Shown here: positions 1-46,529 of the stretch, in pieces
How the letters are laid out: each line of letters begins with the position of its first letter
How positions within the stretch are numbered: position 1 is the stretch's first letter
Source: Methanobacteriota archaeon
GTDB taxonomy: Archaea > Thermoplasmatota > Thermoplasmata > UBA10834
Direction: 5' to 3'
Assembly (NCBI GenBank): GCA_020725925.1
Contig: DYTN01000012.1
Location: 1 to 46,529 of the forward strand
DNA length: 46,529 bases
The notes under the pieces: model-generated
The model's database searches: none
What the model saw: the letters and a program-made list of their open reading frames with translations, nothing else
What the model was told of the DNA's origin: nothing
Translations under genes and position numbers: made by a program

Positions 1-1
1 G

Positions 2-289
2 AGGGACATAGCGGTCAACTACCTCACCCACACCTTCCAATCGTTCCACGCCTCCGTGATGGTCTCCGTGCTCGCGAGGAGCCGGAACCACCTGAATGCG
101 TTCGTGGACCACTACATCAGGCCTCTGGAGGGTGTCGTGGAGGCTGACATAACGCGGATAAGCAAGACGATGCGGCTCGTGTCGCCTGAGGTGTGGGAGA
201 AGTCCGTGGGGCCGTATCTCGTCGCGCCGGGCGGAAAGCCGATCAAGGATATCGATGCGGACGACGACAGCCTGATCGCGGCGTGCTAG
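2..289 (+). CDS. Lrp/AsnC-like regulator, C-terminal fragment (5' truncated by window edge)
   Basis: The reading frame is open to the left edge, so only the last 95 or so residues are seen. The segment with HLNAFVDHYIRPLEGV followed by EADITRISKTMRLV has the layout of the C-terminal ligand-binding (RAM/ACT-like) domain of Lrp/AsnC regulators: a helix, a Gly-Val turn, then a beta strand. The helix-turn-helix domain would lie outside the window. The protein ends in an acidic tail and stops at TAG. It is encoded just upstream of a class III aminotransferase on the same strand, a common place for archaeal Lrp-type regulators of amino-acid genes; control of that neighbour is inference. The family call rests on a short fragment and is moderate. 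Confidence 0.5.
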   Translation, partial: RDIAVNYLTHTFQSFHASVMVSVLARSRNHLNAFVDHYIRPLEGVVEADITRISKTMRLVSPEVWEKSVGPYLVAPGGKPIKDIDADDDSLIAAC

Positions 290-550
290 CTGCTGCTATC
301 CGCGGGAGCACGAGCGATTCTCGAACATCCCTAGTCGAATTCCTTCGTTGTTCGCTGATTAGCGATGTAGTTGGGCGAGTAACAAAGGCCAGGCTGGGTT
401 CACGCATACCGGATATCTCCCTGCAACAACCTTTTTCACGATGTTATTCATACCCTCCCCCCAATGCACACTGGCCGTCTGCGCAGCAGGCCAGCTGCCA
501 CCGAGCGTGATTCCTTGACGAAGAGCTGGAGACTGAAGGGCCCGAGAATA

Positions 551-1864
551 ATGGTGGAGCCGCCTGGGCCGAAGTCGAAAGCTGCGATGAAGAGAAAGGA
601 GGAGTTCGTGACCGGTGGTCTCGGGGTCGGCCTTCCGGCTGAGATAGATGTTGCTGAGGGGCCGTTCCTGCGGGACGTCGACGGGAACGTGTACCTGGAC
701 TTCACTGTCGGCCTAGGAGTGCTCAACAGCGGGCACAGGCCGAAAGAGGTGCTGAGAGCCTGGAAGCACCAAATCGACAGGCTCGACCACATCTGCGCCA
801 TGGTCTCGATGTATGAGCCATACCTCCGACTTGCGGAGGAGCTGTCGCGGATATGCCCCGGCAGCCTGAAGAAGAGCCTGATCTTGAACAGCGGCTCCGA
901 GGCCATCGAGAATTCCGTGAAGATAGCAAGGGCGTACAACAAGAAGAGGTGGCTCGTGTCGTATGCCACCGGATACCACGGCAGGACCTATCTCGGGATC
1001 TCGCTCATGGGCAAGGAGAAGCCGTTTCGCGAGGGTTTCGGACCTTTGCTTCCGAACGTGAAGCTGGTGGACTTCGCATACTGTTACAGGTGCCACCTGA
1101 GCCTGGAGTATCCCTCGTGCGGTCTTGCCTGCGCGGACCTTATCGAGAAGGCTGTCGCCGCTCCGGAGCTGAAGGACGATGTCTGCTGCCTCGTCATGGA
1201 GCCTGTCGAGGGTGCTGGCGGGTTCATCAACCCTCCTCCAGGGTACTGGGAACGGATCAAGCAGATCTGCGACGACAATGGAATCGTGTTCATCGACGAT
1301 GAGATACAGACGGGCTTCGGGAGGACCGGGAAGCTCTTCGGGATCGGGCACTGGAAGGTCGAACCGGATCTCGTTGCCACTGGCAAGTCGCTGTCCATGG
1401 GGCTGCCGATCGGCGCCGTGACCGGCAAGGATGAGATCATGTCTGCACCCGCCTCTGCAAGCCTGGGTAGTACCTACGGCGGAAGCCCGATCTGCTGCGC
1501 AGGCGCCTTGGAGGCCATCAAGCTGGCCAAGAGGGCGTTGCCGAATGTGAGAATGATTCACAGCGTCGAGAAGAAGCGCCTCAACGAATGGAAGGAGCGG
1601 TTCGAGGCCGTCGGCGATGCGAGAGGGTTGGGGGCAATGATGGGTATCGAGCTCGTCAAGACGAAGAAGAGGAAGGAGCCCGCTGCCAAGCTCTCCCGCG
1701 ACATCCAACTCAACTGCTTCAGGAAGGGCCTCTATGTGTCCTCCGGAGGCTACTTCAACAATGTGTTGAGGCTGCATCCTCCGCTCACGATCACGAAGAG
1801 GTTACTGGAGACGGGCCTCGGGATTCTGGAGAATGCTCTCGAGGAAGAGATCAAGGGCCTGTGA
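551..1864 (+). CDS. class III PLP-dependent aminotransferase / amino-acid racemase-like
   Basis: A protein of about 437 residues of the ornithine/4-aminobutyrate aminotransferase fold. Visible features from ATG 551: the LNSGSEAIENSVKIAR segment (phosphate site, about 112-127), YHGRT (142-146), the PLP-binding aspartate region FIDDEIQTGFGRTG (247-260) and the Schiff-base lysine in ATGKSLSMG (Lys279). A cysteine cluster (CYRC at 178-181, C190, C194) is typical of archaeal members of this branch, which in Thermococcales includes ornithine aminotransferase and broad-specificity amino-acid racemases (established knowledge), so exact substrate is open. An in-frame ATG at 464 would add 29 low-complexity residues; I prefer 551 because family homology begins soon after it, though no strong Shine-Dalgarno is visible. 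Convergent with the D-aminoacylase gene; a racemase role would fit D-amino-acid metabolism. Confidence 0.85.
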   Translation: MVEPPGPKSKAAMKRKEEFVTGGLGVGLPAEIDVAEGPFLRDVDGNVYLDFTVGLGVLNSGHRPKEVLRAWKHQIDRLDHICAMVSMYEPYLRLAEELSRICPGSLKKSLILNSGSEAIENSVKIARAYNKKRWLVSYATGYHGRTYLGISLMGKEKPFREGFGPLLPNVKLVDFAYCYRCHLSLEYPSCGLACADLIEKAVAAPELKDDVCCLVMEPVEGAGGFINPPPGYWERIKQICDDNGIVFIDDEIQTGFGRTGKLFGIGHWKVEPDLVATGKSLSMGLPIGAVTGKDEIMSAPASASLGSTYGGSPICCAGALEAIKLAKRALPNVRMIHSVEKKRLNEWKERFEAVGDARGLGAMMGIELVKTKKRKEPAAKLSRDIQLNCFRKGLYVSSGGYFNNVLRLHPPLTITKRLLETGLGILENALEEEIKGL

Positions 1865-1892
1865 CGCTCCTCATCGACAAATGCTAGCAGGA

Positions 1893-3503
1893 TCACGAAT
1901 TGCCGGGCTTGTGCCTAAGCACCTGTCCTGCCAGCGCTCCTGTGTATTTGCCATCGTCCACGGTGACGGCCCCGTTGACTATCACCGTGTGGATGCCCTC
2001 GGGGAAGGTCTGCGGTGATTCGAATGTGGCAGTATCCCGGATGGTGTCAGGGTCGAAGATCACTATGTCGGCGGCAAGACCACTGGCAAGTATTCCCCTG
2101 TCCTTGAGCCCCATCCTTTCAGCAGGCCACGAGGTCATCTTCCGGATCGCCTCTTCTAGTGAGAAGAGGCCCTTCTCGAGAGCATAGCGCCTGATGACAC
2201 GTGGGAACGTGCCGTAGGCCCTCGGGTGCACCGCACACTGCCCCATTGGCCCACTTGGTGATTCGGCACTTCCGTCGGATCCTATTGAGGCCAAGGGGTT
2301 TCTGATGACTGTCTCGACATCTGCTTCTATTATGTCGTGGAAAATCGCATCGAGCTGCAGGTCCTCCTCGACGAGAAGGTCGAAGGCCGCGTCAGCCGGA
2401 GTCTTGCCGAGGATGCTAGCAATCTCCGCCACAGACCTATTCTCGAATCGCTTGTTTGCCTCCTGTCTGAAGCCAATGACGTTCGTTTTCTCCCAGCCGC
2501 ATTCGGCGATGCTGTCCTCCCATTCGGTCGTCTGCTTTCCGATGGATTCCTTGAGTCGAAGCCTCGCGGCAGGATCCTTGATCCTCGCCAATACCTCCTC
2601 CCTGCCCCCTTCTCTCGCCCAAGGAGGAAGAATCGTGTCGAAAGATGTGCTCGAGGCGGTGTAGGGATGCGCGTCATATGCGATGTCCACTCCCTCTTCC
2701 CGAGCGGCCTCAATCAGCCAGATGGTCTCATTTGCCCTGCCCCAGCTAGACCTGCCCTCCACCTTGTGATGAGATATCTGGACTCTCACGCGGGCCTCCC
2801 GGCCGATTCGAATGGCCTCCTCGACCGCTGGAATCACCGTCGTGCCCTCGCCTCGGATGTGGCTGGCGTACATCCCACCGAAGGATGCGCATGTGGATGC
2901 GAGAGATATCAGCTCCTCCGTGGAGGCGTAGCAGCCCGGAGCGTAGATGAGTCCAGACGACAGGCTATATGCCCCTTGGAGCATGCTATCGGCCAGGAGA
3001 CGGTTCATGTGGTCCAGATGGTCCGCAGTGGCCTTCACATTTCCAGCGCCTATCACGCACCGTCTGAGCGTTTCCGCCCCGACAAGAGTCGCCACGTTGA
3101 CCGAGGTTCATGCTGCCGACAGCCTCCGGAAGTATTCGTCGAGCGAGCTCCAGTCGACATCCACATGCAGCCTCTCAGCAAGGCGAAACGCCTCTTCTCG
3201 CGCTTGGCCCAACAGGGGCGCTGGCGAGCTGCCGCAGTTGCCCGCGAGCTCAGTCGTGACTCCCTGCATGATCTTGCTCTCGGCCAGCGGGTTCGCCAGT
3301 AGCGCAAGTTCGGAATGGGAGTGTATGTCTATGAACCCTGGACAGACGACCATCCCTTTGGCATCGATGATTCTCGACGCTTCTTCCTCCAAGGCTTTGT
3401 GGACGCTGACGATCTCTGCGCCATCGATTGCGACGTCCAGTAGAGCGCTCGGTGCCCCTGTCCCGTCGATGACTCTTCCGTCCTTTATCAGGACTTCGAA
3501 CAA
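1893..3503 (-). pseudogene. N-acyl-D-amino-acid deacylase (D-aminoacylase) interrupted by an in-frame TGA
   Basis: Metal-dependent amidohydrolase of about 536 codons that removes acyl groups from N-acyl-D-amino acids. The N-terminal part (3503 down to 3111) has the metal motif GFIDIHSHSEL and an NCGSS segment; the C-terminal part (3095 down to 1893) has GGMYASHIRGEG, ISHHKVEG, the SDG motif and HPRAYGTFPRV, all D-aminoacylase hallmarks. The two parts are in the same frame and separated only by one TGA at 3108-3110, within LSAA-stop-TSVNVATLVG, with no frameshift or missing sequence. In family members known to me this place is often Arg, so CGA to TGA is the simplest change. It may be a recent pseudogene, a sequence error, or readthrough. 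TGA is an ordinary stop elsewhere in the window. The flanking class III aminotransferase/racemase-like gene suggests a D-amino-acid salvage pair. Confidence 0.8.
3108..3110 (-). other. in-frame TGA inside the D-aminoacylase frame
   Basis: On the minus strand the codons read gca TGA acc tcg gtc aac, giving AA-stop-TSVN. Both sides are clear D-aminoacylase sequence in the same frame. The only nearby restart is a GTG at 3095, which would give a protein lacking the metal-binding HSH motif. Confidence 0.85.
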
Positions 3504-3642
3504 CGCTCGCTCCTCCTAGCGGTCCGGCATATCCAGTGGCGCATGCTGAGGAATCCAGAGCATCTCATATAACAGTTCCTAGCCATGTCCTTCTTCGGAT
3601 GGTGACGGAGACGAAGAAGCGCCCTTCACCGACTAACCCGAG

Positions 3643-4083
3643 CTATCTTGAAAGTCCCCTGGCCCAGTTTGCTGCGCGCTCGAGCTCTCCTTCTTTGAGC
3701 GGGCCTTTCTTGCCTTTGACGTAGAACGGCTCGGGAGGCGAGCTCTGGACGCCGCCCTTTGACACCAGATTCTCCCCGATCTTCTCCGCGGCGAAGCCGA
3801 AGACCCTGACGAACTTGCCCGAGTATCTGGTATCGAACGTGGCGAACTTGAGGCCCTTCACGGCAGTGCCTGGAATCCTGACAAGGAAGTCCTGCATCGG
3901 CTCTGATGGCCTTCCGCCCAGGGTCGGGGAGCCGACGATCAACAAATCGATCTGGCCCAATCTGGCTGGGTCCACCTCGTTCACCCGAACTACCTTTGTT
4001 TCACCAGCCAACGCACCGCCGACGGCTTCAGCGATCTTCTGTGTGTTTCCGTAGACGGAATCGTAGACCACCAGTACTCTCGT
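3643..4083 (-). CDS. flavodoxin-family protein, probable ACG start
   Basis: Small FMN-binding electron carrier of about 146 residues. The phosphate-binding loop VYDSVYGNTQKIAEAV lies at the extreme N-terminus, followed by GSPTLGGRPSE (the second FMN loop) and FDTRYSG. With a conventional start the protein would begin at GTG 4071, cutting the first beta strand. Upstream, GGAGGG is followed by five bases and then ACG at 4081-4083, giving the textbook flavodoxin start (M)RVLVVYDSVYGNT. I therefore place the start at ACG 4083; the frame upstream contains no ATG, GTG or TTG at a useful distance. It could be a rare start codon, a mutated ATG, or a base error. Monocistronic, ending 139 bases from the D-aminoacylase start. 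Confidence 0.8.
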   Translation of the reverse strand, partial: TRVLVVYDSVYGNTQKIAEAVGGALAGETKVVRVNEVDPARLGQIDLLIVGSPTLGGRPSEPMQDFLVRIPGTAVKGLKFATFDTRYSGKFVRVFGFAAEKIGENLVSKGGVQSSPPEPFYVKGKKGPLKEGELERAANWARGLSR

Positions 4084-4183
4084 GAAAACCCTCCATCTAC
4101 CCGATGGTGTCTGTAAGCATTCTGATGGTACTTCAAACCACGCAGACGTGGGCGCCTGTCGCTCTGGAACTAGTACGGGGACA

Positions 4184-4196
4184 TGCCAGGTGAAGG
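4184..4196. repeat. partial copy of the rnpB 3'-end sequence (13 bp)
   Basis: TGCCAGGTGAAGG matches bases 10164-10176, the terminal P1 strand of the RNase P RNA gene, exactly and in the same orientation. It sits in the gap between the flavodoxin gene and the first low-GC gene, so it may mark an outer, older edge of the island. Confidence 0.6.
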
Positions 4197-4236
4197 GCTT
4201 AGGCCGCTAGGATGTGTTTGCGTCTGGGCAGAAGGC

Positions 4237-4731
4237 TCAGCTCTCCCGGTATTTCAGCACGAATGTTAGAACCCTCGCAGGAGATTGCGCCATTTCATAC
4301 CTTCCTAAGCGTGGTCTCGCAAGCCAAATTGGCTTCCACAAGCTCATCAAGACAACAACCGTGGATATGCATCCAATCAGGAATCCCAGCCTCGGTTGAA
4401 TGACGGGTGAGATGCCATCGAGCACAGGGTCGTCAAACGAAGCAAGAATGGTCAGGACGAATGCGGATAATCCCGTCAGTTGCACTATGCCTGCCAGCGG
4501 CGAGATCAGAACCAAGGCGGTCCCAATTGCGAACAACAACGCCTGATAGAAGCATGGACCGCCGTCCAGCATGAACATCAGATCGGGGAACATCCAAGGG
4601 GTCCTTGGACTGGGCATGGACGGTGGGATGTATAGCCAGATTGCAGGGAATGAGACAAAACCAATGATTGCTCCCGCTAGTGTAAGAACGTTGACTCGGA
4701 GCTTCATTCGCTTGCGACTGAGTGTTGTCAC
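4237..4731 (-). CDS. uncharacterised membrane protein
   Basis: Predicted protein of 164 residues, no family recognised. Hydrophobic stretches at about 13-33, 60-82, 85-100 and 112-132 suggest four transmembrane helices with a basic C-terminal tail (ARPRLGRYEM...). Codon use is A/T-richer than in the flanking chromosome. ATG 4731 is used; a second in-frame ATG (residue 9, before KLRVN) is possible. It lies alone between two partial or full copies of the rnpB 3' end (4184 and 4854), so it may be the cargo of a small cassette. No function can be assigned. Confidence 0.6.
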   Translation of the reverse strand: MTTLSRKRMKLRVNVLTLAGAIIGFVSFPAIWLYIPPSMPSPRTPWMFPDLMFMLDGGPCFYQALLFAIGTALVLISPLAGIVQLTGLSAFVLTILASFDDPVLDGISPVIQPRLGFLIGCISTVVVLMSLWKPIWLARPRLGRYEMAQSPARVLTFVLKYRES

Positions 4732-4853
4732 TGATTTGGATTAGGCCGGGGCATTCATAGTGTTTTCGCTGCCGTTGACTTTGCAGGCAATCCGAAAGGA
4801 AGCATTCAGAGGAGAGCACAGACTTGGACCTTGACTGGAAGGAAAACAATGAA

Positions 4854-4875
4854 GTGCCAGGTGAAGGACATAAGC
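4854..4875. repeat. direct repeat of the rnpB 3' end (candidate attR)
   Basis: Twenty-two bases here, containing CCAGGTGAAGGACATAAG, are identical to 10163-10184, which is the 3' terminus of the RNase P RNA gene on the minus strand. Orientation is the same, so the 5.3 kb between them is bounded by direct repeats. This is the pattern left when an element integrates at the 3' end of an RNA gene and regenerates the gene end. Similarity continues weakly for another 15 bases. Confidence 0.8.
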
Positions 4876-4967
4876 TCCTCTATGTCCCCTACCTCCCAAT
4901 TTATGTCCCTCACCTGAGTCCGTCCAGCAACTTTTCTTTGGTGGGGGACATAAACCCGCTTATGTTC
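4858..4967. repeat. inverted-repeat cluster built from rnpB 3'-end motifs
   Basis: CAGGTGAAGGACATAA (4858-4873) is followed by its near-perfect reverse complement TTATGTCCCTCACCTG (4901-4916, 15 of 16), and then a second pair GGACATAA (4946-4953) and TTATGTTC (4960-4967). A shorter dyad GGACATA/TATGTCC also lies at 4867-4887. The cluster occupies most of the noncoding stretch 4732-5243. It could be stacked att remnants, a recombinase-binding region, or a hairpin in an RNA; no gene is visible in this stretch. Confidence 0.65.
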
Positions 4968-5043
4968 TCTAGATTTGGTGGAGTCGCTTTTCCTTTCCTA
5001 TGGTTTTTTCCGAGAAGAGGCTCAAACGCCCAGCCATGACAAA

Positions 5044-5060
5044 GGTGACATATAGAGGGA
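5044..5060 (+). promoter_or_regulatory. possible TATA region for the HAF-repeat protein
   Basis: The sequence GGTGACATATAGAGGG contains a TATA-like CATATAG preceded by purines. It is about 190 bases upstream of the translation start, implying a long leader if used. Weak evidence. Confidence 0.3.
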
Positions 5061-5243
5061 TTACGATTGCCATTTGGCCAAGTCATTACTTGGGTGCGTT
5101 CGACGGGGGAACAGTGTAGCAGGGTACAGTATAGGGATTTCAGTCCTCTCATTTGCTATGCGGACAATCCTTTCTCCTCCAATCTTGCGATCCACACAGG
5201 GCGGATTCTTGGATTTCACGGCCAAGAACTGGAGGAAATTGGG

Positions 5244-7850
5244 ATGAACAGAGGCAGAATTGGGGGCATGAGAAAGGTAGGTTGTGTGATTCTTTGCATT
5301 GTGATGTGTTGCACAGCAGTTGCTGTGCTCGGTGGGCGGAGTTCCGCCCAAGGGGTACTCGTAGACCTGGGCACACTCGGTGGAACAACCAGCTGGGCAT
5401 ATGACATAAACGGTTTGGGACAGATTGTAGGGCAAAGTGGTTATGCGACTGCTTCGGCGACTTCTTCCTTGTGGACTCCTCCCGGGTTCGTGATTGACCC
5501 AAAGGATACCAACAGTGACGGAGTGCCGGATCTCTGGAATGAGGATGTTAGTCCCGCGGATGGCGCGAATGACTTGATGCACCCCATTGGGGACCTTGGC
5601 GGGAATGGGGCTCAGCCTTGGGCCATCAACAGCATGGAGTCGGAAGTGACTGGCTTCTCGCTTACGCCAACCGAGGAGCGTAGAGCATACTTGCTCACGC
5701 CTGAGGATTCTAACTGGGACGGAGTTCCAGATACTTGGAACAAGGATGCAAACGGGGATGGCGTCAACGACCTAATGCAGGACCTTGGGACTCTCGGAGG
5801 AGCAAACAGCTGGGGGCTGGACATCAACAATCTGGGAATGGTGGTTGGAGCCAGCGAAATCGCACCCGAATCCTCAGAACCTCATGGCTTCTGCAGTCTA
5901 GAAACGACACTTCAGGTCAAACACATTCTCCCACCAAACGGTGGCAATCCTGGCCTGTGGGATATCTCTCCCGTATTGGGGTATAGTGAATCATGGGACG
6001 GGTACGTCGTCTTCTATGAGATGGAGACACCATATCAATACGATCAGGACTTTCTTGCCATTACCGAATTTGATGAGAGCGGTCTTGTCGATACGTTAAT
6101 CTTCCATGGTCCTCCTGGAGGCGATTTGCAGGTTGGTGATGTCGCTGGTGACGTCGTCGTGTGGAATCAGACTATCTATAGCGGTGAACAGTCGATCAAC
6201 TGGGTGACCATTGGCGGACCCCAGGGAATCATACCGGGAGGGCAGGGGTCAGTTCGCATGTGTGGCGACACCCTCGTCTGGTGCACTGAAGTTGAATCGC
6301 AATCGCTGGTCTGGATTTACGATATCGGCTTTGCTGCGACATACCCTGGCGTATATATGCCCGAATGCATCTCTGAGATCGAGAACGGAGTCTATTGGCC
6401 TTCGGGCTATTCTGTGGACATTGGGGACCAGTATGTTGTGTGGAAACAGTACGATGAAGGCCAATATGACATATACGCATTCGACTTGAGAAGTTATGTT
6501 GAGCCTTGGTGGGGCAGGCCCCATGATATCATTCAGGTCACTTCTACGCCCGGGACCGACGAGGATGAACCGGCGACAGAAGGGCCGCGGATCGTGTGGC
6601 AAGCCCAAGACATAGGAGCCGCGAGCACGCGTATTGAAGCATGCAACATGGACACTGGCAAGTTCTTCACCGTCGTCGACAACGGCGCTGGCAATTACAG
6701 ACCCAGCATTTCTGGCGATTTGATAGCATACGATTCGACATTCACAGGCAACCCACTCACAGACAACCTTGATGTATGGGTATTCAGAATTTCCGACCGC
6801 TGTCACTATCAGGTTACTACTGATTGGTTTGACCAGTACTCAAACGACATATTCGGCAACTTCATTGCATATGTCGACGCATACGACACGTATTCTATAC
6901 CCACATATCCGTTCTTTGCCTGGTATACGACTATCCGAGTTGACTCGCTCACGTTTGTGAATCCGATGATGGACCTTGGTACCCTCGGAGGTGCCGAGAG
7001 CATTGCGTTGAGCATAAATGATCTGGGGGATGTCGTTGGGTGGTCTAGCACAAAGGAAAATGCCATCCACGCATTCTTGATCCAACCGCGTGACCTGGAC
7101 AGCGATGGCACCCCCGAAACGTGGAACCGAGACCTCAACCGTGATGGAGTCAATGATTTCATGCAGGATTTGACCCCTCTTGGTCCTCATAGCAGCGCGC
7201 AAAGCATAAACAACGCGAGGCAGATTGTTGGGTCGATGTACTATTTGCCCAACACTCATGCATTCAAGTGGGATGGCGGCTCAATGATGGATCTTGGCAC
7301 ACTGGGAGGGGACTACAGCGAGGCAATCAAGAACAATGACATGTGTAAGGTTGTAGGGGTCAGCAAGACGTCCACGGGCGCGATTCACCCATTCTTGTTC
7401 GATGGTAACACAATGAACGATTTGGGGTTCTCCGGTTATGCTAGGGGCATGAATGACCTGGATCAAGTCGTCGGATTCTCTTTTACAGCAGGAGCGGTCC
7501 GAGCCTGGTTATGGTTGTCGAAAGAGACTCCTCTGCCCCCGAGCGACTTGATTGATGACCTTAGGGATGACATCGATGACCTCGCTCCCCCTGGTCCAGG
7601 CCAATCGCCCGAACCGGGCGAGCCACCACCGGTCCTGACCTGGGGACAGGCGAACAGCCTGAACCATAAGTTGGATGCCGCCCTGTATCAGTGGCTAGTG
7701 AGGGAGAACGTGAAGGCTGCGACAAACATCCTAGGCGCCTTCGTCAACGAGGTCGAGTCCCTGGTGAGTGAGGGCGTGCTGACGGAATATCTGGGGAGCC
7801 TGCTGATCGGCAAAGCCAACGCGATCGCAGCGGCGATACAACCTTCTTGA
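5244..7850 (+). CDS. secreted HAF-repeat / beta-propeller / FIMAH-domain protein
   Basis: Large exported protein of about 868 residues. Start ATG 5244 follows GGAGG (5231-5235) with an 8-base gap; an in-frame opening further upstream lacks this signal. Residues 1-36 form a signal peptide (basic start, hydrophobic core, ending SSAQG). HAF repeats of the form DLGTLGG...INxLGxVVG occur before and after a central region, about seven in all. Central residues (about 235-585) have repeated WIYDIG/YAFDLRS/VWVFRIS blades resembling TolB-like propellers. Three Asp-rich loops (for example SNWDGVPDTWNKDANGDGVND) look like calcium-binding dockerin/thrombospondin-3 elements. The last 100 residues, after a Pro-rich linker, match the FIMAH module (KLDAAL...AATNILGAFVNEVESL...LIGKANAIAAAI). 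No membrane anchor is seen, so it is probably secreted or cell-wall bound. A/T-rich codon use and the att-like repeats indicate acquired DNA. Confidence 0.85.
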   Translation: MNRGRIGGMRKVGCVILCIVMCCTAVAVLGGRSSAQGVLVDLGTLGGTTSWAYDINGLGQIVGQSGYATASATSSLWTPPGFVIDPKDTNSDGVPDLWNEDVSPADGANDLMHPIGDLGGNGAQPWAINSMESEVTGFSLTPTEERRAYLLTPEDSNWDGVPDTWNKDANGDGVNDLMQDLGTLGGANSWGLDINNLGMVVGASEIAPESSEPHGFCSLETTLQVKHILPPNGGNPGLWDISPVLGYSESWDGYVVFYEMETPYQYDQDFLAITEFDESGLVDTLIFHGPPGGDLQVGDVAGDVVVWNQTIYSGEQSINWVTIGGPQGIIPGGQGSVRMCGDTLVWCTEVESQSLVWIYDIGFAATYPGVYMPECISEIENGVYWPSGYSVDIGDQYVVWKQYDEGQYDIYAFDLRSYVEPWWGRPHDIIQVTSTPGTDEDEPATEGPRIVWQAQDIGAASTRIEACNMDTGKFFTVVDNGAGNYRPSISGDLIAYDSTFTGNPLTDNLDVWVFRISDRCHYQVTTDWFDQYSNDIFGNFIAYVDAYDTYSIPTYPFFAWYTTIRVDSLTFVNPMMDLGTLGGAESIALSINDLGDVVGWSSTKENAIHAFLIQPRDLDSDGTPETWNRDLNRDGVNDFMQDLTPLGPHSSAQSINNARQIVGSMYYLPNTHAFKWDGGSMMDLGTLGGDYSEAIKNNDMCKVVGVSKTSTGAIHPFLFDGNTMNDLGFSGYARGMNDLDQVVGFSFTAGAVRAWLWLSKETPLPPSDLIDDLRDDIDDLAPPGPGQSPEPGEPPPVLTWGQANSLNHKLDAALYQWLVRENVKAATNILGAFVNEVESLVSEGVLTEYLGSLLIGKANAIAAAIQPS

Positions 7851-7963
7851 CTGAAAGTGTACCTGTTCTGAATCCGGGAACGGGCCGAAACCTCCTTCTT
7901 ATTGCTTTTCTCGCCTTTCCATCCCTATTGTCTTTCCTCGGCGGTCTTCCCTAGGAAACCATT

Positions 7964-8242
7964 ATGGGACAAAACAAACGTAGCCAATTCGGTGGTGGTT
8001 TGAGGAAAGGAGCTGGAGCAATCGCAATTGGAGTCGCGGTATGGATTGGAGGAATCATCTTCTCCGTAGCAGTGACAGCTACGGTTGAAGGGATGAACCC
8101 AGACTGGGAGACGCAAACAACCCCGTCAAACTACATAGGCGCGCAGGTGACTATACTAACAATGTTCCTGTCTTACATTCCTTTCGCAATAGTTGGCTCT
8201 TGCTTCGTCCTACCCGGTATGACAGCCCGATTGAGAAGCTGA
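7964..8242 (+). CDS. small membrane protein, unknown
   Basis: Predicted protein of 92 residues beginning ATG 7964, not recognised. A glycine-rich basic N-terminus is followed by two hydrophobic segments (about 17-40 and 60-84), suggesting two transmembrane helices. No Shine-Dalgarno is evident. It lies 113 bases after the HAF-repeat gene on the same strand, inside the candidate island. Being short and unsupported by a family, it may not be expressed. Confidence 0.45.
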   Translation: MGQNKRSQFGGGLRKGAGAIAIGVAVWIGGIIFSVAVTATVEGMNPDWETQTTPSNYIGAQVTILTMFLSYIPFAIVGSCFVLPGMTARLRS

Positions 8243-8439
8243 CCTGAGACTCATACCCCTTCCAGATTCCCAATTGAGCCAGTATCTCAGCTCTTGTGGA
8301 TGCCTCTGGCTACCTCGTTTTGCCCATTGCTGAGTGAATCTGTTCAGCTCAACACAAGTCTTCTTCCGCTTCATTTCTAGCAAAGAGACTAAGGATAGGA
8401 ATGTGATTCCTGGATAGTCTTCGGTTGGAAGGTCAATCG

Positions 8440-9303
8440 ATGTGGTTCAAGAAGCTCTGGCTCAGCGAGGAACTCAAATCGAGGATGAGCTCAGACTTCT
8501 TGAGAATTGCCTCAATTGCATGCCTGGTTGAGCTTGCAATTCTGATTCTATGGTATTTTGCCGAGTACAAGCTGCAAATCGCTCCAAATACTCAGCGATA
8601 CCTGTATTCATCGCTGGTTCAGGCGTTTGCAGCCCTTGGAGGCCTTCTGCTCACCATCTTGGTTTTCATGTATCAGCGGGTCAAAGATGTACAGACGACA
8701 TACATTGAGGATGCCCATAAGGATGCTATCTCATTGAACATCGTCTTGCCAGTGGATTATGATCTTGCCAGAGAGGCCCTTCTAGATTGGTTCAACGGTT
8801 CGTTCAAGCAGCGTTGGGAGTCGGTAGAGGCATGTGCTGCAGCTGTGAAGAAGAGATACGAACACCCCTCCGAGGCAGACAGGGGGGACGCTGATGTGTC
8901 GAAGATGACCGAGGACTACGCCTACCTTCGAACGCAAGTGATTCAATATCGTCAAGTTGTGAGTCATTTGGGGCGTTTCATGGATGTTGGAGCCTTTTTC
9001 GAAAACAAGATGTCGGTATTGGCGATACTTGCGGTAGGGTCCTCGCTCACAATGATTATTCTCAGCACAGTGCTGTTGGCGATTGTCGACCAGTTAGGCA
9101 CTCTGCATGCCTCCCTGACCGTGCTCATTGTGCTGGCTTCTGGAGTATGCGTTCTATATGCGATTTCGTTCTTCAGAGGAATGCTGCATCTGTTTTTCGG
9201 TCTGAGCAAGATACCGGGTTTTGTTCAGACGAATCTTCCTGAGCCAACGGGGGCGGAAGAGATTCTCAATCAGGTTCGGCTGATGATGAATTGGCAGCAC
9301 TAG
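8440..9303 (+). CDS. uncharacterised four-helix membrane protein
   Basis: About 287 residues from ATG 8440, preceded by GGAAGG; an in-frame TTG at 8425 would add five residues. Hydrophobic segments at about 22-44, 58-80, 185-210 and 216-242 flank a cytoplasmic-looking, charged helical region (about 82-180) with many Glu, Lys and Arg. This resembles no family I can name with confidence. It lies in the A/T-rich island, 136 bases upstream of the HEPN-like gene on the same strand. The architecture (two helices, soluble helical domain, two helices) recalls membrane effectors found near defence genes, but that is speculation. Confidence 0.6.
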   Translation: MWFKKLWLSEELKSRMSSDFLRIASIACLVELAILILWYFAEYKLQIAPNTQRYLYSSLVQAFAALGGLLLTILVFMYQRVKDVQTTYIEDAHKDAISLNIVLPVDYDLAREALLDWFNGSFKQRWESVEACAAAVKKRYEHPSEADRGDADVSKMTEDYAYLRTQVIQYRQVVSHLGRFMDVGAFFENKMSVLAILAVGSSLTMIILSTVLLAIVDQLGTLHASLTVLIVLASGVCVLYAISFFRGMLHLFFGLSKIPGFVQTNLPEPTGAEEILNQVRLMMNWQH

Positions 9304-9352
9304 TCAAGTTGACTGAACAAGAACGATTGTATGTGGTGATCTGTTCTGGCGA

Positions 9353-9367
9353 GGTGGAGGGCATAAG
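9353..9367. repeat. degenerate copy of the rnpB 3'-end repeat
   Basis: AGGTGGAGGGCATAAG matches AGGTGAAGGACATAAG of the rnpB terminus at 14 of 16 bases, same orientation. It separates the four-helix membrane protein gene from the HEPN-like gene, as if each lay in its own insertion unit. Confidence 0.45.
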
Positions 9368-9439
9368 TCTTGTCGTGTTGTCGGCCAGACCCCAATTTCC
9401 ATCTGCCCGAGCGCAGATACCCAGTCAGGGTGATGACAA

Positions 9440-10090
9440 GTGGACGTGAGATACAGAATCGAGGATGGCCCGAAGAGCTATGTGCCGGGCTATGGTCAGA
9501 GCTACCCAGCTATGGTTAAGGTCGACCCGACACTGATATCAAGAGTCTGGGACAAGCGAAACCGGCTTGGAGCCAGAATCTCGGACAAGATCGTCGATTC
9601 CGTTGAGAAGTATGCGATGGCCAATCTTGACAAGGCATTTATGGAGCAAGATTCTGGAACTGAGTCGCTCAACCAGGAGCTAGTCAAGTTTCACCTCTAT
9701 CATTGGCTCTATGATTGCGTTGCCACGCTCGATGCAATCGCATGCCTCTTCAACATGAGATTCGGAGTCCTGCAGAATTCAAGATCCGTGTCCATGAACG
9801 ATAAGTTCATCCGCAACCTAGAGGAGAGGAGCCAAGAGACAGGCGCTTTCTTGCGTGGGGAGTTCGGTTGGATGAAGGAACTCAAGGACATGCGGGATTG
9901 CATCATTCATCGTGAAGGGCGATTGGTTGTCGGCGGCGGATTGGAGCCGCTAGTGGTCATTGATTTCAGCAGAGCTCTCGTAAGAGGCCTACCTTTGCAT
10001 CGCCAACGGATATCCGAGACAACGAACCGCTACTCGATGAAGCTAGCCGAGTTCGTTCAAGAAATTCTTCGGAAGGTTGACAAGTGGTGA
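9440..10090 (+). CDS. HEPN-like protein (putative)
   Basis: Protein of 216 residues, mainly helical and soluble; start GTG 9440. Near residue 150 it has MRDCIIHREG, fitting the R-x4-6-H signature of HEPN domains, preceded by long helices (FHLYHWLYDCVATLDAIACLF) typical of that fold. HEPN proteins are often RNases in toxin-antitoxin, CRISPR and abortive-infection systems (established knowledge), but here the match is one motif plus helical content, so function is inferred only. It ends 73 bases from the rnpB 3' end, the place where an integrase would normally be expected; I see no Arg-His-x-x-Arg-Tyr recombinase pattern in it. Codon use is A/T-rich like the rest of the island. Confidence 0.55.
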   Translation: MDVRYRIEDGPKSYVPGYGQSYPAMVKVDPTLISRVWDKRNRLGARISDKIVDSVEKYAMANLDKAFMEQDSGTESLNQELVKFHLYHWLYDCVATLDAIACLFNMRFGVLQNSRSVSMNDKFIRNLEERSQETGAFLRGEFGWMKELKDMRDCIIHREGRLVVGGGLEPLVVIDFSRALVRGLPLHRQRISETTNRYSMKLAEFVQEILRKVDKW

Positions 10091-10162
10091 CCTTGTCAAG
10101 AACGGAATATCGAGGGTGGCAACAAGAGTGATTCTTGTGTATGTCTTCTCTCGCAAATCATG

Positions 10163-10184
10163 GTGCCAGGTGAAGGACATAAGC
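10163..10184. repeat. att-like core at the 3' end of rnpB (candidate attL)
   Basis: These 22 bases form the 3' strand of P1 and the conserved GCTTATG end of RNase P RNA, and are repeated exactly at 4854-4875. See the rnpB entry and the island finding. Confidence 0.8.
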
Positions 10185-10489
10185 CCCTTTCTGTTCCCGC
10201 ATTTCTGCGGTGATGGCATTCGACTATTGCACTCTACCCGCCGACGATGAGAGATCGATTCGGCCGTTTGAGCTTGCTCCAGTGGGGAGTCGCCGTTTCA
10301 CCATATCTCCGGGAGACTTCATCCCCGAGGGAATCATCACGTTATCCCGGAGCTGTGTCGTTTCTGCGCCCTTGCCAGGACTCTCGCCCTGCTGCTCTGG
10401 CAGCCCACTTTCTCGCGGAGAGGGGACTTTCCTCAGCCGGCGCGCACGAACGCGCACCTACCGTCAGCCATCCGCCTTCTCCTGGCGGA
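10163..10489 (-). ncRNA. rnpB: RNase P RNA (catalytic RNA of tRNA 5' processing)
   Basis: Read on the minus strand, conserved blocks appear in the right order: GAGGAAAGTCCCC (10434-10422), GCAGAAACGACACAG (10367-10353), GGTGAAACGGCGA (10302-10290), AGAGTGCAATAGTCG (10235-10221) and ACAGAAAGGGGCTTATGTCC (10194-10175). The ends pair as helix P1: CCAGGAGAAGG (10485-10475) with CCTTCACCTGG (10176-10166), ten of eleven pairs with one A-A mismatch. Length about 325 nucleotides fits archaeal RNase P RNA. The gene follows cheD on the same strand with its own promoter-like sequence. Exact ends are uncertain by a few bases. Its last 22 bases are duplicated at 4854-4875. Confidence 0.92.
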
Positions 10490-10509
10490 TATAATCACTA
10501 TCGTGCACC

Positions 10510-10528
10510 TACAAAAGGCTTTCTGAGC
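10510..10528 (-). promoter_or_regulatory. BRE/TATA-like promoter of rnpB
   Basis: On the minus strand CAGAAAGCCTTTTGTAGG lies about 25-40 bases before the inferred RNA 5' end. The block GAAAGCCTTT also occurs upstream of tRNA-Leu at 26592-26601, so it is probably a strong stable-RNA promoter of this organism. Confidence 0.5.
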
Positions 10529-10553
10529 TATCGTCTAGGATTGGTCGGTCGGC

Positions 10554-11030
10554 CTAGATTACCCTCGTGTTCCCGAAGGCCGTCCTGACGGTGACCTTGC
10601 CCGTCGATGAGTCGAACACCGCGGACCTGCCGCGGCTCCCGTACAGCTCCTCGGCCACAATCTTGACGCCCTGCTCGTGCAGTGTCTTCCGCGCCTCCAT
10701 GACGTTCTCGCGGCCGATGTTGGCTATGGCTAGGTTGAGGTTCGAGAACATCTGCGCGCCCCCGACGAGCTTGGCGACCAATCGCCCTTTCGAAGTCCCG
10801 TGGCTCAGCAGTTCCTTGATCAGCTTCTTGACGCCCGAGTCCGCGTACTTCTCTGGGACATCACACTTGGGAGGAGCCCTCGGGAGGAGCACGTGCACGA
10901 TGCCGCCCGTCTTCAGTCCGGGGTCGTACACAACGATTGCGACACACGATCCCAGGCCCAAGCATACCAGCTGGTCTGGCGCATGCACTATGGCCAGCTG
11001 GGCGATGCCGATGGACCTGGGTTCGGTCAT
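10554..11030 (-). CDS. cheD: CheD, chemoreceptor glutamine deamidase
   Basis: CheD deamidates glutamines in chemoreceptors and partners CheC. This 158-residue protein has the GLGSCVAIVVYD motif with catalytic Cys29 and the partner histidine in GGIVHVLLP (His46); the 17-residue spacing equals that of characterised CheD. Six residues before Cys29, where Thermotoga CheD has its catalytic Thr, this protein has Cys23. The VGGAQMF and IGxxNV segments follow as usual. The start codon overlaps the cheC stop (ATGA), indicating translational coupling; it is the last coding gene of the chemotaxis operon and precedes rnpB. Confidence 0.95.
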   Translation of the reverse strand: MTEPRSIGIAQLAIVHAPDQLVCLGLGSCVAIVVYDPGLKTGGIVHVLLPRAPPKCDVPEKYADSGVKKLIKELLSHGTSKGRLVAKLVGGAQMFSNLNLAIANIGRENVMEARKTLHEQGVKIVAEELYGSRGRSAVFDSSTGKVTVRTAFGNTRVI

Positions 11031-11668
11031 CAGCCCGGCTCTCCCATCTTGTCGAGGATGAGCTTGAGGGTCGACTCCTCCGGCAGCATCAGGAAGTACC
11101 CGTCGAACTGCCTGTCGATGCCCTTGAAGGACGTGTGGACCGCGATTGCAGTGTCGACCTTCTCTCCCAGGCTCGCGAGAGGGAGATCCATCACTGCCCC
11201 GAGAAGGTCGACCGTGGCATCCGGAGGTGCTGGGATCATGTCGACGTCAATCATCTTGGACACCGCTATCAGGTACCAGCAGAGGCAGATGTTCCCGACC
11301 TCCTTGAGCGCGGAGGTCTGTATGGGCGTCAAATGCGCTAGGTCGATGTTCTCCTTGGTGAGGTGGTTCAGGAGCGCGAGTGCGGACTCCTGCGGCAGGA
11401 CCACCAGTATGCCGCTCTTCAGGTCCCCGCAGAGGTAGGTGTACGTGCCCGCGACGATCTGCTCCGCCCCCCCGAGCCACTCGGGGACCTTCGCCAGGGG
11501 GAGCAGGTTGCAGGTCGTGACGTCGTTCATGAGCTCGACGTCGAGGAGCGATGACAATGCCGTCGCCGCGCTCCCAGCGCCTATGTTCGCGAACTCCTTG
11601 ATGATCTCTAGCACCTTGCCTGCTTTCTCGTCTATCAAATGCTCACCCTCCGAGTATGCTGTCGACAT
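11030..11668 (-). CDS. cheC: CheC, CheY-P phosphatase
   Basis: CheC dephosphorylates CheY-P and is stimulated by CheD. The 212-residue protein holds two phosphatase motifs: E-x2-N in KEFANIGAGSAATAL (Glu25, Asn28) and in LKEVGNICLCWY. Length and the duplicated alpha-beta layout match the family. The start ATG 11668 overlaps the cheA end by 26 bases and its stop overlaps the cheD start, so cheA-cheC-cheD are tightly coupled. The cheC-cheD pair is typical of archaea and Gram-positive/Thermotoga-type chemotaxis (established knowledge). Confidence 0.95.
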   Translation of the reverse strand: MSTAYSEGEHLIDEKAGKVLEIIKEFANIGAGSAATALSSLLDVELMNDVTTCNLLPLAKVPEWLGGAEQIVAGTYTYLCGDLKSGILVVLPQESALALLNHLTKENIDLAHLTPIQTSALKEVGNICLCWYLIAVSKMIDVDMIPAPPDATVDLLGAVMDLPLASLGEKVDTAIAVHTSFKGIDRQFDGYFLMLPEESTLKLILDKMGEPG

Positions 11669-13577
11669 CCAGTATGAGCGCTATCTTGCCGCTGCCCAGG
11701 ATCGTGCCGCCAGATATGCCCTTGACCCTCCTGAGCCTCTGGTCGAGGGACTTGACCACGATCTGTTGGTGGCCGACCAGCTCGTCGACCTCTATGGCCG
11801 CGCGCCTCTCCCTGCTCTGCACCACGAGCGCGTTGAAGGACGGTCTCTCGGGCATCCTCTCGACTCCGAAGAAATCCCTCATCCTTATCAGCGGCAGGAC
11901 CTCTCCCCTGAGCTGGACGACCTCCCTGCTTCTGATGGTCTTGATCTCCTCTGTGTCGAACCGGTGCGACTCCACGATGGTGCTCATGGGCACGGCGTAG
12001 GTCTGGTCGGCGATCCCGATGAGCATCGCCTCTATGATGGCGAGCGTGAACGGGAGCCATAGCGAGAACGTGGTGCCGTGGCCCTTCGTGGTGTTCACCA
12101 TGACCGACCCCCCGAGCTCCTCGACCGCGTGCTTCACGACATCGAGCCCGACGCCCCTCCCCGAGACCTCGCTGACCTCGGTCTTCGTCGAGAACCCCGG
12201 CCTGAAGAGGAGGTCGATCAGGTCCCTGGCGAGTGCCTCGTCCGCCTGCTCCTGGGTCATAGCCTTGCGCGAGACAGCAATAGCCCTGATCGCGTCGAGG
12301 TCTATGCCCTTCCCGTCGTCCGAGACCTCGATGAGCACATGGTCCTGCTGCTTCGATGCGACGATCCTTATCAGCCCCTTGGGCTTCTTGCCGGCCCTCT
12401 CCCTCTCCTCGACGCTCTCTATGCCGTGGTCCACGCAGTTCCTCAGCAGGTGCATCATAGGGTCGGTGATCCTGTCCACGACTGTCCTGTCGAGCTCTAT
12501 GCTCCCGCCCTCCACGACGAGCTCGACCTCCTTGTTCTCCGCCTTCGCGATGTCCCGGACCATCCTCGGGAACCTGCTCATGACCATGTCCAGCGGGATC
12601 ATCCTGATGCCGAGGACCTTCGACTGTATGTCCGAGGTGAGCTTGTCTATGAGCATGGATATCTCCTGGAGGTCGTAGTCGTCCCGGGCAGAGGCCTTCT
12701 CCAGGAGCCTGCTGCGGCCGATGACCAGTTCACCTACGTTGTCCAGCAGGTCGTCCAGCTTGTCCATGCCCACCCTGACTGTCTGCGTGAGCGGTATCTC
12801 CGTGACGACGTGGCCTACGGCCGGCTCCTGCTTCGCCAGCCGCTGCCATTTCTCCTTGGGTTCGTTCGTCAGGCCGTATGCGACGTCCTCGACGTCCGTC
12901 ATGGCGACGATGCGCTTGAGCGCTTCTTGGAACCTCGCCCCTGGCTCCAGCAGAACGCTGAACTCCTCGAACACCTGCTCCCGCTCTATCTCGTCGTCCG
13001 ACGGAGTGGTTTGCATGACGTTCGCCGCCTTGCTCAGCTCCTTGATGATCACCATCGCGCGGGCAGAGGGCAGGGCGCATTTCCTGCTGAACTTGACGTT
13101 GACGCACGTGTCGCCCCTCTTCGGGGCCGCACGTGCAGGTCTGGCCTTTTCCTTTTCTTTCTCCTTCTTCGGCGGCTCGGGGGCCGCGACCCCCGCGATG
13201 ATGCTCCTGAGCTCCTCGACCAGGGGTTGGTTCTCCTGCACTTGCTGGGAGCCCTCCATGGCGAGGACCATCGCGTCGAGCGAATCGAACCCCTTGAAGA
13301 TGGCCTCGGCAACGGTCCCCGTGGGCGCCAGCTTGCCCTCTCTGACAGCCGCAAGGAGGTCCTCAAGGGCGTGCGCCAGGTCCGAGACGGCCTTCATGTT
13401 CATCATGTTGGCCATTCCCTTGATCGTGTGGCATGACCGGAATATCTGGTCCACGTGCACCTTGTTGGTGGGGTCCCGCTCCAGCTCGATCATGGAGTCG
13501 TTCATCGCCCGAAGGTTCTCCCTGGCCTCCGAGATGAACATTTTGGTGTACTTCCCCATGTCGATATCTTTCGCCAA
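11643..13577 (-). CDS. cheA: CheA, chemotaxis histidine kinase
   Basis: Cytoplasmic kinase that reads receptor state through CheW and phosphorylates CheY and CheB. The 644 residues show an N-terminal Hpt domain with the phosphorylated histidine in FRSCHTIKG (His50), a low-complexity Lys/Glu/Ala linker and a CheY-binding-like P2 segment, a dimerisation domain (MDKLDDLLDNVGELVIGRSRL), the ATPase domain with N-box LRNCVDHGIE, G1 SDDGKGID and G2 GRGVGLDVVK, and a C-terminal CheW-like domain (MLIGIADQTYAVPMSTI). Length is normal. It is separated by two bases from cheB upstream and overlaps cheC downstream. Confidence 0.97.
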   Translation of the reverse strand: MAKDIDMGKYTKMFISEARENLRAMNDSMIELERDPTNKVHVDQIFRSCHTIKGMANMMNMKAVSDLAHALEDLLAAVREGKLAPTGTVAEAIFKGFDSLDAMVLAMEGSQQVQENQPLVEELRSIIAGVAAPEPPKKEKEKEKARPARAAPKRGDTCVNVKFSRKCALPSARAMVIIKELSKAANVMQTTPSDDEIEREQVFEEFSVLLEPGARFQEALKRIVAMTDVEDVAYGLTNEPKEKWQRLAKQEPAVGHVVTEIPLTQTVRVGMDKLDDLLDNVGELVIGRSRLLEKASARDDYDLQEISMLIDKLTSDIQSKVLGIRMIPLDMVMSRFPRMVRDIAKAENKEVELVVEGGSIELDRTVVDRITDPMMHLLRNCVDHGIESVEERERAGKKPKGLIRIVASKQQDHVLIEVSDDGKGIDLDAIRAIAVSRKAMTQEQADEALARDLIDLLFRPGFSTKTEVSEVSGRGVGLDVVKHAVEELGGSVMVNTTKGHGTTFSLWLPFTLAIIEAMLIGIADQTYAVPMSTIVESHRFDTEEIKTIRSREVVQLRGEVLPLIRMRDFFGVERMPERPSFNALVVQSRERRAAIEVDELVGHQQIVVKSLDQRLRRVKGISGGTILGSGKIALILDVDSILGG

Positions 13578-13579
13578 CT

Positions 13580-14632
13580 TCAGTCCTCCAGGAACCTGAT
13601 TATCTCCTTTGGTATCTCCTCGAGCGGCAGGACCTTGTGGGCCGCGCCCAGCTCGGCCGCCGCCTTGGGCATGCCGTACGCCAGGCTCGTCTGCTCGTCC
13701 TGGACGAGCACCCTGCCGCCGGCACCCTTGATCGCCAAGGCGCCCTTGGCCCCGTCAACTCCCATGCCGGTGAGGACGATGCCCATCCCCCTCTCGGCCA
13801 TGCAGTCCGCGACGCTCCTGAACAGCACGTCTGCAGAGGGTCTCACGTAGTTCACGGGCTCCCCGTCGTCGAACTTCATCTGCAGTGCCGCCGCACCCTT
13901 CCACGCCAGCCTCAGGTGCCTTCCCCCGGGGGCCAGGTAAGCGACCCCACGCTCGAGGGCGAGCCCGTCGGATGCCAGCTGCACCCTCGGTCCCTTGGCC
14001 GCATCCAGCCTCTTGGCGAACGACTCCGAGAACTCCTCGGGGATATGCTGCACCATGAGGATCGAGGCAGGCAGCTGCCTGGGCAGGGCGGCGAAAATCA
14101 CCTCGAGCGCCCTCGGCCCTCCAAGTGAGGACCCGATGGCGATGACCTTTTGCCCCTTCGTGCTCTCCCTCCGGATGGCGTGGAGCTTCTCAGGGAGCGG
14201 CGTCCTGGCCTTCCGGAGGACATCGATCTTTGCGACGGTGGCGTTCTTGACGACCTCGATGATCTTGTCCGCGAAGTTCACGATGTCAATGGAGGCTGGC
14301 CCGCTCGGCTTCGATATGAAGTCGACCGCGCCCATCTCGAGCGCCCTCAGGGGGAGCTGAGGGTCGACCTTGTCCATCGCGCTCAGCATCAGCACCCTGG
14401 TCGGGGCCTCCTTCAGCATCCTCTGCAAGGTCGCGAGCCCATCCATCTTGGGCATCTGTATGTCCATCAGGACGACGTCGGGGTTCAGCGCCTTGGCCCT
14501 GTCGACCGCCTCCATGCCGTCCTTCGCGGTGCCTATCACCTCGATGCCCGAGTCGGCCTCGAGCATGTCCTTGAGGACGACCCGCATGTAGGCGCTGTCG
14601 TCCACGACCAGGACCCTGACCTTGCCCTGCAT
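13580..14632 (-). CDS. cheB: CheB, receptor methylesterase with receiver domain
   Basis: CheB removes methyl groups from (and can deamidate) chemoreceptors. Residues 1-125 form a receiver domain with DD at 11-12, phospho-acceptor Asp57 (VLMDIQMPKMDG) and SKPS lysine. After a linker, the esterase domain carries the Ser-His-Asp triad: GSSLGGP (Ser about 169), MVQHIPEEF (His about 196) and GMGVDGAKG (Asp about 287). At 350 residues it is full length. It lies nine bases downstream of cheY and two bases upstream of cheA. Confidence 0.97.
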   Translation of the reverse strand: MQGKVRVLVVDDSAYMRVVLKDMLEADSGIEVIGTAKDGMEAVDRAKALNPDVVLMDIQMPKMDGLATLQRMLKEAPTRVLMLSAMDKVDPQLPLRALEMGAVDFISKPSGPASIDIVNFADKIIEVVKNATVAKIDVLRKARTPLPEKLHAIRRESTKGQKVIAIGSSLGGPRALEVIFAALPRQLPASILMVQHIPEEFSESFAKRLDAAKGPRVQLASDGLALERGVAYLAPGGRHLRLAWKGAAALQMKFDDGEPVNYVRPSADVLFRSVADCMAERGMGIVLTGMGVDGAKGALAIKGAGGRVLVQDEQTSLAYGMPKAAAELGAAHKVLPLEEIPKEIIRFLED

Positions 14633-14641
14633 CCGCCCCCC

Positions 14642-15007
14642 TCAGGTCTCCATCTGGATGACAGCATTGACAGATTCCAGGACATCGTCCGCCGTGAAGG
14701 GCTTGATGATGAAGTCCACAGCCCCGGCCTCCAGCGACCGCATGACGGTCTTCTGGTGTCCGAGGGCCGAGATCATGATGATCTTGGCCCTGCCGTTGAC
14801 CTCCCGGATCCTCCTGACGGCCTCTATGCCGTCCGTGTCGGGCATGACGATGTCCATCGTGATGACCTCGGGCACCTCCTTGATGTACCTCTGGAGCGCC
14901 TCGTCAGCGCTCCTGGCCTCTATGACCTTGTGCCCTCCGGCCTCGAGTATGTTCCTGAGCACCTTGCGCATGAACTCGGAGTCGTCCACGACCATTATCT
15001 TCGCCAT
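14642..15007 (-). CDS. cheY: CheY, chemotaxis response regulator
   Basis: Single-domain receiver of 121 residues: DD at 8-9, phospho-acceptor Asp52 in ITMDIVMPDTDG, Ser in MISALG and Lys in IIKPF. In archaea CheY-P signals to the archaellum through CheF-type adaptors (established knowledge); neither CheF nor archaellin genes are in the window. Sits between cheW and cheB with one- and nine-base gaps. Confidence 0.96.
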   Translation of the reverse strand: MAKIMVVDDSEFMRKVLRNILEAGGHKVIEARSADEALQRYIKEVPEVITMDIVMPDTDGIEAVRRIREVNGRAKIIMISALGHQKTVMRSLEAGAVDFIIKPFTADDVLESVNAVIQMET

Positions 15008-15008
15008 G

Positions 15009-15479
15009 CTATCTCCCTCCCGGGCCCGCCTCGGAATCCACCGAAAGCTCCAGCACCTTCAGCGGGTCTATGAGCGTGATGAGCTTGTCCTCGTGCTTCG
15101 CGATGCCGGTGACGTACTGCGCCTCGATGCCGCTCGTGACGTATGCAGGGGCCTTCTCTATGGACTCCTTGCCTATCCTGGCGACCTCGACCACCTCGTC
15201 CACGATGAAGCCGACCGGTGCATCGGGGGCATCCACCACGACTATCCTCTGTGTGGCCGCGCCGGGGGGGAGCGGCTCCATGTCGAACCGCTTCCTGAGG
15301 TTGACCACGGTCAGGAGCTTCCCGCGCATGTTTATCACGCCCTCGATGTAGGAGGCGCTCCTGTGGACCTTGGCGATCTCCTCCATGTTGTCTATCTCAC
15401 GGACGATGGAGACATCGAACCCGTACTGCTCCTTGCCCAGCTTGAACACGACGTACTGCTTGGAATCGAGGTCTGTCAT
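15009..15479 (-). CDS. cheW: CheW, receptor-kinase coupling protein
   Basis: CheW links chemoreceptors to CheA in the signalling array. The 156-residue protein starts QYVVFKLGKEQYGFDVSIVREI, has VINMRGKLLTVVNLRKRF and the VGFIVDEVVEV strand, and ends with ALIDPxK-like sequence, all standard for the family. It is 15 bases downstream of the receptor gene and one base upstream of cheY, suggesting co-transcription with the receptor. Confidence 0.96.
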   Translation of the reverse strand: MTDLDSKQYVVFKLGKEQYGFDVSIVREIDNMEEIAKVHRSASYIEGVINMRGKLLTVVNLRKRFDMEPLPPGAATQRIVVVDAPDAPVGFIVDEVVEVARIGKESIEKAPAYVTSGIEAQYVTGIAKHEDKLITLIDPLKVLELSVDSEAGPGGR

Positions 15480-15494
15480 CGGGACACCTTCAGC

Positions 15495-17483
15495 TCACTC
15501 GAGAGGCTCCTTCTCCTCCCCCTTCCTCTCGAGGATGATCGGCCTCGGGGAGGTCTTGTCCACCAGCTTCGTGGTCTCATTCAGCTTCCTCGCGAGCTCG
15601 GCCAGCTCGTGGGCCGAGGCCGTGAGCTCCTGCATGCCCGCCGCGAGGTTCTCGGAGGACACTGAGATGCCCTCCGCGGCGCTCGAGTTCTCCCTCGCGA
15701 TCGAGGCGACCTCGTCCAGCGACTTGGCGATGTTCTCCGTCAGGGCCTTCTGCTCCTCGGTCGACGCGCTGATCTCCTCGACCATCGCCGCGGTCTCCTC
15801 GACCGTCGCTGCGATGTCCTCGAGCGACTTGAGCGAGTCTGATATGGTCCTCGAGCTCTCGGCGGCGTCCTTCATCGTGTGTTCCATCTTGTCGGTGGTG
15901 CCCTCGATGTCGGTCTCGACCAGCTCGATGAGCTGCTGGATCTGCGCCGCGGCCTTCCTGGAGCCCTCGGCGAGCTTCCTCACCTCGTCCGCGACGACCG
16001 CGAACCCTCGCCCCTGGTCTCCCGCCCTCGCAGCCTCGATGGCCGCGTTGAGGGACAGCAGGTTGGTCTGGTGAGCGATGTTGGTGATGATGCTGACAAT
16101 CTGCGATATCTCCTTGGACTTCTTTGCCAGCTGCTTCATGGCGTCTGCGGTGCTCTCAACGTTGTTCAGGAGCGCGTTCATCCGTTCAAGGGCGTTCTGG
16201 GCGGACTTGCTGCCGTTCTGCGCCACCTCGCTGGCGTTCGCGGACGCGCCCGCCGCGTTCTGGGCGCTCTGCACGACGTCGTAGATCGCCTTCGTCTGCT
16301 CGGCGAGCATCTTGACCATCTCGTCTATCCTGGTCGATTCCGCCTGCGAGCTCTTGGACGCCTGCCCGACCGAGGACGACACCTGCTGGGTGCTCTCGGT
16401 CATGTGCCCGACGGTCTCCGCCAGGCTTCCGGCTGAATCCGTCAAGGACTCGGTTGCGAGCCTTATCTCGCCCGTGAGCTTGGACAGGTTGGCCTGCATC
16501 TGCCTGAAGGCGTCGACCAGCTTCGCGAGGTCCCCCTTCCCCTCGACGTCTATCGTCTTCGTGAGGTCGCCCGCTGCTATCGCCTGGGCGCTCTCGGTGA
16601 TCTCGATAAGAGGCTGGGAGGTGTTGTCGATCAGATGGTTCATCGAGCGGACGAGGTCCCCTATCTCGTCCTTGCTGACCTTCATCTCAAGCCGGGTCCT
16701 GAAGTTGCCGTCGGCTATCGTCTTCGCCGTCTTGGCCACGGCCACGATCGGCTTCGTCTGCCGGGACGAGAACACAAGCGCCAGCACGGCCACCGCGACC
16801 GTGACCGAAGAGGCACCGATTATGATGAACAGGAACGCGTCGAGGATTGTCTGGTGGGTGACGGTGTCCATCAGGTCCGCGGCCTCGGAGTTGACGTCTA
16901 TCAGCGCGCCCATGTTCGCGTTTATGACCTCCATGTGCAGCGAGGCGTTCTGCGCGGTGTTGTACGCCATGGCCGTGTTGTTCCCATAGAGCTGGGAGAT
17001 GGCCAGGGAGGTGTCGCTTGTGTAGTTGTCCCATTCGTCATCTATCGTCTCGATCGAGTCCCTCTCGTCGTTGATGAGGTCGGTCCTGCCAAGGTCGACC
17101 AGGACCGCGCCCATCGTGGGCTGCAGCTCGAACAAGTACTTGTTCTTGTAGTCGCGGATGAACTGCGAGAACGATGTCTGGAAGTTGATCATGTCGTTGT
17201 AGTTCTGGCTCGCCCCAGGGTCGCCGTAGGCGAGGACGTAAGTCATGAAGGATTCCTGGGCCTGGGCGAGGCTGTTCCCCGCCTCCGCGACCTTGCCCAC
17301 GACCTCGAGGACCTCTTCGTTCAAAGCCGCCGCGTCCGCCCGGATGTCGTAGAGCCCCTGTATCGAGATGAAGCTCACGACCCCGATTGGGAGCAGCGTC
17401 AGCGCGAGGATTGTGGCGACCAGCTTCGCCGTGATGCCGAACCGCAACGTACCACCTGTCCCATCTTTCTCCGAATAGACCAT
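15495..17483 (-). CDS. methyl-accepting chemotaxis protein
   Basis: Membrane chemoreceptor of 662 residues. TM1 is at about 19-40; an extracytoplasmic, mostly helical sensor follows (about 45-208, reminiscent of four-helix-bundle sensors), TM2 at about 212-238, then a HAMP domain ([19 protein letters not shown]...) and a long coiled-coil signalling domain. The hairpin tip contains [39 protein letters not shown] split in the usual conserved order. Gln/Glu-rich helices flank the tip as methylation sites for CheR/CheB/CheD. There is no C-terminal CheR-binding pentapeptide. It heads the che operon; a TATA-like sequence lies near 17545-17560. The ligand is unknown. Confidence 0.95.
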
Positions 17484-17544
17484 CCGCTAGCAGGTTCCTT
17501 CCACAGCAGGGGGAGCCTAGCTGTGCGTCAAAATCCATCTGTGC

Positions 17545-17560
17545 CATATTAATATATGTC
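17545..17560 (-). promoter_or_regulatory. TATA-type promoter of the mcp-che operon
   Basis: The A/T-only core ATATTAATATAT about 65-75 bases upstream of the receptor start stands out in the GC-rich divergent region between mcp and cheR. It is nearly palindromic, so it could in principle act in both directions. Confidence 0.55.
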
Positions 17561-17629
17561 GACGGCATATTCAACTTTGATTGCCAGAGCCTGCTGGAGG
17601 TCGGCTCCACACCGGCCAGCGTCTGGGAA

Positions 17630-17641
17630 GGCATATTTAGG
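17630..17641 (+). promoter_or_regulatory. cheR: TATA box of cheR
   Basis: GGCATATTTAGG lies 24-34 bases before the cheR ATG at 17664, the position expected for a leaderless or nearly leaderless archaeal transcript. Confidence 0.55.
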
Positions 17642-17663
17642 CACACGGCCATGACTGGCCTGG

Positions 17664-18500
17664 ATGAATCTTACCGAGGACGAGTTCGTAACCCAGGTGA
17701 TGAGGCACCTCTTCAAGAGCAGGGGAATCGACCTCTCGGGCTACTCCGCCTCGTTCCTGATGAGGAGCATAAGGAAGAGGATCGGGCGGACGGGCTCGGC
17801 GGATTACCCTGACTATTTAAGGAAGCTCCTCTACAGCGACGAGGAGACGAGCGAGCTGCTGGGAGCCCTTTCTATCAATGTGACGGAGTTCTTCAGGGAC
17901 AAGGGCGCCTTCGACGCCTTCGCCTCCCAGGTGGTCAGGCCCCTGCTGACTTCGAGGGCCGACACCGGAGGGCTCGTGCGGTTCTGGAGCGCGGGGTGCG
18001 CCACTGGACAGGAGGCGTATACGATCGCGATGTGCGTTCTGGAGGAGCTGAGGAAGGTCCAGCCCACCAAGGCACCGCTCATCTCCGTCCTCGGCACCGA
18101 CCTCTCCCAGCCTGCCCTGACCAAAGCAAGGGCCGGCATCTATGCGAAGGAGGAGGTCCGAGGGGTCCCCGAGAAGCTCCTCAACCAGTATTTCGTCAGT
18201 AAGGGGGACGGGTTCGAGATGGGCCCGGAGGCGTCCAGGCTGACCAGGTTCCACAGGGAGAACCTGCTGGACCCGCCCACATCGAAGTACTTCGATGCCA
18301 TCGTGTGCAGGAACGTCCTGATCTACTTCTCCAGGGCCATGCACGACGTCGTCACGATGAACCTCTTCCACGCCCTGAGGCAGGGCGGGTACCTGACGCT
18401 CGGGAAGACCGAGACACTGATGGGCGCGCCCAGGGGAAGCTTCGACGTGATTGACCTCGAGAACAGGATCCTGAGGAAGAGGGACGTCCCTGTCCGCTAG
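17664..18500 (+). CDS. cheR: CheR, receptor methyltransferase
   Basis: SAM-dependent enzyme methylating glutamates of chemoreceptors. The 278 residues include the N-terminal helical domain, the conserved NVTEFFRD (72-79), the SAM-binding motif FWSAGCATGQEAYTIAM (107-123; most homologues have Glu where this has Gln116), LGTDLSQPAL and the CRNVLIYF catalytic region. Length is normal. It is divergent from the receptor gene, with a TATA box about 25 bases upstream, so it is transcribed separately from the rest of the che genes. Ends four bases from the convergent small acidic protein gene. Confidence 0.96.
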   Translation: MNLTEDEFVTQVMRHLFKSRGIDLSGYSASFLMRSIRKRIGRTGSADYPDYLRKLLYSDEETSELLGALSINVTEFFRDKGAFDAFASQVVRPLLTSRADTGGLVRFWSAGCATGQEAYTIAMCVLEELRKVQPTKAPLISVLGTDLSQPALTKARAGIYAKEEVRGVPEKLLNQYFVSKGDGFEMGPEASRLTRFHRENLLDPPTSKYFDAIVCRNVLIYFSRAMHDVVTMNLFHALRQGGYLTLGKTETLMGAPRGSFDVIDLENRILRKRDVPVR

Positions 18501-18504
18501 GGGC

Positions 18505-18786
18505 CTAGTGCGCGTCTAGGAGCATGTCGTCTGACAGCTCCGCCTCTTCGTCCACGAGCTCGACCGGGAAGAGCTCTTCCGTCATGAGCACCTCCTCGAT
18601 GCTGGGCACGGACACGTCCGCCATGAAGTCCTCGATCTTGCAGTAGTTCTCGCTCATCTCCTTCGCGAGGGTCCTCTGCGCCCTGATCATGTCCGCATTC
18701 GACATGGTCCTCGAGATGACCTCGGCGAGGGTGACCCCCTCGCGCTCAGCCTGGCTCACGAGCTCGGCTAGCTTCTTGCACGCCAT
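18505..18786 (-). CDS. small acidic helical protein, unknown
   Basis: A 93-residue protein with a helical N-terminal half (KKLAELVSQAEREGV...) and a strongly acidic C-terminus (VELVDEEAELSDDMLLDAH). No membrane segment, no recognised family. It lies convergent to cheR and directly follows a clear TATA element (18841-18850), which supports a real transcript. Position beside the che cluster hints at a chemotaxis accessory role, but nothing in the sequence shows it. Confidence 0.6.
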   Translation of the reverse strand: MACKKLAELVSQAEREGVTLAEVISRTMSNADMIRAQRTLAKEMSENYCKIEDFMADVSVPSIEEVLMTEELFPVELVDEEAELSDDMLLDAH

Positions 18787-18838
18787 GAGCTACCCATCCC
18801 TTGCGTATGACAATCGTCAGACAAAGTATGGGCTCGCG

Positions 18839-18851
18839 TCATATATAATAC
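18839..18851 (-). promoter_or_regulatory. TATA box of the small acidic protein gene
   Basis: On the minus strand AGTATTATATATGA lies about 55-65 bases before ATG 18786 and after the ilvE stop, so it serves the small gene rather than ilvE. Confidence 0.5.
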
Positions 18852-18865
18852 TTGCCCGACGCAGT

Positions 18866-19789
18866 TCACTTGACCGGGTCGAGCCACTTGGCGTACTTCC
18901 TCTCCTTGCCTCTGACTATGTCGAGGAACTTCGCCTGGAGGGTCTTGGTGACCGGCCCTGGCTTGCCGTCACCGACGGCCCGCCTGTCGACCTCCCTGAT
19001 TGGCGTGACCTCTGCCGCAGTGCCCGTGAAGAACAGCTCCTCGGCGAGGTACAGCTCGCTCCTCGCGAAGTTCTGCTCGACCATCTCGTAGCCCATGTCC
19101 TTTGCGATCCTCATCACGGAGTCCCTGGTGATCCCGGGCAGTATGCCCGCGTTCAGGGGCGGGGTCAGTATCTTCCCGTCCCTGACGAGGAAGATGTTCT
19201 CGCCCGAGCCCTCGGCCACCATGTGTAGCTCGTTGAGCATGATCGTCTCGTCAAAGCCGTTCAGCTTGGCCTCCATGACTGCGAGAGCGCCGTTGAGGTA
19301 GTCCCCGCATATCTTGGCCGTCGCGGGCACCGACCCGTTTGTGACCCTGTGCCACGAAGACGTGTGCACCCGGATGCCATGCTTCATGCCTTCGTCCCCG
19401 AGGTACGCGCCCATGGGGAACACGACTATGAACACCTCGACGGGGTACCCGATCGGGTTGACCCCTATCCCGGAGACACCGTAGAACGCGATCGGCCGGA
19501 TGTAGCAGGAGTCGAGCTTGTTCGCCCTGATGGTCTCCTTCGTCGCCTCGCACAGTTCGGCCGGGCTGTACGGCAACTTCATGTTGATCGCCTTCGCTGA
19601 GCTGGCGAGCCTGTCCATGTGCTCCTTCAGCCTGAAAACGGCTGGACCGTTGACGGTGTCGTAGCACCTGATCCCCTCGAACGCTCCCGTGCCGTACTGC
19701 AGCCCGTGCGTCAGCACGTGCACCGTCGCGTCCTTCCATGGTATCAGCTTGCCGTTCTTCCAGATCTTGTCCGTGGGCTGGATCTGCAT
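18866..19789 (-). CDS. ilvE: branched-chain amino acid aminotransferase
   Basis: Class IV PLP enzyme (307 residues) making Val, Leu and Ile from their keto acids with glutamate. Visible: GTGAFEGIRCYD near residue 32, the Schiff-base lysine in ATAKICGDYLNGALAVMEA, EGSGENIF, and the PLP-phosphate loops GITRDSVM and FTGTAAEVTPI. Start ATG 19789 has GGAGGAG about ten bases upstream. It is the last gene of the ilvBNC-FAH-ilvE cluster, 21 bases after the FAH-family gene. Confidence 0.95.
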   Translation of the reverse strand: MQIQPTDKIWKNGKLIPWKDATVHVLTHGLQYGTGAFEGIRCYDTVNGPAVFRLKEHMDRLASSAKAINMKLPYSPAELCEATKETIRANKLDSCYIRPIAFYGVSGIGVNPIGYPVEVFIVVFPMGAYLGDEGMKHGIRVHTSSWHRVTNGSVPATAKICGDYLNGALAVMEAKLNGFDETIMLNELHMVAEGSGENIFLVRDGKILTPPLNAGILPGITRDSVMRIAKDMGYEMVEQNFARSELYLAEELFFTGTAAEVTPIREVDRRAVGDGKPGPVTKTLQAKFLDIVRGKERKYAKWLDPVK

Positions 19790-19810
19790 CGTGTTCCGTC
19801 TCCTCCACTG

Positions 19811-20590
19811 TCATCGTGGTCTTACTACTTGGTTCCTGAGGGTTCCTACTTTGTCTAGCTCGACCTCCACGACATCTCCAGCCTTCATCGGGGCGATGCC
19901 TGACGGCGTGCCCGTGGCTATGATGTCTCCGGGCTCGAGCACCATGATGGTCGAGATGTATTCTATGAGGGTTGCGTCGTCGAAGACCCTGTCGGTCAGA
20001 GGGGAGTCCTGGACGACCCTGCCGTTCAGCCTCGTCGTTACCCTGGTCGGGGCCTCGGTCGAGATGAACGGGCCGATGGGGGCGAACGTGTCGAACCCCT
20101 TCGCCCTCGTCCAATCCGGATCGGTCTTCTGCAGGTCGCGGGCCGTCACGTCGTTCATGCAAGTGTATCCGAAGATGTGTCTGCGTCCGTCCTTGACGTG
20201 GCTTGCCCTCTTCCCGATCACCAATGCGCTCTCGCCCTCGAAGTCCACCCGAGAGGACAATTCCGGGAGGACTATGTCGTCGCCTGGCCCGATGATCGCG
20301 GAGGATGGCTTCGAGAAGATGATTGGCTGTCTCGGCGTCTCCCGGTTCATCTCCTTGATATGGCTCCGGTAGTTCAACCCTATCGCTATGATCTTGGACG
20401 GCTTGTCGACGGGCGCCAGCACCATGAGGTCCGACAGGTCGTGCTCCATGAGCTTGGCAGCGCTGCCGTCCCTTGCCAGGTCCATCATGCACGCAACATC
20501 GAGCTCCAGCACGCGCTCTCCATCGACCTCCCCGACGAAGGTCTTCTTGCCCTTCGCGAACTTGCCCAACAGGCGTCCGGACGACTTCAT
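19811..20590 (-). CDS. fumarylacetoacetate hydrolase-family protein
   Basis: A 259-residue FAH-fold protein. The metal-binding set is visible: LNYRSHIKEM, then DFEGESALVIGKRA (the E-x-E pair region) and the MNDVTARDLQ, KGFDTFAPIGP and ATGTPSGIAPM motifs that define the C-terminal FAH domain. Family members hydrolyse or decarboxylate C-C bonds in keto acids (fumarylpyruvate, acylpyruvates, oxaloacetate). It lies between ilvC and ilvE in a tight operon (37 and 21 bases), so a side-product clean-up or keto-acid step in branched-chain synthesis is plausible, but this is inference. The N-terminal 60 residues are the usual shorter cap. Confidence 0.9.
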   Translation of the reverse strand: MKSSGRLLGKFAKGKKTFVGEVDGERVLELDVACMMDLARDGSAAKLMEHDLSDLMVLAPVDKPSKIIAIGLNYRSHIKEMNRETPRQPIIFSKPSSAIIGPGDDIVLPELSSRVDFEGESALVIGKRASHVKDGRRHIFGYTCMNDVTARDLQKTDPDWTRAKGFDTFAPIGPFISTEAPTRVTTRLNGRVVQDSPLTDRVFDDATLIEYISTIMVLEPGDIIATGTPSGIAPMKAGDVVEVELDKVGTLRNQVVRPR

Positions 20591-20627
20591 GCTGTATCCC
20601 GCAGCGTTCCAAATCAGGTGATGGTCC

Positions 20628-21608
20628 CTACTCGAACATCTTCCGGATCTGCTTGCCGACGACCTCGATCTGCTCCTTCTCGCCCTGCTCCCTGAGCCTC
20701 GTGAGCGTCGGCATGTCCGCCCTGTGCTCCTCGACCCACTCCTGGGCGAACTTCCCTGACTGGATGTCTTTCAGGATCGCCTTCATGCGGGCCTTCGTGT
20801 ACTCGTCGATTATGATGGGGCCCCGGGTCCTCCCGCCGTACTCGGCCGTGTTCGACACGCCGTCCCACATGCCCTCGATGCCGCCCTTCTGGACGAGGTC
20901 TATGATGAGCTTCAGCTCGTGGAGGACCTCGAAATACGCTATCTCCGGCTGGTACCCTGCCTCGACGAGCACCTCGAAGGACTTCTTGATGAGCTCGCTC
21001 GCTCCGCCACAGAGGTCCACCTGCTCGCCGAACAGGTCCGTCTCCGTCTCTTCCGCGAAGGTCGTCTCTATGACGCCCCTGGTGGTTGCCTTCAGGCCCT
21101 TGGCTATCGCTAGGGCGCACTTCTTCGCCTTGCCCGAGTAGTCCTGGTGGACAGCAATCAGTGCGGGCACGCCAATTCCGGCCAGGTAGGTCTCTCTGAC
21201 CAGCGCCCCTGGGCCTTTCGGGGCTACCATGATCACGTCCACAGACCTCGGCGGGACGATCCTCTTGAAGTGTATGTTGAACCCGTGGGCGAAGTCCAGG
21301 ACCATGCCCTCCTTCAGGTTCGGCCCGACGTCCTTGTCGTAGACCGCCTTCTGTACCTCGTCCGGGATGAGCATCATCACGATGTCCGAGCTCCTGACCG
21401 CCTCGGGCACGCTCATGATCTTCATCTTGTCCGCCTTGGCCCTCTTCCAGGTCTCGTCCTTCAGGTTGAGGCCCAGGACGACATCGACCCCGCTGTCCCT
21501 CAGGTTCAGCGACTGCGCTCTTCCCTGTATCCCGTACCCTATCACCGCGACCTGCTTGCCCCTCAGGACCTTCAGGTCGGCGTCCTTGTTGTAGTATATC
21601 TTGGCCAT
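20628..21608 (-). CDS. ilvC: ketol-acid reductoisomerase (class I)
   Basis: Converts acetolactate and acetohydroxybutyrate to dihydroxy acids using NAD(P)H and Mg2+. The 326-residue protein begins [12 protein letters not shown], has the Rossmann loop [17 protein letters not shown], then VAPKGPG, and the metal-binding helices [10 protein letters not shown] and the C-terminal EYGGRTRGP. Short length is class I. ATG 21608 is chosen: GGAG lies eight bases upstream and homology starts here; a longer in-frame opening to 21716 would overlap ilvN. Seventeen bases separate it from the ilvN stop. Confidence 0.97.
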
Positions 21609-21625
21609 GCTAGCAGCTCCGTCCC

Positions 21626-21988
21626 TCAGATGGCGTTCATCGCCTGTATGTACCTCTCCGGCTGGCTCTTCTTCACTATCTGGTCGACTTCCTCGACCGT
21701 TCCCGTGATCCTGCACACGCCCTCCTTGCTGAAAAGAAGCGCGTACGCTTCGTGCCTGTCTGAACTGACGAGGTCAACCTCTATGACCTCGTGCAGCGCC
21801 CTGAGGTGCTCGATCACGCTCGTCGCCTTCTCTCGGTTCTCGATCGAGAGCACTATCCTCGCGCGCTCAGGCATCTCGCACTTGCCCACGACGATCGTCT
21901 CGACGTTGATCCTCTTCCGGTTGAACTCGCCCATCACGCGCTGCATCACGCCCGGCTGGTCGTACACCAGCATCATCATCACTTCCAT
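21626..21988 (-). CDS. ilvN: acetolactate synthase regulatory (small) subunit
   Basis: ACT-domain subunit that confers valine feedback control on IlvB. The 120-residue protein starts [31 protein letters not shown], the typical ACT strand-helix pattern with the ligand loop, and continues with a short second half. Its ATG directly abuts the ilvB stop codon with no gap, implying translational coupling and 1:1 synthesis. It lacks the longer C-terminal domain of some bacterial IlvH proteins. Confidence 0.92.
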
Positions 21989-23671
21989 TCACGCCACGTC
22001 TCCTTTCCACATGCATCTACCCTTGATGCACTCAGTCGTCGACTTCCCCGGAGGCGTCATCGGCAGGACGTCCTCCTCGGGATCGATTATGAAATCCAAC
22101 AGGAACGGCACGTCCGCCTTACACGCCCTCTTGATCGCCTCGGCGACCTCGGATGGCCTGTCGACCCTGAGGGCCCCCGCTCCGTATGCTTCCGCCAGCT
22201 TGACGAAGTCGGGCGAACCGGCGAACTTGGTTGCCTTGTACCTCGAGCCGTAGAACAGCTTCTGCCACTGCTTGACCATGCCGAGCCAGCCGTTGTTCAT
22301 GAGGGCTACGACCACTGGCAGGTCGTTCTCCACGGCGGTTGCGAACTCCTGCACGACCATCTGGAGGCTCCCGTCCCCTGCGATGTCAGCGACGACGCTC
22401 TCCGGGCGCGCGACCTTTGCCCCTATGGCCGCGGGGAACCCGAAGCCCATCGTGCCCAGCCCTCCCGAGGTGATGAACATCCGCTTGCCATAGCATTTGT
22501 AGAAGTGCGCGGCCCACATCTGGTTCTGTCCCACCTCGGTCGTCACGATGGCGTCGTCCGGGAGGTTCTTCGAGAGCTCGAATATGACCTTCTGGGGCTT
22601 GAGCGGGTCTGACCTGAGGTCGTAGTCGCAGTCGCACTCCTTGTTGAGCACGAGTATCCTCTCCTTCCAGGTCGCCGCCTTCTTGCGTTTCTGCAGGCCC
22701 GCGATGAGCGCGTGTACCACCGTCCAAGCGTCCCCGACGAGCCCGACCCTGCCCTTCACGTTCTTGCCTATCTCGGAGGAGTCGATGTCCACGTGCACGA
22801 CCTTCGTCTTCATGCCGAACTCGCTCAGCTTGCCCGTGACTCTGTCGCTGAATCTTGTCCCTATCGCCAGCAGCACGTCGCAGTTGTTGAGCGCGTAGTT
22901 CGCCACTTGTCTGCCGTGCATGCCGCACACGCCCAGGACGAGCGGGTGGTTCTCAGGGACGGAGCCCTTGGCCATCAGCGTCGTCACTATGGGCGCCATG
23001 AGCAGCTCCGCGAGCCGGACTATGTCAGGCCCGGCTTGGGACCACGCCACGCCACCGCCGACCATGATCGTGGGCCTCTCGGCGTTCTCGAGCAGCTTGA
23101 TGGCGTCGAGCAGGTCGGACAGGTTGCGCTTCGGCTTCGGCACCCTCACCTCCTTGCTCATCTGCTCCTCGGTGATGTCCGATGTGAAGATGTCCACTGG
23201 GATGTCTATGTGCACGGGCCCGTACCTGCCGGTCGTGGCTATGAGGAAGGACTTCTTGACGACCTCGGGGAGCGTCTTCGGGTCGGTGATCCTGAAGTTG
23301 TGCTTCGTGATGGGCATCATGAGGCTGAACGCATCGGCTTCCTGGAAGGCGTCGTTCCCCAGGACCCCAGTCGCGACCTGTCCCGTGATCGCGACCATGG
23401 GGGATGAGTCCATGAAAGCCGTCGCGACACCGGTCACCAGGTTCGTCGCCCCCGGACCCGAGGTGGCGACGCACACGCCGGGCCTCTTGGAGACCCTCGC
23501 ATATCCGTCGGCCATGTGGCCCGCGCACTGCTCGTGCCTCACGAGGATGTGCCGTATGTCCGACTGCACCAGCTCGTCGTAGAACGGCAGGAGGACTCCG
23601 CCTGGAATGCCGAACATCACCTGCACGTTCTGCTTCTCGAGCAGCTCCACGGCGGCCCTAGCACCTTTCAT
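21989..23671 (-). CDS. ilvB: acetolactate synthase catalytic (large) subunit
   Basis: ThDP-dependent enzyme, first common step of branched-chain amino acid synthesis. The 560 residues show the N-terminal PYR domain with GIPGGVLLPFYDEL and the catalytic Glu in LVRHEQCAGHMADGYAR, the FAD/central domain, and the ThDP motif GDGSLQMVVQEFATAVENDLPVVVALMNN in the C-terminal PP domain. Length and order are standard. First gene of the operon; a TATA-like sequence lies near 23843-23852 and leaves a leader of roughly 150 bases that shows no Leu/Ile/Val-rich leader peptide. Confidence 0.97.
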   Translation of the reverse strand: MKGARAAVELLEKQNVQVMFGIPGGVLLPFYDELVQSDIRHILVRHEQCAGHMADGYARVSKRPGVCVATSGPGATNLVTGVATAFMDSSPMVAITGQVATGVLGNDAFQEADAFSLMMPITKHNFRITDPKTLPEVVKKSFLIATTGRYGPVHIDIPVDIFTSDITEEQMSKEVRVPKPKRNLSDLLDAIKLLENAERPTIMVGGGVAWSQAGPDIVRLAELLMAPIVTTLMAKGSVPENHPLVLGVCGMHGRQVANYALNNCDVLLAIGTRFSDRVTGKLSEFGMKTKVVHVDIDSSEIGKNVKGRVGLVGDAWTVVHALIAGLQKRKKAATWKERILVLNKECDCDYDLRSDPLKPQKVIFELSKNLPDDAIVTTEVGQNQMWAAHFYKCYGKRMFITSGGLGTMGFGFPAAIGAKVARPESVVADIAGDGSLQMVVQEFATAVENDLPVVVALMNNGWLGMVKQWQKLFYGSRYKATKFAGSPDFVKLAEAYGAGALRVDRPSEVAEAIKRACKADVPFLLDFIIDPEEDVLPMTPPGKSTTECIKGRCMWKGDVA

Positions 23672-23840
23672 CCTCTACACACCTCTCATTCATCGCCCGC
23701 ACGGACACCTCGCGAACTCTGTGTCCATCACGGGCGCAAGATCCGCAGGTCGACAAGGACCTCTAGTCCAATAAGAATAGGCTCGCGCACGAGCTTACCT
23801 TGTCCAGCGGACTCTCGCATCGAGGTCGCAATGACCCAGC

Positions 23841-23854
23841 CGATATTAAAAACT
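23841..23854 (-). promoter_or_regulatory. TATA-like promoter of the ilvBNC operon
   Basis: On the minus strand AAGTTTTTAATATCGG stands out between ilvB and the upstream gene. It lies about 170 bases before the ilvB start, implying a sizeable untranslated leader. Confidence 0.45.
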
Positions 23855-23909
23855 TGGCGGCTGGACCCCTGGCACATCGTCGTATGCGCAGAAGTGTACA
23901 GCGCGCGGG

Positions 23910-24854
23910 CTACCCTAGGTGGCCTCTTCCTGTCAGGACGGCGACGAAGACGTGGTTCCGGGACTCCAGCTTGGTGATGCCCCAGACGGCTCCTGCGGAT
24001 GCGGGGAGGACGTCCAGGCCCTCAGCCTCCTCGATGACCTCGGCTGCCCTGACCAGCTCGTCGTCCTGCACCTCGATTCCAGTGCCGTTGGACTCGACCA
24101 TAGCCCCTATGGCCTCGTCCGTATCCGCAAGGAAGTTGCCCGCCAGGGGCTCGTTGATCTCGGTTATCTGCAGGTTCGGCACGTCGAGCTTCTCCTTGAG
24201 CCCGCTCGCGACTCCGTGCACGGCCGAGTTGTTGTTCGAGCACCCGAGCATCCTCGGCTTCATGCCCATGGACCTGAAGCCGTGCCATATGCCTCCTATG
24301 AGGGACCCGTTCCCCACGGGCACGGAGACCCAGTCCGGCTGCCTCCCGAACGCCTGGGCGATCTCCTTGGCTATGTAGGTGTACGCGAGCAGCCCCAGCT
24401 CCTTGTTGCTGCTGCCGGGGTTGGCGTCGTACCATCTGTTCGCGCGCGCGTCGTCAGCCGACCTCCGGAGCGCGACCTCATAGTCCCCCTCGACGCTTAC
24501 GACCCTGCCACCCATGGATTCGATCTCAGGCCTCCGCGGGGCTGCGAAGTCGCATGGGATGTAGATGTACGCCTTCATGTCCAGCTTGTACGCGACGTGG
24601 GCGAGCGACGCTCCATAGTTGCCGCAGCTGACCGCAGTGAGGGCGGTCATCCCCTTGGCACGGGCGTCGAGTGCGTGCAATAGCGCCACCCGATCCTTGT
24701 GCGTGCCCGATGGGTTCTCTCCTTCGAGCTTGAGGAGCAGCCTCCTAATCTTGAGCCGCTTCTCCAGCTTCTGCGCCCTCGTCAGCGTGGTGCTGCCTAT
24801 CCTGAGAGCCTTCATCTGCATCTCGAACTCTCGGATCAGCTCTAGCGGTATCAA
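23910..24854 (-). CDS. threonine synthase-like PLP enzyme
   Basis: Fold-type II PLP enzyme of about 314 residues. The PLP lysine is in GENPSGTHKDR, SCGNYGASLAHVAYK gives the asparagine loop, and VPVGNGSLIGGIWHGF is the phosphate-binding glycine loop, the pattern of threonine synthase and relatives. It is shorter than typical threonine synthase and lacks the long N-terminal zinc or CLIPPED region, so threonine synthesis is not assured. The frame opens at ATG 24920, but that region is low complexity; TTG 24854 has GAGGACGG about five bases upstream and fits the domain start better. Ends near 23910 and lies 78 bases after the MttB-family gene, likely one transcript. Confidence 0.8.
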   Translation of the reverse strand: MIPLELIREFEMQMKALRIGSTTLTRAQKLEKRLKIRRLLLKLEGENPSGTHKDRVALLHALDARAKGMTALTAVSCGNYGASLAHVAYKLDMKAYIYIPCDFAAPRRPEIESMGGRVVSVEGDYEVALRRSADDARANRWYDANPGSSNKELGLLAYTYIAKEIAQAFGRQPDWVSVPVGNGSLIGGIWHGFRSMGMKPRMLGCSNNNSAVHGVASGLKEKLDVPNLQITEINEPLAGNFLADTDEAIGAMVESNGTGIEVQDDELVRAAEVIEEAEGLDVLPASAGAVWGITKLESRNHVFVAVLTGRGHLG

Positions 24855-24932
24855 GTTCCGTCCTCTCGTCCGAAATCGTTTCGTGCAGGCGGACCCGCCG
24901 CCTGCAGGCCGGCCATCCATCGTGCGGGGAGG

Positions 24933-26429
24933 TCAGTCGAGCCCGTGCGCCCTGATGTCCTTGTCTGCATCTCTGACAATGGAATCGAACCCCTTCGCCA
25001 CGTCTTGAGCGACCGGCGCCACCTCGTGCTCCTTCAGTATCCTCATCACCTTCTCTCGCGCGCGGTCGACCACCGTCTTCTTGCCGTCCGCTTCCCAGCG
25101 CTCGCCCGGCCTTCTGTCTGTGATGTCCGTGATGAAGTGCTCCTTGTACAGCCACTGCATCGTGTGTCTCTCGGCCAGGTAGCTCCCGCCCGGGCCGACC
25201 TTCTTGATCAGGTCCACCGCGAGGTGGTCGTCGTCGACCTGGACGCCGGCGGCGAGCCGGGCCATAATCTTAGCCATCTCGTCGTCGATGACCATCTGTT
25301 CGTAGGACAGCATCGTCACATCGTCCAGCAGCCCGAGCCCAGCGATCATGTCACAGCCCGCGTAGAACTGCGGCATGCCGCTCGAGAGCTTCTCGTAGCA
25401 CGCCTGGGGACCAGGCAGCTTCGCCGAGGTCACAATCCCACCGCAGAGGATGACGAACCCGTAGTCGTGCGCGAGCTCTCCCGCGCCCGCGGATATCAGG
25501 GCCCTCTCAGGTCCCCCGCCTGCCCAGGTCATGGTCCTCATGTCGAACGCTGCTCCGCCCGTCCCGTATATGAACGGTGATCCCGGGGCGGCCAGCTGCG
25601 CCATCGTGAGCCCGCCCAGCACCTCGGCGTTGTTGACGATGATCGAGCCCGCCAGGGTGACAGGCCCGGTAGCGCCCGCCTGGGGCATGCCGTAGAGCGA
25701 GATCGCCACCCCGGCCTTGGCCAGCAGGAGGGCACCCTCTGTCGATCCAGGGTCGAGCTGCAGTGGCGAGAACGGGCAGTGCATGGAGGAGAATATGGGT
25801 CTCCTCCTGAGAGCCTTCTCGTCCCCGGCGAGGGCCGAGCCAAGCTTGACGAGCCATTTGGCCTCACGCCTGTGGCTCGTCGTCTCGACCTGCACGTGCT
25901 TCTCTATGCTGGACAGGGCGACCCTGAGGTCCACCACGTGTCTGAGATGGTCCGGGACATCCTGAGAGCTGATGCAGGGCCAGAATATGTGGGCGGAGTC
26001 GAGGGCGTTCGCGACCTTGCCGACCATCTGCAGGTCGGCGCTCGTGGACGCTCTCCTCTTGCCCGTGTCGAAGTCCATGACGCTCACGCCGTTCCCGTCC
26101 GTGGTGCAGAATATCCTGCGCCCGTCGAGCACCACATCGTTCTTCGGGTTGCGGGCACAGAGCGTCAGGTTCTTCTTCGCCTTCTTGATCGATTCCTCCA
26201 CCAGGTTCCCCGGTATCTTCGCGATGCCGGCCTTCCGGTCGACCGAGCATCCGGCGCTCTCGAGCAGGTCCAGGCACTCCTTGCTGACGATCTTGACGCC
26301 TGCGTTCTCGAGGACGTCGAGGGTTCCCCAGTGAAGGGAATCGAGGTCACTCCTGTCGAACATCCGGAAGGTGACCTTGCCTTTTGGGAATCCTATCATC
26401 CGTCTACTCTCCGCTCTTCTTCGAGCCAT
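24933..26429 (-). CDS. MttB-family (trimethylamine-type) methyltransferase without pyrrolysine
   Basis: A 498-residue protein of the MttB superfamily, which transfers methyl groups from quaternary or tertiary amines to a corrinoid protein. Features: N-terminal DVLENAGVKIVSKECLDLLESAGCSVD, then DGNGVSVMDFDTG, the GATGPVTLAGSIIVNNAEVLGG region and the late SYEQMVIDDEMAKIMARL segment. The frame has no internal TAG, so it is the non-pyrrolysine type, some of which act on glycine betaine, carnitine or proline betaine (established knowledge). No corrinoid protein or corrinoid activator is nearby. Start could be ATG 26429 or ATG 26399 (MIGFPKG), the latter preceded by GGAGAG. A TATA-like CTATATACT lies at 26467-26475. 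Confidence 0.85.
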   Translation of the reverse strand: MARRRAESRRMIGFPKGKVTFRMFDRSDLDSLHWGTLDVLENAGVKIVSKECLDLLESAGCSVDRKAGIAKIPGNLVEESIKKAKKNLTLCARNPKNDVVLDGRRIFCTTDGNGVSVMDFDTGKRRASTSADLQMVGKVANALDSAHIFWPCISSQDVPDHLRHVVDLRVALSSIEKHVQVETTSHRREAKWLVKLGSALAGDEKALRRRPIFSSMHCPFSPLQLDPGSTEGALLLAKAGVAISLYGMPQAGATGPVTLAGSIIVNNAEVLGGLTMAQLAAPGSPFIYGTGGAAFDMRTMTWAGGGPERALISAGAGELAHDYGFVILCGGIVTSAKLPGPQACYEKLSSGMPQFYAGCDMIAGLGLLDDVTMLSYEQMVIDDEMAKIMARLAAGVQVDDDHLAVDLIKKVGPGGSYLAERHTMQWLYKEHFITDITDRRPGERWEADGKKTVVDRAREKVMRILKEHEVAPVAQDVAKGFDSIVRDADKDIRAHGLD

Positions 26430-26464
26430 TGGCTCGAACGAATCTGACCCCTGAATTGATACCG

Positions 26465-26477
26465 AGTATATAGCACG
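26465..26477 (-). promoter_or_regulatory. TATA box of the MttB-family gene
   Basis: Minus-strand GCTATATACTCGG lies 38-48 bases before ATG 26429, compatible with transcription starting about 12 bases before that codon. Confidence 0.45.
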
Positions 26478-26589
26478 TGGGACAGCGCATCCGGGTGTTG
26501 TTGCGGGCGCCCCTGCGACTTCGCCGGGGCCGTCAATCGTGGTGTCTCCTCGTGCGGTCGCTGGTGCGCCTGTACACGCTATCGTATTC

Positions 26590-26604
26590 CCGAAAGCCTT
26601 TAAT
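26590..26604 (+). promoter_or_regulatory. BRE/TATA promoter of tRNA-Leu
   Basis: CCGAAAGCCTTTAAT lies 36-50 bases upstream of the tRNA 5' end. The GAAAGCCTTT core is shared with the rnpB promoter. Confidence 0.55.
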
Positions 26605-26639
26605 CAGAAGACATACATCGCCGCAATCCAGCAGACTGT

Positions 26640-26724
26640 GCGGGGGTAGCCAAGCTCGGTCAACGGCGCCAGATTGAGGGTCTGGTCCCGCAGGGGTCCC
26701 TGAGTTCAAATCTCAGCCCCCGCA
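26640..26724 (+). tRNA. tRNA-Leu (anticodon GAG)
   Basis: Eighty-five bases fold as a class II tRNA: acceptor GCGGGGG/CCCCCGC with discriminator A, anticodon stem CCAGA/TCTGG around loop TTGAGGG (anticodon GAG, reading CUC/CUU), a long variable arm TCCCGCAGGGGTCC, and T arm CTGAG-TTCAAAT-CTCAG. CCA is not encoded. No intron. Confidence 0.95.
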
Positions 26725-26849
26725 CCTTCCTGTCCTCATCTGACGAACGTTGTGCTTTTCCGTCCTGCATCTGTTCGGCGTTCCCACGCAAACGGCATAT
26801 ATCCATGCCGCGAATCCCGGCTCAAGCGGATCCGAACTGTTGGTGCAAG

Positions 26850-27356
26850 ATGCTTGCAGTCACTCACCTGGTCGTCAGCCTGTTGCTGATTCAGCTCCTG
26901 ACCCTCGACAGGAACGACGCCTTCGTCGCCCTCCTTTTCGGCGTGTTCGTCGACTTTGACCACTTCCTGGGGCTGCACAGCCACGCCAAGACGAACGGCC
27001 TCAGCGCCGTGCTCGATATCGATTCCCTCATGGATCCCGGCGGCCAGTGGAAGTCGATGTTCCACAACCCGGTTGCGATTGCCGTCGTCGGGCCGCTGTC
27101 TGTGGCTTCCAGGCTGGCCATCCCGTTGCTCTTCTGGGGCGCGCACATATCCATGGACTACCTCGAGGATAACTTCCTCGGCCTGTTCTCAGCTTCGGAG
27201 GCGGTCCTCCTGTTTGTCACGACCCTCGGCTTCCTGTCGGTCAGGTACGCCAAGTACATAGAGAGCTACTCGTTGGCGACGCTCGGGGAGTACCTCAGGT
27301 TCGAATGGTCTGGTCTGGCCCGCCTGTTCAGGTCCTCTGCCTCGGCATCCCTCTAG
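26850..27356 (+). CDS. membrane protein with His/Asp motifs, possible membrane-bound metal-dependent hydrolase
   Basis: About 168 residues from ATG 26850 (MLAVTHLVVS). Hydrophobic segments at about 5-20, 27-42, 75-100 and 110-130 suggest three or four membrane helices. THLVVS near the start, DFDHFLGLH, and HISMDYLEDN later resemble the His/Asp pattern of YdjM/DUF457 inner-membrane hydrolases, but conservation is partial. The frame extends upstream to 26805, but those residues lack hydrophobic character. It lies between tRNA-Leu and the convergent dehydrogenase gene, without a clear operon partner. Confidence 0.6.
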   Translation: MLAVTHLVVSLLLIQLLTLDRNDAFVALLFGVFVDFDHFLGLHSHAKTNGLSAVLDIDSLMDPGGQWKSMFHNPVAIAVVGPLSVASRLAIPLLFWGAHISMDYLEDNFLGLFSASEAVLLFVTTLGFLSVRYAKYIESYSLATLGEYLRFEWSGLARLFRSSASASL

Positions 27357-27366
27357 TGGGCTGGAC

Positions 27367-28356
27367 TCACAGGTGCCTCAACACGTGGTCCGTGAACGAC
27401 TGTGACCCGTGCCTTCCGCCAATGTCCACCGTGAGATGTCCCGAGGCGTAGGTGGCGGCGACTGCCTGGTCGATCCTTGACGCCGGTCCGGGGAGCCCGA
27501 TGTGCCGAAGCATCATCGCTCCGGCGAGTATTGCCGCCGTTGGGTTGGCGACTCCTTTGCCCGCGATGTCAGGCGCCGATCCGTGTGCGGGCTCGAAGAC
27601 CGAGTGCTTCGGTCCTATGTTCCCCGATGGTGCGAACCCGAGGCCCCCTGCCACGCCTGCCGCGACATCGGAGAGGATGTCGCCATACAGGTTCAACGTC
27701 ACGATCACATCGAAGGTCGCTGGGTCGGTCACGAGCTTCAAGGCTGCGGAGTCCACGAGCTGATCGCTCGACTCGAGGCCCTTTCCGAGCATCCCGACCC
27801 TTTCCCTGAAGACGGACAGGAAGAGCCCATCGGAACCCCTGAGGACGTTGGCCTTGTGCACGCATGTGATCCTGCGCCTCCCCGAGGACCGCGTGAGGTC
27901 TATGGCGAAGTCCACGATCCTCTCGCACGCCCTTCTCGTAACCTTCCTCATCGTCGTCACGCCGAGGTCGTCGAACACCTCGTTCTGTGTGTACATCCCC
28001 TCCGTGTTCTCCCTGACTATGACGACATCGATCGGCGGCCTGTTCGGCCTCTCGACAAGGCTCCTCACAGGCCTCACATTGGCGTAGAGGTCCAGCCCCT
28101 TCCTGAACCTGAGCACCGGCGAGACATAGTCCAGCCGGTCGGGGCTCGTGACCGCGCCGAAGAGCGACGAGTCGCACGACCTCATCAGAGCGAACGTCTC
28201 CTCGGGGAGTGCGTCGCCCTTGGCGCTCAGCGCTCCCTGCCCTATCTCCGCGCGGACGAACTCCACCTGGTCAGTGGCCTCGCCTACCACCCTGACCGCG
28301 CACTCGGTCACCTCGGGGCCGATGCCGTCCCCTGCCAGAACACAAATGCGTTTCAT
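27367..28356 (-). CDS. isopropylmalate/isocitrate/homoisocitrate dehydrogenase-family protein
   Basis: NAD(P)-dependent beta-decarboxylating dehydrogenase of 329 residues. Visible: GDGIGPEV at the N-terminus, RENTEGMY (substrate region), VHKANVLRGSDGLF (catalytic Lys), NLYGDILSDVAAGVAGGLG (metal Asp) and FEPAHGSAPDIAGKGVANP (cofactor loop). The short length matches archaeal 3-isopropylmalate and homoisocitrate dehydrogenases. The ilv operon nearby makes isopropylmalate dehydrogenase (leucine) plausible, but no leuA/C/D is present, so substrate is open. It starts five bases after the coiled-coil gene and is probably its operon partner. Confidence 0.88.
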   Translation of the reverse strand: MKRICVLAGDGIGPEVTECAVRVVGEATDQVEFVRAEIGQGALSAKGDALPEETFALMRSCDSSLFGAVTSPDRLDYVSPVLRFRKGLDLYANVRPVRSLVERPNRPPIDVVIVRENTEGMYTQNEVFDDLGVTTMRKVTRRACERIVDFAIDLTRSSGRRRITCVHKANVLRGSDGLFLSVFRERVGMLGKGLESSDQLVDSAALKLVTDPATFDVIVTLNLYGDILSDVAAGVAGGLGFAPSGNIGPKHSVFEPAHGSAPDIAGKGVANPTAAILAGAMMLRHIGLPGPASRIDQAVAATYASGHLTVDIGGRHGSQSFTDHVLRHL

Positions 28357-28361
28357 GACCG

Positions 28362-29429
28362 CTACTCTTGGACCATCTTGGCGAAGTCGACGAAGTGCTT
28401 CTCCATCCGGGCTATGCGCTTCCTGCTCTCGTGGATGTCCTTCTCCATCTTGGCGGCCATCTTGCGCATCTCCTCGACGAGGTTCTCGGCCTCCTTCTCC
28501 AGCGCGCTTATCTTCGAGTCGTGCGCGACCGACTTGATCATGTGGTCCTCTATCCTGCGCTCCAGGTCCGCCTGCCGCTCCTTCTCCGCGGACTTGGAGA
28601 AGTAGGTCTCTACCTTGGAGTTGAGCATTGTGAGGATGTTGGAGACCTTCTCCAGCTGCTTCTCGAGCCTCTCGACGCGCTCCTGGGCGTCCGCGACCTT
28701 AGCTGTGAGGTCAGGCGCCTGGGCCGTCTTCTCCACCTCGAAGATCCGGTTCTCGGCCATCTCGAGCTTGTTCTCGAGCCCGGCCACGTTCTTCAGGCCC
28801 TCCGAGATCTCCTCCAGAAGCCCCTTCTCGGGGAACTCGATGCTGACGACCTCGGAGCCCGGCACGAAGGCCTTCATCGACTGCAGGGCCGCGATGGCAT
28901 CCACTGTCGGGAAGCCGCCCTTGACCCTGGACTCGAGCCCCCTCAGGGTCGACACCATCTCGGTGCCCGACTTGCCCAGCCACGGGTTCGCCCTGACCAT
29001 CTTGGTGACGTTCTCGATGATGCTCTCGAGCTCCGCCCCCGCCCGGCCGAGCTCCGACTTGTCCATGAGCCTCATGTCCCTATGGGCGTCCCTCTTGCCC
29101 CTCCTGTTCCAGTCACCGAGCGAGCGCCCCTCGAACGGGAAGAAGCCCGCGAAGTGGTCGACCCCCTTCACGACGGCGTCCTGGACCTGGTCCCAGTCCT
29201 TGACCACGCCCTCGGCCTTGAGCTCCTGGGCGGAGTTGAAGACCATGCATATGCAGCCGTTCGGCAGCAGAAAGCTCGTGATGCTGTAGGGCGCCTCTTG
29301 AGCGAACCTGGGGTAGGTCTGGGGCTTCCTCTCCTCGATCGCCTCCATGTACGCCTTGAAGTACTCCTTCGCGAAGGCCGCTAGATCCTGCGTTGACGGT
29401 ATCTCGGGTCCGATCTCCTTGGGGGTCAT
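28362..29429 (-). CDS. coiled-coil protein, unknown
   Basis: A 355-residue soluble protein. The N-terminal 200 residues look globular and contain YSITSFLLPNGCICMVFNSAQEL and VDHFAGFFPFEGRSLGDWN; the C-terminal 150 residues form a long heptad-rich coiled coil (ENRIFEVEK, AQERVERLEKQLEKVSNIL, EKEAENLVEEMRKMAAKMEK). No family recognised. A TATA-like CATTAATAAC (29474-29484) precedes it, overlapping the end of the deoxyhypusine synthase gene. Tight spacing to the dehydrogenase gene suggests co-transcription, though no functional link is evident. Confidence 0.7.
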   Translation of the reverse strand: MTPKEIGPEIPSTQDLAAFAKEYFKAYMEAIEERKPQTYPRFAQEAPYSITSFLLPNGCICMVFNSAQELKAEGVVKDWDQVQDAVVKGVDHFAGFFPFEGRSLGDWNRRGKRDAHRDMRLMDKSELGRAGAELESIIENVTKMVRANPWLGKSGTEMVSTLRGLESRVKGGFPTVDAIAALQSMKAFVPGSEVVSIEFPEKGLLEEISEGLKNVAGLENKLEMAENRIFEVEKTAQAPDLTAKVADAQERVERLEKQLEKVSNILTMLNSKVETYFSKSAEKERQADLERRIEDHMIKSVAHDSKISALEKEAENLVEEMRKMAAKMEKDIHESRKRIARMEKHFVDFAKMVQE

Positions 29430-29475
29430 GTGATCGTCCGCCTGTTATGGACGTGGAGTATTTTCCTACCCGTTA

Positions 29476-30438
29476 TTAATGCCTTCCCGGGCGAGACTCG
29501 CCAAGGACGGAGCTGGCCAGGAGGGGCAAGGTGATGGTGGCGTCCCCTTCCACCGTCGTGTACTGAGCATCCTCCCGGACCTTCCCCCAGCTGACTGCCT
29601 CTCTTATCCTGGCCCCCGACAGGGAGCCGTCCCACTCCTCTGCCGTGGTGAGGTACACCGCGTACTCCAGCCCTCCCCTGAACTGGTTCCACCAGATGAC
29701 ATGGTGCTTCGATATCCCTCCGCCGATCATGATGGCGCCGGTCTTCTTCGCCGTGAAGACTATGTCCGAGAGCTCCTGCTCGTCTTTCATGACGTCCACG
29801 TTGAAATCGGGGTGCTGCTGCTTGAACAGCCAGAGCTGCGACCCGAAGGCCCCGTCGGTGATGCCCGGGACGTAGACCGGGACATCGTTCTTCGCCGCCC
29901 AGTAGAGTATGGACTTCTTGTCGTACAGCCGGCTCCCGAACTCGAAGGCGAGCTGCCTGCTCGAGAGGGTCCTCTTGCCCGACTTGTACAGCTCCTCGAG
30001 TACTGGCTGCATCTTCTGCTCGAGCACAACGCCGTAGCTGTCGTTCGGGATGAGGATGTTCCCGAGCCTGTTGATGCCCTTCCTGTGCAGGTCGGCGTCG
30101 TCCATGAGGAAGTCCCCGTGGTAGTACTTCCTCCAGACCCTCGCGAGGTCGTGGTCGAGGGTCCCGCAGGTCGTGACGATGACATCGACGAGCTTCTCCT
30201 GCACGAGCTTGCGTATCACGCCCCTCGTGCCCGTCGAGATTATGCATGCGGGGAACGACAGGAATATGACGCACTGCCTCTCCCGCAGCATCTTCCGGAC
30301 GATGTCGCATGCCACTCCCAGCTTCTTCGCAGTGAAGCCGCCTGAGGCAAGCATCTGAGCCGTGAGGTCCTTGACCTTCGTGCCCTCCTCGATCTCGATG
30401 TCCGCGATTGGCTTCATCTTGATCTGCATCTCACCCAC
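29476..30438 (-). CDS. deoxyhypusine synthase
   Basis: Transfers the aminobutyl group of spermidine to a lysine of translation factor aIF5A using NAD, first step of hypusine formation; a marker of Archaea and eukaryotes. The 320 residues include FPACIISTGTRGVI, TTCGTLDHDLAR, GITDGAFGSQLW and the active-site lysine in GGGISKHHVIWWNQF (Lys244). Length is typical. Divergent from the CBS-domain gene across a 77-base intergenic region; the next gene on the strand starts 46 bases downstream. Confidence 0.97.
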   Translation of the reverse strand: MGEMQIKMKPIADIEIEEGTKVKDLTAQMLASGGFTAKKLGVACDIVRKMLRERQCVIFLSFPACIISTGTRGVIRKLVQEKLVDVIVTTCGTLDHDLARVWRKYYHGDFLMDDADLHRKGINRLGNILIPNDSYGVVLEQKMQPVLEELYKSGKRTLSSRQLAFEFGSRLYDKKSILYWAAKNDVPVYVPGITDGAFGSQLWLFKQQHPDFNVDVMKDEQELSDIVFTAKKTGAIMIGGGISKHHVIWWNQFRGGLEYAVYLTTAEEWDGSLSGARIREAVSWGKVREDAQYTTVEGDATITLPLLASSVLGESRPGRH

Positions 30439-30474
30439 ATCCGCATGTCTGGTGCGACGTCACACAACCTTCAG

Positions 30475-30488
30475 AAGACATTTATAGC
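30475..30488 (+). promoter_or_regulatory. TATA box of the CBS-domain gene
   Basis: AGACATTTATAGCT lies 29-41 bases before ATG 30516, which also has GGAGAG directly upstream. Confidence 0.55.
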
Positions 30489-30515
30489 TTTCTCGTTGAT
30501 AGTCATGGAGAGAAA

Positions 30516-31013
30516 ATGCTGACTGTCAAGGACGTGATGAGCAAGAGCGTCGTCACCGTCACTCCAGAGACGCTCGTCAAGGACGCTTCGGCAATCCTGG
30601 CTGAGCGCAACATCTCAGGGGTCCCGGTCGTCGAGGCCGGGAAGATCGTGGGCGTGTTCAGCGAGGTCGATGTGCTCAGGTCCATCAAGACCACCAAGAA
30701 GGACCTGAGGCTGGTCTATCCGTCGATCTCGAGCCTCGGGATAGCCTTCCAGGAGGAGATCACTCAGCGGGAGATCATCGGGGCCTACGAGGAGATCGGG
30801 CTCCGGCCTGTGAAGGAGGTCATGTCGAGGGTCGTCGAGACCGTCGGTCCCGACATAAGTATCAACGAGGCCATCGTGAAGATGGTCCAGAGGGGCATCA
30901 ACAGGCTCCCCGTCGTGGACAAGAACCAGATCGTCGGGATAGTCACCCGTGGCGACGTCATTAGAGGGCTCGCGAGGGACCTGCCCGAGGCCAGGAAGGA
31001 CTCGGGCCACTGA
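30516..31013 (+). CDS. CBS-domain pair protein
   Basis: A 165-residue stand-alone Bateman module. The first CBS repeat begins TVKDVMSKSVVTVTPETLVKDAS and includes ISGVPVVEAGKIVGVFSEVDVL; the second begins VKEVMSRVVETVGPDISINEAI and includes INRLPVVDKNQIVGIVTRGDVI. Such pairs bind adenosyl ligands (AMP, ATP, SAM) and regulate partner enzymes or transporters (established knowledge); the partner here is unknown. GGAGAG sits six bases before the ATG. Convergent with the zinc-ribbon coiled-coil gene (7-base gap). Confidence 0.92.
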   Translation: MLTVKDVMSKSVVTVTPETLVKDASAILAERNISGVPVVEAGKIVGVFSEVDVLRSIKTTKKDLRLVYPSISSLGIAFQEEITQREIIGAYEEIGLRPVKEVMSRVVETVGPDISINEAIVKMVQRGINRLPVVDKNQIVGIVTRGDVIRGLARDLPEARKDSGH

Positions 31014-31020
31014 CTCCGAC

Positions 31021-32589
31021 CTACTGCCACTTGAGCAGCTTGCGCTTCTTCTTCGCGACCTGCGGGGCCTCCTGCGACGGCTGGGCAGGCGGCGCTGGGC
31101 TCGCAGGGGCCTGCTGCTGCTCTCTGGCGGGCTCTTGGACCGGTGTGGGAGGCGTGGACGACGGGCCCTGCGGAGGAGGGGCAACTGAGTAGGTATGGCC
31201 GCATTCCATGCACTTTTGGGTCTCGTTCGGGTACACGTAGAGGGCCTTCTTGCCGCACTTTCCACACTTCGCGTCCTCGAGACGCCTGACGACCCCGAGC
31301 TCGACCCGCTTCTTGTCGAGGGCCTTCTCGGCGCCGACGGCGATGTCCTTCACCCTCCGCATGTATTTCGCGGCGTTCACGATATCCCGCCGCGAGAGCG
31401 CCGATTTCGCATTGGCGACATGATGGAGGCCCTCCTGCAGCCCGAGGCCGTAGGACATCCCCTCCTGGATCACGGGTTCATATGTTATTAGCAGTGTCCG
31501 GGTCTTCTCCGTCTGCTTCGCCTCGAGGTCCTTTTGGCTCCTGAGCTGCTGCAGATGCGCCTCGTCGACTTGGCGCTCGATGGCTGCAAGGAGCTCCACC
31601 GATTGTCTGAACGAGCCTCCGTCGAACGCTTCCCTGGCCTCATCCAGTTTGGCCTCGACGTGAGACACCTCAACACCGACCTCCTGCGCCTCGGCCGCCG
31701 CCGCCTTCACGAGCGGGAAGGTGTTCTCTATCTCCTCCTTTCGCGCCTCCTTCGCGGCCTCGGCGTGCTGCCTCGCGGCCTCGATGTGCTTCGAGTGCTC
31801 TGCGAAGTTGAGCGCCTGCTTGGCCGCAAAGGCGATCTCGAGATACCTCCTGGCCTCCTCGGTCCGCGTGCCGAAGGATTCGTAGTCCGCCAGGAGCTGC
31901 TTCAGCTCGGCCTCCTCCTTCTCGGATTCGGCCGTGCATGCCTCGAAGGCCTTCGCCGCGAGGGTCTCTATGCTCTCCAGAGTCTCTTCGCGTTGCCTGG
32001 GTGACCCGCTGATGAAAGCCCTCTTGGCGGCTGCCAGTGCGGTCCTCAGCGTCGGGTCGAGCCTCCCCTTGTCCTCGGGAAGTTTGGCAATCAGCTCGTC
32101 CGCGGCCCTGACAGAGATTGCCGTCGAGTATACCTGGTACTGGCTGAAGTTGTTCAGGCACTTCATGCGCGCCTCGCGGTTGGCCTTCATCGCTCCGGCG
32201 AAATCCCCTATTATCATCTTGTTGAGCGCATTCTCCGTTGTCGAGTCGACCTCGAAGAAGACGGGCTTCATCATCAGAGCCTCGTCGATGTGCCGCTCCA
32301 CCTTGGCCTCCTCATCCGCAGGGAGCTCCGGGGCACCAGCTGGTCTCTTCGAGATGGCCTCTATCTCGTCCGTGATCTCCTTCGCCTGAGGACCTTCCTC
32401 CGGGCCTGCCTTTCCCGCCCAGGCGAGCGCCCCTCTGACCTGCTCCTCCGTCAGTCTCTTCGCCCTGATCTTCTCGACGAAGTCACGCTTGTACCTGCAG
32501 CCGGAAACATCGACCTTGAACTCGGCCGCGACCATCTTCAGCTTCCAAATCGGCAGCTCGTTCAGGAAGTGACTGGGGTCCTGCGCCAT
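31021..32589 (-). CDS. SAP-like, coiled-coil, zinc-ribbon protein, unknown function
   Basis: About 522 residues from ATG 32589 (GAGG five bases upstream); an in-frame opening to 32700 adds unsupported sequence. The N-terminus (LPIWKLKMVAAEFKVDVSGCRYKRDFVEKI) resembles a SAP-type nucleic-acid-binding helix pair. A long helical region (residues 110-430) has many Ala/Glu/Lys heptads. A CGKCG...CMECG zinc ribbon lies near 450-475, followed by a Pro/Gln/Ala-rich linker and a basic tail KKKRKLLKWQ. A nucleic-acid-associated structural role is an inference from these parts. Transcribed divergently from the CDF gene. Confidence 0.75.
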   Translation of the reverse strand: MAQDPSHFLNELPIWKLKMVAAEFKVDVSGCRYKRDFVEKIRAKRLTEEQVRGALAWAGKAGPEEGPQAKEITDEIEAISKRPAGAPELPADEEAKVERHIDEALMMKPVFFEVDSTTENALNKMIIGDFAGAMKANREARMKCLNNFSQYQVYSTAISVRAADELIAKLPEDKGRLDPTLRTALAAAKRAFISGSPRQREETLESIETLAAKAFEACTAESEKEEAELKQLLADYESFGTRTEEARRYLEIAFAAKQALNFAEHSKHIEAARQHAEAAKEARKEEIENTFPLVKAAAAEAQEVGVEVSHVEAKLDEAREAFDGGSFRQSVELLAAIERQVDEAHLQQLRSQKDLEAKQTEKTRTLLITYEPVIQEGMSYGLGLQEGLHHVANAKSALSRRDIVNAAKYMRRVKDIAVGAEKALDKKRVELGVVRRLEDAKCGKCGKKALYVYPNETQKCMECGHTYSVAPPPQGPSSTPPTPVQEPAREQQQAPASPAPPAQPSQEAPQVAKKKRKLLKWQ

Positions 32590-32711
32590 TTGTTCCTCAC
32601 CACTCAGTGCTCGCCTTATCCGAATGATGGTGCATAATAGTTTCGAATTGGCGCGCAGGAGCGCAATCCCGCGACAAAGCCTAAGTACAGGGCTCCGCAT
32701 CGAACTTACCC

Positions 32712-33671
32712 ATGGTCGGGGCAGCTGCGAAGCTGAGGGTCGCGAGGCTGTCAGTCTACTCCAACTCGACCCTCGTGGTACTGAAGCTCGTGGTGGGCAT
32801 CCTGATGGGCTCGGTCGCGGTGATATCAGAGGCCATACACTCGGCCATAGACCTCGTCGCGGCTCTCATGGCCAGGTACTCGGTGAAGATGTCGGCAGAG
32901 CCTGCAGACAAGGACCACAGGTACGGCCACGGCAAGTTCGAGAACCTCTCGGGCATGGTCGAGGGAGCCCTGATATTCGTCGCTGCGTCTATCATCATAT
33001 ATGAGGCTGTGGACAAGTTCTTCCACGAATCGGAGGTCATGCTGCTTGGCGCGGGCATGGCAGTCATGGGAGTGTCTGCAGTCGTGAACTTCTACGTGGC
33101 CCGGAGGCTGTCCGAGACCGCCAAGAAGACCGACTCCCTGGCCCTCGAGGCGGATGCGTACCATCTCTACACGGACGTCTGGACATCTATGGGGGTTTTC
33201 GGCGCTCTGGTGCTGATCCAGTTCACGGGCATCCATCTGCTGGACCCTGCGATTGCGCTCGTGGTCGCGGCATTCATCGTCCGCGCTGCATTCGACATCA
33301 CGAGGCGCTCGACGGAAGGGCTGCTGGACAAGAGTCTCCCGGAGGCCGAGATGAAGCTCATAGAGCAGATCATCAGGGAACACCAGAGCGAGATCCTGAG
33401 CTTCCACAAGCTGAGGGCCAGGAAGGTGGGCTCGGAGAGGCAGATAGATGTCCACATGATCGTCCCGAGGGGCCTGAGCATCAAGGAGGGGCACGACCTG
33501 GTGGACCACCTCGAGAAGGACATCAAGAAGGCGCTCCCAGGGAGCGTCATCGTGGTCCACATAGAGCCGTGCGACGAGGTGTGCGACGTCTGCGAGAAGC
33601 TGCCGCCGTCCAAGCCCTTCAGGGGCGAGTCCGCAGGCGATGTCGTTGCTGGGCCGCCGTCAAAGGATTGA
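32712..33671 (+). CDS. cation diffusion facilitator (CDF) metal transporter
   Basis: Proton-coupled exporter of divalent metals. The 319 residues include about six membrane helices; the transport metal site is visible as HSAID in helix 2 (SEAIHSAIDLVAA) and HLYTD in helix 5 (DAYHLYTDVW). The HRYGHGKFENLSG loop is the family signature. The C-terminal cytoplasmic domain ends with a CDEVCDVC cysteine cluster not usual in the family and possibly metal sensing. Overlaps the convergent kinase gene by 12 bases. Confidence 0.95.
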   Translation: MVGAAAKLRVARLSVYSNSTLVVLKLVVGILMGSVAVISEAIHSAIDLVAALMARYSVKMSAEPADKDHRYGHGKFENLSGMVEGALIFVAASIIIYEAVDKFFHESEVMLLGAGMAVMGVSAVVNFYVARRLSETAKKTDSLALEADAYHLYTDVWTSMGVFGALVLIQFTGIHLLDPAIALVVAAFIVRAAFDITRRSTEGLLDKSLPEAEMKLIEQIIREHQSEILSFHKLRARKVGSERQIDVHMIVPRGLSIKEGHDLVDHLEKDIKKALPGSVIVVHIEPCDEVCDVCEKLPPSKPFRGESAGDVVAGPPSKD

Positions 33672-34238
33672 CCTCTCCCTGAGAACGCGCTCGACCTCTT
33701 GGAACGGTCTCTCCCCGTCCTCGCTGTTGTCGATGGTCACCCATTCGTGAGACACCAGCTTCTTGGCGATTCTCCTCACCGACTCAAGCCTCTCCTGTGT
33801 CTCGAACATCTCCGGCATGTGGCCGCGATCTGCGATCCTGCGGGCCGCGACCTCAGGCTCGATGTCTATGAAGAGGGCGAGGTGGGGGAACGGCAGCAGG
33901 TTCCTGAAGAGCCTGTATCCGATCGGGGCCAGACTCTCGGGCAGGTATGCCGTGCCGAGGAGGTACCGGACGAAGATCGTTGTCCCCGAACCGCGGGACG
34001 CGTACCTCCTGACGGACATCAGCACATCGGCAGCAAAGAACAGGGTCGCGAACAGCCTCGCCGCGCCACCGGACCTCTCGAGTGAGCGCTTGGACATCCT
34101 GCCGAAGGTCCCGCGGGAGGGATGGGAGACGAGCATGACCCTCTCCCCCGACTGCTCGAGAAGTCCACGGATCCTTTGCGCGTGCGTGTCCTTGCCGCAT
34201 CCGTCCAGGCCGTCGACGACGATCAGCCTCAGCCTCAT
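33660..34238 (-). CDS. tmk: thymidylate kinase (dTMP kinase)-like
   Basis: P-loop kinase of 192 residues. The Walker A segment is DGLDGCGKDTHAQ near residue 9, with Asp in place of the usual Ser/Thr after GK, as in some archaeal and eukaryotic relatives. The arginine-bearing FVRYLLGTAYLP and the LFIDIEPEVAARRIADRG lid/base region fit the family. Start ATG 34238 overlaps the stop of the upstream membrane gene (ATGA), so the two are translationally coupled. The frame continues upstream to 34775, but that part overlaps the other gene and lacks homology. Confidence 0.8.
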   Translation of the reverse strand: MRLRLIVVDGLDGCGKDTHAQRIRGLLEQSGERVMLVSHPSRGTFGRMSKRSLERSGGAARLFATLFFAADVLMSVRRYASRGSGTTIFVRYLLGTAYLPESLAPIGYRLFRNLLPFPHLALFIDIEPEVAARRIADRGHMPEMFETQERLESVRRIAKKLVSHEWVTIDNSEDGERPFQEVERVLRERSIL

Positions 34239-34921
34239 ACCCCCAGGGAATGAAGCAGCCCGCCCACGAACAGCGGGATCACAAGGTTGTCGATTGCTCC
34301 GGGCGTGATCGCCTCGAGAACGGAGACGAGCCCGGAAACAGAGATCGCGAACAGGGGAAGCATCGTGGGGGGCGTGCTTCCGGAGTAGCCCAAGAGATCG
34401 AAGTAGAACCACGCGAGCACGAGCACGCTGACCAGGGTGGCCGCGAACACAGCCAGGCTTCCCTCCAGGGTCCTGTGCGGCATGTACTCGCGCCTTCCGC
34501 ATCTCTTCCCCACGAGACTGCCCATGCCGTCCCCGAAGGACATGGCGGCAATGGCTATCGACGCTGCGAACAGGTCGTCGAAGAGGAAGTAGGCCAGCAC
34601 GGTCCATGAGACTGCGTAGAGCACGAGGCCGTACGGATGCCCTTCCGCGGACCTCGCTCCGAGCGGGCTCCCGCGGAGGAACTCGACCGGGGAGCGCGGA
34701 GTGGCCAGCAGCAGGAGCGGCACGAATGGCAGCGCGGCCAGGCCAGTCATCACGGCCCTCGATTCGAAGCTCCACCAGAAGAACACGATGCCACCGACGA
34801 GTATGTGGACGAGCTTCCTTGTGTTCGTCACCCTATTCTTCAGGAGCCACGAGGCCGCCACGACGAGCAGGACGTATCCGTACACCCCCGCGAGTCCCAG
34901 AAGGTCGCCTTCGGATGGCAT
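34235..34921 (-). CDS. dolichol kinase / phytol kinase-family membrane protein
   Basis: Polytopic membrane protein (228 residues, about seven hydrophobic segments) of the SEC59/phytol-kinase/CDP-type family. Diagnostic parts are NTRKLVHILVGGIVFF and SFGDGMGSLVGKRCGRREY followed by RTLEGSLAVF. Family members use CTP to phosphorylate polyprenols or related lipids (established knowledge); an archaeal polyprenol or isoprenoid role is inferred and fits the mevalonate genes nearby. A TATA-like AGTATATGCC lies at 34951-34960. Confidence 0.85.
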   Translation of the reverse strand: MPSEGDLLGLAGVYGYVLLVVAASWLLKNRVTNTRKLVHILVGGIVFFWWSFESRAVMTGLAALPFVPLLLLATPRSPVEFLRGSPLGARSAEGHPYGLVLYAVSWTVLAYFLFDDLFAASIAIAAMSFGDGMGSLVGKRCGRREYMPHRTLEGSLAVFAATLVSVLVLAWFYFDLLGYSGSTPPTMLPLFAISVSGLVSVLEAITPGAIDNLVIPLFVGGLLHSLGV

Positions 34922-34993
34922 AGCCTCGATGTTCGATTATCTCTGATACGGGCATATACTTTTCCGATGCCGCGGGCGCACACCTGAAGGAGC

Positions 34994-36289
34994 TCACTTC
35001 TTCTTCCGCTTCAGCTCCTCGACGACCTCTTGAGCCCTGTCCATTCGTATCTTCCTCTCCGCGACGATGATCCTGCAGACCTCGTCAACCAGCTCTGGAG
35101 GGCATCCTACGCTCGCCACGATGTTCCTCGCGTGCAAGGTCATGTGGCCCTTCTGTATGCCCTCTGTCGCCAGCGCTCGAAGGGCGGCGAAGTTCTGGGC
35201 CAGTCCGACCGCCGCGACGATCTCCCCGAGCTCTTGGGCGGTCTTCACCCCGAGCAGCTTGATGCACGCCTTGGCCACGGGATGAACCTTGGTGGCACCG
35301 CCCACGAGCCCCACCGCCATGGGGAGCTCGATGGTGCCCACGAGGTCGCCCTCAGGGGTCTTCTCGAAGGTCGTGAGCGGCTTGTAGGCGCCCGAGCGCG
35401 CCGCGTATGCGGGGGCTCCCGCCTCTATGGCCCTCGTGTCGTTCCCGGTCGCCAGGATGACGGCGTCGACGCCGTTCATGATCCCCTTGTTGTGGGTCGC
35501 GCACCTGAATGGGTCCGCCTCCGCGAACATATACGCCTCGATGACGCCGTCGACCACCTCCTCTCCCCCGACGGCATCCTTGGCCCACACGGCCCGCGCC
35601 CTGGCCAGCCTGTGCGTGGCCAAGTTCGAGAGTATCCTCAGGCGGACCTTCCCGCCGGCCATGCTCTCCACGAGTGGTGCGACGGCCTCGGCCATCGTGT
35701 TCACCGCGTTTGCGCCCATCGCGTCCCTGACATCCACGAGGAGATGGACGACGACATTCGGCCCCTTCTGAGTGTGGATGACCCGCACCTCCAGGTCCCT
35801 CGCCCCGCCCCCGAGCTTGATCAGCATCGGATCTTGCTTGTTCGCCAGCTCCAGGATCTCGTGCTTCCTCTCGAGTATCATGTGCTTCGCCCTGCTCGGA
35901 TCCTTGATGCCTGTCAGCTGCACCTGGCCTATCATGACAGGCGCCGTGCTGCTCGTCCAGAACCCGCCTCTCTCCCTGGCCATCCTCGCAGCGTTCGAGG
36001 CCGCCGCGACCACGGACGGCTCCTCGATGGCCATGGGTATCAGGAAGTCCCTGTCGTTGACCAGGAAATTGACCGCTATGCCGAGCGGGAGCGGGAACGA
36101 TCCGACCGCGTTCTCGATCATCTTGTCCGGCACGGAGGGGTCGAGGCCCCCGAAGCCCGCGAGTGCCATCGCCTCGTCGTCAGTCAGGTCCCCGAACTCC
36201 TTGACGATCCTGAGCCTCTCTGACATGCCGAGCTTGTAGAACCCCTCGATCCTCGAACTCCGGGTCATCCGATTCACCAGACCTGGCAT
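34994..36289 (-). CDS. hmgA: HMG-CoA reductase, class II
   Basis: Makes mevalonate from HMG-CoA, the committed step for archaeal isoprenoid lipids. The 431 residues open with SSRIEGFYKL as in class II (bacterial-type) enzymes. Catalytic residues visible: Glu in AIEEPSVVAAAS (89-90), Lys in ATHNKGIMNG, Asp-rich DVRDAMGANAVN cofactor region, and His in GHMTLHARN. Class II rather than class I reductase is the form found in Thermoplasma-like and Archaeoglobus-like archaea (established knowledge). ATG 36289 or ATG 36268 may be the start. Divergent from mevalonate kinase. Confidence 0.95.
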   Translation of the reverse strand: MPGLVNRMTRSSRIEGFYKLGMSERLRIVKEFGDLTDDEAMALAGFGGLDPSVPDKMIENAVGSFPLPLGIAVNFLVNDRDFLIPMAIEEPSVVAAASNAARMARERGGFWTSSTAPVMIGQVQLTGIKDPSRAKHMILERKHEILELANKQDPMLIKLGGGARDLEVRVIHTQKGPNVVVHLLVDVRDAMGANAVNTMAEAVAPLVESMAGGKVRLRILSNLATHRLARARAVWAKDAVGGEEVVDGVIEAYMFAEADPFRCATHNKGIMNGVDAVILATGNDTRAIEAGAPAYAARSGAYKPLTTFEKTPEGDLVGTIELPMAVGLVGGATKVHPVAKACIKLLGVKTAQELGEIVAAVGLAQNFAALRALATEGIQKGHMTLHARNIVASVGCPPELVDEVCRIIVAERKIRMDRAQEVVEELKRKKK

Positions 36290-36379
36290 GGCAAACCCCG
36301 TCGCTCAATCATAATCCTTTTGGAGGAGGGAGCGAAAGGGCTTCGTCATGCGCCGGAGCCGGCCCGAGCCAGCAGGGAA

Positions 36380-36391
36380 AAGGATATATCG
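36380..36391 (+). promoter_or_regulatory. TATA box of the mevalonate kinase gene
   Basis: AAGGATATATCG lies 25-35 bases before ATG 36415, with GGAGG between it and the start. Confidence 0.55.
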
Positions 36392-36414
36392 TGATTCATA
36401 TGTGGAGGTCTCCG

Positions 36415-37347
36415 ATGACCAGATGCTCATCCCCTGGTAAGATGATACTCTTCGGCGAGCACGCCGTGGTCTTCGGCAAGCCCGCGCTCGCCCTCGCCAT
36501 CGACCTGCGCATCTCGTCGGCGGTCACTCCTTCCAGCCAGTACTCCGTCAACGGCCATCCGATGAGGAAGCAACATCATGCCTACATCTCCGCGTCCCTC
36601 GACGAGGCATGGGGGGGCCCACCGATCAACATAGACACAAGCTCAGACATACCGTCAGGGTCGGGGCTCGGCTCCTCCGCAGCTGTCACCGTCTCATGCG
36701 TGGCTGCGATGCTGGCGGCCAAGGGGAGGAGTCTCGACCCTGAGGCGGTTGCCATGCGCTCTTTCGCCGTCGAGCACAAGGTGCAGGGGAGGGCGAGCCC
36801 GACGGACACATCGACCTCCACGCACGGGTACGGGGTCCTCGTCTCCCCTGAGAGGAGGGAGAACTTCCTGTGGCGGATCGAGCTGGGTGAGAGAGCGTGG
36901 AACATGCATCACTGTGATGTGCCGCCGCTGCAGTTCGTCGTCGGGTACACAGGCATCCACGCGACGACCGGCCCATTGGTCACCAAGGTGAAGAAGCTCG
37001 CGGACACGAGGGAGGACGCAAGAAAGGCCATCGACAGGATAGGGGAGATAGTCCTCGAGGGTGTCGGGGCGACGAAGGCCAGGGACAAGAGGAGGCTCGG
37101 GGCCCTCATGACCGAGAACCACGGGCTGCTGAACTCCCTGGGTGTAGGGCATCCGGCGCTCGATGCCCTCGTCGCGGCGTGCAAGGAGAGCTCGTACGGC
37201 GCGAAGCTCACGGGCGCGGGCGGGGGAGGCAGCATGATCGCCCTGACGGACGACGTCGAGGCGACCACGAAGGCGATCAGGGAGGCTGGTGGCGAGCCCA
37301 TCGTGGTCAGGGTCGGGTGTGAAGGTGTCAGGATCGAATCGAGATGA
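36415..37347 (+). CDS. mvk: mevalonate kinase
   Basis: GHMP-family kinase (about 310 residues) phosphorylating mevalonate. Motifs: SPGKMILFGEHAVVFGKPALA at the N-terminus, the ATP loop SDIPSGSGLGSSAAVTVS, and GAKLTGAGGGGSMIAL near the C-terminus. The start ATG 36415 (MTRCSSPGKM) is chosen because GGAGG is six bases upstream; an upstream in-frame GTG at 36391 overlaps the TATA box. Divergent from HMG-CoA reductase, so the two mevalonate steps share an intergenic promoter region. Followed by the DUF2116-like gene. Confidence 0.95.
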   Translation: MTRCSSPGKMILFGEHAVVFGKPALALAIDLRISSAVTPSSQYSVNGHPMRKQHHAYISASLDEAWGGPPINIDTSSDIPSGSGLGSSAAVTVSCVAAMLAAKGRSLDPEAVAMRSFAVEHKVQGRASPTDTSTSTHGYGVLVSPERRENFLWRIELGERAWNMHHCDVPPLQFVVGYTGIHATTGPLVTKVKKLADTREDARKAIDRIGEIVLEGVGATKARDKRRLGALMTENHGLLNSLGVGHPALDALVAACKESSYGAKLTGAGGGGSMIALTDDVEATTKAIREAGGEPIVVRVGCEGVRIESR

Positions 37348-37400
37348 GCTGTTCTGGGAAGTTCTTTGTCCCAGCAGATGCCTGACGGAGCGGTGAGCCC

Positions 37401-37601
37401 TTGGTAGAGCGCATCGCGCAGCACAGGCACTGTCAGAACTGTGACAAGGCGATACCATACAAGGACAGGTACTGCGACGACAAGTGCGAGGATGAGTACA
37501 AGACCAAGATGCAGACGAAGAAGAGGCAGCTGATGTTCTTCTATGCTCTAATGGCCATGGTGTTCATACTGGCCATGTCCCTCGTATTCCTGGGCGGATG
37601 A
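37401..37601 (+). CDS. DUF2116-like small zinc-finger membrane protein
   Basis: A 66-residue protein with two Cys pairs (HCQNCDKAI and YCDDKCEDEY) forming a probable zinc site, a basic linker, and one C-terminal membrane helix (MFFYALMAMVFILAMSLVFL). This layout matches the archaeal DUF2116 family. The start is TTG 37401, with GGTGAG eight bases upstream; no ATG is available before the zinc finger. The stop overlaps the next ATG (ATGA), so it is co-translated with the PPAT fusion. Confidence 0.8.
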   Translation: MVERIAQHRHCQNCDKAIPYKDRYCDDKCEDEYKTKMQTKKRQLMFFYALMAMVFILAMSLVFLGG

Positions 37602-38620
37602 GCATGAAGGTGGGTCTCGGAGGCACCTTCAACCTGTTGCACAAGGGGCACGAGCTGCTCTTCGAGACGGCGTTCTCCGTTGGCGACTCGGTGGAGGTGG
37701 GGCTCACATCTGACGAGTTCGCGAAGAGCATCAAGAGCGTGCCCGTCGCGCCCTACTTCCAGAGGAAGGCCAACCTGGCCAAGTTCCTCGAGAGATACGG
37801 AAAGCCGTTCAACATAGTCATGATCTCGGACGAGAAGGGGACGGCCACAACCTCGGAGACCCTCGACGCGCTGGTCGTGTCCCCGGAGACGAGGGATGAG
37901 GCGGACAGGATCAACGAGCAGAGGCGAAGGAACGGCCTGAGGCCCCTCAAGGTGTTCTGCATAAAGGAGGTCCGGGCGGACGATGCCCGGGCGATAAGCG
38001 CCTCCCGCGTCCTGAAGGGAGAGATAGACAGGGACGGGAGGCTACTCCGTCCCCTGAGAATCGCGGTCGGCTCCTCGAACAAGGTCAAGGTCGATGCTGT
38101 CAGGAACGTGTTCACGCAGGCCTTCGGACTGGTCGAGGTCGTAAGTGTTGAGCTCTCCAGTTCCACGGAGAAGCAGCCCATGGAGGAGCGCACGATCAAA
38201 GGGGCCATCAGGCGCGCCCAGGAGGCCCTCGAGACTGGAAAGGCTGACTACGGCGTGGGGATCGAGGCCGGACTGTTCCACAACAAGGTCCTGGGCAAGC
38301 ACCTGGACATACAGTACTGCGCGATCGTGGACTCGTCTGGGAAGATGACCGTCGGGCACGGCCCCGGGTTCGAGTACCCCCCCGATGTCATCAGGTCAGT
38401 GCTGGATGGTGGGACGGTGGGCGACACGATGAGCGACATCACGGGCATCGAGAAGATCGGTCACAGGCAGGGTTCCATAGGCTATCTCTCGGATGGCCTG
38501 ATCGACAGGACCTCGCTGACGGAGATCGCCGTTCTGATGGCGCTGATTCCCAGAATCAGGAAGGAGCTGTACGAGCAGCAAGGTCAGGCGTACTCTTCCT
38601 CAGCGACCGCCTCGAGGTAG
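37598..38620 (+). CDS. fusion: phosphopantetheine adenylyltransferase + inosine/xanthosine triphosphatase
   Basis: Two complete domains in 340 residues. Residues 1-148 are an archaeal-type CoaD (GTFNLLHKGHELL with the HxGH motif at 15-18; ISASRVLKGEI near 132-142 as the C-terminal ISS-like loop), which adenylates 4'-phosphopantetheine in CoA synthesis. Residues 150-325 are a YjjX/DUF84 non-canonical NTP phosphatase (AVGSSNKVKVDAV, SSTEKQPMEERTIKGAIRRAQ, GIEAGLF), which removes inosine and xanthosine triphosphates. Both domains look intact. The start overlaps the preceding stop. The end overlaps the convergent Cys-rich gene by 37 bases. Confidence 0.92.
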   Translation: MSMKVGLGGTFNLLHKGHELLFETAFSVGDSVEVGLTSDEFAKSIKSVPVAPYFQRKANLAKFLERYGKPFNIVMISDEKGTATTSETLDALVVSPETRDEADRINEQRRRNGLRPLKVFCIKEVRADDARAISASRVLKGEIDRDGRLLRPLRIAVGSSNKVKVDAVRNVFTQAFGLVEVVSVELSSSTEKQPMEERTIKGAIRRAQEALETGKADYGVGIEAGLFHNKVLGKHLDIQYCAIVDSSGKMTVGHGPGFEYPPDVIRSVLDGGTVGDTMSDITGIEKIGHRQGSIGYLSDGLIDRTSLTEIAVLMALIPRIRKELYEQQGQAYSSSATASR

Positions 38621-38811
38621 TCCGCGAGGGTCTCGCAGCTGTCCTTGCCGACGCACCCGAACCGGCCGTACTTCTTGCAGTAGTCGCCTGAGAGCTCGTG
38701 GTGCTCGCAGTCCTGCGCCTCCTTGAAATAGGAGCACTGCCTCTTGATGCAGGCATAGCCGGAGTACTTGCCGGTGCACAGGCTGTCCTTGGTGAGGTAT
38801 GGGCACTTCAT
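38584..38811 (-). CDS. eight-cysteine small protein A, unknown
   Basis: A 75-residue protein with cysteines at 3, 12, 21, 26, 35, 45, 53 and 59 and an acidic C-terminus. No family recognised. The spacing mirrors the upstream neighbour (C-x8-C, C-x8/9-C, C-x4/5-C, then C-x9-C-x7-C-x5-C) and both share an xxYCxKYxRFxCxGxxxC segment, so the two arose by duplication. Its ATG is four bases after the neighbour's stop with a GGAGGAG upstream. Metal or iron-sulphur binding is inferred only. Its 3' end overlaps the convergent PPAT-fusion gene by 37 bases. Confidence 0.7.
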   Translation of the reverse strand: MKCPYLTKDSLCTGKYSGYACIKRQCSYFKEAQDCEHHELSGDYCKKYGRFGCVGKDSCETLADYLEAVAEEEYA

Positions 38812-38815
38812 GTGC

Positions 38816-39115
38816 TCACTCCTCCTCCGGCTTCATCCTGAGCAGCCTCTCCTGGTGAATCACCAAGTGCTTGTTGTACGACTCCGGGGTCACGCAATGC
38901 TCCCGGCCCGGGCAGAAGAACCGCCTGTACTTCTCGCAGTACAGCCCGAGCCACTTCTCGTGCCCGCACTCCGCCGCGTTGGCCTGGGGCTTCCTGAGGA
39001 CCATCACGTTCATGCCTGAGAACTCGCACTTGTCCTGGCCTATGCACTGCAGGCTGTCCACGTGCTTGTTGGCGCAGGCTCCGCTGAGATAGCTATACCT
39101 GCACATGTATCCCAT
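38816..39115 (-). CDS. eight-cysteine small protein B, unknown (paralogue of A)
   Basis: About 99 residues from ATG 39115 (MGYMCRYSYLSG); the open frame continues to GTG 39136 but the ATG has a better leader (TATA near 39156-39168, about 45 bases upstream). Eight cysteines at 5, 14, 24, 30, 50, 60, 68 and 74, spaced as in protein A except for a 10-residue insertion between the fourth and fifth. The LGLYCEKYRRFFCPGREHC segment pairs with SGDYCKKYGRFGCVGKDSC of A. No signal peptide, so cytoplasmic. The octaheme cytochrome gene lies upstream on the same strand, but a separate TATA box suggests its own transcript. Confidence 0.7.
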   Translation of the reverse strand: MGYMCRYSYLSGACANKHVDSLQCIGQDKCEFSGMNVMVLRKPQANAAECGHEKWLGLYCEKYRRFFCPGREHCVTPESYNKHLVIHQERLLRMKPEEE

Positions 39116-39153
39116 CCCGTGCTCACTCGAGCACACTTAGATGCGCGTGCGCG

Positions 39154-39168
39154 CGTATAAATATTGGC
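39154..39168 (-). promoter_or_regulatory. TATA box of the Cys-rich gene pair
   Basis: Minus-strand CCAATATTTATACGC is about 40-50 bases before ATG 39115 and downstream of the cytochrome stop, supporting separate transcription of the two small genes. Confidence 0.5.
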
Positions 39169-39198
39169 GAAACGTCGCTTTTCCCCGTCTAGGACGGA

Positions 39199-40554
39199 TC
39201 AACCCTCTCGCTCGCCCTTGCCGCGCCTGCCCATCGCGCTCCACGCGAGTGCCGCTGCTGAGAGGAGTATCGCGATCAGCGCAATGGTGACCACGAGCAT
39301 GTCGACGCCTTCGTCCTCCTCGGGCTCGACATCGATCGCATCGATCGCCCTGAGCTGTCTGTCCTCCGCCTTGATCAGATCGAGGTCGTGGTTGACTTCG
39401 GCCCAGCCGTACCAGTGCGTGTAGTCAGGGCTGAGGTGGTATGCCCCCTTCCAGGTCGTGACCGCGTGGTACTTGTACATCTTGAAGAAGAGCGTCTCGA
39501 TCCCGCTGGTGTTGGAGTACAGCTGCTGCCCCATGAGCGTCAGGTTGAAGCCCGTCACCGGGTTTGCAGCACGGTCCTCGGGCATCGGGTCAAGGAGCCC
39601 GTCGTCATACAACGCTATCAGGATGTCCCTGGCCTCGCCGACGAGCCTGTCGGTCTCGTTCTTGACCGCGTCCGCGGTCATGAGCTTCTCCTGCGCGAAC
39701 GAGGTCGAGTGGCACTCGCCGCACACGGAGACCATCTCCGCCCGGTTCTGCACGAATGTGTCCGCTGAGATGTTGCCGATCGGATAGTATTGCGGGCTCC
39801 CGGCAATCACAGCGCCGTTCGACACGCCGCCGATCGTCATCCCGTACCCGACATCGTGCGTGCCCTCAGGCATGTGACAGGTCACGCACACCGGTGCGGT
39901 GAAGGTGTCCGTGTCGCTCCAGTTCCACGAGTCGCCCTCCAACGAGTACATCACGCCATGCTTCGACGACAGGTAGGCCTCGATCTGCGGGTGGTCCGGG
40001 CCCATGTGGCACGTGCCGCAGCTCTCTGGCTTCCTCGCCTCCTCCTTGTCGAAGGAGTGCCTCGTGTGACACGAGTCGCACTTCCCCCTGCTGCCGTCCC
40101 AGTAGACGTAGCCTACGTTGTGGCACTGCTCGCACATCGCGCTCCGGGTCTCCTCGGGCAGGTCGATGTACCTCGCGGTCGCAGTCATCTTGGTCCAGCC
40201 CAGAGCGTGCTTGCTGGAATTGAACTCGGTCACCTGCTGGTAGTGGCACGGGGCGCAATCCCCCGCGCTCGGCCTGGTGGTTATCGTGAAGCCGTTGTAG
40301 GAGACTGCATCCTCGTCAGTCGCCTCCGCATGATGGCAGTTCGTGCACCGGACACCTGCTCTCCCCATGGCGCTGTCGTTGAAGTCCTGGACGATGAACG
40401 GTGTGGCGCTCCTGTGGCACGCCCTGCATGCGGCATCGTCGGGCACCTGGAGGGCCGAGGCGTCTCTGGAATCGTCATCGGAGGTTCACATGAGAAGCAG
40501 AACTGCCGCCGCCAGCAGGCCCGCAAGAGCGCACAGCTTCCAGACTGAAACCAT
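39199..40554 (-). CDS. octaheme cytochrome c, hydroxylamine-oxidoreductase-like, interrupted by an in-frame TGA
   Basis: The uninterrupted frame 40446-39199 encodes 415 residues with eight CxxCH haem sites (CRACH, CTNCH, CAPCH, CEQCH, CDSCH, CGTCH, CVTCH, CGECH), a YHLSPDYTHWYGWAE segment like that of hydroxylamine oxidoreductase-family octahemes, and one C-terminal membrane helix followed by a basic tail. These enzymes oxidise hydroxylamine or hydrazine, or reduce nitrite/hydroxylamine, outside the cell membrane (established knowledge); direction here is unknown. Such a protein needs export. Upstream in the same frame, ATG 40554 with GGAG five bases before it gives a signal-peptide-like segment (VSVWKLCALAGLLAAAVLLLM), but a TGA at 40486-40488 separates it from the haem part. 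No cytochrome maturation genes are in the window. Confidence 0.85.
40486..40488 (-). other. in-frame TGA between signal peptide and haem domain
   Basis: Minus-strand codons read ctc atg TGA acc tcc gat. Upstream is a complete hydrophobic signal segment with a Shine-Dalgarno; downstream is the haem protein. The next start (GTG 40446) would produce a protein without an export signal. The TGA is followed by ACCTC, the same bases that follow the TGA in the D-aminoacylase frame. Confidence 0.8.
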
Positions 40555-40600
40555 TGTCTCCTACGCCCCGCCCCCTGAGCGACGCTACCCAAAACCCCCA

Positions 40601-40616
40601 CGAGAGTATAAAATAC
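40601..40616. promoter_or_regulatory. TATA element between cytochrome and EamA genes
   Basis: AGAGTATAAAATACCT stands out in the divergent intergenic region. It is about 50 bases before the cytochrome ATG on one strand and about 75 before the EamA GTG on the other and could serve either. Confidence 0.5.
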
Positions 40617-40688
40617 CTGAGCAGACTCCGCCACGGCGGCTCCAGCAAAGCTTTACGAACGTACAAGGGATTCCAATGTGGGGAACCA

Positions 40689-41597
40689 GTGGACACGAAG
40701 ACGAAGTACATAGGCGTCGTCCTGCTGTCCGCGCTCATAGTGGCGTGCGAGGCTGTCGCCATCGAGGGGGCGCTGAACATAGCGGACCTCGACCTCTTCC
40801 TCGTGTCCGCCCTTCCGCCAATCGTCGGAGGGCTGATCCTCATGAGCTTCTATCCGAGGGGGACGGTCGAATTCGCGACTGGGCTCGGAAGGCGCGGCTG
40901 GCCCTTCATGCTCGCCATGTGCGTCTTCGTGTCCGCGGGCGTCATCCTGTGGTTCGACTCCGTCGGCAGGATAGGTGCGAGCAAGGAGGCGATCCTCGGG
41001 GGCGGCTCGACGGAGGTGCTATTCGTCGTCGTCGTCTCCGCAGTGTTCCTCTCCGAACGCCTGACCAGGCTCGAGGCCGTGGGGAGCGTCCTGATAATCG
41101 TCGGTGTGTTTCTGGTCCTCGTGAACCCTGACGTCATGGAGCTGACAATCGGGTTCGGCGAGGTCGAGGCCATCCTGAGCTCCCTGTGCCTGGGCATCTC
41201 GGTCGTCATGACGACCGCCCTGCTCAAGGACCACGCTCTGACGCCCCTCTCCGGATGGGAACTGCTTCTCGGCGGGGGAATGGTTTTGGTCTTCGGCCTT
41301 GCGGCCGGGGACATCGTCTGGCCGGACAGCCAGGGCTGGCTCCTGCTCTTGGTCCTCGGGGCCTTCCCCGCCTTCGGCCTCTTGACATACAATGCTGGTC
41401 TGCCCAAGATCGGCGCTTCGCTCACATCCGTGCTGTTTGCGTTCACCGGCATCATGACCGTCGGCGTCCAGCTGGTCATCCTGTGGTTCTTCCCCGACGC
41501 GAGCATAATGCTCCCGCAGAGCGTGGCCTTGGCCGTCCTGGGGGGCGCGGTTGCCTTTGCCGGCGTCTACATGCTCAACAGAAGACCAGGCCGCTAG
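40689..41597 (+). CDS. EamA/DMT-family transporter
   Basis: About 302 residues with roughly ten hydrophobic helices in two EamA-like halves; the first includes TEVLFVVVVSAVFLSERLTRLEAVGSVLIIVGVFLVL and the second TSVLFAFTGIMTVGVQLVILWFF plus the terminal AFAGVYMLNRR. Such proteins export metabolites, amino acids or drugs; substrate is not predictable. The GTG at 40689 is chosen, with GGGG about seven bases upstream; the open frame upstream to 40554 is antisense to the cytochrome leader and lacks hydrophobic character. Divergent from the cytochrome gene. Confidence 0.88.
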   Translation: MDTKTKYIGVVLLSALIVACEAVAIEGALNIADLDLFLVSALPPIVGGLILMSFYPRGTVEFATGLGRRGWPFMLAMCVFVSAGVILWFDSVGRIGASKEAILGGGSTEVLFVVVVSAVFLSERLTRLEAVGSVLIIVGVFLVLVNPDVMELTIGFGEVEAILSSLCLGISVVMTTALLKDHALTPLSGWELLLGGGMVLVFGLAAGDIVWPDSQGWLLLLVLGAFPAFGLLTYNAGLPKIGASLTSVLFAFTGIMTVGVQLVILWFFPDASIMLPQSVALAVLGGAVAFAGVYMLNRRPGR

Positions 41598-41684
41598 GCC
41601 GCCAGGGAGCCGGCATCCGAATGCGCCCAACATATCCGCCATGCCTGTCTGCGAGGGCGGGGGGGGAAGGAATCTGGAATGTGG

Positions 41685-41771
41685 CGCTGAGGGGGAGATT
41701 TGAACTCCCGAGGTGCGGAGCACCACCAACTCTCAAGGCTGGCGCCGTAAACCGGGCTTGGCTACCTCAGC
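41685..41771 (-). tRNA. tRNA-Ser (anticodon UGA)
   Basis: Eighty-seven bases fold as a class II tRNA: acceptor GCTGAGG/CCTCAGC with discriminator G, anticodon stem CCAGC/GTTGG around loop CTTGAGA (anticodon TGA, Ser), long variable arm TGGTGCTCCGCACCTC, and T arm GGGAG-TTCAAAT-CTCCC. CCA is not encoded. The D arm resembles tRNA-Leu of this window, but the discriminator G and anticodon identify Ser. Confidence 0.95.
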
Positions 41772-41830
41772 TTTCAGACAATGAACATCGCGTGCGCTGA
41801 TATCATGATTTCGACAGGACACGCTGGGCA

Positions 41831-43498
41831 TCATGATGACCGCTTCGCTGATGCCCTCAGGTCGGCGAGACTGACCAGGTCCAGCTCGAAGGCGACCACG
41901 GGGTACCTGAGCTCGAAGGCCTCTATGGCTGCGGGCGAGATCTCCCCGAGCACCCCGACCCCGCGCCCTCCAATGATCACCGAGGCGCACCTGCCTCCGA
42001 CGAAGCTTGGATGGTCCATTGGTCCGATATCCCCCGCGACTCCCACGCTCGAGAGCACGGACTGGACCAGGGACTTGACCTCGGTGAAGCTCGCTCTCGC
42101 GTGGATGCTCACGCCTCCGAGCATGAGCTTGTTCCTCCCCTTGATCACGACCTCCCCGACCTCGAACAGCCGCTGGGGCAGCTCCCTGTGCTTGTTCTTC
42201 CGCAGGATGGACATGAGGCTCGGCAGGAGCGAAGTCCTCACGAGCACCATCTCGTCGCTCACGGGGTTCTTGACCCTCGTAGCTTCGAGTTCGTCCCTGA
42301 GGTTCATGGCGGAGAACTGCTCGTCGTCGTTGGACAGCGTCAGGGTCACGACCTCGAAGTACCCGAGCCCCACCATGACATTCTTGACGGCCACGCCGAA
42401 CGAAAGCATCGGGTCCTCCTTGCCGAAGGTCGCCACTCTCGGCAGACGATTCCCGAACTTCTCGTAGCCGTGGCCGATCGCCACGTCCTCGACCAGGTCC
42501 ACGGGGTGCAGTATGTCCGCCCTGTATCGAGGCACGAGGACATCGAGTCCGTCCTTCCCCACGCTCGCCCCGTAGCCCATGCTTCTGAGGGTCGCGGCCA
42601 TCTCGTCTCCCGTCAGGCTCGTCCCTATCCAGCTGTTGGCGTATGAGGGATCAAGCTTCATGGGCAGCGGGTTCAGGTCGGGCGCCAGCGAGGTCCTTCC
42701 ATCCTGGTGTATCCTGACGGTTCTGATCTTCCCTCCGCGCTCCGCCAGCGCTGTCGCGAGGATGTTCACCGCGGCCGTGACAGCGTTCATGTCCGTGCCG
42801 GTGCAGTCCACGAGGATGTCCTTGGTGTCCTCGGTGACGGCCGTCGTGATGCCGTTGATGATCGGAGGGAACGAGAGCACCTCGCCGTCCTTGTCCACTA
42901 TCATCGGGTACCTCTTCTTGCCCTCGAGCACGAACGCGTACGCCATGCCCTTCTCGTGCTCTCTGAGAATCTCGGCGGGGGTCATCCTCCGGGAACCCTG
43001 GAGCGGTATGAACGATATCTCGTCCGGGAGGACGGCCCTGTAGGTGAAGGGGGGCTTTATTGTCCTGAAGTCATGGATGCCTATCGCGACCTTTCTCCTG
43101 TTCCTCCCGAGGGTCAGGTGGAGCTTCTCCTGGAGGTCCATCATGGAGCGGATGAGGGGGTCCGTGATCTCGTTCCCCTCGACGAGTGCGGACCATATGA
43201 ACGGCCGGACCTCCTTCACCGAAGGATCCACCTGCAGGTCGACCTCGGATTCGTCGACGGCATAGGACCTGAGCCCCGGCTCGTAGCCCATGAACGCCCT
43301 AAGCGCCCTCGCAATCCCCTCGACCGAGTAGAGGTCTGGCCTGTCGGGGAAGAACTCGAAGGACAGCTCGTCCAGGTCGTCCTCCATGAGCTTGAGATCG
43401 GCACCCATCATGGGCAGCCTGTCCCTGAGGACCCTCCTGTCCACATCACGGCCCATGAGCTCGCAGAGGTCGGAGTAGCTGAAGTTGATGACTGGCAT
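41831..43498 (-). CDS. pheT: phenylalanyl-tRNA synthetase beta subunit (archaeal type)
   Basis: Tetrameric synthetase subunit attaching Phe to tRNA-Phe. The 555-residue length is the short archaeal/eukaryotic form without the bacterial tRNA-binding and C-terminal domains. Visible: LSFEFFPDRPDLYSVEGIARALR, the B3/B4-like QLD-type region PFIWSALVEG, VDCTGTD (DCTG motif), B5 with ILHPVDLVEDVAIGHGY, and the catalytic-like domain NPVSDEMVLVRTSLLPSLM and EVGEVV. PheS is not in the window. A TATA-like TTATTATATGCC precedes the start. Confidence 0.95.
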   Translation of the reverse strand: MPVINFSYSDLCELMGRDVDRRVLRDRLPMMGADLKLMEDDLDELSFEFFPDRPDLYSVEGIARALRAFMGYEPGLRSYAVDESEVDLQVDPSVKEVRPFIWSALVEGNEITDPLIRSMMDLQEKLHLTLGRNRRKVAIGIHDFRTIKPPFTYRAVLPDEISFIPLQGSRRMTPAEILREHEKGMAYAFVLEGKKRYPMIVDKDGEVLSFPPIINGITTAVTEDTKDILVDCTGTDMNAVTAAVNILATALAERGGKIRTVRIHQDGRTSLAPDLNPLPMKLDPSYANSWIGTSLTGDEMAATLRSMGYGASVGKDGLDVLVPRYRADILHPVDLVEDVAIGHGYEKFGNRLPRVATFGKEDPMLSFGVAVKNVMVGLGYFEVVTLTLSNDDEQFSAMNLRDELEATRVKNPVSDEMVLVRTSLLPSLMSILRKNKHRELPQRLFEVGEVVIKGRNKLMLGGVSIHARASFTEVKSLVQSVLSSVGVAGDIGPMDHPSFVGGRCASVIIGGRGVGVLGEISPAAIEAFELRYPVVAFELDLVSLADLRASAKRSS

Positions 43499-43516
43499 GT
43501 CGGGCGAAGAGAAACC

Positions 43517-43532
43517 TCCGGCATATAATAAG
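43517..43532 (-). promoter_or_regulatory. TATA box of pheT
   Basis: Minus-strand CCTTATTATATGCCGG lies 20-34 bases before ATG 43498, compatible with a very short leader. Confidence 0.5.
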
Positions 43533-43600
43533 GTTGTCAGACAGCGGCCATCGTGGGCAGGGCCAGCTGCGCACCATTGTCGGGTTTCGAGCGTGTCCCA

Positions 43601-43613
43601 GGGAAAGATATAA
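43601..43613 (+). promoter_or_regulatory. TATA box of the KaiC-like gene pair
   Basis: GGAAAGATATAAG with a purine-rich BRE-like start lies about 66-78 bases before ATG 43679. Confidence 0.45.
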
Positions 43614-43678
43614 GGCCATCCAACTAGAATCCGAACGGTGCAATCAGTGAGTGTTCTTCGCCGAGAGAGAGGCGCAAG

Positions 43679-44632
43679 ATGATCAAAGAGAAGGTCAAGA
43701 CTGGCGTTTCAGGCCTGGACGAGATGCTCCATGGTGGGCTCATTCCAGGCAGAGCCTATGTCGTTTCTGGAACATCGGGCACGGGCAAGACGACCCTCGC
43801 CTTGCAGTTCCTGCTCGAAGGCGCGAGGAACGGCGAGCGGGTGGCTTACGTGTCCATAGACGAGCCCCCGAACGAGGTCAAGCAGGACATGCGCTCGTTC
43901 GGGTGGGACCTGAACCCCATCCAGGTCTTCGACGCCACGCCGGACATCATGAGCTATGACAAGACCCCTGTGAGGGACGTGTCGACCGAGCGCAAGATCG
44001 TGTACTTCCGCGAGGTCGGGGACACCATCAGGCAGACCTCGGAGCGTTCCCCGGTCGACATGACCATCAACACCATCCAGGAGCTGCTCAAGCAGGAGAT
44101 GAAGGTCAGGAGGTATTCCAGGATCGTGGTCGACTCCCTGACCTCGCTCAGGTACTTCTACATACGCACGAGCGAGGAGAACTCCACGCTCATATCGTTC
44201 TTCAGGCTGCTGTCGGACCTCGGAGTCACGAGCCTGCTCACCGTTCAGCTGCCCGAGGTCTCGAAGCCGGATGTCGAGGTCCACATGGCTAGGGGGGAGA
44301 TCCGCCTCCACAAGTGGTTCAACGGCAGAGGGCTCATAAGGGGCATCACCGTGGAGAAGTACCGCGGCTCCCCTCACGACCACAAACTCAGGGTGATGAA
44401 GATCGCCTCGGAGGGAGTGACGGTGAGGATCCCGACAGAGCCGCTCCCGGGCGGGATGGACGCTGTGCAGGAAGAGCAGAAGGAGGCCGAGCCGGCAGAG
44501 CCCGAGCCACCTTCGCCCATCGACGACGCCCCAGCCGCTGTCCCAGCGCCTCCTCCCCGCCAGGAGGGCCCTCCGGAAGGCACGCCGCCCGCCGAGCCAG
44601 AGAGCCATCACACGGGAGGGGGCGGGATATGA
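43679..44632 (+). CDS. KaiC-like RecA-superfamily ATPase 1
   Basis: Single-domain KaiC-type ATPase of 317 residues. Walker A GTSGTGKTT is at 31-39, the Walker B strand is RIVVDSLTSL near 155, and the VSGLDEMLHGGLIPGRAYVVSG lead-in is typical. The C-terminal 60 residues are Pro/Ala/Glu-rich and probably disordered. Archaeal members include FlaH/ArlH-like and other signalling ATPases (established knowledge); the role of this one is unknown. The stop codon overlaps the start of the second copy, so the two are translationally coupled. Confidence 0.9.
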   Translation: MIKEKVKTGVSGLDEMLHGGLIPGRAYVVSGTSGTGKTTLALQFLLEGARNGERVAYVSIDEPPNEVKQDMRSFGWDLNPIQVFDATPDIMSYDKTPVRDVSTERKIVYFREVGDTIRQTSERSPVDMTINTIQELLKQEMKVRRYSRIVVDSLTSLRYFYIRTSEENSTLISFFRLLSDLGVTSLLTVQLPEVSKPDVEVHMARGEIRLHKWFNGRGLIRGITVEKYRGSPHDHKLRVMKIASEGVTVRIPTEPLPGGMDAVQEEQKEAEPAEPEPPSPIDDAPAAVPAPPPRQEGPPEGTPPAEPESHHTGGGGI

Positions 44633-45450
44633 AGGAGGCGGCCGAAGGCAGGGTCCCGACCGGGGTCGCCGGCATCGACGAGATGCTCGGTGGCGGGCTC
44701 ATCGCGGGAAGGCCGTATGTGGTATCGGGCACGACGGGGAGCGGGAAGACGACCCTGGGCGTTCAGTTCCTGCACGAGGGTGTGAAGCGAGGAGAACGGG
44801 CGCTGCTCGTGGCCATAGACGAGCCCCCGGCGGAGATTGTGCGCTCGCTCGGGTGGGATGTGGGGAAGATAAGGATCCTGGACGTCCACCCGGCCGCGAA
44901 GGCGTTCAGCAAGCGCGTCTCGCTGGTGGAGGTGGCGGCCCAGAGGAGCGTCGGCTCGCTGAGGGAGGCCGGCCCGAGCGCGAAGACGGAGGCCATGAAG
45001 CAGGCCTCCCCTGAGATATCAGTGCAGTCGCTCCAGCTCATGCTCAAGCAGGAGCTGGGAGAGGTCAGGTACTCGAGGATGGTCATAGACTCGCTCACAT
45101 CCCTGAAGAAGCTCTCCGAGAACATGGAGGACATGAACAGCAGCATCATGTCCATCCTCAGGTTCATCTCCGAGTCCGGCGTCACGACTCTGATGATAAC
45201 GGACCTCCCGGACCCGACGGTGCTCGAACCTGAGATCTTCATATGCAGGGGCGAGATAAGGCTGCACAAGCGCATGGTGGGCAACAGAATAGACCGGTGC
45301 GTCACCGTCGAGAAGTTCAGGGGCTCGGCCCACGACACCCTCCCCAGGCCGATGGCCATCACGGAAATGGGCGTATCCGTCGACCCGCACAGGAAGATCC
45401 CCAAGGCCTCCCTGAAGATGCTCCAGGCGTTCACCCAGTACGGCCGGTAG
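44629..45450 (+). CDS. KaiC-like RecA-superfamily ATPase 2
   Basis: Second KaiC-type ATPase, about 273 residues from ATG 44629, overlapping the stop of the first (ATGA). Walker A GTTGSGKTT is at 34-42 and Walker B is RMVIDSLTSL. Shares layout and the EIRLHKxMVGNRIDR/EIRLHKWFNGRG segment with its neighbour, so the pair is a tandem duplication, but it lacks the Pro-rich tail. A hetero-complex of the two is a reasonable inference from coupling. Confidence 0.9.
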   Translation: MKEAAEGRVPTGVAGIDEMLGGGLIAGRPYVVSGTTGSGKTTLGVQFLHEGVKRGERALLVAIDEPPAEIVRSLGWDVGKIRILDVHPAAKAFSKRVSLVEVAAQRSVGSLREAGPSAKTEAMKQASPEISVQSLQLMLKQELGEVRYSRMVIDSLTSLKKLSENMEDMNSSIMSILRFISESGVTTLMITDLPDPTVLEPEIFICRGEIRLHKRMVGNRIDRCVTVEKFRGSAHDTLPRPMAITEMGVSVDPHRKIPKASLKMLQAFTQYGR

Positions 45451-45471
45451 GCATCACATTGATGCCCGCAG

Positions 45472-45483
45472 GTTAATTACCGC
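45472..45483 (+). promoter_or_regulatory. TATA-like element of the C45-family gene
   Basis: GTTAATTACCGC lies 29-40 bases before ATG 45512. Confidence 0.4.
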
Positions 45484-45511
45484 ACAAGCCCTTCCGGGAG
45501 AATCGGTTATC

Positions 45512-46529
45512 ATGGCCGCCAAGCGCAAGTTCGAGCTCGTGATCGCCTCCGGAAAGCCCTACAACCTGGGCAAGACACTAGGCAGGAAGTGCTCGCAGAG
45601 GGCCGCGTCGTACAGGAGGAGCTCCGCGGCCGCAGTCAAGTACTACACGGGCATGGAATGGCCGAAAGCCGTCGAAAGAGCCAAGATGTACCTGCCGTAC
45701 GCGGAGGAGTTCAACCCGGATCACGTGGAGGAAATCAGGGGCTTCGCAGACGGCGCGAAGATGCGCTTCGAGGAAGTCTTCGCCATGTGCTGCCACGAAT
45801 TGCTGTCGCCCCTTGGCTTCAAGGCGTGCACGGATGTCGCCGTCAACGGGGACGTGACCCGGGACGGCAATGTCCTCATCGCCCACAACGAGGATTGGTC
45901 CCGGGACGCGCTCGAGACGGTCGTGCTCGTCCATGGCAAGCCCTCGGGCAAACCGCAGTACCTGTGCGCATCCTATGCCGGGCTTCTGCCCTCGTGCGGG
46001 ATGAACAGCGCGGGCGTGAGCCTCACGGGCAACGCGCTCGATCCCAACGACCTCCGGGTCGGCATCCCCAAGGTGTTCCCTGTCAGGAAGAGTCTTGATG
46101 CCAAGCGAATCGGAGAGGCCCTGGACGCTGCGATGCCCGCAGACCGTGCCTCGAGCTACAACAACATAGTCTCGGACAAGAACGGTGAGATCTACTCACT
46201 CGAAGGATCTGCCACAGATTGTGCCTGGATATGCGCGCTGGACGGCTACCTAGTGCATACGAATCATTATGTGACCGATAAGATGAAGAAGTTCGAGGGA
46301 GCCCCCAGCTCGATAGCCTGCTCGGTGTTCAGATACAACCGCGCGCTCAGGCTCATAGAGGACCAGCTCGGGGACGTGACGCTCGAATCCCTCGAGGCGA
46401 TCCTTCGGGACCATGTCAACAAACCGTGCTCCGTCTGTCGGCACGCGGACCCAAGGAAGCCCGTGATCGACGCATCCGAGAGCATCTTCTCGGTCGTGTT
46501 CGACCTGAGTGACTTGGAGGCCCACGTCT
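45512..46529 (+). CDS. C45-family acyltransferase/hydrolase (isopenicillin N acyltransferase-like), 3' truncated
   Basis: At least 339 residues; the frame runs off the right edge. It resembles the self-processing Ntn-hydrolases of the C45 (AAT/IAT) family: FKACTDVAV supplies the predicted nucleophile cysteine exposed by autocleavage, followed by NVLIAHNEDWS, SCGMNSAGVSLTGNAL and TNHYVTDKM. Members hydrolyse or transfer acyl groups of amides such as acyl-amino acids. ATG 45512 is used; a TATA-like GGTTAATTACC lies about 35-45 bases upstream. Substrate unknown. Confidence 0.85.
   Translation, partial: MAAKRKFELVIASGKPYNLGKTLGRKCSQRAASYRRSSAAAVKYYTGMEWPKAVERAKMYLPYAEEFNPDHVEEIRGFADGAKMRFEEVFAMCCHELLSPLGFKACTDVAVNGDVTRDGNVLIAHNEDWSRDALETVVLVHGKPSGKPQYLCASYAGLLPSCGMNSAGVSLTGNALDPNDLRVGIPKVFPVRKSLDAKRIGEALDAAMPADRASSYNNIVSDKNGEIYSLEGSATDCAWICALDGYLVHTNHYVTDKMKKFEGAPSSIACSVFRYNRALRLIEDQLGDVTLESLEAILRDHVNKPCSVCRHADPRKPVIDASESIFSVVFDLSDLEAHV

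Follow-up and report, generated by a model that had tools for sequence, protein, structure and literature searches.

The 3′ end of the RNase P RNA gene as a probable integration site for mobile elements in a Thermoplasmata family

Does the 3′ end of the RNase P RNA gene (rnpB) serve as an integration site for mobile elements in an archaeon? Integration at the 3′ ends of RNA genes is classic for tRNA and tmRNA genes, and an earlier note had read a short repeat near rnpB in the window (the whole 46,529-nt stretch of DNA analyzed here) as the attL/attR pair of a low-GC island. The window comes from a Thermoplasmata-type archaeal MAG, whose genome (G000) spans 2.04 Mb in 73 contigs, the window being contig C56. 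We compared it with a family set of 19 genomes and a wider class set of 300 genomes; all genomes compared are MAGs, and occupied sites and sites in other states were compared between species and genera. G007 is a congener of the window genome, G044 belongs to another family, and the records of relatives with the same rnpB end name them as Thermoplasmata, Candidatus Thermoplasmatota or Euryarchaeota MAGs.

Copies of the rnpB 3′ end and the DNA between them

The 22-nt sequence GTGCCAGGTGAAGGACATAAGC is identical, and in the same orientation, at 4854–4875 and 10163–10184, as had been noted, and 100 dinucleotide shuffles yielded no match to it even when up to three mismatches were allowed. The Rfam model RF00373 matches the minus strand from 10483 to 10168 (199.4 bits, E 5e-58), and P1 pairing of gccAGGAGAAGG with CCTTCACCTggc, a pairing that is conserved in the 13 genomes compared, indicates that the RNA ends near 10165. 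The repeat therefore consists of the final ~20 nt of the gene and 2 further nt, a small adjustment to the earlier description of it as the last 22 bases of the gene. The rnpB 3′ end is thus duplicated at the far border, and the target gene itself is intact: RF00373 matches it in full, and its P1 strands are those standard for the family. Elsewhere in the window, at 26640–26726 on the plus strand, ARAGORN calls a tRNA-Leu(gag) that is absent from the Rfam listing at the gathering threshold. The features of the locus, named according to the att reading argued for below, are as follows.

10165–10486, minus strand: rnpB, archaeal RNase P RNA gene (RF00373 match 10168–10483 plus the P1 helix, 3 nt more at each end)
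10163–10184, minus strand: proximal att copy, the functional rnpB 3′ end and CTTATGTCCTTCACCTGGC strand of P1 (exact 22-nt repeat; equals the family rnpB end)
4876–10162, no strand: younger A/T-rich insert, 5.29 kb, four ORFs, 51% GC, without integrase (from GC, ORFs, no PF00589 match on the contig, and no genes downstream of rnpB common to relatives)
9440–10090, plus strand: HEPN-like protein, 216 aa (PF18730, E 3.7e-4, below cut-off; RxxxxH motif, RDCIIH, at residue 152)
8425–9303, plus strand: 292-aa predicted membrane protein (ORF; no Pfam match)
7964–8242, plus strand: 92-aa predicted membrane protein (ORF; no family match)
5067–7850, plus strand: secreted-looking HAF-repeat protein, 927-aa ORF (TIGR02913 HAF_rpt, 1.1e-36)
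4876–4970, no strand: inverted-repeat motifs in the insert, right next to the far att copy (TTTATGTCCCTCACC at 4900–4914, GGTGGGGGACATAAA at 4940–4954, and partial copies)
4854–4875, minus strand: distal att copy of the younger insert (exact repeat of 10163–10184)
4205–4853, no strand: older, smaller insert, 0.65 kb, 52% GC (exact att copy on one side, degenerate copy on the other)
4237–4731, minus strand: membrane-protein ORF of the older insert (ORF list)
4184–4204, minus strand: degenerate third att copy, the outermost boundary (3 mismatches; ~100 nt before flavodoxin, like the G007:C12 att copy)
3643–4083, minus strand: flavodoxin, chromosomal right flank common to G007 and G003 (PF00258; orthologues in G007:C12 and G003)

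The bracketed DNA is A/T-richer than its surroundings, as the earlier note had claimed: GC is 62% upstream of rnpB and 59% beyond the inserts, compared with 51% in 4876–10162 and 52% in 4205–4853. That note had described a single 5.3-kb island. An insert of 5.29 kb is present, but the third att copy at 4184–4204, next to flavodoxin, points to two stacked inserts (5.29 kb and 0.65 kb) rather than one. A profile search for Phage_integrase (PF00589) found no match anywhere on the window contig, so the remark that no integrase is visible is right for the window. In both inserts att sites flank cargo and the recombination module is absent; because neither encodes a recombinase, they are CIME-like, and the stacked, integrase-less layout fits this class best. 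They may, as the earlier note had proposed, be satellite, decayed or trans-mobilised elements.

Among the cargo genes, the HAF repeats of a protein previously described as HAF/FIMAH were recovered, and the FIMAH domain was not recovered by Pfam or NCBIfam; this protein is likelier to start at 5244 or 5268, which would give it a signal-peptide-like N-terminus. The HEPN-like assignment proved weak by profile match, although the RxxxxH motif is kept; this protein has no relatives in the viral collection. The 292-aa protein has one homologue (32%) in the 300 class genomes, in G008:C8 and away from rnpB. PADLOC found no match to defence families in the window cargo. Inverted TTATGTCC motifs cluster at 4876–4970, where the DNA fold has a z score of −3.8 (4850–4972), and similar motifs adjoin rnpB ends in G017, G003, G010, and G011; those in the window are possibly arm sites for a recombinase.

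The rnpB site in related genomes

Chemotaxis (che) genes lie upstream of rnpB in an order that is syntenic across the genus and beyond. Downstream of rnpB, every relative read carries different genes, the sole in-place exception being flavodoxin, which lies beyond the inserts in three species: in the window it comes after the degenerate copy at 4184, in G007:C12 an exact att copy immediately precedes it, and in G003 it is found 3.8 kb past rnpB. This shared position makes flavodoxin the likely old right neighbor and 4184–4204 the oldest border. When rnpB loci were compared in this way, as the earlier note had advised, different cargo was found inserted at the same point, and no relative had the same genes in the same order at this locus.

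Extra copies of the rnpB 3′ end, with up to three mismatches, occur in 9 of the 19 family genomes. The rnpB 5′ end, used as a control, is single-copy in 14 of 15 genomes, the exception being G007, where another copy lies on a fragment contig. That second partial rnpB (5′ part), at the contig edge at G007:C64:13–176, could stem from a mixture of strains, from contamination, or from a genuine second gene copy. In the wider set the 3′-end sequence is present in 16 of 300 class genomes, all of which have that rnpB end where it is readable, and the reversed 3′-end control sequence had zero matches in the same 300 genomes. Because the repeat is found only where rnpB has this end (where readable), it is not a dispersed element unrelated to the gene, a possibility that the earlier note had named as one that would refute its reading.

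Linked far copies were found downstream of rnpB in G008 (+3700, 3.7 kb), in G003 (about +864), and in G044 (+4790). The G008 far copy leads into GGCACTTAAACCTATT, a flank that adjoins rnpB directly in G013 and G015, which belong to other genera; judged from these sequences, G008 has an occupied site and G013 and G015 have differently occupied or empty ones. Distant class genomes mostly have no rnpB-end repeat within ~20 kb, which suggests that the hotspot is lineage-limited. The contigs of G001, G002, and G004 end at or within the 3′ part of rnpB, a pattern that repeats or mixed populations would produce. Two single-scaffold MAGs, G009 and G034, have an rnpB that meets an N gap before its 3′ end, with the end copy located 36 kb away on the same strand in G009 (C1:225536 and 189270) and 346 kb away in G034 (C1:1389498 and 1043483); these arrangements are possibly large islands or scaffolding errors.

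A candidate recombinase, conserved right ends, and ectopic copies

In G007, a 415-aa tyrosine recombinase begins 72 nt past rnpB (PF00589, 8.6e-13). It is weakly like XerA and keeps all catalytic residues in R, HxxR, and HxxxxxxxxxxY motifs (RVG, HALRR, and GHHDLTVLQERY, respectively). G007 is the only family genome with a recombinase next to rnpB, and no recognizable homologue of this protein was found in the other 18; similarity to a G011 recombinase is weak (22%), and the viral collection contains neither relatives of the protein nor an exact core.

The right ends of the integrase-less inserts of G003 and G008 align with the end that precedes the G007:C12 copy over ~100 bp outside the core (z 9–18 versus shuffles), as expected if one recombination system served all three. 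These right ends share a AGGGGAGGAAAGGC-like motif ~110–130 nt before the core, and a AGGGGAGGAAAGGC-like motif also occurs 80–85 nt after rnpB in G003 and G010. The window insert's own right end has short-motif likeness only to those of G003, G008, and G007. In G007, rnpB and the flavodoxin-side att copy sit on separate contigs, and we infer that the G007:C12 copy belongs to the same element as the G007 integrase.

The full core occurs three times in the 2 Mb of the window genome. A 28-nt exact copy of the rnpB end, which the earlier note had missed, lies at 33922 on contig C18 (site listed as 33922–33943), far from rnpB. GC is 47–52% from ~23.0 to 33.9 kb, an A/T-rich island of ~11 kb with the copy at its right border, and 54–59% past the copy. 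Genes on the A/T-rich side include one for a fused DNA methyltransferase-endonuclease and others that are restriction-modification-like; on the other side the copy is joined directly to the promoter region of the heme operon, and the heme operons of G003 and G007 have no such site. The C18 core is accompanied by 37 nt of the spacer found between rnpB and the integrase in G007 (65 nt at 98%), and its cargo-core-arm order is the one expected at a circle junction. No left-hand rnpB-end copy was found for this island.

Copies outside rnpB loci also occur in G011 and G015. The ectopic copy at G011:C1:1172109 has flank, and a 467-aa tyrosine recombinase, a serine resolvase, and a clostripain-family protein are encoded 4–6 kb before it.

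The PF00589 matches in the window genome are at C52, at C18:49682, and twice on C28; the ~20 kb read around them held no rnpB-type site, the best candidate having 8 mismatches. The recombinase gene at C18 ~49.3–50.3 kb (match C18:49682) overlaps or adjoins tRNA-Pro(cgg), and the pair is probably an ordinary tRNA-targeting element. The two C28 genes (26875–27408 and 36599–37132) encode closely similar tyrosine recombinases ~10 kb apart.

Interpretation, alternatives, and known systems

We consider it very probable that, in this Thermoplasmata family, a family of tyrosine-recombinase elements has the rnpB 3′ end as its attB and that the two inserts in the window are stacked, CIME-like elements that encode no integrase. 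The attL/attR reading of the earlier note gains support from the variability of the site, the same end around other cargo in G008, G003, and G044, the ancestral flank past the far copy in G008, and the G007 recombinase; the lack of a recombinase in the window inserts and of any family protein resembling the G007 one, the split of the G007 locus over two contigs, the comparison of MAGs alone with no empty site from the same species, and the presence of the core away from rnpB (C18, G011, G015) count against it. In the mechanism we propose, the element would carry a copy of the last ~25–28 nt of rnpB as its attP, and a tyrosine recombinase of the G007 type would recombine this attP with the rnpB 3′ end, with the G007 integrase presumably cutting rnpB. 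The incoming end would complete P1 of the RNase P RNA, and the displaced end would mark the far border. At least two insertions would have occurred in the window, an old one, now decayed (4205–4853), and then the younger one of 5.3 kb (4876–10162). The inserts may still be mobile, in which case they would be movable only with a recombinase supplied from elsewhere, or they may be fixed.

A repeat of this kind could also arise by segmental duplication, or by homologous or illegitimate recombination around rnpB, in the absence of any site-specific recombinase. Such an origin would suit a window without an integrase, and it would suit repeats that exceed a minimal core, as in G044, where the repeat runs ~100 nt beyond the core, and at C18 with its G007-type flank. 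We nevertheless regard it as improbable, as the repeat invariably stops at the 3′ end of rnpB across many species that carry unrelated cargo, the 5′ end of the gene is not duplicated, and a tyrosine recombinase is present at the site in G007. Even less credit is due to the idea that rnpB shares by chance a dispersed palindrome of a regulatory or terminator-like kind: inverted TTATGTCC motifs do cluster by some copies and ectopic copies do exist, but the full core is rare and is confined, where readable, to genomes with that rnpB end. The fixed insertion point beside the end of an essential gene could call to mind a Tn7/CAST-type transposon or a group II intron-like element using the rnpB end as a landing mark, but we found no transposase, TniQ, or reverse transcriptase among the inserts searched, and to our knowledge neither type of element duplicates a gene 3′ end at its far border; of the explanations weighed here we give this one almost no weight.

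Within the preferred reading of rnpB as the attB of a tyrosine-recombinase family, a broader version is conceivable but rather doubtful. Here rnpB would be a general integration hotspot of these archaea, the recombinase site would be the P1 strand itself, and the recombinase would move integrase-less cassettes that have only the rnpB end (a core with short arms) in common with it. These cassettes would bring along restriction-modification-like and other accessory genes, and would reach loci other than rnpB as well, among them the heme operon of the window genome.

The best analogue is provided by the ssrA (tmRNA) islands of Dehalococcoides, which are low-GC, arranged in tandem downstream of an essential RNA gene, with ~20-bp repeats of that gene's 3′ end at their borders; 15 of these islands have no integration module and were suggested to be cis-mobilizable elements (PMC3146451). 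The window inserts are likewise low-GC, tandem, bordered by such repeats and devoid of an integration module; they differ in their target (rnpB, not ssrA) and in their archaeal host, and the recombinase seen in G007 is of the tyrosine type, whereas the DsiB of Dehalococcoides is CcrB-like. CcrB-like recombinases are generally classed as serine recombinases. IGEs of Haloferax gibbonsii are integrated at tRNA genes, with terminal direct repeats of the 3′ part of the RNA gene and a XerC/D-type integrase by the complete RNA gene (PMC7921747). Repeats of an RNA gene 3′ part are likewise present here, and the G007 integrase likewise adjoins the complete RNA gene; unlike those IGEs, however, the elements at rnpB have a different target and mostly have no integrase. 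CIMEs of the streptococcal ICE/IME families are decayed, devoid of recombination genes, and often in tandem (PMC7563491). On sequence alone, the window inserts resemble these CIMEs in being tandem and without recombination genes, whereas no conjugation or relaxase genes of the kind that mark the ICE/IME families were seen beside them. Searches of the open-access literature yielded no account of integration at rnpB, and the rnpB or RNase P papers found there mention the gene for other reasons; on our reading the inserts belong to a familiar class of element, at a target not described in the papers found.

With a natural set of rnpB-specific recombination sites, islands in tandem, and a single candidate recombinase at hand, the chemistry of the site is directly testable, and a practical rule for Thermoplasmata genomes is to look downstream of rnpB for accessory and possible defence genes. 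A further question posed by the locus is how an essential RNA can tolerate repeated swapping of the 3′ strand of its P1 helix. G003 bears on this point: its own rnpB end has diverged (CTTACGAACCTTGACCT) and introduces one extra P1 mismatch, and the family-standard end is found at the far border instead.

Follow-up and report, generated by a model that had tools for sequence, protein, structure and literature searches.

On the minus strand of the 46,529-nucleotide stretch of archaeal DNA analysed here (the window), positions 40554–39199 hold a gene for an HAO-family octahaem cytochrome that reads MVSVWKLCALAGLLAAAVLLLM, then an in-frame TGA, then TSDDDSRDASALQVPDDAACRACH... A TATA-like box, TATTTTATAC (40606–40615), which is probably the promoter of the gene, lies about 52–61 bases 5′ of the ATG, and a Shine–Dalgarno-like AGGAG (40558–40562) precedes the ATG by 3 bases, a close spacing. 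The ATG at 40554 and 21 more codons, mostly hydrophobic, make up a 22-residue signal segment (40489–40554) that is followed directly by the TGA (40486–40488). Downstream, around 428 open codons encode the cytochrome body (39202–40485; assigned from translation, homology and alignment), which runs without further interruption to a terminal stop that is likewise TGA (39199–39201). Because the reading frame is the same on both sides of the interruption, one substitution suffices as an explanation, and the gene bears no other decay, with neither a second stop nor a frameshift. Finding such a signal before a stop is beyond chance: an equally hydrophobic 15-residue stretch within 30 codons upstream was seen for 2 of 2165 stops across the six frames of the window, and none of 20,000 Markov-resampled 22-codon stretches was both open and equally hydrophobic.

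The body contains eight CXXCH haem motifs, read from the translation and the alignment: CRACH (40414–40428), CTNCH (40333–40347), CAPCH (40243–40257), CEQCH (40120–40134), CDSCH (40066–40080), CGTCH (40006–40020), CVTCH (39874–39888) and CGECH (39709–39723). All eight are in register with those of relatives, every Cys–Cys–His column of the alignment being invariant. Residues 32–286 of 415 fit the PF13447 profile (1.2e-35; 123.5 bits, cut-off 21.9), and the body also matches the solved hydroxylamine-oxidoreductase-like protein PDB 6t5e (4.7e-36). Thus, both the family profile match and the eight motifs are present; the export signal, which is usual in the family and lies outside the PF13447 profile, is separated from the body by the TGA. 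Near the C terminus, a predicted transmembrane anchor, MLVVTIALIAILLSAAALAW (39241–39300), is followed by a basic tail, a layout that the alignment shows in most archaeal relatives as well. These observations bear out the original prediction that a signal with its own Shine–Dalgarno sequence and start codon shares one frame with a body of eight intact haem motifs, the two being parted by a single TGA.

Alignment to PDB 4fas places a His (39415–39417, in PDYTHWYGW) at the site of Tyr467 of Nitrosomonas HAO, so that the Tyr cross-linked to haem 4 is absent. Together with a score of 101.5 bits in the NF052343 test for oxidative HAO and hydrazine dehydrogenase, well below the cut-off of 900, this sets the protein apart from both of those enzymes. 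A His rather than a Tyr at the cross-link site has been reported for enzymes of the reductive HAO-like type (PMC12758564; for reductive octahaem cytochromes lacking the Tyr cross-link, see also PMC8940962). Judged by its sequence, the cytochrome is an HAO-family member of the reductive type, and the His at the cross-link site suggests a nitrite- or hydroxylamine-reducing role.

An alignment-based scan of genome contigs recovered relatives of this protein, whereas a single-protein scan recovered none. Nearly all of 89 such relatives, bacterial and archaeal, have a signal that continues in frame as far as haem 1, and the interruption is therefore not the normal state of the family. Isolated breaks occurred in 2 of the 89 relatives, one a TGA and the other a frameshift. 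The first is an HAO-like gene of Candidatus Syntrophoarchaeum (L055), with one in-frame TGA at 2831–2833 between haems 4 and 5; the second, in a Bacteroidetes MAG (L100), is frameshifted where the signal meets the body, at haem 1.

The draft genome to which the window belongs (2.04 Mb in 73 contigs, 93% complete, its assembly containing stretches of unknown bases) has two neighbouring cytochrome-c-assembly genes, close to which lies another multihaem cytochrome with an intact N terminus. External haem attachment is therefore available in this genome, and a cytochrome-c-assembly match was found in six of eight same-genus genomes, this one included. The earlier argument that, deprived of the signal, the haems could not be attached outside agrees with these Ccm genes and with the family architecture; the C-terminal anchor and basic tail would then hold the body on the inner, cytoplasmic face of the membrane. 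Translation could in principle begin after the TGA, yielding a cytoplasmic protein with a different role, and an in-frame GTG at 40446 does lie upstream of haem 1. This GTG, however, is the only in-frame start codon between the TGA and haem 1 and lacks a Shine–Dalgarno sequence, the retained eight CXXCH motifs and anchor with basic tail require the body to be outside, and no signal-less relative was established among the 89 (one, L076, is cut by the end of its contig, and L100 is frameshifted). We consider an internal start very improbable.

We then asked whether the TGA might be translated, by leaky readthrough, a suppressor tRNA or selenocysteine insertion, to give some full-length exported cytochrome, as would fit the intactness of all functionally needed parts on both sides of it. 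TGA is, however, the commonest stop in the window, ending 26 of 40 predicted genes, and it also ends the cytochrome gene itself. Selenocysteine was rejected because no SepSecS gene was found in the genome, at its 93% completeness, and tRNA-Sec gave matches only below the cut-off, at the positions of an ordinary tRNA-Arg and an ordinary tRNA-Cys gene. A suppressor tRNA or reassigned TGA was likewise rejected: none of 41 tRNA matches had a UCA anticodon, in a set that is incomplete (tRNA-Trp itself is missing, and nine intron-like genes are called less surely). Recoding of the TGA is thus not supported.

A second gene in the window, encoding an amidohydrolase (PF07969; 3503–1896, minus strand), also contains one in-frame TGA (3110–3108), across which its Pfam domain extends. 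Nine orthologs have an Arg, Lys or Thr codon at this site, so no one special residue is called for, which further argues against translation of the TGA. Both in-frame TGAs of the window lie in the octamer TGAACCTC (40488–40481 and 3110–3103, both on the minus strand). In 869 kb of the genome, ACCTC comes next after 0.19% of TGA triplets, or about 0.2% for a given TGA; the shared context was spotted after the fact and from two cases only. Rare as it is under pure chance, this shared context is the sole hint keeping readthrough alive, and it could equally mark a context of mutation or error. Of the 54 occurrences of TGA followed by ACCTC in the 869 kb, only those in the cytochrome and amidohydrolase genes have a coding context, and the motif was rejected as a readthrough signal on these grounds. 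That ribosomes read through UGA when ACCUC follows, giving the full-length cytochrome and the full-length amidohydrolase encoded on the same contig, with context-dependent readthrough controlling cytochrome export, seems to us exceedingly doubtful; translation of the cytochrome TGA by any route is unlikely.

Breaks elsewhere in the genome also speak against TGA-specific decoding. A codon-usage scan of the 869 kb, a method that misses genes of atypical composition, returned candidates that were mostly tandem genes; the few true interruptions beyond the window were all TAG. They include a single in-frame TAG in an aldehyde ferredoxin oxidoreductase gene (C63:20031, minus strand; L209/L210) and a TAG in an MFS transporter gene near a run of unknown bases (C54:26242, minus strand; L208). 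A possible 1157-residue membrane-anchored surface protein (C18:96797, plus strand; L197) has a TAG at residue 441 of its stop-to-stop frame. In the same genus, the amidohydrolase ortholog of G007 (L214) carries an in-frame TAG at a different place, and the EamA match of G004 contains one TGA and one TAG. As the scan gave TAG as well as TGA breaks, we rejected a genome-wide, TGA-specific form of interruption; lone nonsense changes, TGA and TAG alike, form an ordinary background here. The stop in the cytochrome gene therefore looks like a nonsense change of the ordinary sort, whether real or introduced as an error in the consensus, rather than special decoding. The three alternatives originally put forward (readthrough, a newly dead gene and a wrong base) were the right set, from which readthrough recedes given the failure to find a selenocysteine route or a UCA-anticodon tRNA, the prevalence of TGA as a stop and the presence of TAG breaks.

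If the assembled consensus has the wrong base here, the organism carries an intact gene and makes a normal exported octahaem cytochrome. A draft assembly that is split into 73 contigs and has unknown bases in places leaves room for such an error, as do the recurrence of lone stops in otherwise intact genes of this genome and genus and the two isolated breaks among the 89 public relatives, and an error would yield a sequence identical to that of a genuine mutation. Random errors, however, should strike housekeeping genes equally, whereas the interrupted genes found in this genome are all of accessory type; indel errors would also be expected, although the scan covered in-frame stops only. We regard a consensus error as a serious possibility, if a tentative one. 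The restriction of the interruptions to accessory-type genes fits real gene loss.

The genomic setting points to a gene gained within this lineage. Within the genus, the gene row of mevalonate kinase (mvk), a PPAT fusion, a small Cys-rich protein, an EamA transporter and PheT is conserved, and the cytochrome is absent between the small protein and EamA in G003, G004, G005 and G006, in which the junction was read across (for G002 and G007 the stretch read covered only the EamA end). The genome holds no second copy, and a search of 18 genomes from the same genus or family gave no match, so the ancestral codon cannot be read from close relatives. In a tree, the cytochrome falls on a long branch among bacterial sequences, apart from the HAOs of its own class, and the gene was likely acquired laterally. 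Its codon usage and GC3 are like those of neighbouring genes, implying either long residence in the species or a donor that resembled it. An A(A/C)(T/C)GTCGCTTTTC-like element is present in the window at 39171–39183 (plus strand); it is kept in the genus (L032–L037) in the interval separating EamA from the small Cys-rich protein, and the cytochrome sits between this element and EamA. Elsewhere in the window, a 927-residue open reading frame (5067–7850, plus strand) has repeats with a recurring MxDLGTLGG and is probably exported.

Together, these results lead us to favour, with moderate confidence, a real allele, killed recently, of a reductive-type HAO-family octahaem cytochrome gene that was acquired by lateral transfer. 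The protein would formerly have been exported by its N-terminal signal and held by its C-terminal anchor, with haems added outside by Ccm. A single base change would then have turned the codon following the signal into TGA, which, functioning as a stop, would limit the product to the 22 residues of the signal, with no haem protein made. We infer that the TGA is real in cells and is not read through. The cytochrome allele would thus be a null allele or pseudogene of recent origin and would count among several single-stop genes of accessory type in the genome. If real, the change must be very recent, given the absence of other decay, the native-like codon usage and the retained promoter-like element. 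If the stop is ordinary, it shows on a small scale how an archaeal lineage gained and lost a nitrogen-cycle-type enzyme, and it cautions against taking lone in-frame stops in draft genomes, where they are background, as a sign of recoding; were the TGA read through, the gene would offer a rare example of UGA readthrough in archaea, located at a signal peptide.

The body is at best about 42% identical to any sequence found. This value is reached, over the whole body, with the nearest sequences, HAO-like proteins from bacterial MAGs (L050–L053; Chromatiales, Deltaproteobacteria, Myxococcota and Planctomycetota), which have continuous open reading frames and N termini that differ from that of the archaeal cytochrome. 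HAO-like proteins from archaea of the same class or phylum (G033, G043, G052, G068, G134, G162, G430 and G435) share the signal, octahaem body and C-terminal anchor, but they occupy another branch of the tree, are unbroken and have extra insertions in the body. In one such protein (L131), the signal is followed by an acidic linker resembling the one found here; a lipobox Cys at the TGA position, which the linker had suggested, was rejected because L131 has the same layout without a Cys. With Kuenenia HAOr (PDB 6h5l) and campylobacterial Hao, the archaeal cytochrome shares PF13447, eight CXXCH motifs, a sequence-family match and the lack of a Tyr at the cross-link site (PMC12758564, PMC8940962), whereas it differs from them in its C-terminal membrane anchor, in the His at the key site and in a signal broken by a TGA.
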